In this document: positions 1 to 64,000 of the stretch, piece after piece
Position numbering within the stretch: the first letter of the stretch is position 1
Layout: every line of letters begins with the position of its first letter
NCBI GenBank assembly: GCA_014871385.1
Contig: CM026429.1
Coordinates: forward strand, 12,561,783-12,625,782
Reading direction: 5' to 3'
Source of the DNA: Ceratodon purpureus
Lineage: Eukaryota > Streptophyta > Bryopsida > Pseudoditrichales > Ditrichaceae
DNA length: 64,000 nt
Notes under the pieces: generated by a model
Database searches by the model: none
Seen by the model: the letters and a program-made list of their open reading frames with translations, nothing else
What the model was told of the DNA's origin: nothing
Program-made: the position numbers and the translations under genes

Positions 1-627
1 TGGAACAACTCGAGGAGACAGGCCTGGTGAAGATGGCGGCATGTAACTCCCTGGCGAAGTCCAATTATCACGCCTGAGACTGCTCTCATCTTTATCAACC
101 TGTATGCTTCGAGAATGTGCAAGATGATTCCGAGTAGATGCTCCTGGTGGTGCAGACGGTTTCGGGAGGCTAAGTGATCGCGAAGTCTTCGAAGATGAGA
201 CTGTTTTAGTGGCAAATGGTGCCTCAATTACATACTTGTGTGAAGAGGTCATGCCCTCAGGAGACACTGGAACTTGGTACTGGTCGTTTCTATAAGCATA
301 AAAGTCAGGTTGAGGAGCTCCAGATTGCGGCATGCTACGATTCACGTCCTGGTATGTGCGAGGCGACACAGCCGACCCAGATGGAGCCAATCTGCTATCC
401 GGCAACCTCTCCCTCTCCGGGCTGAGCTGCCCCATCTGGATCTGATGGGTTCGAGTCGAATGATCTGGATATGGGGCTACATGGGTTCTAGTTATTGTTG
501 CTTTCAAGAGCTCGATTTCCCGTCTCAACTGTTCCACCTGTTCAGTCAACAGAAGAGTCTCCCATGATTGCCCACTGCTACTACTGCCGACGCTCCCTTC
601 ACGCGAGCCTTCCCCTATTCGATCCAT
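1..627 (-). CDS. N-terminal exon of an unrecognised Ser/Pro-rich coiled-coil protein (partial)
   Basis: An uninterrupted reading frame of 209 codons starts at ATG 627-625 on the minus strand and is still open at base 1, so the gene continues past the left edge. An in-frame TGA lies a few codons upstream, which supports this start. Residues about 23-48 hold a short heptad-like helix (SWETLLLTEQVEQLRREIEL) that could form a coiled coil. The rest is rich in Ser, Pro, Arg and Gln with many SP and SPR sites (SPERERL, SAVSPRTY, PVSPEGM, SPGLSPR) and looks disordered. The codon-level coherence and supported start make it look like a real first coding exon. I do not recognise the family. A scaffold or cytoskeletal protein phosphorylated at SP sites would fit, but that is a guess. 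Confidence 0.6.
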   Translation of the reverse strand, partial: MDRIGEGSREGSVGSSSSGQSWETLLLTEQVEQLRREIELLKATITRTHVAPYPDHSTRTHQIQMGQLSPERERLPDSRLAPSGSAVSPRTYQDVNRSMPQSGAPQPDFYAYRNDQYQVPVSPEGMTSSHKYVIEAPFATKTVSSSKTSRSLSLPKPSAPPGASTRNHLAHSRSIQVDKDESSLRRDNWTSPGSYMPPSSPGLSPRVVP

Positions 628-2742
628 CCCGTGGCGTGCTTGCCAGCATCAGATGCTCAAATGGTCATGACTACTTCGCCCGATTTGATGACTAATTCAT
701 AAATTCTAGAAAATAATGCCCAGGATTCTGCACCCCAGCACTAGAAGATATCATATCAGTTCGAAGTAAAATGAATTTCAAAGGAGTTATCCAGAGAGAT
801 CAAAAAAGATGAAGAGAAACCTAAAGACAATAGTATTCGAAGCAAATATACTCATTGAGATAAGAGATGAACCCAAATGCTCAACGCGCGGATAGTTCTA
901 GAGACTTGCTCGAGAAAATGTGTCAAATAGGCAGACAAATGAGATAAGGAATTTAGGGCTAACAAACATGCTTGACAACCCACAGGGTTATAATACGTGC
1001 ATCAATTATCCTAGTCGTTCTTAAGTCTTCACCGATGGAGGACTCTGTCTGAACCCTAAACCACAACTTCTTCGATACATTCAAAACCAAGTGACATGCA
1101 AAGCTGTGCTAAAATCTACTCTGAACCAAAACAACAATCCTCTCTAATTTGCTTTCTACATCCCTAATCTGGACTTTCCCGTCCAGACTTCAGCTACCGT
1201 AATCAGAAAATCAACTTCACGTAAACCTACCGCCCTAGCAAGGTGCCGTCGGACCTCTCACTCTAGCAAATGGAGAAACTCCTCAATAAGCTCGAAAGGA
1301 CGGCATGAGCATTACCCCACATAATTTCAATCACTGTTGCTGTTTTAGCAAGGAGCTGCCGACTAAACTTCGTCAACATAATATAACCACTCAAATTCTA
1401 TTGTAGACTCCCCTCCAACTCAACAAGCAAATCTAGAAGCAAGAAAACCAAACGCATTTGCGAGAAACTTCGCGAATCAACAACTGCGCATCGAAGAAGA
1501 GCTATCATGCCAAAGTGCTGAAAACTAGAAAACTGTGCCGAAAAGACACCGTCGGTGCATCATCGGAAGCTGAACTCAACTCCACAACTAAAACATACCT
1601 GAAATTTCGCAGCAGACTAGATTTCGCAGCCAGGCTGCCTGACATGTTCCTGTCTAACATCATGCCCAACGTAAACAGCATGCTCCTGGCTACCCAAAAT
1701 CTCCCCATGCGTGTCGAACACGCACAAATTACAGCTAGCCATCCAAACAGGCTCCAATCCGCAAAAATTCTCCAAAACACGCAACGCTCGAAGTCGAGCC
1801 TCCGACTACGACCGACCCAGTTGCGCAATCCGGCGTGACACCCCATCAACAACCCAGTGATTGCTAACAATCTGATTGACACATGAATGATTATGGGCCT
1901 TCCTGGAGCCATGGCTCTGCCAAAGGTGCCGCAGTCGAGGTGCTGGAAGCATGACATATCAGCATGCCATGTCAGTGTCTGGGCACCACCTTCCTCGGAG
2001 TCCCAGTTGAGTTTTTTTTTATATTTTTTTCCAAAACAAAGGACGACCCACGAATACCAGAGTCACCTCTTGAGTTTAGGGAGAATGAAGGATGATGACG
2101 CGTTGCGTTTCTGATTCAATTCGATCCCGATGTTTCTGGGTGAGTTATGGCAAAGGCTGCGTCGTCATGCCACACAAGTCTGGATATTAAACTAGAATTT
2201 ACGTACTTGGGATTGCAGATAGAAATCGCTATCCAGCAGGCGAAATGTTGGTTAAGAGTGGTGATTCATGAAGGTAAACATGGTATGATTGTGCAGCTTT
2301 GGAAAATCTTACAGCAGCTTAAGGAGGCGACTAGGGTTGAAGTTGTCGCCATGGTATGAGAGAATTAGGAGCCACTCGAGAATAAGGCCACGCATGCGTG
2401 CGGAGTGCAAAATCTGATGAGACAGATGGGATCGACATATTCTTCACTTAAGACGATAAAACTTGAGCGTTCATCTGGTCATGAGCATCATGAAATGCCG
2501 CAGACTCTCTGTGCTACAATTCGTTCACTACAATTTGGAGCTCGGGCGGTTGCCATTGCACACACATCACACATCATTTCGAGAGATGCATGACTACGCA
2601 CAGATTACATTAGGTTAACATCAGATGTACATGCAGAATGTTTTTGCAGGGGTATGGATTTTACATTCGAATCGATCGCTTTCTCGCAGATTCAATAATG
2701 GCTACTCTTAGTTGCTGAGATGCTAAACCGTGAAGAATTGGG
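628..2742. other. Intergenic, upstream of the coiled-coil gene and downstream of the monooxygenase
   Basis: No coding region could be supported. The part next to 627 is probably 5' leader and promoter of the minus-strand gene. Open frames at 1458-1838 (+) and 1505-1957 (-) overlap each other and show no recognisable protein. Confidence 0.4.
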
Positions 2743-4353
2743 CTACGAAACTGGCGTCAAGAGGAAGCCCTCGTACTGCTTGGCAGCCACATCGTTGCAC
2801 TTGGCCGTGTAGTTGTCGAGCCCGCCGAGGTATCCCAAAAGGACGCGGGGCTTGTTGGGCACATTGCTGCCGGTGTACCAGGAATTTGTGCACATGTACA
2901 AAGTGCTTTCGGCGATGGCGCTCGCATGCGCCACCCACGCTTCCTCCGCGTCCGCAGATGCGTCGATCTCCGCGGCCCCCTCGCGGCGCGCGTACGCAAT
3001 GCAGTCCGCGATCCAGTTGACGTGCTGCTCGATCGAGGCCGCCATGTTGGTGAACACGGACGGGCTCTGCGGGCCCGTGACGACGAAGAGGTTGGGGAAC
3101 CCGGCGATGGCGAGGCCCAAGTACGTGCGCGGCCCGTCGGACCACTTCTCCCGAAGCGACACGCCTCCCTTGCCGCGGATGTCGATCCGGTTCAGCGCGC
3201 CCGTGACGGCATCGTAGCCCGTGGCGTACACGATGGCGTCGAGGTCGTACTCTGCCTCTGACGTGCGGATTCCCGAGGCCGTGATCTCGACGAGGGGCGT
3301 CTTGCGGAGGTCGACGAGGTGGACGTGGTCGGAGTTGAAGGCGTCGTAGTAGCCGGACTCGAGGCACACGCGCTTGGTGCCGAAAGCGTAGCTGCGCGGG
3401 CACAGCGTCTCGGCCGTTTGCGGGTCTTTCACGATGGACCTGATCTTCTCGCGCACGAACTCGCAGATGGTTTCGTTGGCTTCCTTGTTGATCATCACGT
3501 CGCTGTATGACTGGATGATGTGGATGAAGTTGCCGTCCTGCCAGCCGCGCTCGTACTTGGCTCTGCGCTCGTCGTCGCTGACCTCGAACGCGGATTTCGT
3601 GGTCGGCACTGCGGGAATCCCAGCCCTGGAGTTCCGCTCTGCTTCTCGCAATGTGGCGTAGTTCGCCTTCGTCTGGGCAATCTCGTGGTCTGTCAAGGGC
3701 CGGTTGCCTGCCGGGAGGCAAAACGCTGGGGTTCGTTGGAAGACCGTCAACTCGGAGGCCTGTTTCGCGATGATGGGAATGGACTGCACAGCGGAAGAGC
3801 CGGTGCCGATCACACCCACGCGCTGGCCGGTGAAGTCGACTCCGTTGTCAGGCCACTGCGCGGTGTGGTAGGAGTTCCCCTGGAACTTGTCGATGCCCGG
3901 AACCTCGGGCATCTTCGACACCGAGAGGACCCCTGTTGCCATGACGAGAAACTGCGCCCCAATCGTCTCCTCGCTGTCGGTGTGCACCTTCCATCGCTTG
4001 GCGCTCTCGTCGTAGATTGCACTGGTGACGCGCGTGTCGAATGTGATGTCCTTGCGGAGATCGAAGCGGTCGGCCACGTGGTTGACGTAGCGCAGAATCT
4101 CCTTCTGGCCCGTGAACTTCTCCTTCCATATCCACTCCTGCTCTAGCTCCGGGGAGAACGAGTACGAGTAGAAGGTGCTCTCGATGTCGCACCGTGCTCC
4201 GGGGTACTTGTTCCAGTACCATGTGCCTCCGACGCCGCTCCCTGCCTCTATGACCCGGGCTCTTAACCCCAAGTTTCGCACCTTGTAGAGCTGGTAAAGC
4301 CCCGAAATCCCAGCTCCGACAATAACAACATCCACCTCGGAGGAGCTGGACAT
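2743..4353 (-). CDS. Type I Baeyer-Villiger monooxygenase (cyclohexanone monooxygenase-like), intronless
   Basis: This 536-residue FAD- and NADPH-dependent enzyme would insert an oxygen next to a ketone carbonyl to give an ester or lactone. The FAD dinucleotide fold is at residues 13-18 (GAGISG), followed by GGTWYWNKYPGARCD (about 42-56), typical of the cyclohexanone/phenylacetone monooxygenase group. The Baeyer-Villiger fingerprint FxGxxxHTxxWP is intact at 157-168 (FQGNSYHTAQWP). The NADPH-binding glycine motif is GTGSSA at 183-188, and a late ATGYDAVTG motif is also present. Length is normal for the family and no signal peptide is seen, so it is probably cytosolic. The start is the first ATG before the FAD motif. 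The gene is a single exon and more GC-rich than its surroundings, unlike most genes here. Type I enzymes are mainly bacterial and fungal, and one from the moss Physcomitrella has been characterised, so ancient transfer is plausible. The natural substrate is unknown. Confidence 0.93.
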   Translation of the reverse strand: MSSSSEVDVVIVGAGISGLYQLYKVRNLGLRARVIEAGSGVGGTWYWNKYPGARCDIESTFYSYSFSPELEQEWIWKEKFTGQKEILRYVNHVADRFDLRKDITFDTRVTSAIYDESAKRWKVHTDSEETIGAQFLVMATGVLSVSKMPEVPGIDKFQGNSYHTAQWPDNGVDFTGQRVGVIGTGSSAVQSIPIIAKQASELTVFQRTPAFCLPAGNRPLTDHEIAQTKANYATLREAERNSRAGIPAVPTTKSAFEVSDDERRAKYERGWQDGNFIHIIQSYSDVMINKEANETICEFVREKIRSIVKDPQTAETLCPRSYAFGTKRVCLESGYYDAFNSDHVHLVDLRKTPLVEITASGIRTSEAEYDLDAIVYATGYDAVTGALNRIDIRGKGGVSLREKWSDGPRTYLGLAIAGFPNLFVVTGPQSPSVFTNMAASIEQHVNWIADCIAYARREGAAEIDASADAEEAWVAHASAIAESTLYMCTNSWYTGSNVPNKPRVLLGYLGGLDNYTAKCNDVAAKQYEGFLLTPVS

Positions 4354-6547
4354 GGCTCTTATTGACGTGATTCAGTGAAATCGCAATCTGCAACCTAATA
4401 TGTGAAGCTAAACGCAGATCGATCGATGAGCTCGCATCTAATCTTCACCTCTACCCTGCTCTCCCCGAATCGGTTGCCTCAGCTACTTCAGTGATGTTCA
4501 AGGGTATGTCCGATGTCCTCCGCTTCTGAAGCTGCATGTCAATGTGAAATCTGGCTCAATACATTGGAATGGACAAGATTCTAAACGACAAGCGATTACC
4601 TGCAAAATTTCTTGCCAAAGCTGAAATTTAAGATAGAGGAAAACCCAAATTGTGGAAACGAAAGACGTGACCGACGACTACAACAGGGACAATGTCCATA
4701 GCAAAGCTCAACTAGACCAGATTTTCAGAACTTTGCAGATTCTAATAATCAGAAGAGATGATGTCGGAGTACATGGAGCCCTACTAGTTGATGCTAACAT
4801 AACTTACCTTACCGTCCTCAACACACGGTCTAGAAACCTCCACCACCTCATCGAAGAAAGACATGCAGTTACGGAAGCAAAACAAAGGAGCAAAAAGAGG
4901 CTAACTTTCTAATTCTCAAACATGAAGAGTTTTTGACAAACAAGTTTCAACAATGAATTACGTCTGTACTTGCCCTGGACTGGGCCCTGCAAAAGGCCTC
5001 TGTCGACTCACTAACTTGGTGAATGGAGAATTTCTCTGCATACGAAAATTAGGCAGGAGGATGCCTGTCGTGAGACGCAGCTGGGGCAGAGTCTGACGGA
5101 TAACATGCTTACCGCTCGAGAGTAATCTGCACTGCGTCCTTGTCCCTCCGACGTCACCCTGCAACAGTACTTGGGTGTCTGAGTTGTAGTACTTGAGAAG
5201 CGCAAGCAAAAATTTAAAGGTGACCGGACTGAGTGGGCAGAGCAATAATCAAGGGTCCCGTGTAGATAAGTCTCTCATACTGTACCCACGAGGTTTTTGT
5301 CATTCGAACACTATTCATCAGAATAGGTGATTAGGCGCCGGTGAACAGTGTTGTCCCGCACTTTAGTCACCTGCCTGAATAATATGGTAAGCTTGACTTA
5401 AGAGCGGAAAATAGATACCATCATGTCGTACATGGGCCAAAGACATAACTTTGTTTCAAATATCATTTTAGTGATGTACCAACCCAATTGTTGCACTACC
5501 CAATTGCTCTGTCCATAACAACTTAGATCTATAAACACTGAATTTAATTGATAGTGAAATATTTGAATTGATGGTGGAAAGGAAATGTACCAAATGCAGA
5601 CGTATTGAAAGAAATACCTGCCAATTTAGTGAAACGGAGAATGTTTGCTGAATATTGTAGCCAAATGAAGTGTCATGGTAATATTATGATAGACATGCTT
5701 AGAAACACAATATAATAATATATGGCCCAATGTTCCTGCGCACATCATAAAGCGCTTTCAACTTTCTGTCAACTTGATGTCAACTTGATGTCAACTTGAC
5801 ATTCATGTACACCTGAAATGTTACCAACTCACGGCTCAGATGCTCTTCTCAAAGTTCATTTTCAACATCCAGGGACAGGAAAAATAATGAAACAAGTGAA
5901 TTCAAAACATTTTGAGAGCACATTGACACCCAACAAGGCACACTTATCAATACTCATGTTCATTGTCTGTAGTGGTACTAGTCACTGCAAGTGGGCCAGA
6001 CCACTGGACACTACTCAACCGCTGAACTTGGACTATTACACCATCTGTTACGTATCCTTTGCAGCTGATGAGATGCTCCTTCTCCACTATTGTCATTCCT
6101 ATGATTCCTTATCCTTTAAACATGTCCTGGTGTTCACCAACAAGATATGATTTCCTTTTGTAATTTGGCACATAATTGTTCAGAAACTCAAAGCGAAGTA
6201 CACAAAAAACCCTGGCGAAAGAATAACAGTGCCCTCAACCTACATGCAACGTGACTTTCGTTATGCCAGAAAACAAAAAATGGTATCAAGTACGTGGATG
6301 TGTACAGTGAAGATTGTGTGACGATACCTACTACCTCGACGAATTTACTGTGCATATATAATTTTAAATTATTTGATCGATCTTCGCTGACATTCACTGA
6401 ATTATTCGTCATCCCAGGTCGGGTCATGACTCAATATGAACATGATTACGTGAAGATCAATCAAAAGGAGGATGCGCCAATGCCGTTGCCTGCAGAGAGT
6501 CATGCTACAGTTGCGGTGGCAGTGTTGGTTTGCAAGACTTGGTCTGA
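4354..6547. other. Intergenic, promoter side of the monooxygenase
   Basis: No coding region is supported. Three direct copies of an 11-bp unit (tgtcaacttga) lie at about 5768-5800. The open frame 5818-6150 (+) has no recognisable motif and no splice or homology support. Confidence 0.35.
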
Positions 6548-7145
6548 GGGCCGCTTTACATCTAGGGGCCGGGCCAACTTTTCCTGAGGCCAATTGCTTG
6601 AAATTTCAGCCCATTTTTGGGTTGGGGCCGGCCTCAAGTCCTCATTATAATAAGATTAGAATGGGGGCCGATTTTCCCATATGTAAAGGCCTTCGGGCCA
6701 AGTAGCCGGGCCAATTCAATAAATCTTGAAAAAAAAAAATTATTGATGGTGGACATGAACGAACAAAGAAGGATATGGTGGGTTAAGTTGTCATGGGCTC
6801 CTTCGTCGTAGCTACGAGGTGGTGGGCTCAATACCCAGTGGCTGCAGGAATAAATGTGATTGGTTGAAGAGAGAGGATTTTTTAATGTGAAATATTTTTT
6901 TAATTAAACTCTGACATTGGCCCCGAGGCCAAGAGTTGGCCTTCCATTCTCGGTGCACCCAATTCACCGAGCTCGGGCCATGTCAGACCTTCCATTTCTT
7001 GATTAAAAAAATTCTGCCACCAACTTGGCCCGAGGACTAGATGTAAAGGGGTTCGGGCCAATTTTTTCCTCTCGGCCAATCACGATTGAGGATTTCAGTC
7101 CTCAAAGGGGCTGAATTGGCCCGGCCCCCAGATGTAAAGCGGCCC
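6548..7145. mobile_element. Non-autonomous terminal-inverted-repeat element, GGGCCGC ends
   Basis: The first about 30 bp (from GGGCCGCTTTACATCT at 6548) are nearly the exact reverse complement of the last about 30 bp (ending at 7145, AGATGTAAAGCGGCCC). The interior is about 600 bp, carries several GGCC-rich inverted segments (GAGGCCAA, TTGGCCT, TCGGGCC), and encodes no transposase. No clean target-site duplication is visible. The 9 bases before 6548 and those at 7147-7155 match at only 6 of 9 positions. The superfamily is uncertain, with Mutator-like or hAT-like both possible. Confidence 0.65.
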
Positions 7146-10133
7146 GTTGTCCAGACAAAATGGGTCCAAGTCCCGACGGCACAGCAAGGTGACTATTGTG
7201 CATGGCCATTGGCAAGTAAGGTGAGCTCATTTGCACTCACCGTACGTGACGCCTACTGTAAAGTATATTGTATTTCTGCGAAATCCCTAGGTTAACCCCT
7301 TTGTGGTGCCGAGGACGGTGAGGCTGCCCCTACGTGCACTGCTCTGCACATGAATTTCAAGTGGATTCCACACTTATCATTCATATGGATATTTTGAAAA
7401 AAAAATCAAAAGAAATTCAGGCATGAATTAGAATGTGACGTGGACCTGTGATAATATTATAAGTTGTGTCCTCTTAGCTCCTAAAGGGCTAAGATTGTTT
7501 CCCTCACGGTGATGCTATTTTTTGTTAGCAAAAAATATTGCATTTTTTTTTAAAAAAAATCTGATTTCATTTTTCCCAATTTAATGGGCCCTATAACTAT
7601 GGATTGTTAAATTAAAGAATTTTCTAGTGTTGGTAATATAAAGAATCCATGACTGAGATACATTCAAATTCTTTTTCTCAAATTGGTAGCCCCGGATTTG
7701 AGGGAAGAATATTCTAAAAAGTTAATAAAATGTCTTTTCCATATAATATAAAAAATAAAAAATAAAAAATAAAAAAAATTCTTTGGACATCAATCAAAGC
7801 CAAATTTTGGGAAAAACACATTGTAGACAAATGTACTCTTAAGTTTGTATTTTGCGGATACTAAATCCTAACAAAGGTAAATCAAATCAATTCCGCTCTA
7901 GATATGGTTCTCTAACTATAAGGATTATTTTGGACCATTGTCTAATTTTTAGAGTTACCGAAGTGGTTCAACAACTTTAGGAAATTCTGAAACTCGCATA
8001 ACCTTGTAGTAGATAAAGGTAGGGGCATGCATGAAAGTCTCTACTTTGTAATCCATCTTGTAGAAATAGCAAAAGATGTAGTATCCATCTTTAGAAACGT
8101 ACCACGGTTATTACGGGTACTCGATGATTCGCGGAAATGTACTCCTAAAGGACAACTTGGCAAAATTGGGCTTTTTTATAGTTTGGGCATGTATATGTGA
8201 ATTCAATTTAAATCAAGATTTTTTGAAACTTTTTGTGAATATTTGCCATAACAAGGACCTTGAGGCAACCTGATTTTTTTTCAATTAGACATCTAAAGAA
8301 ATAGTCATGGTACCTCAAGTAAAATTTTGTGTTTCGTGAGCAATTTCGACAGCCATGCTAATACATATGTTACCTCTGAGGTTATTTTTATAAGTACTTA
8401 ATATTTTCATATTTAAGCTTTTCCAAAAAACCTTCTTTAGTACAAATTTATGTTTACTCCAAAAAACATCAAATTTTTCTCACCATTTTGGACAATATAC
8501 TAAAAAAACTTCTTCTTTCCCTCATAAAGGTTAACTAAGCATACTTGAAGAAAATGCACATATGGGCACAATGAAAAATAAAAAATCTAAAAATCTAAAA
8601 GCTTAAAAAAGAAATATAAATTTTGAGCTTTTGAAATTGAGAAAAATATACAAAACTAACAAACAACATGTTGCACAACATGTTGTAATGCAACTGGAAA
8701 AAGTGCAAGAATTTCATTGGCCATTGCAAGAAAGTAAGAGTCAATTAAAAAGATGAAAGAAACATAGAAACCTTTGGAAACAAAATGGAACCGCAAATGA
8801 AAAGTATAAATGTAATATTTGGATGATTTTTTGACATGATATTTTGACGGATATCAGACAGAATAATGACATAGTATTGTAATGTTTTTATTATAGAATA
8901 GATAAAAATACAAAGAAATAAAAATTTAAAGAGCTATTGGTTTGTAAATGCTAGATTGAAAAAAGAAAAACAGTAAGGAATAAAAAGACAAGCATAGCAA
9001 TGTGTAAAGGTGAAAGTTGAAATCTTAATATTTTGAGTATATTTATAATTATAAAAACTTGACATAGAATATTTCACAGCCCTTACATTAGATTTCAAAT
9101 GAATACTTATGAGACCAAAAATAGAGAAGTAAAAGGCAATTTTTTAAAATTCATGAAATATTAAAAAATACATCAACAACGGATGAATTGCCTATTACTC
9201 TTACATGTTTCAATTTTTACTTTAAATTGTTAACCCTAAACCTTAAACCGTATGTGCTATACTTTATTTGGTGTATCTTCTATGTACATTCTTACATCTT
9301 AATGTTAATGTTTAAATTAAATTATGTCATGATCTTAACCTATTCTACATGTGCTTCAATTAAATTCAACTGACTCTTCTACTTTCAATTTACATTTAAT
9401 TTCAATTAATATCATGTGATGTTTGTCTATACTCATGAACCATGAAAAATTTTGAGCAAATTAAAGTTGATTGACAAATTGTGGTGATTACTCTAATTCA
9501 TAGAAGCTTAATTTGTAGAAAACTATTGTAGTGGACATTTTTTAGAACAAAATCACTTTTCACTTATCTTATGTAATTGCTAAATTAATTTCTACAAATA
9601 ATTGTAAGTTATGCCTTTTCAAATCAAAATTTAAATTATACAAATAGTCATAAATGTGAATCAATAGTCATAACATTGTACATAAATGTTAATCAATTTT
9701 GAGTGGTCCATGTTAATCAGTTTTGAGTGGTCCATTTTAAGAGACAAAGCATAGGGAGTTGAAGCGACTCCACGTGCATCGATGGTGGAAGTGACAGTTC
9801 CTTCGTAGCAACTTGAGCCTAAGACAAATTGGGTTTAGAATATAGGAGTTTGTTTAGAAACGCCATTTTAACCCCTAAAAGACATTCTAAGAAATTTATG
9901 AAATAATGGAATTTCTTGAAAAGAAATATGAATTAGCATTCTTGTGTATTCCACTTAATAAAAATATTGTTTTCAATATGCTACGCTTGTTTTTTGTGTG
10001 TAATTGTTTTTATACATTTATCTAACTTAGTCTTCTTTATTATGCACCAAAACCCCCAAAATCCATAACGCAAAAAACCTAATGAAAAAAAAGTTCGAGT
10101 GTGTTGACCTAGTCAAAAATAGTCTCAAAAAAG
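7146..10133. other. AT-rich intergenic block
   Basis: Strongly AT-rich sequence with many A and T runs and no supportable gene. Two adjacent copies of the palindrome CAACATGTTG lie at 8664-8685, and a short direct repeat (ttttgagtggtcca) lies near 9697-9735. Confidence 0.4.
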
Positions 10134-10510
10134 CATTAGGGAAAATATGGGGTCTGCAACGGGCCTTGTAAGACAGCCCTAAGGTAGGTGAACTTGCTAC
10201 CCACCCATGCCTCTCTAAGTAATCTCATTAGTAGATATCGTGCCCGCTCACAACACAATCCGCTACTGTCCAATGGGGTGACAGTAGTGGCACACGCTCG
10301 TTGACAGCGTCATTACTGCTCGTACTGTCCAATGGGGTGACAGCAGTGGCACACGCCTTCGCTGCCAGCGATTGGCTGGACCCCCAAAACGCCGATTTGG
10401 CGACCTGCTGGCACCATTGGTGCGAGCGGATAAAGTGCACGGGCATAGCCAAATTTTGAGGCACGTGGGAAACCCAAAGGCCCGTTGAAGACCCCATATT
10501 TCTCCTAATG
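10134..10510. mobile_element. Non-autonomous TIR element A, CATTAGG ends
   Basis: A left end beginning CATTAGGGAAAATATGGGG at 10134 is matched in inverted orientation by the right end closing at 10510. The inverted match runs for about 35 bp with a few differences and includes GGGGTCT and CAACGGGCCTT. The 377-bp interior holds two direct copies of a unit of about 33 bp (TACTGTCCAATGGGGTGACA...) near 10264 and 10323. No transposase and no convincing target duplication are seen. Its extreme ends match those of the element at 11524-11923. Confidence 0.6.
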
Positions 10511-11523
10511 TTTGGTTTTAAATTTCAATCGCTATAAACTTCTAATCTTTACGATCTAATATGATGAATTTTTTTAAGCTATCTACTACAATAATATAGT
10601 TAAAGATCTTACAATTAAAATTAGAAAAAATATTTTTTTAGTCATTCATGTTTTTTACATTGAAAATGACAATTTTGGAGCGTTATTCGATGAAACTTTA
10701 GTGAAGGAACTTTAGGGGTTAAAACGTTTAGAAATCCCTTTTTTGGAAAAGGACCAGTCAATGAAGGAATCATCTATTGAAGTTTGCTTTTCCAATCAGA
10801 CTTAGTTGTTGGGCTACTTTCATAAAAGTCATTCTCATGATCCTATCTGGAATCACTGGATGATTCGAAGAGATGGCACACAACTTGTTGTTCCTAAACC
10901 AAGCGTCCTACTTTGAAGACTATAGAAGATCGTGCCCGTTTGCAATCATAATTTTTTTGGAAAAACCCAAAGAATCCAACCAACGTCATTGAGAAATTAT
11001 TAAGTGAGTTTTAGGCTTAGTGAAACCGTAGTAATTTGCGATATCCCATGCCAGCTTCGAGAACATGTATTCTAGTAGAGCTCAGCAAGTGAAGTACTTA
11101 CGCTTTCTTAAGGAAGATTCCCCCTTGACAGCCATGACCTGCATGATAGTCACAAACATCAATAATGTAAAGATGAACAACTAGCCCCTTCCGTTCAGGC
11201 TTGTAAGTCATTAGACGGAAGAGCATTGAAGTGCTCCATGAATTCTGGTTGTCGTTGCACTAGTTGAAGAATATATCGGAGTCCAAGTAACGTGGTGCCA
11301 AGAACTTGGAGTGTGTTGAAGCGGAATACAAATAGTCCAAAATCAGGAAGAAGCCGGAAGGGACCCGCCCACAGCACGAAGGGTCACTCTTTTTGGAACC
11401 AAGGTACATTGTGTCCCAGCTAATTTCATGATTCACCTACATTGCATTGAATCAGTGAGTTCTAGGCAAATTGATACCCAGTCGTACATAGTGAACCTTA
11501 AGATGTACAGCCGTGATTGGTAT
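10511..11523. other. Intergenic between two TIR elements
   Basis: No gene is supported. A 60-codon minus-strand frame at 11195-11377 was examined and is not recognisable. Confidence 0.35.
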
Positions 11524-11923
11524 CATTAGGAGAAAAATGAGCTCAAAATAAGGCCGTGTAAGCCTGCCCTTTCTAGATGAACTCCCTGCTTTGGGCACCT
11601 CTGCCGCTGGCAGCGGATGCCAGAGTTGCTGCCCACACAGAACTGCGTGGCGCACTCACAACAAAGGTCCTCGGAATATTAGGTGAGACATGAATGCCTC
11701 GGCTCGGGCTTTGGTCCCAAGTGGGCAGGTTGTGTCAGCCCGACATTGTAGATGTGCCCTCCACACGCCTCCCTCGGAGGTCATTGGTTCGAGCCCCCGT
11801 GGCGGTTGCTGGCACCACGGTGGCACCTCACATGCCATGTCAAAAAGTACGCGGGCAGCGCCTGTTTTTTTCTCTCACGTGCCGCTTACACGGCCTTTTT
11901 GTGACCTGATTTTTCTCCTAATG
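11524..11923. mobile_element. Non-autonomous TIR element B, CATTAGG ends
   Basis: This 400-bp element has terminal inverted repeats of about 38 bp. The left end starts CATTAGGAGAAAAAT at 11524. The right end (…ATTTTTCTCCTAATG) closes at 11923, and both arms share GGCCGTGTAAGC at their inner side. The flanking 8-mers attggtat (11516-11523) and gttggtgc (11924-11931) agree at 5 of 8 positions with only transitions elsewhere, so an old 8-bp hAT-type duplication is possible. The interior has no coding capacity. Confidence 0.6.
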
Positions 11924-11929
11924 GTTGGT

Positions 11930-12160
11930 GCATGATAGTGCCATTCGCTTACTGCGCATGATACTGTCCATTCGCATATTGTGCATGATATTGTCCATTC
12001 GCATATTGTGCACGATATTGTCGATTCACTTAGTGTACATGATACTATCCATTTGCTTACCATGCCATAATATTATCCATTTGCTAACTGTAAATGAAAA
12101 TGTCCATTCGCATATTGTGCATAATACTATCCATTTGCTTAGTGTATATGATTCTAGTGA
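11930..12160. repeat. 27-bp minisatellite, about eight to nine imperfect copies
   Basis: A unit close to CATGATACTGTCCATTCGCA plus about seven bases is repeated in tandem. Copies begin about every 27 bp, for example near 11931, 11957, 11984, 12011 and 12038, and diverge toward the right. The period is a multiple of three, so spurious repetitive open frames appear on both strands. Confidence 0.8.
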
Positions 12161-12348
12161 TTGATAGGATGTCCAAGTTAATGAATTGCAACGGGGAGGA
12201 GGTCGAGTTTGAACTTTGATGTCCAAAGATGTTTCGAGCGCTACCATAAGTTAATGAGGCAATTCCACAAGAGATCAGGGAAGCTCAAGAAGGTTGAATT
12301 GAATTTGGAGGCCTCAAGATTGTTGAGTAGAGGAGGGTCGAACGCCCA

Positions 12349-12780
12349 TCCGGAAACTATCATCGTAGTTGGTCGGGGCCACATCCTTGGTTGTCTTGCT
12401 TCAATAACTGCGAAGGAACTATTGAATGGACAACATGTAGTGGATTCCTTATCCTTTCGTTAATCTCACTTTGATTTTTTCAGGTTTCTTGAATTATGAT
12501 TTAAGAATTTTAAATCATGAATTGGTCGGGTGGGTGAAACAAGTTGTTGTACGTTGTGAGGGCATTTGTTTATCAGGTGGTTCTGTGAAGCACAAGGTGA
12601 AATTTCTCATGTTCTGGAAGAAGGCCATGCACACCAATCCAAGGAAGGGGCAGTTTCATTATAGATTACCCTCTTGTTTTTTCCCAAAGCAATTCATGGG
12701 TAAGTTTGATGTGCACTTATTTGCAACAATAGTTTTGTGGTTCATGTACGGGTATGTATCACCTGAAGATGTTCGATAGA
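12349..12780 (+). pseudogene. Decayed ribosomal protein uL13 (RPL13a) copy
   Basis: The stretch from 12349 encodes IIVVGRGHILGCLASITAKE then LLNGQHVV, matching the N-terminal core of plant RPL13a (VVDARHHMLGRLASxxAKELLNGQKVV). From about 12541 a second stretch encodes QVVVRCEGICLSGGSVKHKV and then KFLMFWKKAMHTNPRKG, matching the next segment ([35 protein letters not shown]). The two stretches are separated by about 100 bp with an intron-like tttttcag, so this looks like a duplicated gene copy rather than a retrocopy. The third segment is mostly lost, a stop closes the frame at 12780, and many otherwise invariant residues have changed. The true gene would bind 28S rRNA in the large ribosomal subunit. 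This copy is very unlikely to work. Confidence 0.75.
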
Positions 12781-14141
12781 TTTTGGAGAAGCACATTGGT
12801 CTTGGACATGTGGTGGAACGGCTCTAGAGGTAATTCCAACTCATTTTGAGAAACCATGGAATGTTCAAAATCGAAGTAGTACTTTGGAGTTGAAAAAGAA
12901 ATGTTGCAAGATTTTTAAATTCTGGAACTTATAGAAATCTACACACAATTGTTTTCTAGTATACTAAGTCTTCGAATCTCGTTTTGGTAAGCAGCTAATA
13001 CTTTACGAACAGGCTTCAACGTGATGAATAGCACAACTAGAAAGGATGGCACCCATTCCCCACATACTTTAGAATCTTGCTTATGCTTTTTCAATTCACT
13101 TCAAATCAAGACTCTATGAGAATCAACTCTATGTCGCATCCTAGTGTAAGAACTTATATCCAAAGGTTTCTAAAGAGGAACGTTACGTAACTCTATATTA
13201 CTGTTGGTGATTCAACACATCACTCAAAAGTCACTCAAAATTCACATCATACTGTAAAGATATTTGATTCTCCCAAGTGTTACAGCTTAAGTTTTTTTTA
13301 GTTAACAAGAGTGTGGCTACAAATTCATGTCATATTTGGTATATAGCACCTGTCAGGTCCAATCAAATCATGCATCAGACCTGTTTACAAGACGAAGATT
13401 ATGATCTCACATGTTCGTTTCCTCTACAGTATATACATCCCCTGGGCCCTTCCACTATCTGATCAACGTGGAAGTGAAATTCGACTCAAAATTACCCAGA
13501 GATTCTTAAAAACTGTGTTCACCTGCTTTCATGTCCAATAGAGGCAAATCAAAACGTGGCATCCCCTATCTATTGTCTGAAGGCATACAAATCCTCAGTG
13601 CTAGAATGGTGGACCCCTGAGTCTGTTCATGAAACTGATCTGGGTCCGATACTGGAATGGGCGTCTTCAAATTCATCATTATTTTCATAAATAGCCTCCT
13701 CACACAGCAGGCACTCCGGTGTGTAGGCTTCAACAATCTTGCGCAGTGCTGGGGAGTCCTTACAATCCTCGCTGGCGATGGCAAGTGAGATGACCTGGGA
13801 GGATCGGTAGTAGTTCATCTTGCACATGGATCAATACAGAAATGGCCACAGCAGTGCAAGATGAACTACTACCCATCTTCTGCGCGTGCCGATCAATATA
13901 GAAATGGGCATCAGAAGGATGGTGTATAAAACTTTAGATATGCCAACACACAATACCTCGATCAACAGCAAAACAAACTCATTATGTGTACATTCAAGAT
14001 CATGAAATTGATTGATCATGCATGCACAATGCACAAAGAGTAATTATGAACATTGGCTGCCTAAGCTCCATTGCTAGTTGCCTGAGCACTGATATTGCCC
14101 TAGCTCATTGACAGCTTGAAGGAATGATGAGTGGCAATCGT
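12781..14141. other. Intergenic, with a minus-strand open frame near 13627-13827
   Basis: The minus-strand frame 13627-13827 has plausible codon character (…EAYTPECLLCEEAIYENNDE…, two CxxC-like cysteines) and could be an exon of an unrecognised gene. No neighbouring exons could be assigned. A 19-bp perfect inverted repeat lies at 13807-13825 and 13854-13872. Confidence 0.3.
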
Positions 14142-15396
14142 TTAGATGGGGAGGCAAGAGGAGACGCGCGGGTAGACGACGGCGGAAGGGTGCGCCATGA
14201 TGCGGCGGCCCTTCAAGTGATGAAAGCAGTAGATCAATGCGCCCACGAGCCAGTCCACGGCGGCGGCCATATCACCTGTAGGAGCTTCAGATATCTGAAG
14301 TACATCAATCCATACTAACGATCACCCGCCCCCAATTACAGCCACGAAGCAAACGTCCAACAAACTCAGACAAACCGCAAGCAAGATAACGCTCGCCACG
14401 ACACTGCTCATACTGCTAAAACAAGACTCCAAAATATTTACACAAAGCAAACACCAATCGCTCTGGGAAGACATCTCATAATCACTCCGGTAACGAAACA
14501 GCATGTATAGCAAAAGAACAACTCAGAATATCCATTACAACCCAAACGACATTGTCCACGAAGCCGTCCTAAAAGACCACATCACACTTCAGTCCAAGAA
14601 GTAAATCCTAAGACACATCGTGAGGATAGTCTGCCTTGGTTGAGTTATGTCCACCCAAAACACAATTACACAGGACACCAGTAACAGCTATTGTCCATGA
14701 TGCCCTATTTTTTGCCCAAAAACACCCGAAAAGGGTCCAAATCCCCTAAAGTTTCAAAAATACAGCACAAAGGGAAAACCCTTGATAGGGAAACAAGAAT
14801 ACACAGGACACTTGAGGCCAAAGCAAGGCCAGACCTTGAACGAGACCTCTGTCTCATGCGCAACGAGACCAAATATAAAGATCAAATTCAGCCGAAGGGG
14901 ATCATACATGAGTCACAAAATTCAATCCAACCTTACATGTTAACCTTACATCCTGGCGACTCACCAAACCCATAGCCAGATACGAAGCACATCAAAACCC
15001 ATCAAGATTAGCCACCAAAGCCGTTCAACAATAAATGTCCTCATTAATCTGAAGGATCAGAAAACTCAGCTACCAAAGACAGTCTAAACAGAACCCTACA
15101 CGGGTGCATCGGGGGAAGCTCCACTCAGATTTAAAGATCAAGGCACGAAGGAGCACATACCTGTAGGGGCTTCAGATATTAGACGACCACTGACCATCAC
15201 AGGATCTTCTTTCGTTCCTGCTACACCCAAAAAGTCCTTGATCTGCGTCCAGGAAGCGACTGACCTGTCATTTCCAAATGCAAGTACCTTGAACTTCAAA
15301 CACCAAGTCATGGGGTCCCCTACGCACACCGTAATCTTGAGCAGGCGGACATACTGAAGTGGAGGAATCGAGCACTTCATACCCGAAATAGGCCAC
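14142..15396 (-). CDS. Small gene of unknown function, two exons
   Basis: Exon 1 begins somewhere near 15396 and ends at 15161 with donor CCTACAG|gtatgt. It encodes a stretch including LQYVRLLKITVCVGDP, WCLKFKVLAFGND and DFLGVAGTKEDPVMVSGRL. The YVRLLK…LKFKVLAFG pattern loosely recalls discoidin-like beta-sandwich domains, but I cannot assign it. Exon 2 (14275-14142) joins in frame after acceptor ctacag and encodes GDMAAAVDWLVGALIYCF, a possible hydrophobic helix, then GRRIMAHPSAVVYPRV and a TAA stop. The start is unresolved; an ATG at 15380 is in frame. The gene follows QueC on the same strand and its first exon lies against the QueC 3' UTR, so it might instead be an alternative 3' part of that transcript. 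Confidence 0.35.
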
Positions 15397-15443
15397 GTAC
15401 ATCCTCAATGCGTTTGAAGTTCAAGGTACTTGCATTTGGAAAT
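15270..15443. repeat. Perfect 32-bp inverted repeat with 110-bp spacer
   Basis: Bases 15270-15301 (starting ATTTCCAAATGC) are the exact reverse complement of 15412-15443. One arm lies in the presumed coding exon of the small unknown gene and the other in the 3' flank of the QueC-like gene. Confidence 0.9.
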
Positions 15444-15658
15444 CCCTCCGAAAAAGTCTCCATCTTTTGATTTTGCCTCAAAGAATGTATGCCAGAGGCT
15501 TTCCATCTTTTTGAATACTAAAACATTTGACGATCTAGAGGTTTTTTCATCAAATAAACGATACATCAAAAACTGGTTAGACCTGGACCGCATCACAGCT
15601 CCAGAAAGCTTCAATCCTCAGATCTCTGATTCCTCGGAGATAGCACTTCCATTCTGAG

Positions 15659-17170
15659 TCACTTCTCATAGAATCCAGCAGGTTCCTGCTCTGACGCTGA
15701 AGCAAAAGCCAGCTGCCTTGATCTACACTGCAATCCAAACCAGTGCATATCGATTTAGTATAGTACTTTCAGATACTTATCCCAATGATTGCAGAGAATG
15801 CAAGAATGCGGAGAGTGTTTGGATTATTCATAGGTTACAGCAAAGTAGCAGAATTATTCACTTTTATCACAAGTATCTCTGCATTTTACTGAACAGAATA
15901 AGATATTAAGCAACATATTCCAGTCATGGTTGTTAAGCAGAGAACCTGATGACAACGGCCACAGTGGACAGGTCGACCAACCATGCAGCTGTAAGTATCA
16001 CCCAAAGGCACGCCCAAGGACTTCCCCAAGCTGATCACCTCAGCCTTCGTTAAATGGCTGCAATCGCAACAAATACGCCACCGTATTAATCATTGAGGGT
16101 TACACAATCAACAAGAATTCATGCACCGCACAATACATTCATAATTGCAGAGTTAATCAAATATGCACTGAGGTCTCACAGAACATCGATCCTCGAATGG
16201 TACCTCAAAGGAGTAAGTAGCGTCACGGGCGGCTGCAACGAGGCTGCTGTAGAACGGAAACTATCTAGAAACGTTTGAGACGCACTGCATAATGACAATC
16301 ATTCAAAATTCAGGAATCCCTTGTCATTGTCCTGCAAAGAGAAAAAAACTCGATGTCGAAATAAGATGAACGAAAGGACAATCCGTTACCTTGAGTATGA
16401 GCCGAGGTCCTCTTTGTTCAGCCCAAGGGCGACCACGTTTGACCCTAACTTCAACAAAATTATGTCACACCATTTTCATGCCTTCAGAACTACAATATAG
16501 GACCCCTTGAAAAAGTGCTTCCAGATGATCCGGATTCACAAAATCTACCAGGCCTACGACGGCATTTCTCAAATCAAAATCAAAAAATTTGTTGCATTTA
16601 AAACTTCAACATGGATGTCTCGACCTGAAGTCAACTAACAGCGGCAGTGTCAAACAAGAAAATTCGCAATTGAAGAATGTAGCAAACCTGACTGGCATAG
16701 CTCGCTGCCAGCCCTAGAATCACAAGATTTCTATGTGGCAAAGGCACGAACGACTTGGCCTGTCGCTGCAATGCCCTAAATTGTTCTCCCACCTGCAATC
16801 GTCAGGCACCTTCAGAACAAGTCCCAATGTCCTTGAATTCTTTCATTACTGCAACAGATTGAAACGAGGCAGAAAGAGCACTTACCCCGGACATGTCAAT
16901 GCGGCTTAACTGCAACCCAAGTTTAGTGCAGATCTTGTCACTTGCCTGCTCCTCCATCGCTGCCCCCCTTTGCCCATAATTGATATACCTAAATTTAACG
17001 AAAACAATCGTCAAACGCGAGAATTTTCAAAAGAGCTAGGGTTTAAGGTTCACGGTGCGATTGGGAGCTCACAAAGGATGTAGAAGCGCGGAAGACGACC
17101 GCCAGTGATATAGCAACGCAGCGCTCTCAATTCCACCACTCATCAATACCACGCTGCTGGTTCCGGCCAT
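15659..17170 (-). CDS. QueC/ExsB-family 7-cyano-7-deazaguanine (preQ0) synthase-like protein, seven exons
   Basis: A complete 200-residue model results from exons 17170-17073, 16988-16886, 16792-16688, 16448-16390, 16260-16204, 16057-15946 and 15727-15659, all with GT-AG borders and matching phases. The PP-loop ATP-binding motif is SGGIES (11-16, Glu where most have Asp). The family YGQR motif is at 37-40 in YINYGQRGAAMEEQA. The QueC RN(T/L)…L…A.YA motif is RNLVILGLAASYA (88-100). LTKAEVISLGKSLGVP (143-158) is diagnostic, and the four zinc-binding cysteines SC…CGRCxxC are intact (C165, C173, C176, C179). Bacterial QueC makes preQ0 from 7-carboxy-7-deazaguanine, ammonia and ATP on the way to queuosine. 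This protein is some 20-30 residues shorter, mainly after GLNKED (111-116), so the substrate may differ. No transit peptide is evident. The introns show it is a eukaryotic gene, not contamination. Confidence 0.88.
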
Positions 17171-17970
17171 GGCCAACGCCCCTGCTCGCAGACTTCAAAA
17201 ACTCGCCCGCCCACAAACGATAAATCCTCGAATCCTTAAAAAAATACCAATCTCAGCAACAGTTGCTTCAGTGATTACATCCCCGATTCAGCACAGTCGC
17301 ATTCAAAAAATCTACCACATCTCATTCCCACACTCCAAGTACTCCACATCACACCACTCTTCATTAGCTAGTATAATACTCTGCGCTCCGAACGCGAACT
17401 TTTGCAGAAAGCAGGAAAAAACTTTTACCCCTCGCCGTGTGGCAAAACACGTTCCCGTGAGTCGAGAGCAAGTGAGCTCGCCTGCTGGCCCAGTGGCAGT
17501 GCAATTACTGGAGCGGGTAAGCGGACTTGTAGCGAGCGCCCCAAAGATAGCGCAGAGATGGAGAAATTAGCGAGGAAAGGCAACTGGAGACGATCAGGTT
17601 TCGGTGCTGGTCAGCGGGACAACGACAAGTGCAGCACTTGCCCGCAGCCCAACTGCATTGCGCCCGTCAATCTCGCAAATCTCCTCTCGCCGTTGCTGGC
17701 TGCGCCATCAGTGGCCAGTGGCCTAATGGCGCGTCCCAGACTCCAGTTGCGTCCCACCCACCACCTCCCTCCATGCCCCATGCTCCATCATAAGGCCACC
17801 CCGGGCGACACATTTCCCAGGTTTTCATTGGCATATATGTGTTTGGTGATGTGCATGTGATCCTCCCTCTCGTCCCTCCTGACATGCCATTCCCCTTCTA
17901 GAGTCCTCATCTCAGCTCAAGAGGTGCTCAGTTCCAGTTGTAGAATTCTGCTTGGAGTAAGTTTGTGAGA
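17171..17970. other. Divergent promoter region between the QueC-like gene and the secreted-protein gene
   Basis: About 800 bp separates two divergently transcribed genes. Open frames at 17169-17570 and 17402-17860 (+) have no recognisable protein and are rejected as coding. Confidence 0.4.
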
Positions 17971-19593
17971 ATGGCGGGTGTGAGGACGACGCTGGCTGTC
18001 GTGCTACTTGGGTTGTGCGTGTTGGCGGGTGTGGCCCATGGATTTGTGGTAGAGCAGCAGCAGGATGGACCTGACAGTGCGTGGCAGTTTTCTTTGGATG
18101 GCAATGGCGTAGACGAGCCTGTGTTGGCGGCTGAGCAGGGAGGACATCTGGTGGGTGAGCTGAAGGATTTTAAGATTAAAGGATTCGAAAGCTACGACGC
18201 CGGGGTGGCAGGAAGTGGGGATGTTGCTAATGTCAACCAGTTCTCGGACAACACCTTCGCTAGTGATGTGCCTGAGCAGTTCAGCTCCAGCGATGTCAAT
18301 TCCAACCAGTTTCAAGCGCAAGACGACCAATTCGCCACGCAGGATAACAGCAGGTCGGGTGACGAGGGGTATGTCTACAACGCAAGGTTGCAGTCCAGGA
18401 CCGAGTTCGATACCAGCGATGTGGCTGAGCCTGACAATGCCGGATCCTACGACTACAACCGTTTCTCAGCACTTCCGGAGGGGTTTTCCGCGCCTGCGTC
18501 TCAGTTTAACCGCCAGCCCTCATCCGCTTCGTACGTGCTTGGTGTCCCCGAACAGAGGGAAGAGGAGGCTCGCCCAGACTACGCCTACGATGCTCGCGCA
18601 GAAGGTAATGGCGTAGATGGTACATCTTTCTCCACCCTTGATATGCAGGACGCCTCTGACGATCACGCAGTGCCAGCGAAGGAGGTGGGCACAACCTCGG
18701 CGCCCGCCGGCGAGTCACTCCCACCTTATGTGTACGATGCTCGCACAGGAAGTTCAGGTTCAGAGAATGAAGGGAGTGCAGGTGGGGCATCGTTCACCAC
18801 CACTGACTCCGTGCAGCAGCAGGAGAGCTCTGAGGATGAGGTGGTGCCTGCCAAGGGCCACGAAGGGCCTGTCTCTTACTACACTCCCGCGAGTGACCGC
18901 AACGGAGCTTTCGTCTTCTACGACCCACGAAGCGACGAGGAGAAGAAGTTGGGCTCAAAGGTCGATGACTCTGCTGGCGCGGCCTCACTCGCAAAGACTG
19001 ACACGACCACCTCAGCGTCAACCACGCCTGTTCAGGGCACTCCGAAGGCCACCGAAGGCACCCATGGATGTCCTAACTCGTAAGCTCCCGATCCTACTTC
19101 CTTGAGAGATCACACGGCAACTGAGGCTGTTTCCTTGCTTTTTTTGTCGATGAACATGATGTCCTCGCCTCCTAGTTCACTTTTTGCTGGAATGTGATGA
19201 TCCTTGTGGCCTAATTTAGCAAATGCTGTGGGAATGTGTGAATTCAGATACTGGGCTCAGCACGTGGATCAGTGGCCCGCACAGTTGAAGATCACCACCC
19301 TTGTCTCGCAAGCTTTCGGAGCATACGCCGTGAAGAAGAACCTCGAGATCGTCTACGGGACTACCACAGTGTTCCAGGCTTTGTTGGACTCACGAGACGA
19401 CCCATACAGCAAGCTCCTGCGCCACGCCGTCGCTGCCTTGCTCAACGCCTATGCCAAGACCGCGTACACGCTTCGCCCCGCCGAGGTGGCGCAGCTGTTC
19501 AACTCCGCCTTGGTGTCCAGAACCACGGCGGCAGCGCAAGCCCAGAAGTTTGAGAACGAGAACCACGCCTTCGGCGCCAACGAATGCAAGTAG
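17971..19593 (+). CDS. Secreted protein with YxYDAR repeats and a plant C-terminal module, two exons
   Basis: Exon 1 is 17971-19079 and exon 2 is 19248-19593 (TC|A junction restoring Ser), giving 484 residues. The start at 17971 gives a clear signal peptide (LAVVLLGLCVLAGVAHG). The middle is acidic, rich in Ser, Gln, Asp and Gly and probably disordered. It has repeats ending in YVYNAR, YAYDAR, YVYDAR and VFYDPR, each followed by a Ser/Gly-rich linker and a FxTxD segment. The C-terminal about 110 residues (CPNSYWAQHVDQWP, then FQALLDSRDDPYSKLLRHAV and AALLNAYAK) match a module found at the C terminus of several plant secreted or wall proteins, in which a YW..HP segment precedes a conserved LLNA helix. 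A cell-wall or apoplastic role is inferred; no enzyme motif is seen. The exact family name is uncertain. Confidence 0.75.
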
Positions 19594-20706
19594 AGTTCTG
19601 GCGCACTCAAGCGTGGGCTCGATCTTAGGATGTAGACACATTACAGTTAATCTAGACATTCTTACAATTCTTGTGTAGTTGAGGACTCTGGGTTGGTCAT
19701 GGTGTCGATGTATCGATGATCGTACATTGCAGTCCGCTTCGGTGATGAGTAGGGTCGGGATTCTACCAAGATGCAGGTCGTGTAGGCCGCACGGGTGACC
19801 CTCAGGCTCGTCCGAGGTGATGAATTCAGGCTGAGCGCTTCATATGTATTCCTGTTCCCTCATAAAACCGTACACTTGATCAAGTGGCTTTTTGTTCATA
19901 CATATATGTTCCCTTTTGCAATTGTCCATGTTGTCTAGAAGTTAAATGAACATGGTGATGTGTGGTGTCCTAGCCATCCCCGAATTGCACCTTTCCTTCT
20001 AACGGTGATTCGGTGCTTGTGTTGCACTCCTGCGAAGCTCAGGTGCTCAGTGGGAGCCCCTGGACAAAATGTTTGTTGAAATGCATGATGTGTACTTCAA
20101 TTCACGGTTTTACACGAATAATGATGGAGAAAAAATCACAATTTCCATCGTCACAACAACCCAGGTAACGCCACGGTTCGATCAATTCCTATATCTAAAA
20201 AATCATCTCACCCATCTTCACTACATCGAAGGCTCAAAACCATAAACCAGTATGCACGCAACGGACTCTTACAGTCACTTGCCATCGACGCAGAACAAAA
20301 CCTCGATCTTCTCAAACTCCACAGAAACTCAAACCCCTCCCCCAAGTCGATCAGAAACGATAACTGCTTACCTTCTCTCCAGCTTCAGGCAGGAGGAGTT
20401 TACAGTACAGACCTCGGTTTTTGCAGAGTCGATGAGGTCGTCCTGCGTTGTTACTGACAAAAAAGTGATATCGAAACAGTACCATCCCATAGCCCAGTTC
20501 AGTGGAATTAATTTAATATATCCGAACCGAACCCCGCTTTCCCGATGTGGTCTAGATGGGTTAACTTACTCCCTTTGGCTGTTCTGATTATGATGCGGCT
20601 CACTTTGGAAGGAATCCGAAGACCAAAACAAACGTGCCCCAAGGTTTTCGGATTGAGGACACTCACGTGAGGTCGTGTTGCGACGTTGTGGGGCAGAGAT
20701 TTGGAC
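19594..20706. other. Intergenic, P450 promoter side
   Basis: No gene is supported. This stretch is probably 3' UTR of the secreted-protein gene followed by upstream sequence of the P450. The frame 20252-20587 has no homology that I recognise. Confidence 0.35.
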
Positions 20707-23158
20707 ATGGAGTCAGGAGAGTCACAATCCGGGAGGTGGTGGTGTCCGCGAGGAGCACCTAGCATCATCCCAAGCTCCATTGGTGGAACCCTTGGAACGT
20801 TGTTGATCGCCACTCTACTTGCATATGTCGTGGTGTTGCACCAGCGCCGGAAGAAGTTACCTCCGGGACCTTGGCCATGGCCCATAGTCGGCAATCTGGG
20901 TGTTTTGTCTGGTCTGCCGCATCGAAACTTGCACAAGCTGGCTGCCAAGTATGGCGGCCTCATGTATCTCCAGCTGGGTAAGTCATGCGCATTTGCAAGT
21001 AGAGTCCACTTGTCGATTTGCCGGACGAGTGCGCTTGGTTGTATTTTGAGATTTGACAGCTTAATCGCAGAGGTTAGAATGCATTTGAGTTATTTTCTTG
21101 TGTAGATTAGATCAACGTGGGCGAGATTCTTTAGATTTGTAAGCTTATGGGTCGCGTAACTGACTACAGTTGGTCGCCGTGCGGACTCCATTAGGTCAAG
21201 TGCCCTGTCTCGTGGTGTGCACTGCCGCAGCAGCGAAGGATTTGTTCAAAACCCACGACGCGACATTTTCCAACCGACCCAAGAGACTGGACCACCAGGT
21301 CATATCTGGGGCTACTTACAAAAGCTTGACAAGCGCTCCTTATGGGCCTTACTGGCGCCAGGTTCGAAGGGTGTGCAACACCGAGTTATTCTCCCCTGCG
21401 CAACATCAATCTCATGAGAGCGTCAGGCAAGAGGAGATTCACAGCATGATGAAGGTTCTCATGCAGGCCTCGCAGACTGGGGATGCCATCGACCTCCAAA
21501 GTTGGTCGACCGGGGTGACTGCCAACAACATGACCAGGATGCTCATCAACAAGAGGTAATTCTTCCACTTGCAATGACGAATCTTTAACTGCAAAGCTGC
21601 CATGATAGCATAGCCATTGCCACAATTGTTGGAGAGTATATGGCAGCTTCTTGTTGAGTACAGGCAGTGATGCTACTCCCCGAAACGCTCTGTAAAGATT
21701 TTCAGATTTCTATAGCGCTGTCTTCTTGCCTTTGTTGCTAATCTTAAACACTTGTAGGATACTCCTCTTCTATAATATGACTCCTTGTACGACTTGCTCT
21801 GTCCATGAGTGGCTAAGATATGAAGAGGCTAAGATATTAAGAGTGAGACTATGGTGCAAAAATTGTGGAGGTAGAGACCTAGATCGTAATGAGTAAATGA
21901 AACCTTCAATGTATCTGAATAGTGTTGAGGATTTTGGATGTGTGAACTGGCAACTCTTCAACATTTTCGAAACTTTTCAGAAACCGAACCAGAATAATCA
22001 CTGACGTCAAATGTGCCCTGTTTGCGGAACAGATACTTTGGAACTGACATTTCAGATCAGCAACAACAGAAAGACTTCGAGGAGCTGATAGATCACGTAT
22101 TTGGTGCAGCTGGAGCCTCCTACATCAGCGACTTCATCCCATACTTGCTCTTCGTCGAAAAGTTGCGGGGAACTGTAAGGAAGCTTGAAGCCATTCGAGC
22201 ATTTCTAAGAAGAGTTCTGGGCAAGATCTTCGAGGTGGAGAAGCACAGGCAACGGACACTGGAGGGGAAGCGAGACGCGAACTACGTGCCGGACTTTGTG
22301 GATGTATTGTTGAAGACGCCGCTTGATGATGGAGAGCAATTTACTGACGGAGAGATCATATCCATTCTTTCAGTATGAATTCCTGCATTGCACCACTTAA
22401 TCTCTCCTGTATGCTTAGATAGAAACATAATTATTCATGTCAAAACTCTGCTCATACTGCAAGACAGTCACTGCTGACTCAAAACCACAATTATTGCTAA
22501 CCTGAAATCTGTTCTCGAAATTTGATTGCAGAGCATGATGTCTGCTGGAACGGAATCCAGTGCAAATACGGTGGTGTGGGCGATGTCAGAGCTCATGTTG
22601 AACCCGGATATGAGGAAGCAGGCTCAGGAGGAGCTCGATGCGGTGGTTGGAAGCGGACGTCTCGTGCAAGAATCAGACATTCCAAACCTGCCATTCCTCC
22701 GTGCCATCATCAAGGAGACGTTTCGTTTGCATCCTGCTGTGCCCTTATCGGTTCCTCGTTGCTCCAACCAACCATGTGTAGTTGCAGGGTGCCATTTTCC
22801 AGCAAACACCAGGCTGATACTCAACATCTTTGCCATTCATCGTGATCCAACTGTATATGAAAATCCAGATAGTTTTCAGCCGAGGAGGTTCCTGGAGCAG
22901 CACCCCGAGGTGGATCATATATCGGGTCAGAGCTCCTATAAGCTGATCCCGTTTGGTGTGGGGCGACGAATGTGCCCGGCTTACAATCTGGGTAACACCA
23001 TGGTGATACTGATGGTGGCCAACCTTGTGCACAGCTTCGACTGGAGCCTGCCCAAGGGAGTGGGCCTCAACATGGCTGAGGTTTTCAAGCTTGTGAATTT
23101 TAGGAAGGAGGCCCTGTCGTTGATTGCCAAACCTAGAAGCCCAGCTTACTTGTACTGA
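20707..23158 (+). CDS. Cytochrome P450, A-type (CYP71 clan-like), four exons
   Basis: Exons 20707-20977, 21195-21555, 22033-22372 and 22532-23158 give 532 residues, normal for a plant P450. Residues about 25-45 form the ER membrane anchor, followed by basic RRKK and the proline hinge PPGP (52-55). The I-helix oxygen motif is AGTES (329-333), the K-helix ExxR is ETFR (386-389), the PERF-like motif is FQPRRF, and the haem loop is [10 protein letters not shown] with the thiolate Cys472. The second exon begins after an internal acceptor (ccattag at 21188-21194), chosen because it rejoins [14 protein letters not shown] in phase; the earlier AG at 21169 breaks the frame. It would act as an ER monooxygenase with a reductase partner. 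The sequence resembles the clan of flavonoid and phenylpropanoid hydroxylases, but the substrate cannot be assigned. The last I-helix residue is Ser rather than the usual Thr, which is tolerated in some members. Confidence 0.92.
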
Positions 23159-23220
23159 TTTGTATTGTTAGCTCCACCTTTGAAAGATTCTGGACAAGCA
23201 GGTTGCCATGTGTTTGAATC

Positions 23221-24844
23221 TTACTTTGATTTAATTCGTGGATCTTGGAAGGCTCGAGGCCAATCGCGGGGAGAAAGATTAGGCTGCAGGTCAATGTATT
23301 GCACGGCCTTGAGAATACCTGCCGCACATCTTTCCTTTCCAAAATATATGTGAGGCTTATCTTCCGCGTACTCTGAGTACCATTTCAGAAGCTCCTCTAT
23401 GGCATTCCCTACCTGGAGATTCTATATCACCTACCCAATTTCAGAGCAGACCAAAGAGGATTGACACAAGGGATGCAGTTGCAGAAAAATATCCCGGTAT
23501 GTGGCTTGTTTGAAAGAGGGGAAGTCCATTTTTCTACAATGACCCTGAAGACATCTGACTCACTGAAGACCTCAGCATCATTTCCAAAACCACCGCACAC
23601 AGGAATCTTTTCAGGTGAACATCCTTCAGATATGAGCTTCTTCAGTAGGTATGCAAGGCCTTTTCCAGCCCCTCGTCGGTAGCACATCAAGGTCGACTGC
23701 TCCGCTGCAATGTCAACAGAAGTGAAATAACCAATTAGTGAACCATATAAGACAAGGACTCTGGACCTTTAGATGTCTTCTGATGTGAAGTGTCAGCATT
23801 TTAATAATGCTAAGTGCCAAGCATCTGTCTCTATCCTTGCGAAAGACGACTTGTTTAACGTACAATGTCATATCTAACTCATCAAATCTTTCCGTCGAAG
23901 TTTTGATGGCTTCTTTCATTGCCCACATAAAATTGAAGCTCATTTTATGTAGTCAGCTTAGCGGTCAACATACCAGATATGAACATCATAGCCTTACGTT
24001 CCTCACATCAGGAATCCATACATACACCTTCGTATTTGCCCAACTTCATTAAGTACCACTCAAAACTCTACACAAACTGTTTCAATTTAATGCCAGGTCT
24101 AAGCGTCCGTAATCAACCGCTCGGAGAATCTAACAGAATTCAGAAATTAAGAATTTCGGGAAGGTACATGCACCATTCTCCTAGCAAGCGACACACCTGA
24201 AATTTCAAGTGCACTCGACAAGTGCCTCTCAATTCTAACCCTGATTTAGCTCTTCTCAGACGTTGAAATCCTGACAAATTTATGCAAAGTTCATTCTGAA
24301 ATAGTGACCCCTTGCGGTATTCCTTCGCCTCCGCTCGATAAATCATAACCGCCCAGGTAGTGGATTCTACAGTTTATGTTTTCGATTTGGAGGTTGGAGC
24401 CTAGGGCCAACCTTTCAGAAATTCTGGGGCGCTCTTGCGAGCACCGCAGGGGGGTTGGAAATAGTTTTCAACCAGCAATTGACGCGTCTCGGTAAAACCT
24501 CACTAACTGCGTCATTGCCCCAAGCGCAAAGATAAATTGCCCTTCGCTCCAGAATCTTCATATCCTTGGAGAAAGCTGGAATGCCAACAACCAATATCGG
24601 ATAATGACGCCCAATTTTTCGAATCATAGACAATGAGTGAACTGCGACAGCTTCGGTGACATATTAAAAGGTATACCAACCTTAAAGCCCTTCCCTCTTC
24701 GTTCTAAGCAAACTGGAGCACCCTATCAAACATCAAAAAAAGGATGCATTAACCCTATACAAATACGAAGAGAACACAATAAACGAATACCATTGTATTG
24801 TCGAGTACTGAAACGATCAACTGTGGAGCTCCCGAGAACTTCAT
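23221..24844 (-). pseudogene. Degenerate sucrose-phosphatase-like gene
   Basis: Exon pieces match plant sucrose-6-phosphate phosphatase in order. 24844-24791 encodes MKFSGAPQLIVSVLDNTM (family: LMIVSDLDHTMV). About 23943-23880 encodes a KISFYV-like segment. 23704-23538 encodes GAVDLDVLP and then GAGKGLAYLLKKLISEGCSP. 23412-23221 encodes IEELLKWYSEYAEDKPHI, KERCAAGILKAV and NLSPRDWPRAF with a TAA stop. The enzyme family removes phosphate from sucrose-6-phosphate in the cytosol. Here the HAD nucleophile Asp (DLDHT) is Val (VLDNT), and the Mg-binding GDSGND has become GGFGND. GAVDLDVLP and GAGKG lie in frames one base apart, and the STGRS region is barely recognisable. It is therefore either a pseudogene or an expressed, catalytically dead relative. 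Its stop lies 62 bp from that of the P450 on the other strand. Confidence 0.65.
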
Positions 24845-26711
24845 GGTAACTCAAATTCCACTTCCTGATGCTTGAACTTCACCGATCTCTGTGAGCAACC
24901 AGGATTGATCTGTATGTGAAACAACTCAAAAACAGAGGTAAAAGGGTACTGAACCCCAATAATTCAGTAAAAGGAAACAATTCAGCATGTGAAATATTCC
25001 CCAAGCAAACAACGATCTGGGTGAAGCAATAAGATCAAAGCCTATTTAGCCAATGGTCGGGCCGACGAAGTGAAGCAAAAAACCAGATCATTGCTCTGCT
25101 TCTTGGACGAAATAGAAACTTGACAGCAACACTAGACGATCTAAAACTAGCTACGGCGTATTACTTTGACAACGAAAACTTCTAAACCTCTCTTCTAAAC
25201 ACTTATAACGAACTTGATGCAAAAACCTTCCCGAAGTCTCGCAATGCTTGTGTCTATCCAAAAGAATCAACACATTATCCTCCACAATTCCACAAATAAA
25301 CTCTCCAGCATCCGCCTCTTGCATGCGCTAACACTGAATTCAATTACCTCCCGCGGAGCACCCGTAGAGTACGATGACGCCGCAACCTAACAAAGAAACC
25401 GCAACGTTGCCTGCTATGGTGCAGCCTTAGGAGGATGCTAATTGCCTGCACACATGCATCCGCGTCCGCGTGCATTGTTGATCGTCAATGCAACGATATA
25501 TCAGCGTCTTGAGGTACTCGTCCCAGCAACCAGATTACCCGCGAAGAATTCCATCTGATTTCAGACCTTCACTCTGCTCTCAACCATTTGATTTACAATC
25601 TCCCAAACCAGTTGCTTCAAATCAACAAATCAACACCTCACCGATCGCAACGAGCGTCGACGTCAGGTTTCGAAGTTATAAGCTAAGTCCGTCTCTCGAA
25701 ATACTCACAGTGCTTGTGTAAAACAGTAATATCCCCTTTGCTATTATACAGGTATCATGAACGCCGTATGTCGCTGCCCTCGAAAGAAGCGCTCTGAATT
25801 CAACGTTTCACAGATTTCTAGATGGAAATGAAGCTTTGGACCATATGGGCTATGATGAGACAGTTTTTGTAGTTTGACGAGAGGCACAAATTGGTACGGG
25901 ACTAGGATCCAACTTGTACCAGTATGGCTGCTGGCATGTTGTACTGGAATGGCAACAGGGGACCAGAATCCAATTAAACATGGTACAAATTATATCTATC
26001 CAACTTACAGTTTTGACGATTTCATTTGCTGATCATGAACCAGATCAGTCACCCATGTTGATACTTATTAGTACCGCATAAATATCATATATACACTGGG
26101 CTTGTAAGTTGTGGCCCCTATAGCATAAACAGAAGTAAGATATTTCTTCATTAGGCCGCTTGCAAAGTTGAAATTAGAATGGATAACACATATTTTATTT
26201 CAATTTTTAGCTGAATGTTTTGAACATGAAGCGATTTTTATTTTATTTTTAAAGCAACAGGCGAATCTAAAACTAGCTGCCGGCTCTCCTAGACGTTCAT
26301 TGACCCCGAGTCCTGTGGCAGGTGGGGTCAAGGGTGAAGTGTAGGCAGCGCCTGGAGCGAGTGGGGTGTACAGAAACATGGGCCAAAACAACTGTCTGTG
26401 TCTTTTGGGATGGTGTCCGTGGTCCTTTGATGCTTCGGACATCTCAACGAAATTCCATCTCCGAGTTGGCCTTTCGCAGGTTTGCAACAGTGACGTCGGC
26501 CGAGAGGCGTAATCACAGCGTCACGCTGCAAAAGGTCAAGACTCAAGAGTGTGCACTGGGTACGTCCAGAGCAGCCACTTGTACAATTGAATTGACACCC
26601 TCGATGCAAATCATTAGTGGCGCAAGTGGTGATGAAATGTTTCCCAGAGAAGCTGGCTGCGAATGCGGTGCGCTGGTGACAGCATGGCTAAAACTGTTTT
26701 ATTGATTAATA
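24845..26711. other. Intergenic
   Basis: No gene is supported. The 26322-26705 (+) and 26328-26609 (-) frames overlap on opposite strands and neither resembles a known protein. Confidence 0.35.
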
Positions 26712-26813
26712 CTCCCTCTGTCCCATAATGACTTTCTCGTAGGTTCTCTCAAATCTACCTGTGGAGGTAGATTTGAGAGAACCTACGAGAAAGTCATTAT
26801 GGGACAGAGGGAG
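26712..26813. mobile_element. Stowaway-like MITE, perfect foldback hairpin with TA duplication
   Basis: Two 49-bp arms (26712-26760 and 26765-26813) are exact reverse complements around a 4-bp GTGG loop. The ends read CTCCCTCTGTCCCATAAT and are flanked by TA on both sides (26710-26711 and 26814-26815). This is the hallmark of Stowaway elements mobilised by plant mariner-like transposases, whose ends begin CTCCCTCCGT. Perfect arms mean a recent insertion or maintenance as a hairpin. The transcript would fold into a small-RNA precursor shape. Confidence 0.9.
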
Positions 26814-27804
26814 TAATACAGATCAAATCAGTAACTTCAAAAGACACATTTGCATATCTTTCAGCCATATATGGTGGTAGACATACCCCATGTGGTGGGT
26901 TCTCTGAAATGGTTCTTTACTATTCAACTTAATATGGTTGTAATAACTCTGGATTTGTATGTGTTATAACCTTCCATCTTTGATTCTTGATGATTGGATG
27001 CATAAGATTATCATGTCCATTTGGGGTGTCTTAACTATCCACATTTTACTACTTTCATTTTGTACTTTAACAATTCATAACTTACTCATGTTAACTCTAA
27101 AAAATATGAAATCACTTGGGTTAAACTCCAATTTCAGATGACAACATATGCAAGACATTTCCATGACGACATAATGTTTTCTATAAGATTCTATTTCATT
27201 TTTCTAGCTAATACAGGTACTTCTACCTTCATACATAAATTATTGAAACAACTTCCAGCGTTGAAGTCCAGACTTTTGCTGCCGGTTTCATTCATCATTC
27301 ATGTGTTGAGTGATTCGCATTCTTCACAAAAGTCAATCAGTTCCGTGGTGTACACAAGACCAATCCAATGTAGACTCGTACTGTTTCTTGCAGATTGTAA
27401 GATTGGGTTTGTGAATTTCTGTCTTTACCAAAGATGAAACAGTCTGCAAATTACAACGCCGTGATACAAGAGGAGTTTTCTCCGCTCTACATACCTTTCT
27501 TTCTAATCCTAAACATTGATTATCTTACTAATCCTAAACATTGACTACAATTCTAAATTCTCTCTGCCAACGCCGTTGATTTCTTCGAGATAGCGCGGCC
27601 TTGAATCATAATTCTAAACCAAAATTTCTTCATGTAACCAAATATTCTTCAGGGTCACTAACCTAAGTCGGCAGCTTAAAAATATGCCGTGGGTTGTTGA
27701 TGACCTAATTATCCCACGAAGGGGACATGCGTATGATTTTACTATACATATTCGCAAAATTTTGCAGTATGGCTAGACGAAGAAATGATCAGCCTGCGTG
27801 TGTT
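26814..27804. other. Intergenic, 3' side of the DREB-like gene
   Basis: AT-rich sequence without a supportable gene. The frame 27138-27437 (+) is not recognisable. Confidence 0.35.
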
Positions 27805-28740
27805 TTAACGCCGCGGCGGCTGTTGAGGAGAGGTCGGCGGCATGGGCTCGTCGCGCGTGTCCCAGAGGTCGAGATTCTCGGGCACTAGCGGATCGGTCCG
27901 GACGGGTCGGTCAAGGTCGAGGTTGAGAAACTGGGAATCGAGACTCTCGTCCTGCCATGGGCAATCGGTGGGGTTGAAAGAGGCGCCGGCGGCGCTCTCC
28001 TTGGAGGGGGAGATGCTAGAGTTCGACTCGTTGTCCTCGTCCAAGCTGTGCGACGGGGAGGGATAGTCGGATTCGAATTGGTCGAGGAACGTTTGGATGT
28101 CCTTGAGGTGCTCCCCGGACGCCGAATGGCTGGGGCGCAACCCTTCGTCGCAGTAATGCTGCAGCTGGTGGAACTCAGGTAAGCTGGAATACGCTCGATG
28201 AGGTAGCGACGACGAGGAGGAAGTGGCGCTCGCTTCTGCCATGGCGCCGGCGCTATGGCTACCGCTACGCAAATGTTCTTCACCGGCAATGCCAGCGGCG
28301 TGTTGAGCGTGAGGAGGCCCAATCTGCTCACCGATCTCATTGTTCCCCATTGTAACCGCCGGAGGAGCGCTCGAATCCATTACTACGGGTTCCGAAGCAG
28401 GAACCGAGTCGAGCCCAGCTGACTCATGCGCGGGCAAGTTGAGCTCCGCGAGGGGACCATACAATTTCCGCGCGGCAATATCATACGCTAACGCTGCTTC
28501 TTTCGCAGTCGCAAAGCTCCCTAACCACAACCGCGCCCGTTTCTCAGGCTCCCGAATCTCTGCAACCCATTTCCCCCACGTTCTCTGTCGCACCCCCCGG
28601 TACTCACACGTCGCGTTCTGCGGACCGCCCTTGCCCTTCATTGATCCCTTCTTCCATCTCTTCCCCGTCTTCCGAGGCGGCTTCTCAATATGACCCGCGG
28701 TCGGACTCAGCTTCTCATTCCCCTGATTATCTAACTGCAT
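27805..28740 (-). CDS. DREB subfamily AP2/ERF transcription factor (DREB2/A-2-like), intronless
   Basis: A 311-residue single-exon protein starts at ATG 28740-28738. A basic stretch ([20 protein letters not shown], 23-42) is the nuclear localisation and KGGPxN motif typical of DREB2 proteins just before the AP2 domain. The AP2 domain spans about 47-103: [20 protein letters not shown], then [27 protein letters not shown]. It has the KWVAEIRE arrangement of dehydration-responsive-element binders. The long C-terminal half is Ser-rich and ends in acidic and hydrophobic patches ([22 protein letters not shown]) that look like a transactivation region. It would bind GCCGAC-type DRE/CRT elements in promoters of drought, heat or cold genes. 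Earlier frame extension upstream lacks an ATG, so this start is preferred. Confidence 0.93.
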
Positions 28741-30741
28741 TCCGATTCTCCTCACCGACCCTCTCCCGATCGCCCCCCTGTACTTAGTCGTAAACTCAAT
28801 TCCAAATCCTCCCGTCGCTAATAATCTCACCCCGAACACAAAACTCCTTAAACCCCAACTCCCCTCACTCCACAACACTATCAAATCCTCAGCTCAATTT
28901 CCAGTTCTAAAACACACCTTCCTCTTCAATTTCGCTCGCCTTCACTCCCAAGCTAACCCAAAAGCCACCAAACTCAATCCCCATTTCAATCCCAACTCAA
29001 ACCTCGAAACCTAACTTCTCTAATTCCGAATCGGCCTCTCAAGCTCGTCCCTCTCCACCAATTTATACAAAACTCGCAATTCAATGCTCTGCAGCTCACT
29101 CGAACCTACTAGAACTCTCCGGTCGTATTCAATTCAAGTTGCTGATCAACTCCATCCCATTTCTGGAGAGCTGATAAATTCTGAAATCTGCAAATTCTGT
29201 TTTGAATTGGGTTTGAATAACGTTCCTCATTTTTTAAGATCTCTCCAGGTACCAACTTGACGCAAAGCTGAGAGTTCAAGCTGATGTCTCGGTTGGGGGG
29301 GGAATGGCGTGGACTCCACGTCAGCACAAAAAGAGAAGGCGCCCGAGAAGGTCAGGCTCCACGTGGCCAGGTGGCAGGTGCCACATTCATCCGTGGGGGC
29401 GAGCTTGGGGGCGATATCATCCATGTGGGGGCGGATTATGTCGTGGGGTGGGGATGGAGTCATTCATTCGTCGGGGAGATGGGGGGGGGAGTGCGGCAGG
29501 TCGAGGGCGTGGCGGTGGGATCGAGCCAGCTGAGCAGGATGTAATCCAATCAGCAAAAGCAGTTGCAGGGCTGTTGTGGATCTGTGTCGGGTCGCACCTT
29601 CCGCCGGCAGATGGTGCTGCGAAGCAGGGGTCGGTGTGCGTTGGAGGATGGAGGGGGCACCCCTCGGACCTTTCTCAAAACCATGGAAAGATTATTTTTA
29701 TAATTAGATAATTAAAATAATCTTATTAATGATTATTTAATTAATATTAATATTAATATTATTTAATTATTATTTAAAAAATTAGGGTTTTTTTAACTAT
29801 TTTCTTCAAATTTATCATTGTTCTATGTTTGAGTAGTTCCCATAACAATTAAACAATTACATATACACAAGGGAAATCCAATTGCATCTGCCTGTTTGGC
29901 GTTTTCGAAGACACGTAAGGGAGTTTCACATGTGCTGGTTTTTGCTGACGTGCTGGGTGAATGATTAGTTCATTTTTCTATGCGGTTTACTGTTTGGGAA
30001 TTGGATTGGCTGCTGGTGCCATACCCTTTGTGGGGGCGATCAGGTGGGATGTTACCATATGGGATTATTTCCTTTCCGTCTTTGGGTGGGTGTATCAGAG
30101 CATGGATAATTGAGTATATTCTCATGTGTACAGTATCCCGACTGCTTGTATTCGTAAAAGGTCGAGGCACGTTGGGTGAGTTTACACATGCTGCCAGCAG
30201 GAGCATGGAGACTATGTTTCGATCGATCTCTTGCTGAATTCGTAGGTAAAAAGTCATGAAAACTTGGCAAGGAACGTGTAAATTTAGCACAAGACATATT
30301 GAAACGTAGGCTCTCGTGCTAGCAGGATGTGCAAATGCATCCATGGACACATTGTGCGGTTGGGTTGAGAGTTGCTATTGCTCATGAAATTACATTGAGT
30401 GTGTTTACACCTCCTTAGTGTAGAAAGTGCTGAAAATAGTAAAAAGCAGGGCTATGATATAGACTTCTAAGATTGCAAATGTAATTGATTAAATGCGAAT
30501 AATTCTTGTTTACTAAATAAGATAATTTCCACTTATATCTATGGGCAAGCATTTATATGCCTATTAGCTGTAAGTGAGAATACAAATTATGAAATTTTGG
30601 CAAGCCCTTCTTGCCATAAGGAGCCAAAAATCTACTTCAAAGTAGGCTTTTTATTATGTTTTTGCATTAGTATTTGGGTCTTCACGGCTTTTAATCTATA
30701 GATATAGCACGAGACATATTATAAAGCATGTTTGTTCTTCT
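28741..30741. other. Intergenic, 5' side of the DREB-like gene
   Basis: The first about 500 bp is CT-rich and likely the DREB leader and promoter. 29284-29660 is G-rich, then 29690-29790 turns into an AT-only stretch of ATTA/TTAAT units. No gene is supported. Confidence 0.35.
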
Positions 30742-30865
30742 GGCTAATAGTTTGTATAAACAAGCTAAATTTTTTAAACAAACCCAAATTTTGGTCTCGA
30801 AATGGCTAATAGTTTGTGTGAATAGGCTAAAAAATTTAAACAAACCCAAATTTTGGTCTAGAAAT
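30742..30865. repeat. Two tandem copies of a 62-bp unit
   Basis: 30742-30803 and 30804-30865 both start GGCTAATAGTTTGT and share AAACAAACCCAAATTTTGGT, differing at only a few positions. Confidence 0.85.
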
Positions 30866-31250
30866 TCAGTAAAAGGCTAAACTTAGAGTAGACTCCCTAC
30901 TCCAATTGGCACAAAAGTCTAGACAGACTAGCTGTGGAATTTATTAATTCAAGAATCTTACATACAATAACTAATGTGCTTTTTACTAGACCAATCTGCT
31001 TATAATGTCAACATTGTTATCCATCATTTACATTCTGCCAGCTTCAACAATTATCATAATGATTGAAAAAACTAGTAGAAATCACACAAAATTAAATTTA
31101 AAGATTTCAAGAGATACCTAATACTAACTATGTCACATGCAGATGCCAAAAAGGTCCTTACAATCACCATTTGGATATAAGAATGATATTGATAGATTCT
31201 TGAAAATTTGGTGGTTCACTCCAATCAATTATTGTTGTATCCGTGTGCTT

Positions 31251-31520
31251 GTGTTTGATCCATCAAGTGATGGAATATTCTATGAGCTTTATGTTTATTC
31301 AAACGTTGTACCTATCTGTCTATGTTTGATCCATTGAGCGATAGGTGCCTGTGTTTGATCCATCTAGTGATAGGATATTCTATGAGCTTTTATGTTTATT
31401 CAAAAGTTGTACCTATCTGTATGTGTTTGATCCATCGACTGATGGGATATTCTATGAGCCTTTATGTTTATTCAAAAGCTGCATGAGATTAAACTATCCA
31501 TTGATGGAATATTTTATAAT
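31251..31520. repeat. About 72-bp tandem repeat, three full and one truncated copy
   Basis: The unit starts GTGTTTGATCCATC, continues through GATATTCTATGAGC and TATGTTTATTCAAA, and recurs at about 31251, 31323 (cut short), 31351 and 31423. A worn fifth copy follows near 31490. Open frames here are repeat artefacts. Confidence 0.75.
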
Positions 31521-32519
31521 CTTTTATGTTTATTTAGAAATTGATTATAAGGTCATATTGGCATCTTTATTTTATAAGATGTCGTAAATGTTCCCATAAA
31601 AAAATGTTAGGTCCGATCTAGGAATGATAGTGACTTCTAGGAATGATAGTGACTTCTATCTTATCCTACTTGTGCATCCTCATTCACCTTTATGAGGTTT
31701 TATTAGATTTAATTGTTATAAAAATAGATCTTTTAAGATTATTACAAAATTTATTTTTTAATGTACAGTTCAAAAATACCACCACGTAATCAATTTTAAT
31801 ACAAATGGAAGTTGATAAAGCCTTCTAAATTTGATTTTCCAACATTTCTTCATTTCCCGTTCTTCCCTTCACTTACTCCATTAAACAGACATGATAATTC
31901 CATTTTTCGAAGAGATGAAAAATACCATTAAGATTTTATTTTTTTTGGACACATGGTACCTTTATTATCAAAGAATAAAATCACAAAAGAAACAAATGCA
32001 CGCGCAGAACCGAGCCAGGGTGGGGAGCCTAGGCTAGCGGATGAAGAGCGTGAGACACAACCAAATCACATGAATACCTGCCACAAATACCCCTATTTAA
32101 TCAAAAATCACCCCTAGAGGGCCTAAGTAAAATGTCCTTAAGATTTTCATTTGGACAACATAAAAAGCCTTAGGGACCTTCCAAAAGAGGTTTTCCACCT
32201 TGTTTGATGAGTGTCAAATTTCTCTTTAAAGAGCTCTATAAACCCTAAGCCTTTTCCATATGTTACATATAAACTAGTTTTTAATATCTACATAAAGGTT
32301 ATAAACATAAAGCTCACTTGGCAGCACCAAGTCACATTTTCGAGTAGATGATGTTTGGCGAAATGCTATGCCATTCCTTCAGTGTAGCAGCACCATTGTC
32401 CAGGCGATTAGAGCATCTTGGACATGGAAACTAAGTTGATAGCATGTACTCCAGCAAAAGCAAGAGAGATCTTCAACCTCACGAGGAGGATTCCAAGAGA
32501 TGACCGTATGGTCTTCATA
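31521..32519. other. AT-rich intergenic
   Basis: No gene is supported. A 19-bp direct duplication (aggaatgatagtgacttct) lies at about 31620-31657. Confidence 0.35.
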
Positions 32520-33215
32520 TCATACTCTCCTTTCACTCACACTTCCTCAGGTTGATAGTATCTCGCAACCTCTTCCTTGAAACACTCGAACTGCAGAGAT
32601 TCGTGTATCTCCTGGAGATAAATAATCTCATCAGCTTGTGTAGAGACGGACTTGCCAAGTGAATCTGAACAGAAGCTTTTCTGGCTTTAAGTGATTCATC
32701 AATGGGTAGAATCATTCATCAACTTGTCATAGAAGAGATTATGTATCTCAGCCACTTCCAAGCGCCAGAATATATCTCTGCCCGGATTTGACGACAGCTC
32801 CCCAGTCTTATCTAAGACAAAATGGCGAGCAATATGAGTTAGAAAGACTGGAAACTGAAATTTGGATCACAACTAACTATATCAGGGGAGGAAAAAAGAA
32901 TTACAAACAATGCGTAAGGGTTTAAAAAACGTAGCAGCAAGATAACCGCACGCACTGAAGTTTAGTTTCCGAAACAGATAGATGAATAGCTTGACCCTGG
33001 ATATATTTTCAGAAAAAGAATAGATCGATCACAATCAATAGCATGTTCTGAACATGGTGTCCGCGATTTGCAGACTGCACAGTAACATATAACATTATCA
33101 CCAAAAGGGGGAGCACATTTTACCTGCAGCCAAACGCGTTGAAAGATAAGAGATCCAATCGCAAGGCAGCTCCACCATTTAATGATAACTCCTTGTTAGC
33201 TCATTATGCATTTGT
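32520..33215 (-). pseudogene. Partial tandem copy of RMI2 (exon 1-like and exon 4-like parts only)
   Basis: 33119-33205 matches the 3' part of RMI2 exon 1 and its donor. 32655-32815 matches RMI2 exon 4 with the downstream flank, including DIFWRLEVAEIHNLFYDKLM and the same CATTGA end. The intron-derived stretch near 32880 (tcaggggaggaaaaaa…) also has its counterpart near 33780. Exons 2 and 3 are absent: the spacing between the matched parts is only about 300 bp against about 840 bp in the intact gene. The lost exons encode the core of the OB fold. The duplication is tandem and in the same orientation, and the surviving exon 4 is still open, so the copy is not very old. Confidence 0.75.
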
Positions 33216-33596
33216 CACAGATTTGAGGATGTCCCAGATTCGGCCCAAGTGCTAACACAAATATATAGTGGTCTTAAAGGTCTTACAACTTTCCTGCCTG
33301 TATAAACTCACTTATTAGCATCGAGTCACGTATACTTCATAGCCGGTCAAACAAATTCAAGAGGAATCAGACCCGGACCACCTAAACGAGATAAACACCC
33401 ACTCACTATGCTAATGACTTGGCATTCACCAAAAGAGTAAACAAGGAACCTACACACAAAAGTTAAGCATGTGGTCTCCACATCACTCTCCTTTTACTCA
33501 GGCTTCTTCAGCGCTTCCTCAGGTTGCTAATAGCATATGAAGAGACAACCTTGTCAAGTGAATCTAAACAGAGGCTTTCTGGCTTTAAGTGATCCA

Positions 33597-34688
33597 TCAA
33601 TGGGTGGAAGCATTCATCAACTTGTCGTAGAAGAGCTTATGTATCTCAGCCACTTCCAAGCGCCAGAATGTATCTCTGTCCGGATTTGACGACAGATCTA
33701 CAATTTTATGAACCTGAAGCAAAATGGATGAAGCAATGTTAGAAAGACTCGAAACTGAAATTTGGATCACATCTAGCTATCTCAGGGGAGGAAAAAAATA
33801 GATGCAAACAATGTGTGAGGAGGGTTCAAAAAAGATAGCAGAAATATATCTGGACGCACCAAGAGGAAAGGTGACCCGTCAGCTCCAAGCAGGTAGGCTC
33901 CCACTACCAGTACATACATCCCTACACATCAACATTGAAAATGAGCCTCTTGACCTGGTAAATTTTTGAAATGAAACCTGGGAAAAAATTTACACTTCTA
34001 AGCTCTGCAGGATTGCATTCAACTGAAACAGTGAGAATAGAAGGCCTTATAATTAGCTCCTGATTGGATAAAACTTACAACGTGCTATACTATAAAACCT
34101 TGTATCAACAACTTGAGGAACCGCTGAAGGGCAATGATCAGATTCATTGCAATCAACACACGAGTTTAGAGACACTGTACCAGGTTTCAATGCCTCTTGC
34201 CCAATTTGAAGTGGCAACACACCGGTTCCATCCTGCAGAGATAAGCTTGTATTTTCCGACTCCTGCACCAACACTCCCTGCAAAGCAACCACAGATTCTT
34301 CATCTGTCCTCAAGAAACAATCCTTGCTGAAACCCTGGAGAACCTAACCCTAGAAGAAAACCATCTTGGAAATTTTCTGCCAATACGAAGTTCAATCCCT
34401 GGAAACAGAGAGATGAGTAGCATGACCTGGATATACATTTCAGAAGAAAAATAATAATATACCGCTCACAATAAACACGGTGCCCACAACCGAATACGGT
34501 GCCCGCAATTGCACAACATACAACATTGTCTCCAGAAGAGGAGAAAATTTTACCTGCAGCCAGACGCGTTGAAAGATAAGAGACCCGATCGCAAACGCTG
34601 ATCCACCATTTGATGTTAACTCCTTGGCAGGCTTGGCAGGTTTGAGATGAGTCACGTACATTTTCACAGCTGCTACGGAATAGTCCAT
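33597..34688 (-). CDS. RMI2: RMI2, OB-fold subunit of the RecQ-TOP3A-RMI complex, four exons
   Basis: Exons 34688-34554, 34277-34181, 33921-33860 and 33713-33597 join in phase to 136 residues, close to the 147 of human RMI2. Key matches to human RMI2 are RVWLQGVLVQ (VWMQGRVV), LSLQDGTGVLPLQIG (ARLRDPSGDFSVRG), LKPGMYVLVVGAYLL (LVPGKYVMVMGVVQ), and HKIVDLSSNPDRDTFWRLEV plus AEIHKLF ([25 protein letters not shown]). RMI2 forms an OB-fold pair with RMI1 and stabilises the RecQ helicase-TOP3A complex that dissolves double Holliday junctions and restrains crossovers. Exon 2 is ended at the CCTG|gtacag donor because only that joins KPG to MYVLVV; the frame otherwise continues into intron. A telo-box lies upstream at about 34878. 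A partial copy of the gene follows directly downstream. Confidence 0.88.
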
Positions 34689-34875
34689 GGCTCTGTGGCT
34701 AACTTAGTCTGCGAACTTTCACGACTGAGTTACATAACAGAGGACCGAACTACATGACAAGGAGCGCAACCCCTGTCCCTCTCCACACCGATGCGGCAGA
34801 GGTAAGCAACAGACCGATGCTGTAGCAAACCCACTGCAGGGCATTCTCCAGGGCATTTATTCGTAAAACGTTAAA

Positions 34876-34888
34876 CCTTAAACCCTAA
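34876..34888. promoter_or_regulatory. Telo-box-like motif upstream of RMI2
   Basis: AAACCCTAACCCT lies about 190 bp upstream of the RMI2 start codon, preceded by the related TTAAACCTT. Telo-boxes of the form AAACCCTAA are enriched in plant promoters of replication, cell-cycle and translation genes. Confidence 0.5.
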
Positions 34889-36220
34889 CCCTGAATCCTC
34901 TGTCTCCGCTTCGTTTGAATGGAGTCCCCTTACCAAAATCGGAATTCAAGCGTATTCACTAAGGTGTGCACACCTATGACCGATAACTTAAGCATTTCAG
35001 CACAGTAAATCTTGGGTTTTCAATAAGGAGTTATTCTTTGTGCCTAGTATCATAAGGTTCATGAAAAATGAGCATTTTTTTCAAAATTAATTCAGTAAAA
35101 TTCAAATTACTACGAATTTTTTTGTTCAAAAGTAACCCAACCCCATGACTAACATATAGGTTTACCCATGACCGACAATACTCAGATTCATGACCAACAA
35201 TACTCAGATTAGTGAACAAACATATGACTACTTATTTCCATCACACTCACAGAGGCATTCTATTGGAGAATGTATCCTAAATCTACTGTTCATCAGCTTC
35301 TCTGTCATTTTTCGGCTACTTATCTGTCATGGGAAGCCTACATATCAGTCATGGGTGCATTATCGGTCATGGTCATGGGGGTATACCTTAGGACCTCCAA
35401 GCGCACGCTTCACTTCTCTCACCTTGCGGAGAAGGTGATTCCAAGCAGCTTTCCTGAAGGCCTGAATCCGACACAATCCTCCGGAGGCATTTCTCGGAAA
35501 CCAGAAAAGCGTCAACCTCGTCGTACCCGGCGGAGTCCCTCGCCCAACGAAGCCCCACGGACGAGACACCACCAGCCCACAACCCATTCAACGAAACAAT
35601 CCCATGGACGACGCTCCACCAGCAACCCCGTCGTACGCGCTCGACTCAACGAACGGCCTCCCACCGACGAAGCTCCAACCACCCGCTCCCTCCCTGGCCC
35701 AGCGACCTCCAAATGTCCCCTGTCCCAGAACGTTCCACGGTTCCTTCTTCGCCAACGTTCCTGCACCTCCGTAACCGCCACCTTGCGCCACAAGCTCCCC
35801 GCAACCATACCCTAAACTCACCACCATCTACCCAAACCTAGACCCTTCACTGTCGAATCTCGGATCGAGTTATATTGTCTTTAGGTCACCTGACGGTTTC
35901 ACCTACAGTCACGGCTTTAGATATTTCTTGCGATTTCGATTGACCTGTGATACCTAGGTTATGCTCTTGTGATACTGAGGTGATACCTTATGATGCTCGG
36001 GTGATACTGGGGCGGGTCAGAGGAGCACACGACTTTATAAATCTGTGCGGATTGTGATGTGTTCGTTGTCGTTGCGGGTTGTTGTGAAAACGGTGTTTGG
36101 GAGGACGCGGTGTTGATATCTGACGATTGAGGAGAGGTGTTTGTGTTGGTGTTTTTTTTGTTGCGAGTGCGGGGGTTGTGTGAGGAGGGAGAGCGGTGGA
36201 GTTTGGTGGGAGGGAGGAGG
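34889..36220. other. Intergenic between RMI2 and the calmodulin-like gene
   Basis: 35400-35815 is GC-rich with long overlapping open frames on both strands but no recognisable protein. 35935-36015 has several short GTGATAC(C/T) repeats. 36020-36220 is probably the G-rich leader of the next gene. Confidence 0.35.
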
Positions 36221-36766
36221 ATGTGTTATGAGGGGGCAGCGGGGAGCAGCAAGCACCGGAGAGTGCAGCTGCAGAGGGGCGGGTCGAGGCGGGGCGCGGG
36301 GAATGCGTGGCAGGAGGCGCAGTTGAAGGAGGCGTTTGATTTGATGGATCGGGACGGGGACGGGATGATTAAGGCGGAGGATCTTTCGCAGTTTTTGCAG
36401 TGTTCGTTGAAGAGTGAGCTGAGTGAGGACGATATTGCGACGATGATTGCGCTGGCGGACAGGGACGGGAACGGCGGAGTGGAGTTCGAGGAGTTTCTGT
36501 CGCTGGTGCAGTCGCACGTGCCGCAGCGGTCCGAGAGCTTGGCGTCGCTCGGGAATGAGGCGTGGGCGCAGATGTTTCGTGTGTTGGACCGGAACGGCGA
36601 TGGCGTGTTGTGTTCGGATGATTTGAGTGGTGTGATGGGGAGCTTAGGGCAGGCGTTGTCGTCGGACGACCTCTTGGCTATGTTGGAAACCGCGACTGGC
36701 TCGGATCGGCGGAAGGTCACCTTTGAAGACTTCTGTCTTCTGATGACCTCGGCCGGCGCTCAATAA
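36221..36766 (+). CDS. Calmodulin-like (CML) EF-hand calcium sensor, intronless
   Basis: The 181-residue protein starts at ATG 36221. The frame is open further upstream but only with non-ATG starts. After a basic N-terminal extension of about 30 residues come four EF-hand units in two lobes. EF1 loop is 43-54 (DRDGDGMIKAED), EF2 80-91 (DRDGNGGVEFEE), EF3 123-134 (DRNGDGVLCSDD), and EF4 (about 160-170) is degenerate and unlikely to bind calcium. EF3 has Asp at position 12 instead of Glu, as does EF1, so magnesium could compete there. Such proteins bind and switch target proteins in response to calcium. No myristoylation motif is present, and the basic extension might bind nucleic acid or membrane. 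Confidence 0.88.
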   Translation: MCYEGAAGSSKHRRVQLQRGGSRRGAGNAWQEAQLKEAFDLMDRDGDGMIKAEDLSQFLQCSLKSELSEDDIATMIALADRDGNGGVEFEEFLSLVQSHVPQRSESLASLGNEAWAQMFRVLDRNGDGVLCSDDLSGVMGSLGQALSSDDLLAMLETATGSDRRKVTFEDFCLLMTSAGAQ

Positions 36767-39448
36767 TAGGTACTAAGTAGCTTAACATTCAGCTGTTTCA
36801 TTAGAGAAGTGGACACGAAGACGGTAATGATTCTTTCTTTGTTTGAATTCGTATTGAGATTCACTATTAGAGTATATGGTGCCGCTTGGCAGTTCTTTCG
36901 AAAAATCAACATTGAAAAAGACTGAACGATTGAAGATTGTCTACATTCTATTCAAACTAGCTCGATTCTTTTGACCTCAGACGGCGGGACTTACTGTCAC
37001 TGCTGAAAGGAATGATGCACCAGTGCAGAGCAGTGGAGCCGTGGATAATGATGAAAACTGGAAAAATAGGGTTTATCTCAATAAGGTTTTGCTGATTGTA
37101 CAGAGCAATGCGCTCTTAGGTAGTACATTATTTATCACTTCTCCTTTAGCGGCAATACTTAGGTTAGCGATCAGGATATAATTTCTAGGATTAATGGCGC
37201 CAATAATCTCGTTGGTGCGCAAGAAGGTACCGGAGCATTCCACGGAGTGACCTACCTTTCCTGTGACAAGATTTTGCCTGTGTTAATGAACCTGGCATAC
37301 ATTTGTTGAATTTTCTTGGGTGCTGCTGCGTTGAAACACCAGTATTCTACCTGCAACGGAATTTGTTCCGTTTGGTTTTTAATTAAACATTTAAGCATCT
37401 TCTATGGTGCGACATTTTTGACTACTGCAATAATGTTTCATAAGGTCTCAGCTCTTGTTCGCCATGAGTTTGACCAGGATTTTAATTGTTTCTGAAGCGA
37501 TGTATGTTTGCGGAATTGAAAGGTGTCGGTTACGAGTTGGATTAGCGGTGGATAGAAAAAAGACATGGGAGTGTGAGTGGTTTCGTGGTTCAACATTGGA
37601 GTTAGGAGGTCCTGAGCGAATTTATTTTGGAGAGAAAGTCTCGGCCGATTCGAGATCTGGACGTGGAGAAGACCGTTGAGGGCATACTCTTGCGCGGGGA
37701 CATGCGTGTGTGGAATGGCAGGTCACTAGGATCAGGAGATAGCGTACACTGTCGAGGGGCAGCAGTGCGACATGGCCATGATGATCCTAATAAGGTATTT
37801 CTTGGATCTCCCCTTCATCTATCAGTATCGGAAACGTCATTCCTGCGATCCTGTGAACCTCTTGCAGACTTCAGTCTGGAAGTGTGGCCGATTTTAAATT
37901 ATCGTCTGCTTGGTGTTTCTTCTGTGATTGGAAGGCTTTCTACTCGATCTAGGTTATGTTTAGACCCAGATGCCGAGACCCGTGGATAGTTATTGGAATG
38001 TGAAGGATATCGTTAGAGAAGAATTATATATTGCTCGGCACTCGGACGGTAGTAGACGTTAATACTTGGAGCTGCCACGTGATTCCTGCTGTTATCGATT
38101 TGGACGGACAGAAGGCGGCGACAACAGCCTGCTTAAGCCTTCAGCATTTAAGAGATTTCCAGCTCTTCCTCTCAATACTGTGGAATATTAGGAAATACGA
38201 ATGGGTTCAGAGCAGACCATGAAAGTATGTTTTCAGTCATCCCAATCAAACACAATACTGGAAATCCCTGTTTATTCTGACGGCATCTGGTGGATGGAAT
38301 TCAGCTAACAGACCACGATATTTTTAACCTGAATTCCTCAAAGAGCACTAGGATGTGTGTAACTTAACGTATCTTAACGTACATGACGAAATATTTCTCA
38401 GTTAGTTAGGGAGTTCTCAAATTGCTAGTGGATCTCTTATACCTGGTTGTTCCTGTTGTAGCACGTTCTTGAATTTCAGGGAGAGGTTCTGGTAATGAGA
38501 TATGATACCATGAGAGAATCGAGTTCTTGTAGGATAGACAGGAGCTTTAGAAGCTTAATCTTCGGGCACTAACGGAGGGCGACATGAAAGCTGTTAGCGA
38601 CGGAAGGAAAACTAAGCCTCAGGATCTCGTGGCAGCTCTAGAAGGAATGAACTTCAATGAACTGTCTCTTTATTAGTGTAAGTGTCCAAGTCATCATTCC
38701 GTGTCCTTTTGCGTGTTGGTTTCAACAGTGGTTCTGATGTTCTCCAGTCCTTGTCGGGTGCAGTATCAGTGGTGTTAATAGAGATGGATTAAGAATTGTT
38801 TCTTTATAATGCAGACAAGAACACAATACGATGGATGTTGTCTTTGATAGATGGGTCTCAGTAGAGCAGGCATTTTGAACTGGAGCTCTGGAAAAATCCT
38901 GGTGGCGTTACTATTTATCTGCTAGGGCTCCTCTCATTTATTTGTTCTTTCATGGTTTTGAGCATATACCCTCTCTCGAGCGTTAACGTTGATAAACTTG
39001 GTTATTACTGATCACTGTAACAACTTTTGTTCTAGGTGCTCACCGTCATTCACATCTCAAAAGTATCGCTATGTTTGTCCTCTTATCGACGATTTTCAAA
39101 TTGTAGTTTATCACTTTGGTATCGCTGCGTAGTAGTTCGATTGGGTGGTCTATCTTGCCACCAGTAATCATCGCCTAGATGAGGAACTTCTGTCTGGATG
39201 CACAGTCCTCATCAGGTGGACACAGAACTAACCTAAATTTGTGGCCCAGTCTGCCTGTGAGTTTGACATTGATGCCCCATATCTATCTCAGGCTCTTCAT
39301 ACAGTATCACCATCTGTTTGACCAAGATGAATGCTTGTGTATTCCTATACACAACAACTCCGTTTGCCTGTAGTTGTCCCTTCGGAAGTCAGCAGCTAAA
39401 GTCTTCAAGGAAGTGCTTTTATTTGATATACTTGTTTGTTCACTACTG
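36767..39448. other. Intergenic, left flank of the Tc1-type element
   Basis: Contains the 3' flank of the CML gene and no further gene that I can support. Frames at 37455-37679 and 37627-37989 overlap and lack recognisable motifs. Confidence 0.35.
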
Positions 39449-39450
39449 TA

Positions 39451-41141
39451 CAGTAGGCGGAAGAAAAGATACGTGAATTTTACTTATCTCCAAGTTAATT
39501 AGAGTATGGACAGTGATCTTCAAGTGAGCACTACACTTTCACTTTGTCAGCTATTGCCTTGGGATTTTCACCTATTTTTAGAACTAAGAGTAAGGTTGTG
39601 AAAAGTAAATGGTTTGTGTCTAATTATAGAAAAACTCTATGTAAAGTAATAGTTCTCCATTGCCCTATCGAAAGTGTGTCCACGCCTTTTTCATGCATTA
39701 ACTATTATTAGGCCTCATTATGGTATAATAATGTTTTGGGCCACAGTTTAAAAAAAAGATATGTATGTGATATTGCATTGTAAGTTGTAGGGTTAACTTT
39801 TGAGATGATTTTGGGTGCTTTGTTTAGTGTGTGGTATATTATTCTTATTGAAATAAGTTTGTTTGATATTGTGGGTAGGTTGAGTGGTATAATCTTTTGA
39901 GAAAGATGAAGACTAGAGCGTTGACAGATGCTGAGAAAGGACAAGTGGTTGGAATGCACAGAGCTGGAAGCAAAGGTGTGGAGATAGCAAGAGAATTAGA
40001 TATGCCTTCTTCCACTGTTTATGGTGTTATAAACAGTTTCAAAAAATGAGGAACTGTGAAGTCACCAAAGCCAATGGGTAGGCCTCGAAAGTTTACAGAG
40101 CGGGATATGAGACAGTTAGAACGTCTCCTTAATGAAGATCGTCGTAAACCACTTACAGAAATTACAAATGAGATGGCACGTGTTGCAAAGGTTAATACTC
40201 ATACTGTAAAGAATGCTTTGCATACCCTTAGTTATAGAAGCTGTGTTGCAGTAAAAAAACCTTTTCTCTGTAAAAAGCACATGGCAGACAGGTTAGCATT
40301 TGCTAAAGAGCATAAAAACTGGACAAAGGAGGATTGGAAGAAGGTTATATGGACTGATGAATCATCTTTCGAAATAGGAAGGAGGTCTAGACAAATTAGA
40401 GTGTGGCGAAAGGCTTATGAAAGATATTCAGATAAATGTCTAGTACCAACTTTCAAGTCCGGGTGTACGTCGGTGATGGTGTTGGGTGCTTTTAATGGCT
40501 TTGAGAAGGCTCCTTTAGTAATCATACCTCCAAGTAAGCGAAGTGCAGGTGATTTTGTGAATCTTATTTCCGATGGCGCTTTAACTTCATTTTATTTTAT
40601 CCATAAACCTCACAAAGACATGTTACTTATGGAGGATGGCGCTCCAGTCCATCGCAGCAATTTGCCAAACAGGTGGAGACCAAAAATGGGTATAACAAAG
40701 TTGAAGTGGCCTGCCAATCCTCCATATCTAAATCCAATTGAGAACCTATGGAAGATTATTAAAGATGAAGTTCAAAGTACATCCCGGCCACGCAATGCAC
40801 AAGAATTGGTGGAACCACTTCAAAGAGTATGGGAAGAGATACCTTTTGACCTCTTAGAAAACCTTATTGATACCATGCCAACACGTATGAAGGAAGTAAT
40901 CAGTGCAAAAGGTGGTAGTACTAGATTTTGAGTACTATATAGGAGAAAGCAAATTTTGTGTTGATTTTTTTTTTAATATAAACAAATACTAATATTAAAA
41001 TAGAGTCTAAAGGCTTTCAAATGCAATTTTTTGCATTGAATTCCATGAATTTTCAACCTTGCATGAGTTCACCAAATTCTTTGTTCAGTACATTTTTCTA
41101 GCACAAAACAGAGAATCACCTATCTTTTCTTCCGCCTACTG
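39451..41141 (+). mobile_element. Tc1-type (DD34E) DNA transposon, nearly whole, 1,691 bp
   Basis: Terminal inverted repeats of 26 bp begin CAGTAGGCGGAAGAAAAGAT at 39451 and end at 41141. They match at 25 of 26 positions (39451-39476 against 41116-41141). The dinucleotide TA flanks both sides (39449-39450 and 41142-41143), as expected for Tc1/mariner target duplication. One transposase gene lies inside in the plus orientation. The left flank also shows CTACTG next to the TA, the same as the element's own outer end, which could be a footprint of an earlier event or chance. Matching ends mean recent arrival. Confidence 0.93.
39906..40931 (+). CDS. Tc1-type transposase with one in-frame TGA
   Basis: From ATG 39906 the frame runs 342 codons and is interrupted only by TGA at 40047-40049 (codon 48). 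Codons 1-47 encode a helix-turn-helix (EKGQVVGMHRAGSKGVEIAR…STVYGVI). After the TGA comes GTVKSPKPMGRPRKF, a GRPR hook common in Tc1 transposases, then a second DNA-binding helix. Catalytic residues are present: WTDESSF (first Asp), LLMEDGAPVH (second Asp) and PPYLNPIENLW (Glu), with exactly 34 residues between the second Asp and the Glu, so DD34E. It cuts and pastes the element at TA sites. A single stop in an otherwise open frame means very recent inactivation, read-through, or a sequence error. Plant mariners are normally DD39D, so this type is unexpected in a plant. Confidence 0.9.
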
Positions 41142-41143
41142 TA

Positions 41144-44100
41144 CTGGACTGGACACAGAGTGTACTGTTGTTTGAATTTGTGAACAGAAACTCTGATCTT
41201 GGACCACTGAGTTGGCATTGTTGAAGGACATTACTGTTGAGCCACAATAATTGCAAGACATGTTTGGTTTTCATTTCCAGCTCTTAGTCACATTAGAGCA
41301 TCCTCGGTCATGAGAGTTTGGCTCTCTCCATCGGCAACTAGCGGGCGTAGATCTTATGATGGGGGCCAACGCCCACTTTATGCCTCTCGTCATAGTGTGG
41401 CTCTCGCCAAAAGCCCTCCGGCTCTCTGCAAATTTTGCTTCTTTGCCGTGAGCAAAAATCCTCCAGCTAGGAGTCTTAGCAGAGTGCCCGAAGCTAGGTC
41501 TGAGGTCTCAAGGCCCACAAGTAATGATGTCAATTGATGTGAACCACTATGGGGGAGCCACATGTGCAGATGGAATCAAACCCGAGAACCTTTTCCAGGG
41601 AGCCCACTAGGTGCACTGTTTGGTATATACCTCCCGGTACTTAGCTAGGGCCCGTCAAGTTCCATTGAAGGGAACTGATGGCAGGATTGGACTGAGGATG
41701 CTTTTACTTGTCTTCAACCAGAACCATCAGATAATACTTAAGGTAAAGGGTCACATTTCTGACAGGGTTGTATTCCCGACCCCTACTTTTCTAAATCTTG
41801 GTCCCAAATATCACCCAGTTTGGTTATAGAAAGTGTCCCAAGAGTTCTCTAATTATGCCCATGCTACGGAAAATTCAGTGCTTTCCATTGGTGCAAAAGT
41901 TCTTTATCCTCATAATCCAACCTCTCATGAAAGCCATGACTATGATTGGTTAATGGTCACTCTATGCTTGTAGACTTAAGAATTCATAGAAAAAGAGAGA
42001 GAAACTTTGGTCTCCAGAGGAGACCGACGTGAATTAAGTGCCTGTTCGATCTACCTCCAATCCAAAGCCCACATGACAAAGGAATGGAATTCATAGAAAA
42101 TTGTAGAAATGCTCAAAGAATGTGTTTTTTGGGGATGTCTTTGCACAAGATTGGCGGAGCTTCTAAAAATAATAAACTTTTTCTCTCACATGTCTAAGTA
42201 TGCAAACCTGAAATTTAGTCGGGAATTGGACCCACTACCTTATTCAAGGATTTGACGATCATGTTAGGAAGAATCTTTTGTTTACATGTGGAAAAACATT
42301 AATCAAGATACATTATGTGGTGCCCACTCAGTTGAATGAGTTTTCAAAAAAGATTGCTCGAATGTATGTTTATGGTGAAGAAAATTTTCTATGATTTGTA
42401 ATTAGAATTATGTAAATGACAAGTCATCTGGTAAATATTAATAGTACATAAATTTTAATTTGCAATATGCAATTGATTTCTTGTTTAAATAACAAATCAA
42501 TCCAAAAAATACTTTTGGTATAAATTGCATCTACATTTCAATATTAAAAGAAAATTAAAATTCATATTTATTATGCATTCAAAAATTATTAAGTTGATCT
42601 ACTGACAAAAGGTTTGGATTACCTTTTAAAATATGCTTTTTTCTTGAAATGGCAGTAACTGATGTCTTTTTGTGTGGCTCGCATGTGTCATTTAAACTTT
42701 TGCAAGGTACTAAAATGTTAAAGAAATTAGGGTTGGAACTTGCTTTGACGGCCCTACTGATTTCAATAATCTATATGGTATGGGAGATGAGAATGATAGG
42801 TCTCTTTATTTCTCCCCTACGAGTGTGGCTTGATTAATAGGTTCGGTTGGTTTCAACTTTCTACCCCTCTCCGTTTTGGGGTCTTGCGATTTTCTTTAGT
42901 TTTTCTTTTTGCTAAATTTGGGGCTAGATGCCCTAAATTTCTTTACAATAGTCCCCTTAGGTCTGTAGAGTCCCACTCAAACATAATAATAGGGGTAGGG
43001 ATTCTCCCCCACCCCTCTCAAACCTGGGTTCAGAGAGACGCTCTTAGAGGGATTTTGACAGTTCAGAGAATGATGGCATGCTTCTTTCCGGTCACCATTT
43101 ACTAAGTCACCATATTTGCAAATAAATATTTGATGTATGTCATTATGAATGCTTTTTGAATCGATTTAAATTATACATTATTTTGAATGCATGTTGAACA
43201 ATACTTTCTTTTGAATGGTCACTTTGATTGATTTCAAACCCACCAGCTGCAAAGGATTTAGTAATTGTTGCCTGAGGTCTTTGCATTAGTTTGATAGCTA
43301 CCCCATTCACTTAATAGAGAGTGGATTAAACTTAAATGCAGATCATCCCCACTAATCTCCATCACTTATGTGTTTGTCAATTTTTTAAATAGTCTGGTCC
43401 ACAACTCCACGCGATATAATGAGACAAACTGCACTTGTACAAAAATGAGACACAGTTTGGTCATGTATTGTGTATGCAGTTTGACACTGTCACATCTCCT
43501 GCGTCATGCTGGTACCATATCATGTATGAGTCATGGAATGCAACTTTTCTTCATTCCAGTTTCCAAGTGTAACGCTCTGCAGCTCTTGCTCTCCAATGTG
43601 TACTTGTGGCTTTGATAGGGTTTGCACTGAACCTCTTTCGAGAGTTTTTTCGGTTGGGCATTGAATTGCCCCACCCATCCCACTCCCTCCTGAGCCTGTG
43701 GCTTCTAGCCATACTCTATGTGAATTTTTAAGAGAAGTCTGTGAAGAACTCATAAGAAACATCCAAACACACCAGTCAAACAATGTGACTTGGCAGACAG
43801 AGATTGCAGACCCACCAAAGGCATGCAACTTTGAATGCAAACTTTGACAAACTCACCCACATTGGAGGTGCTCACAGCCAACATTCAGTTAGAATGACCC
43901 ACTGTAACTGCCCAGAAGTCCCACGATAAAAAAAGTTACGCTCTTGATTCTCGTTGATATTCGTTAAGTTTTAAAATTCTGCTAAGTTTAAGGAGCATAA
44001 TGTGTCACTGGAGTACATTGTGGAGGTCCCAACCTTCCTTGAAATGTTATTAGTGAAATCGTACTTGGGTAGCAACTTTCATTCATAAATTATTCTAAAA

Positions 44101-44690
44101 TAAGAAAAAAATTAAGGATGGAAAAAACAAAATACAAGAAATTATTTTGGGTGATACATGTCTATTTTGATTCGTTTGAAACTATTTTTAATAGTTATAA
44201 AACAAAAAATTGGAAAATTGAAGTTTTAAAAGATAAACCACTTTTTCCGGAAAAAATAAGTATTCATTTGAAGGTGAATGAACCTGCTATCAACATATAG
44301 TAATTTTGTTATGCAACTAATATTGCTCCAAATGAGGAAGATCAAGTGACTTTGTGTTCCATTAAGGTAGGAGCACCCATAAGATTGACTGTCCCCATAA
44401 CCATCCCATCTAAAATCTAGGAAAATCTTGAAAAATGAATAGATATGATCACAAGGATGTACCATATCTGAACATCAGACCCTAGGGTTGGTTTTAAGTG
44501 CATGAAAGGTAGACACTTTAAAAATTCATAACTTATTCATACGCTGTCCAAATAATACATTCTAAAGGGCATTGGAATTATTTTTCTCTTGCTAACAGAA
44601 TCTTGTAGTTTTTTGGATGTTTATAAATAGTGAGCATGTTCAAAACCCTTAAACGCATGCTTATAGGTGCTCCTACCTTAGTGGGGCCTA
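41144..44690. other. Intergenic, right flank of the Tc1-type element
   Basis: No gene is supported. The sequence is mixed, with AT-rich blocks at 42400-42640 and 44080-44320. Short frames have no recognisable motifs. Confidence 0.35.
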
Positions 44691-47600
44691 TTTTTTTTTT
44701 TTTTTTTGAGATGGGCCTTGGGCTGTTTCTGATGGCACCGGTCAAGTGAGGCTCCCATTTACAAAACCAGTATGGTGAACAACCATCTGCAAACTGGACA
44801 AGTCTTTAGCCCAATAAGAGTCCACAATTCATATTGAACATTCAAATAATCATTCACCACTCCAGCAAATTTGTCCTCATGCTACCACTAATCACCTAAT
44901 TAGGTCAACTTCTTTACACCTCCCAAAATCCACATTCCCTGCACATCCCATAACTCTTACTCCAATGCAAGCCCCTCCCAGGGCTCTCCCGGCGTAACTT
45001 CCCGCTAGTTTTCCCGCATGGAGCAATAAAGCTCAAAAACTTGGGAGGTCCTCCAACCCACCTCATGCTGTGGGAGGTGCTTGTGATCGCACCACATCAG
45101 AAAACCAGCAAGTGTTACGCTTTCTGTGATACCTGCAAGTGATTCGCGTTAATATATCAAAAGATCTCCTTGCCCTGAGGAGCCTTGGAACGCCTTTTGG
45201 GTTTCTACCCATAATCCTCTCACATAAAAAATCCCATGTGAGCGAAAACTCTGGCGGCTGTGGGTCAAGGTCTCGGACAACATGGTCGTTTGGGCATTAC
45301 GCCGAGTGAGCCCTTCTTGGCAAGGTTCACCCTTAACGTAATTCTCAAATATTGTCTTTTCGCGGGGCTCTTGCCCATTAATCTGGGTACCCTCACGCCC
45401 AAAAACTCAAGCATCAACAAATTTTGACTGAATGAATGCAGGAATCACATCGGACAAGTTACTCAGCTAGAGCTATGGGGTATTACTCTGGGAGATCCCC
45501 TGACGTAGGGGCTCATGTGATGTCGTAAAAAACCTTGGTGGCTAATTCAGGCGTTTTCACGACTTACTTCTGCGCTCATAGAAAGCGTTGCTAATTTTGT
45601 AGCTCCTTTTGCCGCTCCTTTTACCGATTCCAATATTCTCAACAATGTTTCCAAGATTTTTTACGCTAAAGAGCGGGCAGGAAGTGGTGCATTCTGCCGT
45701 GAGCGCGGCTACAGGTCTCACCCTGCCCGTTTCTCTTTACCAAACCCCATATCACGATCAGTTCTTTCACTTCAAAAACTCCAAAGCTCGGCTTCACAAA
45801 CACAGACTCTCCATTTACGCCGATCCCAAAACTTAAAAGGGCCCTTCGAAAAGGATCGCCTAAAAGGATCACCTCTAAAAGGTTCCCAAACCCCTGTCGA
45901 GAGTTACTATACAACCCCAAAACACATCCATCCTTCGTAACGACTCCCATCCATCCAGGCTTCATCCAGGCTTCATCAGGGTGTTGGATCTCGCGAGTCG
46001 CGGCGCGCGAGCGGAGCAAGGAAGCATCGCTGGAAGCATCAGCAGTGAGTGAGTGAGTGAGGATGGCGCAGCCCCAGTGACGACTCGCAAGTGCCAGTGG
46101 CGACTCCCTGCCAACTGCGCCCCACTGCCCCACTCCCACTGCAGTGCAAGGGATCGAGGCTGCCATACTAATACTATACTATCATACACTCCACCATGCG
46201 AATGAACGGATCTCCCCTCTCGACAATCAGGCTCCAACTTACTCACCAGTTGAGTTGGTCCCATTGCATTGCGGCACCAGTGCCAGTGCCAGTTGCCTCG
46301 CTCTACCTTACCTTACCTGGGGCTGCGAGCTCACCCCACCCACTGCTCCCTTTCACACATGTTCCACTGACATCATTGTATGTTCATATCAACACTCCGA
46401 TCTAAGTTAAACACATCATCATTCATGCTACTCGAGTGAGTCTACGCTTCTAGATTCCCCAAACTCATCACCCAGGTACACTAATTCCCATCTTTCTATC
46501 CCATCTGATGCCTTTTGTTTTCGTCATGCAGTAAGTCAAGTACCAACTTAGTATCACCCAGGTTTTCTGCCCATCTTTCGTCTCCTTTGGTTTCAGTCCT
46601 TTGGGTCTCGTTTTGGTTTTCTGGTGGTGTTCTTTTGGTGAGTATTTTGGCGTCAGGTGCTTAGCATTGATGGTGGTTTTGAGGGGAAGGGATGGAGGTT
46701 ATGGTTGTCTTGGTGTGGGACTGAATGTTTCGTGAATTTGAGTAAAGGTTGCATTGTGGGATGGATTTCTGGGGCGTGGGATGGTGGTTTTTTAGTTTTT
46801 TTGGTGGTGTTGTGGCTCGTGGGATGCGTTGCATGTGAGTGAGTTTCGGAGAGGGAGGAAAGGTGGCCGTTGGATGGGGGAGGCTTTTTAATGATTTTGG
46901 TTTGAATGAGGTTGTTGGAGTTACTGTTCGTCGGAGGAAGGTGTCAATTATAGTGTGTTGGAGGTGCTAGAGTAGCATTGTGATGCGAGCGTGTTGGCTG
47001 CTCAGGAGGGAGTTGTACTTGCTCTGTGAGGGATTGTTGAGTTTTCGCGACACCGTGGGCGGAGTGTTTGGTTTCTAGTTTGAAGGTAACGATTCGTGGG
47101 TTAGCCAGATGTGGGTAGATTGTGGTTAATATTGAGAAATGTAGGGACGGATTGCGAGCTAGCGAGGTGTGGTGGGTGGAATTATATGGCTTCTAATCTA
47201 CTGGGTCAACAGTGTCATGGTATATTTGCTTTTAGGGAGAGCCAGCTGTGTACTTAGGTGGCCTTGGTTTCGTCGCTCGCATCGAGAAGTAGCCACTAGG
47301 TTTTCCTGTAATTCTTTAATGATGGCGCGCAGTGTGGTGCTCATCGGAGCGATTTTTTCTTTGTTTTCTACGTCCTTGTGGTTTCATTTTGCTGAGCTGT
47401 AAATACGTTTGTCTGGGATTATTGCGAAAGGGTGCATTTCCTCCAAAAATTCATGCTACCTAGTTTATAGCAGCAGGGGCTCAGGCCTGCCTTAAGGTGC
47501 TGACCATGCCTAGATCCGGTGACTCAAAGGGAAAGTAGTTTAGGGTAGTAAGTTGCTGGTGTTCTCGTTCTGAGTTTTGAGTTCCGAGTTCCTATGCAGA

Positions 47601-47799
47601 AAAAGTTACAAAGACAAGGATGCTATCCTGCGACGCGAATTTCATATTTCTAAAATAGTAGTTCGAAGTGAGATTTTGGAATGCAGATATTAGATGATAT
47701 CATCACTTTAGGTCATTTTCTTATGATTTAACTTGCTTGATGTCTTGTGTACATGTGTAGGAATAATACTCTTTGTTGCGAGGATTCGTTGATATAAAG
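44691..47799. other. Intergenic and leader region of the FQR1-like gene
   Basis: A run of 17 T lies at 44691-44707. A GTGA microsatellite (about 46045-46060) and CCAGTG repeats (about 46274-46293) occur within a C-rich, leader-like stretch. The T/G-rich part 46550-47760 has the character of a 5' UTR intron ending near 47760 (gtgtag), but this is not certain. Confidence 0.3.
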
Positions 47800-49187
47800 A
47801 TGGGGAAAGGCTCAGGATGTTTCCCAAGTAAGGGGAGCAAATTTGTGGGAGCAGGGTCTGGGACTCCTCATGAGAAGCTTGAAACCGGCCCTTCATCAGA
47901 CGTCAACGTTCCAGAGAAGGTTGAGACTCCTACTCCTGCTGCGTCGTCCGCTGCGACTCATGCCGTTGTGAAGTCGCCTGCTCCAGCTGTTGAGAATAGT
48001 ACGCCAGTTGAAAAGAGTGCCCAGGATGATGTGCCTGTCAAGACTCTTGAGTCGACAGCGACCCCAGTCGCAAGTGCCAAGGTGAAGGTGTTCATTATGT
48101 AAGTTGCCACTTACCTGCTGTACTTATGTTCACACTCATTGAATGGATTTGCACGGAAGTATGTAAATGTTTTGGAGCGGAGTGATGTTGGACATCTTTA
48201 GTGGAGGAACTACTTCACATTCTTGCTTCTCAGAGGTAGTGAACATGCAGTTATGATTGATCATGAGCATTTTTTATGCAGATTCTACTCCATGTATGGA
48301 CATGTGCTCACAATGGCAAAGAAAATGAAAGAAGGGGTGGACTCCGTAGAGGGCGTCGAAGCCTTCTTATTTCAAGTTCCTGAGACTTTGCCATCTGATG
48401 TTTTGACGAAGATGAGCGCTCCGCCGAAGGACGAATTCATTCCTACCATTACGGCAGCACAGTTGACAGAAGCTGATGCATTCTTGTTCGGGGTTCCAAC
48501 CAGATACGGCATGATGGCAGCCCAAATGAAGGCTTTCTTTGATTCTACGGGATCCCTGTGGCAGACCCAAGCGCTTGCAGGGAAGCCTGCAGGGATTTTT
48601 GTCAGCACAGGCACACAAAATGGAGGTCAAGAAACCACTGCGTAAGTATTTCAGAGATAGTTTTTTTCTAGCCGAATATATGTACTCTCATTTGTCGCAA
48701 TGAATATGCCGTTTTATATTGATAACGATAAGCTTTTTTGTACAGCATCAATAATTCATTTGTGGAATGAGTAGTGTAATGGGTGTTTTTTTGACCACGT
48801 GACTTTTTTGTCTAATTTTCATACCGTGTTGGCTATGTAAGTAATACTGCTGTGAAGAATGAATTCACTCTAAAACTGAGTCTCAGACACTGTCGAAGGT
48901 GTATTCACTACGTGTTACGGGCTTTTAATGGAGTTGTTGTGGTGTTTTGTTGCTTCAGGTTGACAACCGTCACTCAGCTGACCCATCATGGGATGCTCTT
49001 CGTCCCAATTGGATACACTTTTGGCGCTGGGATGTTCAAGTTGGACGAGCCCAGAGGAGGTTCACCTTATGGTGCTGGAACTTTTGCGGGAGATGGGACT
49101 CGGATGCCTTCTGAGACAGAGTTGGCCATGGCTGAGCACCAGGGTCGGTTGACAGCAAACGTTGCAAAGCTGATGGCAAGGAAATGA
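47800..49187 (+). CDS. FQR1-like NAD(P)H:quinone oxidoreductase (WrbA family), three exons
   Basis: Exons 47800-48098, 48282-48641 and 48959-49187 give about 295 residues. The flavodoxin-like fold carries the FMN loop (FYSMYGHVLTMAKKMKEGVD), the middle motif FLFGVPTRYGMMAAQMKAFF, GIFVSTGTQNGGQETTA, and the WrbA C-terminal part HHGMLFVPIGYTFGAGMF with GGSPYGAG. The enzyme reduces quinones by two electrons and limits semiquinone stress. The start at 47800 is favoured over an upstream in-frame codon because MGKGSGCFPSK matches the N terminus of the plant FQR1-like branch: Gly2 for myristoylation and Cys7 for palmitoylation. It is followed by a Pro/Ala/Thr/Val-rich linker of about 80 residues. 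This predicts plasma-membrane attachment. All splice junctions preserve conserved blocks (KVFIIFYSMYG, QETTALTTVTQ). Confidence 0.94.
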
Positions 49188-51052
49188 AGTAGAGAAGTTG
49201 CATAGCACTTTGTATTCTAAGTGGTCTGTGAGCGACTTCAATGTTTTGTTTTCATATTTTGTAAATTTTGTTTGTGATGTAGCCTCTCTTACTATTTACA
49301 GGGTGGTTGCAAATTCTTTTTGGTGGGCATATGTGTTGTACATTGCAGCCATTGTAAGGGTGTCATCAGGGCTAGTATAGCCATGGTCATAGTAGAACTA
49401 TTGAATAGTCCATGCACTCACTAGGCTGCCAAACAGAGTGAAGCCTTATTTTAAGAGATCATGGTGATGTTCCTAATGAATATAATGGTCAATAACAGAT
49501 TTCCTGGTCCATGCTCCAATTCTTGAACTATTTTTTTTTTTTTTAATAATACTCGTCTTTTGCTTCGGTTACCATTGCATTCCTTTACTTGGAACTCTTT
49601 GCTAATGTTCGTTTTCTAGACTGTTTGCTTACTGCGGAGTGTTTGTTGTATCTTATGTTCTGATCCCATTCTCATGTGCATAGTTGGGTAAAGCCTTGTA
49701 CAGTGGGGTACATAAATAATTCGTCTTTGAATTTGCAGCAAGAAAAATTTCAAGTTTGAAAGCCTCCCGAGAGCTCGGATATTGGTATTTTACCACGAAA
49801 TTTTTACCAGAGAATCGTCTTTAAGTTAATTATATGTATGCCATTTTTCAAGGCCAAAAGATTTACCCAAAAAAAGTTATTCAAAACCTACCACCGAGGA
49901 CATATTTTCACTGTTGCCAACTTTGACAGCCTCCCAAAGATTGATTTTTTTTTTTTTTTTTTTTTTGGCCATGAAATTCTTGGAACGAAGCCCCCTATAT
50001 GTTGATAACGTATGATAAAAAGGTTCAAGGCCAAAAGAATAATACCAAAAAAGATATCAACAATCTACCAAAATGTATAGTTGTCTGAAACAATGGAGGA
50101 AACCAATTCATTGAAACTAGCGGTTGAGAAATTGTCCATTTGCCATATTAGGAGTTGAGGTATTAGGGACTTACTTGGATATATTATGTCTTGTTAATCC
50201 TTAAAGGACAAGTTGGCAAAATTGAAACATTATAAAGACATTTAAAGTTTTCTTTTTCTTGACATATAATACAAAAGGCCACAAGTGTAAAGCTAGCTCA
50301 AATTTGGTTTGAATTTTTTTCTTCTAATTGAACATTAAAAGGTTGATTCAAAGATATGTTTTAATTATTTGTTCATGATATTATAATCCTTGTTCATCTA
50401 TTATAATTATTTACATCCATACAAGTGTTCCAAATCAATTCCAAATATATATTTATAAGATATATTTTATATTCAATTGATTCTTGAAATACATATCAAA
50501 ATCAAAAATAACATTTTTTCATGTTTTGATGACATCAAAAATATGATAAAAAATTATATATTATTTTCTAATAAGTTTAAATCATCAAATTGAATTATTG
50601 TCACAAAAAACATGATATTTTACAAATCTTTGAACAAAGTCTCAAACCAAAATAAAGAACATTCATATTGTGGCAAGTCAAAAGTCCAACCGTAAAAAAT
50701 CTAGACCAAACTTAGTGGAGAGTCTCAACCTTTGGGCTATAAAAATTAAATCATCAAATTGAATTTTTATAGATTGTAGCTTTGTCATAATAATGAATTT
50801 ATTGCTCAAGTATTTTACACGTATTTAGAAATTATAATGATTCAAATAACCTAAGAACCTTGTCTTCTTGTGCATATTTAAAAAAAAAAAAAAATTGATG
50901 AACTCTAACAAAAGTCTGAATGGCCTTAATGCCATAACTTCCAAAAAGTGTTGCCTTATAGACTTTTATTGGAAGGGGCGGCCTCTTGACCTTAGATTGT
51001 AGTGTGAAGACAACTTTCACATATTTTGGACAATCAAGCGATGTGATTGGTG
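49188..51052. other. AT-rich intergenic, left flank of the LTR element
   Basis: 3' flank of the quinone reductase followed by strongly AT-rich sequence with T runs (49532-49544 and 49946-49966) and a short A run near 50880. No gene is supported. Confidence 0.35.
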
Positions 51053-51057
51053 CAAAC

Positions 51058-51309
51058 TGTTAGAAAGGTTCTAGAAAGGATGCGACCTCGGGAGCACCGA
51101 CATGCAACTCCCGGGTGTCTTAGACTGAAGTAGACTAGAACACTAAGTTAGTCACAGTTAATCCCTTAGTATTATCACCCAAAGGGCCTTGAAGTTATCA
51201 CCCAAAGGGCCTTGAAGTTATCACCCATGAGGCAATAAATAAGTGGAGCCTGAAGGCTACCATAGACTTTCCATTTTCATTTTTCCCCTTTGCTCTGAGC
51301 TTTGTAACA
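51058..51309 (+). repeat. 5' LTR of the copia-type element
   Basis: 252 bp, TG…CA ends. It contains a tandem 24-bp unit (AAGGGCCTTGAAGTTATCAC…) in one more copy than the 3' LTR. The bases immediately after it (CGTTATCAGCACGAG) could be the primer-binding site, resembling the TATCAG core of initiator-Met tRNA sites, with low certainty. Confidence 0.9.
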
Positions 51310-52398
51310 CGTTATCAGCACGAGTTGCTCTTGATTTGTTTACTATTGCTCATTGTTTCTTACTTTTGCTCACTGCTTCTCACTATTGCTCTTACTGTTT
51401 TGCTCTCATTTGGTCACTGTTCATTTGCTCTTGGTCACTGTTCATTTGCTTTCATTTGGTCACTGTTCATTTGCTCTTGCTCACTGATTTCCAGCACTGT
51501 TCTCACTGTTTTCTCACTATACTGTTGATTTTCTCACTAATTTGCAGATTTGGTTAATTATTGGCTGACTAGTTTTTCAGTTTGCTATGTGGTTTATTTC
51601 ATCTCTGGTTTATTTCATTTCTGGTTTACCTGCTTTGGTTTTTCCAAAAGGTACTGGTTTGTTTGCTCTCGGTTCATCTGCTCTGGTTTTATATAAGTTC
51701 TAGAGCAGCCAGGAGGAGCTTCATGTAGTTCATTTGTTTACTGTTTTTTGTTTATTTGTTTTGCTTACTGGGTATCTTTTTGTTTATTTGTTTTGCTTAC
51801 TGGGTATCTTTTTGTTTATTTGTTTTGCTTACTGGGTATCAGTCAGATTTGGTTTAGTCAGATTTGGTTTATTGTTTGCTAATTGATTCTGCTCTGATTG
51901 CTTCAAGTTCTCAGTTTGATGTTTGCAGTTTTTATTTTGCTGACTGGGTTTTGGTTCTCAGTTTGGAGTTTTTCTTTATTTGTTTTCTGCTCTCGTCTAA
52001 GTTTGCAGTTTTTATTTTTATTTTTCCATTTATTTCTTCTCTAGAGTTTTTCACCTTGGTTTTTCCATCAACCTTGGTTTTTTCATCAACCTTGGTTTTT
52101 CCATCAGTACCAAGTTGTAGGACTGCAAACATGAGGACCGCCAGTAGACGACTTCAGCCATAGCCGGGAGTGACCTATTTCCCCTCTATTTCATTCAGAT
52201 TTTATTTCCACTCTTGGTTTTTGAGTTTTTGTTTCTAGGTGTTGATTTCTATATCTTCCCTAGGTAAATCGGAACTCACTGACCGTGCAACGAAGGTTTC
52301 TATCACACAGAAGTTGGAGCAGTTTGTGTGGCCGTGCCCCTCCTAGGAATTGACAAGCTTCCGAGTGGGCCAGCTCTTGAGGAGTTCTTTCCTTCGTC

Positions 52399-53637
52399 AT
52401 GGCTAAGTTCGAAGCCAAGATCAAGACTCTCATGTTCGATCCTTTGGCGGCTGATGGCACTAATTTTTTGGAATGGTCTAATGAAATGACTACCTTCCTA
52501 TGTGCAGAGGAATTGAACGGAGCTTTGAACGCCCAGACAGCGGCTACGCTTCAAAGTTCTTGGAAGCATCAAGCTTTGATGATACTTCGCCGTCACATTG
52601 ACGCCTCATTGCGATCACAGTACATTCAGGTCAACGACCCGACAGAGTTATGGAAGCAGTTGCAAACTCGTTTCCGACATGAGAAGACTCTCTTTTTGCC
52701 ACAGGCACGCACTGATTGGTATAGGTTGCGTGTGATTGATTTTTCAAACTTGAAGGCTTATGATGCAGAGATGCACCGCATTGTTGCACAACTCCGTCTA
52801 TGTGGGGACGTGATCACCGAGGAGCAGCTTATTGAGAAGACACTCTCAACCTTTCCTCCTGCTAGTTCTGTTCTTGCTGAGCAATATGACAATATGAATT
52901 ATAAGTGTCATTCTGACCTCATGAGTAAGTTGTATCAAGCTGAGAACAAGGCGTTAGTTCGATTGAAGAATGCGGAGGAACGACCAGTCCGGGAGATTCA
53001 TTCCACTCAGAAACCCTCAACTGCTGAACTGTCAATTGTTCCTACTAAGAAGGAGCCAGAACATGAGACTTACAGCACTGAAGCAGCCAAACGTCAACCC
53101 CGATGTACAAGTGGTCGTGGCAGAGGGGGTGATGGTCGATATTCCTCAAGAAGAGAAGACCATCGATATCAGTCCAATCAACGTTATCATAATGAGGGTC
53201 GCGACTATTCCAGCTATCACAACAACCATGAATATCATCAACGCTATCAGAGTCAGTCTAGTCAGTCTCCTAGAACTAGTCCCGCTAGAGATACGTGTCA
53301 CCGATGTGGACGACAGGGTCATTTTGCTAGAGGATGTCGTACCCCCGAGTACTTTGTTGAAATGTACAGGGAGTTACAGAAAATGAAAGAGGAGAAGAGA
53401 GAAGTGCACACTCTCGATGCACCCTCTTTCAATGGCATCGAAAATTATATGGTCTGTCTATCTAGTATAAGTTCACGGTCTAACATAGCACTTCTAGATA
53501 GCGCATCTACTCATTCTATTTTTCGAGATCCTCAGGTCTATGAGGCCAATTGCTTGGAGGGTCCCTGGCAAGAGTGCACTATTACTACCATTGCCGGAAG
53601 ACAGAAACTTAAGTTCCGTGAGGCCGGGCAACAATAG
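52399..53637 (+). other. gag-type region with zinc knuckle and start of protease, inside the copia fossil
   Basis: The retroelement gag region resembles copia UBN2-type gag in its N-terminal half, with a WSNEMTTFL segment and an ELWKQLQTRF segment. An Arg/Tyr/Ser-rich linker leads to the CCHC knuckle CHRCGRQGHFARGC. The LLDSASTHSIF segment marks the protease active site. It belongs to the fossil element and is not a host gene. Confidence 0.85.
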
Positions 53638-54414
53638 TATTGCCCGGGGGATTCCCCCTCGAGTGTGAAAGAGCTATGTATGCTCCAGCCGCACCCGGTA
53701 GTCTGATCAGCCAGCGGGACTTGCGTGCAAATGGAATCCACGCCTTCACCCGAGGGGAAGGTGATGATGAAAGGGCGCTAGAACTCCGTAAAGGGGCGCA
53801 ATTGCTTGCCACGGTACAAGAAGGTACCAGTGGACTTTATGAACTATTGATTGCGACAGCTACAATGCGCCCAACTCCCCAGCACGGAGAATTCAGTGGC
53901 CTCAAGCTCTGAAAAGAGTTTTATGGACTTAAGCAAGCGGAAAAAGCGTGGTATCATCATCTTCAACGCTTTCTCTCAACTCATGGGTTTACTTGTCACA
54001 CAACTCTTCTTTTCATCTTTGTACTTCGTAAGGATATTGGTTATGTTATCTTGCTAGTATATGTTGGTCGGACTAGCTTCGGTTTAGGCTTGCAGGTTCA
54101 TCACCTCTCTGACGGGAGTATTCTTCTTCATCAAAGAGACTTATGTGAAGAAATCGAAGCACTTCAACATCGCAAATTCCAACCCCATCTCAGCACCGAT
54201 GATTGGCCGAAGCAAGGCTATAGAGGATCTTTATCGACCTTGCGAGGAGGAGGAGGAAGAACTTGATAAGCAACGTTACCTCGCCGCGGTCAAAGTTTTG
54301 ATTCATCTTGACCAATTTTAGAGGACATACTCTTTTCTCACCCGAGAGTTTTCTCCACTGGGGTTTTTCCTCAAAGGTGAGTTTTTAATGAGGTGCTCCT
54401 AGGTCGAGGAGGAG

Positions 54415-54653
54415 TGTTAGAAAGGTTCTAGAAAGGTTCTAGAAGGATGCGACCTCGGGAGCACCGACATGCAACTCCCGGGTGTCTTAGACTGAAGTAG
54501 ACTAGAACACTAAGTTAGTCACAGTTAATCCCTTAGTATTATCACCCAAAGGGCCTTGAAGTTATCACCCATGAGGCAATAAATAAGTGGAGCCTAAAGG
54601 CTACCATAGACTTTCCATTTTCATTTTTCCTCTTTGCTCTGAGCTTTGTAACA
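54415..54653 (+). repeat. 3' LTR of the copia-type element
   Basis: 239 bp, same TGTTAG start and TAACA end as the left LTR, followed directly by the target duplication CAAAC. Confidence 0.9.
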
Positions 54654-54658
54654 CAAAC

Positions 54659-55765
54659 CAACAGCCTCTCGACCTCCGGAGTCCGGTCATAGTGTAAAGC
54701 GCTTCTAATTCAAAAGAGTCATATCAAAAGATGGTTTCAATTCCATTTTCACAAGCCATTACGGATCCCAAAACCATTACCAATCCTAAAACCATTAAAC
54801 CCATGACACATTCCAAACCCGTCACTGAATCCAAACCCGACTCTCTCCAAAATTCTTGTGGGTCGCCGATTAGGATCTACGAACGTCATACAGCAGAGCG
54901 GCATTAGGTGCCGTAACGGGTTTTGCAGATGGGCCTCAGCGGGCTTTGATGCTGCGAGTGCTTGTGCAGACGAGCGCTTCGTCTGTTTGCGTCGCAGAAA
55001 CTGGCGCCATCGCTCCATAGCTGCGCCCGCATCGCTCCTGCATCGCTTCATCGAGGTAAGCTACCACGGCCCTTCTCCCTGCACGGCACTGCCATTTCTC
55101 TCCTCCGCACACGCTCTTCTCTTTAGTGCTCCCCGTGTCGGGCCGTGTAGTTCTGTGTTGCCCATTTGTTTTCTGGTAGAAACTTTCTAGGGTTTTCGCG
55201 TCGTGTCTGCGCTCGATCGAGGTACGTTACAGTTGTATTACTCCCTGCGCGGCGCTGCCAGGCGTTTCTCCGCTCATGCTCTGCTCTTTCCCGCTTCTTG
55301 TTTCGAGCCGTGTAGTTCCGTCGGGGTTTCTAGGCTTCTTGTCCTCTACGGTTTCTAGGGTTTATGCGTCGCGTCTGCGTTCGGTCGAGGTGCGCTTTCG
55401 TCGATTTCACCCTTCGTGGTCATCACCAGGAGTTTCTCTGCACATGCTATTCTCTTTTTTTTGCGTTCCGTTGCGTGTGATGTGTGGCTGGGTGTTGAAC
55501 GTTTGGTGGTTCCTAGGGTTTATGGGGTTTTGTTTCTGGTGTCTTGCTCGTCAAGTATATAGATTGCCGCATTTGTTTCCTTCCGAGGTGGCATCCGTCG
55601 TGGCAAGAACGTAGTATTGGTTGCTAACGTTGGTGTGGGAAGTATTGTTGGGAATATTTTTGTTTGTTTGCCTATGTATTTGAGGTTTTGGAGTTTATAA
55701 TGTGCGCTGACCGAGTTTTTTCTGAACAGGTGTCTTGAAGAACTTCGTTTTTCCTCTCTTCCACC
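54659..55765. other. Promoter and leader region of SmG with a three-fold repeat
   Basis: Three imperfect tandem units of about 170-190 bp begin at about 55015, 55200 and 55385. Each has a (T/C)CGAGGT(A/G) potential splice donor followed by CACxxTxxTCTTT, a CCGTGTAGTTC(T/C) block in two of them, and TTTCTAGGGTTT. A final intron acceptor appears at 55725-55732 (ctgaacag), so the units would act as alternative first exons or lengthen the 5' UTR intron. TAGGGTTT motifs (telo-box core in reverse) recur in each unit. Confidence 0.55.
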
Positions 55766-56434
55766 ATGAGCAAGTCAGGCCAACCTCCAGATTTGAAGAA
55801 ATACATGGACAAAAAGCTGAACAGTAAGTGCAGTTCTTGGAGTTGAGGTCGCTCTCTATTTCTACCACCTGTTCTGCTTATCCTTGGTTTGGAACGATTT
55901 GAAGTTGAAAAATTAATTGTCTGTTGATATTTGAGCAGCTGCTTTGTGTGTGTCGGTAGAATTAGTCACCTCAAGCTTTATAAGCGCAGCAAGTGTAGCA
56001 TGGAACGATTATGTCAAGAGGCAAACATTTGAGTCTGTCTTGTTTTGCCCTCGCTTACCGAAAAAGAGGCCTAACGAAGAAGTTCTGTTGTTGGTTATCA
56101 CAGTCAAGCTGAATGCTGGGAGGAACGTCGTTGGAGTGTTGCGTGGATTCGACCAGTTCATGAATCTTGTGCTGGACAACACCGTTGAGATCAACGGTGC
56201 TGACAAGAATGAAATTGGGATGGTGGTGAGTACCATGGCCTGACTTTTTGAGACGTTGGAAATAGTGGGTGTTAGTATAATTTCTGTGTGCTCCCTGAAA
56301 CCTTACATCAAATTTGTATTTGGAGAGTGGCAGGCATTACCGGTTAGTGCTGTGAGCTAATCCGACGATGTGTGTGGCAGGTTATACGAGGGAACAGTGT
56401 CGTTATGATCGAAGCTCTGGAGGCTGTTCGATAG
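55766..56434 (+). CDS. SNRPG: Small nuclear ribonucleoprotein SmG, three exons
   Basis: Exons 55766-55823, 56104-56225 and 56381-56434 give about 77 residues. The product reads MSKSGQPPDLKKYMDKKLNI, then LNAGRNVVGVLRGFDQFMNL, VLDNTVEINGADKNEIGMVV and IRGNSVVMIEALEAVR. The Sm1 motif (GxxVVGxLRGFDxFMNLVxD) and Sm2 motif (IRGNSVVMIE) are both intact and the sequence is very close to plant SmG. SmG is one of seven proteins forming the Sm ring around U1, U2, U4 and U5 snRNAs, so it is essential for pre-mRNA splicing. It is assembled in the cytoplasm and acts in the nucleus. The exon 2 border is fixed by the phase-1 junction restoring Ile20. Confidence 0.95.
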
Positions 56435-59040
56435 AGGGCATGGCATGGCAAATGATCATGTGTTTACTTACGCAGCCTTTCACGATGGGGGTGTTTGGGA
56501 CAAGCTCCTTAGAAAAGCATGATCTGTTTCCTCCCTCTTTGGTGCATAGTTTTAGAAATTGCACTAGCTTATCTTTTGGAATCTCAGAGAAGACACTCGG
56601 AAGGCCTGTTTTTCTGAGTGGGTTGATGATACACCCATGCGAAGAAAACACTTGAAAATGCAAATGTAACATGATTGTGCAGATGCTTGCAATACTGTAT
56701 ATGTTCTGGTTGTAACCATTTGATTAGAGGTGTTCATGTATTGTCACTGATATGTCGTTTTTGGTTTAACAAATCTTCCAAATATCTTGAGTTTCACGGT
56801 TTCCAGTCTGAAATGGATCTATTGCTGTATTGCTTAATGGTTTATTAAATCCAACGTACGTGGTTTTTTAACCAACTATTAATGCAAGCCTTCACAGGTT
56901 TCGGTTATAGTGAATTGTTGAACTCTAACATTACTTCGACTCTGAATAGAGGCTATGCACTCTGTATTGAACAACACTGTTGCAAACATCCAATGGTTGG
57001 GGATTACGATTATAATGTACATTAATGTGGTCGGTCCTTACTTCTCTGATGGCTAATAAGTGAACAACTCCGTTAAAGACCTCATTAACACATCTTGTGA
57101 ATCCCTTCCTGTAAGAGTCACGTAATCAACGCCCATTCAGTCGTCAATATATGCTCTAGAAAGATGTCGTGTTTGAATGTTTGACAGCAATTTAAGCCTC
57201 AAAGCAGACAGGGTTTGTAAAATGACTTCCAGAAAGAATTGCTTGAGACACAGAGGAAAGTTTAACTGGATCGAATGCACGAGTGTTCTTGGCTCTCCCA
57301 GCAGTCACCAGCTTGGCATCTTGACGCCAGTGATCAGGAGTGTGCATCATATATATCCCACGTCAGTTGCGAGATATAGTGCACTTCTTCGGAATATGAA
57401 CCGACAGGTACGCGCTTGTAAGAAACAGTTGGGTGCCCAGCACAGAGCGAACTATTCTTTCGCCTTTTACTAAAGAACACCGTGCGCTGGGTACACCTAC
57501 CAACATACCCCATTATTTGGAATGCTCCTAACGGGGCCCATCAAAGAAATCAAAATTGGATAACTGATATTGCTTGGCGAACAACGTTCAGAGCTGTCGA
57601 TTGAGTTGGTGGTTCTTGTAGTCATACGACGTATTACATGAAATCTTTGGAGATTGTATACCGAAAGTAGCGCAACCCGTTAAAATGTTGCATTTGAGAG
57701 AAGCTGAATATCATGTTGACAAGCTACCAAGTGAGCTTCCAGAGCCTGAAATAAGGTTCTAAAAAGCCTTGCTAATACACAACACATGGTCGTTCTGGTT
57801 TCGCTTACATCCAGATTTGGCGACTATGCGTTGGTTGCACAAGAGGGAGTAACATCTGCAACCACATGAAGAACGTCTCAACCTGGCTAAACTGGATTAC
57901 TGTCCTAACCTATTTAGTATTTATCAGGTACCTACTCAAGTTTAATAACCACGTCTGCTCAAAATTCACCTCAAACTCCCGGCTGAAAATGCCGGCTCAG
58001 CATTCCACTCAACATCTCTCCTCAAATTCCTCACGCCGTTCTATAGTGGAACGTCACTGGCATAATTGAAAATAGATCTCACATTGTTAGTGCAACTACA
58101 TAAACCCATGCAAATGCAGACGTTCGAAACTAATCTTCTCTTTCCAGAGTATTTTCCGTAAAACAGAAACTCACCTTGCCAATTCCTAAAATACTCGCAG
58201 TATCCAGCCACGCGACGTACTGTTCAATACTCGAAAATGGACATAATCGAGAGCACTCGAACAATTCACAGTTTCATTTACCTTTACAATGAATAGTAAA
58301 ATGTAAATTTAAGAAACTCAATGTCACGGCTCCGTAAACAAAGCACAATCTCGACAAGAAACACCCTCAATGTTCAAAACTATCTACTCAAATTCCCAAA
58401 GCATGACATAGTGCTCACCAAAGTCATTTATTCTTACCAACCTTCACTTTAAAACGAGCAACTATTCATAATCCATCCAGGACCTCTCATATATGCAGTA
58501 GCTGCGGAGCAGACTCATCCATGATGCATCCGAAGAACCGCAATGCAAACGCTAATTCTACACATGACAGAATGATGAAGAAATCATCAATGATATGTCA
58601 AGTCTCGTCATAACAAATCAGCCCAAGGAAATTGCAAACTGCATAGATACGCATATTTCACCAAATAAATTACTTACCGGTATAAGATCCAGTACTACAA
58701 TGAAATATACAGATTCCCAGCTCAGTTGAACGGAATCCAATCCACATACGGAATGCTGTGACACCGTTACCACTCAACTTACATGACGTTCTAAGCTAGA
58801 TCAGCTACATGAGATCATCAAAAAATTATTTGCAACCTCAATAATGTATTGTGGCGCCGTAAAGAATAAACCAAGCTCTCAAAAATACCCAGTTCAACGT
58901 GGACGAAGTCGAACGTTACCCACCGTCATGATCATCACCTTCAGCGCGGTGGCTGGACTTACGCCCCCGCACAACCTTGCACGGAAACTATAGTCCCAAA
59001 AAACTCTAGATTACAGCCGCCTACGTACGCGACGATGATT
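56435..59040. other. Intergenic between SmG and the secreted protein
   Basis: No gene is supported. The 57177-57473 (+) frame has no recognisable motif. Most of the stretch is CA/AT-mixed sequence of unknown content. Confidence 0.35.
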
Positions 59041-59604
59041 CTAGGGGCGTCCAATCCCGACGCCCACTCCCACTCCCACATTCACTAGGCCCAGCACGTC
59101 CAGATGCGCGCGGATGTCGATGGCATGCACCTGCTTTCCGAGGCACGAGAAGACCAGCTGCGCCTTCTTCGCGTCGTGCATCACGTCCAGCACCAGGTGG
59201 TGCACGCCATCCACCACCTTCACCGCCAGCTTCGCCAGGTCCAACTTAACCACCGCCTTCAGCGCGGGCTTGCCATCCTTGCCCAGCACCTCCACGTTCA
59301 CGTTCACTACGCCCTTCACCTTGAGGTGCAACGCCAGCGGCGCCAGCGACGTGACCTTGCGGCCCGCGCACACCCACAGCGCCTTCGCCCGGTCGGCGGC
59401 CTTCACCACGCCGTCCACCAGCACCCGCACTGCAGGCTCGCACTTCTTCAGGTTCACGTCGAGCTTCAACTTCACGTCCACCAGGTTGACTGCACCCCCA
59501 CTCCCGCATTTGCACTCAGCTGGCGCTGTGGCCTCGACGGCCGCGGCCACCGTGGCCAGAACCACGAGACCCAGCAGGAACAGGCTAGTCCTGGAAGCCG
59601 CCAT
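59041..59604 (-). CDS. Secreted protein with internal duplication, family not recognised
   Basis: A single exon encodes 187 residues. Residues 1-25 are a clear signal peptide (LFLLGLVVLATVAAAVEA). The mature part has an unusual Val/Leu/Lys alternation that predicts many beta strands, and five cysteines (31, 33, 55, 79, 154). Two halves repeat each other: AKALWVCAGRKVTSLAPLAL, HLKVKGVVNVNVEV (73-105) aligns with KKAQLVFSCLGKQVHAIDIR, AHLDVLGLVNVGVGV (146-180), with one cysteine conserved in each. The C terminus is Gly/Val-rich. The GC-rich coding stretch is distinct from its AT-rich flanks. An extracellular or wall role is inferred from the signal peptide only. It could be a lineage-specific moss protein. 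Confidence 0.7.
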   Translation of the reverse strand: MAASRTSLFLLGLVVLATVAAAVEATAPAECKCGSGGAVNLVDVKLKLDVNLKKCEPAVRVLVDGVVKAADRAKALWVCAGRKVTSLAPLALHLKVKGVVNVNVEVLGKDGKPALKAVVKLDLAKLAVKVVDGVHHLVLDVMHDAKKAQLVFSCLGKQVHAIDIRAHLDVLGLVNVGVGVGVGIGRP

Positions 59605-60914
59605 AGCGAGCCCGACAGCAGATGGAGAGGACGAGCAGCTGGAGCTTCAGCAATACGAAGTGATGAAGCTACAGGAGCAATGGTAGGAGCTGCTGATGAG
59701 TGTGAGTTTCCGCTCTCGTACAACTAATTTATACTGATGTCATTAAAGAACTTTCCTAATCCATATATCCGGATATGGTCAACAGGCTGCAATAGGTGTT
59801 CGATCCAGCGGAGCAGCCTGTCGTGAGGATCTAGAAACTCGACGTAAGAGATCTGGGTCGATGTCGACCACAATTCAACAAGTCGCAGTGCCGCATTAAG
59901 TGCGCACGCGAGGATCGCAAGGGTGATCAAGTGAGATGCTTCCCCTGGTCAACTGGATTATATTGTCGCGACCCATGCAGCTGCACCTGAAGCAGCTGCA
60001 GGATCCGTCGGCGACCGTGGGATGCAAATCTGCGACTTCTAGAATATCCGCTTCGATAGGGAGGATCATGTGCATGCCACAGCTGGCTGGGCGATACCTG
60101 CACCCATCTACGTCGACGCAGTAGTTGTGCGTCGACGGCCTTTACGACGCCTTGACTGTCGGCTCCAAAATAGCCGCACCCGCCACATGCCGCACTCATT
60201 GGTTAATTAGCAGCTTGCGCAGTGCTCGATTAACAATTGTTTCATCTCAGCCGTCCTCCGTTCAGAATACAATCGGGGTGGTCGGGAAGCTTTTGCAATG
60301 TCGTCTAAAATCTGCATGCCACGGCCCCGCGAAGGTAAAATCGGAACTTGCTGAATTGTTGGATGTGGATGATCCATGCGAGTGTGCAGGGTTCGACGTC
60401 GTAAAGGGTCATAAACGTCGGGATCAACTCAGGAGTCAATCTACAAATTGACTGATCATGGACAGGTATAACGTCGTCGATTGTGATCGAAGGATGTACA
60501 AGAAGATTATCCGGCGGAGACCAATGTCGGAGTTGGATTGAAACTATAGTGTATCTACTGGTTGTTTCTTTTTACCTTGGGCCGACTCATGTGAACCGGT
60601 GATGAGACTGTGTGGCTTTTGTGTGTTCCACCGTCGTCAGGAAAGCTTCCCCACCTACTCGCCTGGAACCTCGTTCTCGTTTATGTGATAAGTTTCTGAA
60701 TGTTATCAACTTCTCAGAATGCTTTTAGGTAGTGCTCTTCACTATGTAGCATGTGCGTGAATATCATGAAATTTAACACATGAATCATAAATTAAATAAG
60801 TTAAAGGTGTTGCCTCCTGTACCGTGAGTACAAAATCTTCCGAGGTTGCAATTAAAGCTTTGCAGATGTTTGCTGCATGGTCATGTACAATGATGGCCAC
60901 AATACTGAATAATA
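59605..60914. other. Intergenic, promoter of the secreted protein and 3' flank of TOP3A
   Basis: The first 150 bp is the likely leader and promoter of the minus-strand secreted protein. A Cys-rich minus-strand stretch near 60010-60130 (…DGSCSCFRCSCMGRDN…) is open but lacks a start in context and is unrecognised. No other gene is supported. Confidence 0.3.
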
Positions 60915-63900
60915 TTACATGTTTCGAGTTGGGCATGCATTTGCCCAGTGTCCAGTTTGATTGCACCTAAAGCACACGGTATCACTATCTCCAGTTGCGC
61001 TAACGAAAGTACCCCTCGTGGAATTATGTTGCCCTCGTGTCCCACTAGACATGGAACTCCCAGAGCTAGAACTTATTACTGTCCTGGAACTGGTGGATCT
61101 TGCAGTAGTTTTCGATGTTGCTCGACCCCTACGACCACCACGACCTCTTGGTTGATCTCTTGCCTGACCTCTTGCTTGACCTCTTGCTTGACCTCTTTGG
61201 GTTGGCACTGGATCTGGTGCTGGAGCATGACCTCCTGGAGCGTCTTCCCATCTGACCATACAAACGAACATTGGGGGGTTGGTTAGGACCTTTAGTAGGC
61301 GCACGGCTGGTGATTGGAATCAATACAAGAAATATGGAGTAAAGGAAATTGAACGGTTTCGAAGAAGGGATGGATATAGTGAGAGCCTACATTGCCCAAT
61401 CTACAAACAGTAGCTCTATTTCTTGGATTCGTACACACTTAGTCAAACATCTAGCATCAAACAGTGGATTGATTTCTTACTGAAAAAATCCACAATCACC
61501 GGTTGGACAGCGGTGAAAGCGTCTGCCGCGATTTGCCTCCGTGTTGGCAGTCAGCAACTTGCAGGGCTGGCCACACTCGCAGCGCACGGAGTCTGGTCCT
61601 GCTGCAGCTGCTAATTTGAAACGATATAGTTAGGTCATTACTAAACGTGACATATCTGCTTCATTAGAAGCCAACTGAGCTTGTTATCTTCATTTTACCA
61701 ACCCAACTTGAATCCAGCATGGTAATAAGAGATGTCACATATCTAACCTGCTGCAGGAGGCACAGATGAGTCATTCCGCCTCCGATCTTGTGTTCGATTC
61801 TGAGTACGACCTTGTTGGTTCCTGGGGCAATCCATGTTGTAATGTCCCAATTGCCCGCAATTGGTGCAAGTCCTTTGATTTGCATCCCTTCCACTTGCAA
61901 AGGTACCACTATTACCAAAGCCGTTGCTGTTCCCAGGTGGGTTTGAAGTCCCGGTAGCTGTATTGCCGTTGCCATGTGCATTTGGAAATCCCCTTGGTAT
62001 ACCTGGCCTGGCAGGTTGGCCACTAGGTGGCCCAGTGCCACCTGCACATCCGCACTCTCTAGTTGAATCAGTTTAAACTATAGGAATTCGACTAAGTACC
62101 TTTCTGCTACTGATTGCTATGTTCATATTTGTTGCTAAACTTGCAGGAGTTCTAGAAGTGGGGAAAAATACAATACACTCATGGAAAATTCTCACCTCAA
62201 ATATCAAATATGAAAGGTCAAGTATGAGAAACAAAAGAAAAAAACAAATCAATTAAAAATACTAATCCAACAACTAATCGGTTAGATCAGAGAATCAAAT
62301 TCTTGAAGCACGCTTTGAAACCGAATGACTGACTTGTAGATTAAATAGCATTTAGATAACTCCATTACGAAATGTCTTCAATCACAAATCCAGACGGAGC
62401 TGTTCTTACCTGGGGTAGGGCGTGGACCTGTCCCGCAAAATTCAATCAACTCCTTGATAACCCGATCACAGCCCACACAGCCTGCAATAATGGGGACGTC
62501 AGTAATCCGTCTCACCGTACTGGACAATAAAAAGACATACTCTACACCAAATTGGGATCAAATTTGAGATATTTCTCGACCAAGATTTGGATCATCTGCC
62601 CACTGCATCAACTGAGAAAACCCAAAGACAATAAGTATCTCCATATCTACCTTAATCAGGATTCACAAACAATCTTTCGACTCAAAACTCTACTATACCA
62701 CTGAAGGAGAACACTGTACATCCACCAAAATTTTCTTGAACAAGTTTCACCACTCGCATACACATAGTGAGTTCGCAACGACATGATGTTAATCAGAAAA
62801 TTAACGTTGGATGACGCTCAGATCGGGATCATGTAAACTTCAGCGGATACATGGAATGTCACCTGTGTGTTCCACATCGAAGTTCGGAGGAATTTCCGCT
62901 CTCCGGAATTTCAAGTGAATCTTTAAAACTTGGCCTGTTTGCACCAAGTCAATCATAGAGTCAAAACTGATTCAGATCAATTGTCACGAAACAGCATCTG
63001 TAACTGTTGAAACCAATCACAGCATCAGACAGTATATGACATAAATGACTCTTTCAAACAACGAGCACGAGGTTGAAATTAGGAGTTAGATACTAATTAG
63101 GCATTAGTGCCACATTGAACTCATCAAGGCTGCTATTTTTGTGACACTTCAGACATTACAACATACATGAGTGAGGCGTATAAAATATTTGAAAAAAAAA
63201 AAAAAAAAACAATTTCACTCGGAAAATATTTACCAGGTCCACAGGAAAGGCAAGGCTGATCGGTGACATTTGCCTCAATTGCAGGTCCAGGTAACCACAC
63301 CGCATTTCTGCACTGCCACACCATCTTCCAGTCTCAATCTCATGGTTGTGCTCTATTCAATAATAAGTACTTACTGTAGAAATTCAGATTCTAAGCCAAG
63401 CGTCAAAAGCATGACTTACGTTAGGATAACCAGAGCATCCAACCATAAACTTGCCATCCTGTCAGCACGACATTCAAAAATTAGATTTGAAAATAGACAA
63501 CCTTCACCAAGGATCTGAAGGAACAGCAGATATAAAGAGTAGAGAGTCGATTCCTGGCACACCATTATGAGATGTTCTACAACTCATCAAGCCGACACTA
63601 AAGAGTTGAAATTTGTTCATGCATTACCCACCGGCTTTTTCCGAAGCATCATGCTGTTTTGCTGACACATTGGACAGAGTCGCACCCTTTCTCCTAATTG
63701 TCGTGGCTCATCCCCGCCCACAGACCTGCAAAAAAAAACTTGGAGTAACCTCACTCCATTGTAACGTAGGTGCTTTGCCAAGAACGCAGTCTTACCATTC
63801 AATTGAACGAAGGACCCACATGCTAAATAACAATCTGAAAAGTGTACACATTAAAAGCACTATAAACACCAAACATAGATGGCAACATAAACTTTAGCTG

Positions 63901-63978
63901 AAGGCAAGAAGATTAGAAGTCCAACCTTTCAAAGAAGACACCCATCGCGTCCAAGAGCTTTTCCTTCTGTGTTCTTGC
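60915..63978 (-). CDS. TOP3A: DNA topoisomerase 3-alpha, C-terminal nine exons (partial)
   Basis: Exons, 5' to 3': 63978-63926 ([18 protein letters not shown]), 63725-63632 (first CxxC of a zinc finger, [16 protein letters not shown]), 63458-63420 ([12 protein letters not shown]), 63312-63234 (CRNAVWLPG…CLSCGPG), 62934-62863, 62481-62410 ([16 protein letters not shown]), 62056-61748, 61607-61481 and 61251-60915. All junctions keep phase. The last three encode a Gly/Asn-rich linker with a CCHC knuckle ([14 protein letters not shown]), a GRF zinc finger ([10 protein letters not shown]…[17 protein letters not shown]), an RGQA-repeat and Ser-rich linker, and a second CCHC knuckle ([14 protein letters not shown]) just before the stop. 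This order matches plant TOP3A. The type IA core with the active-site Tyr lies outside the window. The enzyme decatenates recombination intermediates with RecQ helicases and RMI1/RMI2. The penultimate acceptor is ambiguous by six in-frame bases. Confidence 0.93.
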
Positions 63979-64000
63979 CTGCATCAAAAAAATATTACTT

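Follow-up and report, generated by a model that had tools for sequence, protein, structure and literature searches.

The QueC family is already known to have shifted from base synthesis to protein modification. In canonical E. coli QueC, alanine mutants of Y35, R99, Y131 and Y189 are inactive (PMC13329287, available text). In Cap9, the Tyr and Asp of a YxD pair stack against the deazaguanine and recognize its Watson-Crick edge. This pair is also present in QueC; QatC carries Thr/Thr at these positions and may use another substrate (PMC13279940, available text). A further group of QueC-like proteins, cluster 4, has been linked to purine salvage, and the same 2026 survey reports authentic QueC as absent in Eukarya, eukaryotic QueC entries being judged transfers or contaminants (PMC13329287, in the text available). 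Chloropicon green algae are described as having bacterial-type TGT, QueA, QueG and YhhQ in PMC12301720, in the available main text of which the name QueC has 0 occurrences. Among the open PMC papers that our literature search listed, none deals with a moss or plant QueC. Here we describe a QueC-like gene in a 64,000-nucleotide stretch of Ceratodon purpureus DNA (the window). A spliced QueC-family gene in a plant is an exception in residence, perhaps not in activity.

An intron-bearing QueC-like gene resident in plant nuclear DNA

The QueC-like gene is real as a sequence. It occupies window positions 15659-17170 on the minus strand (read from 17170 to 15659) and comprises seven exons with a 627-nt coding sequence ending in TGA. 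The predicted product has 208 residues, not the 200 given by a previous sequence-only reading, whose seven phase-consistent exons were confirmed with an open frame. All six introns (84, 93, 239, 105, 146 and 218 nt) are of the GT-AG type with phases 2, 0, 0, 2, 2 and 0, the exons join in frame, and GC content is 53% in exons versus 39% in introns. The start codon lies within GCCATGGCC, a strong start context, and an in-frame stop is located nine codons 5' of it; barring a further exon upstream, the product thus shows no transit peptide. Exon 1 of the spliced model (17073..17170, minus strand, as all exons) carries the start codon and the PP-loop SGGIES, exon 2 (16886..16988) the YGQR motif with the donor GTAAGT at its end, and exon 3 (16688..16792) the PHRN motif, counterpart of VPxRN. 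GLNKEDLGSYS is encoded by exon 4 (16390..16448) and SASQTFLDSF, the site where the Asp and Cys of YPDC are lost, by exon 5 (16204..16284). Exon 6 (15946..16057) contributes HLTKAEVISLG, the conserved Lys153 and zinc cysteines 173, 181 and 184, and exon 7 (15659..15727) the final zinc cysteine 187, the C-terminal tail and the stop. The SGG, YGQR, RN and LTKAEVISLG motifs and four zinc cysteines listed previously are all present. The segment previously described as shortened after GLNKED is placed differently: most of the missing length falls between DMSG (64-67) and PHRN (86-89), the place of the SALTD...VP loop in canonical proteins, and a smaller gap of a few residues follows later, before PPVTLLTPL.

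The product matched the Pfam QueC family PF06508 over residues 6-196 with 126.7 bits (E 1.2e-36; gathering cut-off 22), and solved QueC and Cap9 chains matched it at E 1.1e-11 to 5.8e-10. These data indicate that, by profile, it is a member of the QueC superfamily. A Pfam scan of ten ORFs in the window identified, among others, an AP2-domain protein, a P450, an EF-hand protein, a Tc1-type transposase and a copia gag, and Rfam models located a U4 snRNA gene (window:24393-24533, minus) and a U5 snRNA gene (window:57427-57539, plus) within the same 64 kb. The contig is plant nuclear DNA, and the AP2 domain, P450, copia gag and both snRNAs make contamination very unlikely. They also bear out the earlier argument, then drawn from the introns, that the gene is a resident one. 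Taken together, an origin in contamination or assembly error, or membership in a different PP-loop family, is scarcely credible: the published verdict on eukaryotic entries and weak matches to ThiI (14.9 bits), ATP_bind_3 (14.3) and NAD synthase (12.3) speak for it, but the gene has six introns among plant genes and snRNAs, no close bacterial sequence was found in the searches described below, and QueC outscores the second-best family by over 110 bits. The earlier reading had named best matches to another PP-loop family as a refutation, and this refutation fails.

The neighborhood holds further features. An intronless Baeyer-Villiger-type flavin monooxygenase with 85% GC at third positions is encoded on the minus strand at window:2743-4347 and shares 58% identity over 99% with a protein of a Streptomyces plasmid, making it a second bacterial-type gene in the window; Baeyer-Villiger-type enzymes have reportedly been found in a moss. 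Just downstream of the QueC-like gene lies a perfect 32-nt inverted repeat (window:15270-15301 and 15412-15443, 110 nt apart). An ORF with a signal-peptide-like start and no Pfam match (window:17971-19080, plus) stands head to head with the gene, about 800 bp off.

Alternative splicing models

Using a profile built without the plant QueC-like protein, we scored 730 gene models including the reference, each altering one junction, retaining an intron or skipping an exon. The reference model, with 166.2 bits, was the best at introns 1, 3, 4, 5 and 6, a GC-donor variant at intron 3 coming close (164.0 bits). At intron 2, donors 30-36 nt downstream scored 173.4-175.2 bits, yielding 218-220 residues and an intron of 57-63 nt, because the added stretch has SAL, resembling the canonical SALTD loop; the reference donor is nevertheless closer to the usual consensus than these. 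The reference intron 2 of 93 nt keeps the reading frame and contains one stop, a TGA. At intron 4, an acceptor 47 nt upstream of exon 5 has a richer pyrimidine tract (0.76 versus 0.47), and its use would truncate the protein to 128 residues. At intron 3, a TAG lies 4 nt downstream of the model's AAG acceptor, and its use would lead to truncation to 110 residues. Of the 'complete' intron-bearing gene proposed previously, the introns stand, while completeness is insecure given the better-scoring donors at intron 2 and the rival acceptors at introns 3 and 4.

The weakness of some splice sites makes a failing gene the main rival to the explanation that we prefer below. A once-working QueC-like gene would here be drifting with its frame still open, its active site changed and its splice sites eroding, a course that we regard as rather unlikely. 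The rival truncating acceptors, a SALTD loop perhaps lost to intron 2, and the replacement of Tyr189 and of two acidic residues that hardly vary among relatives fit such decay. Against it, 627 nt run without stop or frameshift through six intact GT-AG introns from a strong start context, and 21 of 26 conserved columns are retained, all four cysteines among them.

Active-site residues and departure from canonical QueC

For residue conservation we compiled a census of 290 distinct domains plus one Cap9 stretch (291 rows) from plasmids, phages, viral contigs and prokaryote genomes. Because its members were gathered by similarity to the plant protein and Cap9, the census is biased to such relatives, many of them near kin, and its counts are of sequences, not independent events. 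Domains below 165 residues were dropped in one census, and those below 160 residues or 40 bits, as well as identical ones, in the 291-row census, from which the Cap9 of L203 is absent.

The Asp of SGGxDS is found in 291 of 291 relatives and is Glu15 in the plant protein, which confirms the SGGIES substitution noted before. Two further changes had been overlooked. The Asp of YPDC, conserved in 290 relatives with the long-branch row L102 as the exception, is Ser122 within YSSA, where the Tyr is kept, and Tyr189 (272 Tyr, 7 Phe and 7 His among the 291) is Met174. By contrast with these lost residues, the plant protein keeps Tyr37 (287 of 291), Glu45 (289), Arg88 (290), Asn89 (289), Lys153 (291) and Tyr120 (260 Tyr and 21 Phe among relatives), together with the four zinc cysteines (291, 291, 291 and 290 of 291). 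Other parts of the canonical signature are altered: for YxQxHxxE the plant protein has YGQRGAAME, with Tyr, Gln and Glu, one residue longer and without the His, and for VPxRN it has LPHRN, with Pro, Arg and Asn kept and Val replaced by Leu. For the zinc motif C(x)8CxxCxxC, all four cysteines are present with a C(x)7 spacing, which also occurs in the haloarchaeal QueC P0003, a protein that passes the curated cut-off. In the 26 columns conserved to at least 93%, the plant protein keeps 21 and has lost D15, V85, P121, D122 and Y174, the majority of which belong to motifs in the published signature. Relatives keep a median of 26 (5% point 23, lowest row 14), five cluster-4 rows 22-23 and the Cap9 stretch 20. 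By this measure of aligned columns, the plant protein is as far from canonical QueC as the known repurposed groups are.

Curated profiles gave a corresponding picture. Against the QueC equivalog TIGR00364 (cut-off 150.3 bits), the plant protein scored 113.6 bits as the 208-aa model and 122.6 as the 220-aa model; four of four canonical QueC proteins passed with 174-209.5 bits, and two Cap9 proteins (92.4 and 78.8), three cluster-4 proteins (124.7, 114.4 and 108.7) and the L001 protein (143) fell below. The QatC model NF041925 gave 15.1 bits against a cut-off of 280, and with 208 versus about 400 residues the plant protein is not QatC. By the tests run, the curated cut-off and the SGGxDS, YPDC and Tyr189 positions, it does not qualify as a canonical QueC, and the former label 'preQ0 synthase' is not sustained by the equivalog score or the published catalytic signature.

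By alignment, the plant protein keeps the equivalents of E. coli Y35, R99 and Y131 and loses the pocket Asp and Y189. It is therefore likely that the protein still binds ATP and zinc, and likely that it has lost deazaguanine recognition of the canonical type. With two active-site residues changed that are almost universal among relatives, it has probably ceased to make QueC's queuosine precursor. It might instead be a working preQ0 synthase that tolerates these changes within a de novo 7-deazaguanine route of the plant. The zinc site, Arg88, Tyr37, Tyr120 and Lys153 are kept, and three of the residues essential in E. coli QueC are Y35, R99 and Y131 (PMC13329287, available text). Yet Tyr189, likewise essential in that text, is Met here, the Asp residues of YPDC and SGGxDS are lost, even the 220-aa model stays below the curated cut-off, and queries for QueD, QueE, FolE and QueF returned no match in the 64-kb window at E 0.1. 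We consider such an enzyme quite improbable.

Relatives, phylogeny and origin

Genome look-ups with the plant protein (n = 1,103, some genomes counted twice) returned matches in 14 of 14 chosen genomes. At E 1e-3 matches were found in 50 of 246 look-ups in Actinomycetota, 232 of 244 in Cyanobacteria and 224 of 299 in Pseudomonadota, and at E 1e-18 in 17 of 99 in Planctomycetota, 11 of 101 in Chloroflexota and 31 of 100 in the archaeal phylum of G012. The best genome match among those listed was a Kutzneria protein (G001, L090; 104.2 bits, 38% identity), and no close prokaryotic donor was found in the 1,103 look-ups, near full-length identity being at most 40% among the matches listed. Top identities, again among the matches listed, were 34.4% in plasmids, 31.7% in phages and 35% in viral contigs. 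Peptide patterns from the plant protein alone retrieved 8 viral-contig stretches, 0 of them confirmed, and scans with alignment A2 yielded 248 relatives in 315 stretches of viral contigs (80 kept) and 82 relatives in 221 stretches of genome contigs (80 kept), none close. A two-row Cap9 alignment had matches in 43 of 244 genomes of Cyanobacteria and in 1 of 349 of Pseudomonadota; the single pseudomonadotal match is a known cluster-4 gene, and the 43 cyanobacterial ones look canonical by frame length. Further scanning of viral contigs with Cap9 gave 210 relatives, of which 80 were kept and added to the census. In phages, no CBASS gene was found by name among the matches listed (10 of 169 records).

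Trees were built from 104 representatives picked at 62% identity and hold two Cap9 sequences only. The second alignment was made without L102, L006, L007, L008, L060b2 and half of the canonical rows; L183, L173, L180 and L205 were dropped later (99/95 tree), as were L191, L060, L116, L036 and L022 (93/94, 99/90 and 86/81 trees). The plant protein fell on the Cap9/cluster-4 side in all six trees, with supports of 95/94 (with L102), 89/94, 99/95, 93/94, 99/90 (without Cap9) and 86/81 (without cluster 4). Only the 99/95 and 99/90 values, besides the 95/94 tree, are above the program's good-support mark, and the program warns that long branches meet here. A position inside cluster 4, obtained in the first tree (98/86), was lost with other alignment and sampling. 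Placement with cyanobacteria was disfavoured (p-AU 0.0027, and 0.074 with another row set), which disfavours a plastid origin; placement with L012/L074 was disfavoured (0.008), that with alphaproteobacteria weakly so (0.045), and placement with the Streptomyces/Kutzneria pair L001/L090 was not rejected (0.48). In the light of six introns and no close relative among the sequences searched, an old transfer is plausible, as had been proposed.

The tree position raises the question of an immunity-lineage enzyme, of the Cap9 or cluster-4 kind, that would modify a protein N-terminus in the plant. Besides the grouping in six trees, the plant protein shares with Cap9 and cluster 4 the YxQ(x)5E spacing and TYSC followed by a non-Tyr residue, and its loop is shortened as in Cap9. 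The same spacing, however, occurs in canonical haloarchaeal QueC, a canonical-like C-terminal tail is kept that Cap9 and most cluster-4 rows lack, and the pocket Asp is retained by both groups. Of the two Cap9 rows one is partial, placement with the Cap9 pair alone is not demonstrated and, at a p-AU of 0.28, not rejected, and TIR, TGT and OGG partners were not found within the 64-kb window. A direct member of that lineage is in our judgement highly improbable. A land plant that kept and rebuilt an immunity-side QueC (Cap9/cluster 4) for a new substrate, possibly for amide formation at a protein N-terminus, is decidedly unlikely; to our knowledge, no such chemistry is known in a eukaryote.

The searches also brought to light a repeated cluster-4 operon encoding a TGT-like protein, an Ogg-HhH glycosylase, a QueC-like protein and a TIR-type protein (L323:1667-7490, L325:1667-7484, L002:2649-7060, L324:1698-6062, L227:532-3770, L226 and L326). 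The TGT-like protein carries a TIR domain in L323, and the TGT-like piece of L326 is below the Pfam cut-off; the Pfam scan of these loci covered L323 and portions of L326. In seven of seven loci (L002, L226, L227, L323, L324, L325 and L326) the TIR-type protein begins with MGGGGGG, MGGGSSG or MGGGGGGYTGG, start codons in three unannotated loci being chosen by hand; the operon has a parallel in type IV CBASS, with MGGSGGG opening the L203 cyclase. A caspase-like ORF lies near the operon in L326. We matched these loci ourselves, through a PfkB neighbor, to cluster 4 of PMC13329287 (available text), and the predicted layout points away from purine salvage and towards a possible TIR-based deazaguanylation defence system. 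On the Streptomyces plasmid, L001:3041-7718 encodes QueE, QueD and FolE, holds two annotated oxygenase- or hydroxylase-type genes, and is perhaps a deazaguanine natural-product cluster; its QueC-like protein falls short of the QueC cut-off and has APDSN instead of YPDC.

Discussion

Judged from its sequence, the gene is real and unexpected in a plant; it belongs to a known family, its pocket is changed, and its function is putative. What we tentatively favour, at a shade under even chances, is a gene that resides in the plant nuclear genome, is spliced and encodes a divergent QueC-superfamily enzyme with a changed substrate; it would have been acquired long ago from a source not of the cyanobacterial type. 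The full-length QueC match, the plant context, the six introns, the 21 of 26 columns kept and the non-canonical side in six of six trees count for this explanation. Counted against it are the Asp to Glu and Asp to Ser changes at near-invariant positions, which may mean a dead enzyme, the two acceptors with better-looking, truncating rivals, the long branches that meet in the trees, the p-AU of 0.48 for kinship with L001/L090 and the lack of a pathway partner in the 64-kb window. The protein may share the general mechanism of QueC, ATP-driven amide formation: it would still bind ATP, activate a carboxylate and transfer it to an amine. 7-Carboxy-7-deazaguanine would no longer be handled in the canonical way, and the new substrate could be another small carboxylate, or the reaction could be protein amide formation as in the immunity relatives. 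The changed substrate suggested by the sequence-only reading gains support as a possibility. If the protein works, its SGGIES/YSSA pocket would represent a natural substrate switch, and the gene allows a direct test of whether the plant uses QueC-type chemistry, and on what.

Comparison with known systems

With canonical QueC (7-cyano-7-deazaguanine synthase, TIGR00364; B. subtilis 3BL5, E. coli 2PG3) the plant protein shows whole-length homology, sharing the PP-loop SGG, YGQR, RN, the Tyr of YPDC, the conserved Lys, the four zinc cysteines and a canonical-like tail; it differs in having Glu, Ser and Met at the positions of the PP-loop Asp, the pocket Asp and Tyr189, respectively, and a shorter loop before PHRN. 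QatC of qatABCD likewise has a QueC core with the pocket Asp replaced (Thr in QatC; PMC13279940, available text), but is about 400 residues long with required extensions. The L001/L090 QueC-like protein (Streptomyces, Kutzneria) shows the highest identity to the plant protein in the trees (36%) and shares its FLDSF and VVSLG..LGVP..DT stretches, whereas it keeps both Asp residues, has APDSN for YPDC and is 234 residues long.

Cluster-4 proteins of the TIR/OGG operons (L002, L226, L227, L323-L326) resemble the plant protein in TYSC with a non-Tyr residue and are adjacent in the trees. Unlike the plant protein, they have FPDQ, keep the pocket and PP-loop Asp and carry His after YSC (TYSCH, VYSCH in L326), where the plant protein has Met after TYSC; tblastn with the TIR-TGT, OGG and TIR proteins of L323 gave no match within the window at E 0.1. 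Cap9 of type IV CBASS (9NTO; L203), also adjacent in the trees, shares YxQ(x)5E, RN, TYSC and the short loop, and its Y/FxQ(x)5E and RN motifs are found in the plant protein as YGQRGAAME and RN. In contrast, Cap9 has LxSGGxDS and H(x)4YxDC where the plant protein has LMSGGIES and SYSSA without the Asp or Cys, and CE(x)6CxxCxxCxD where it has CMVGRPVHCGRCHQCRS. Moreover, Cap9 keeps YxDC and a Glu after TYSC, is without the tail, and is encoded by a gene that adjoins a CD-NTase.
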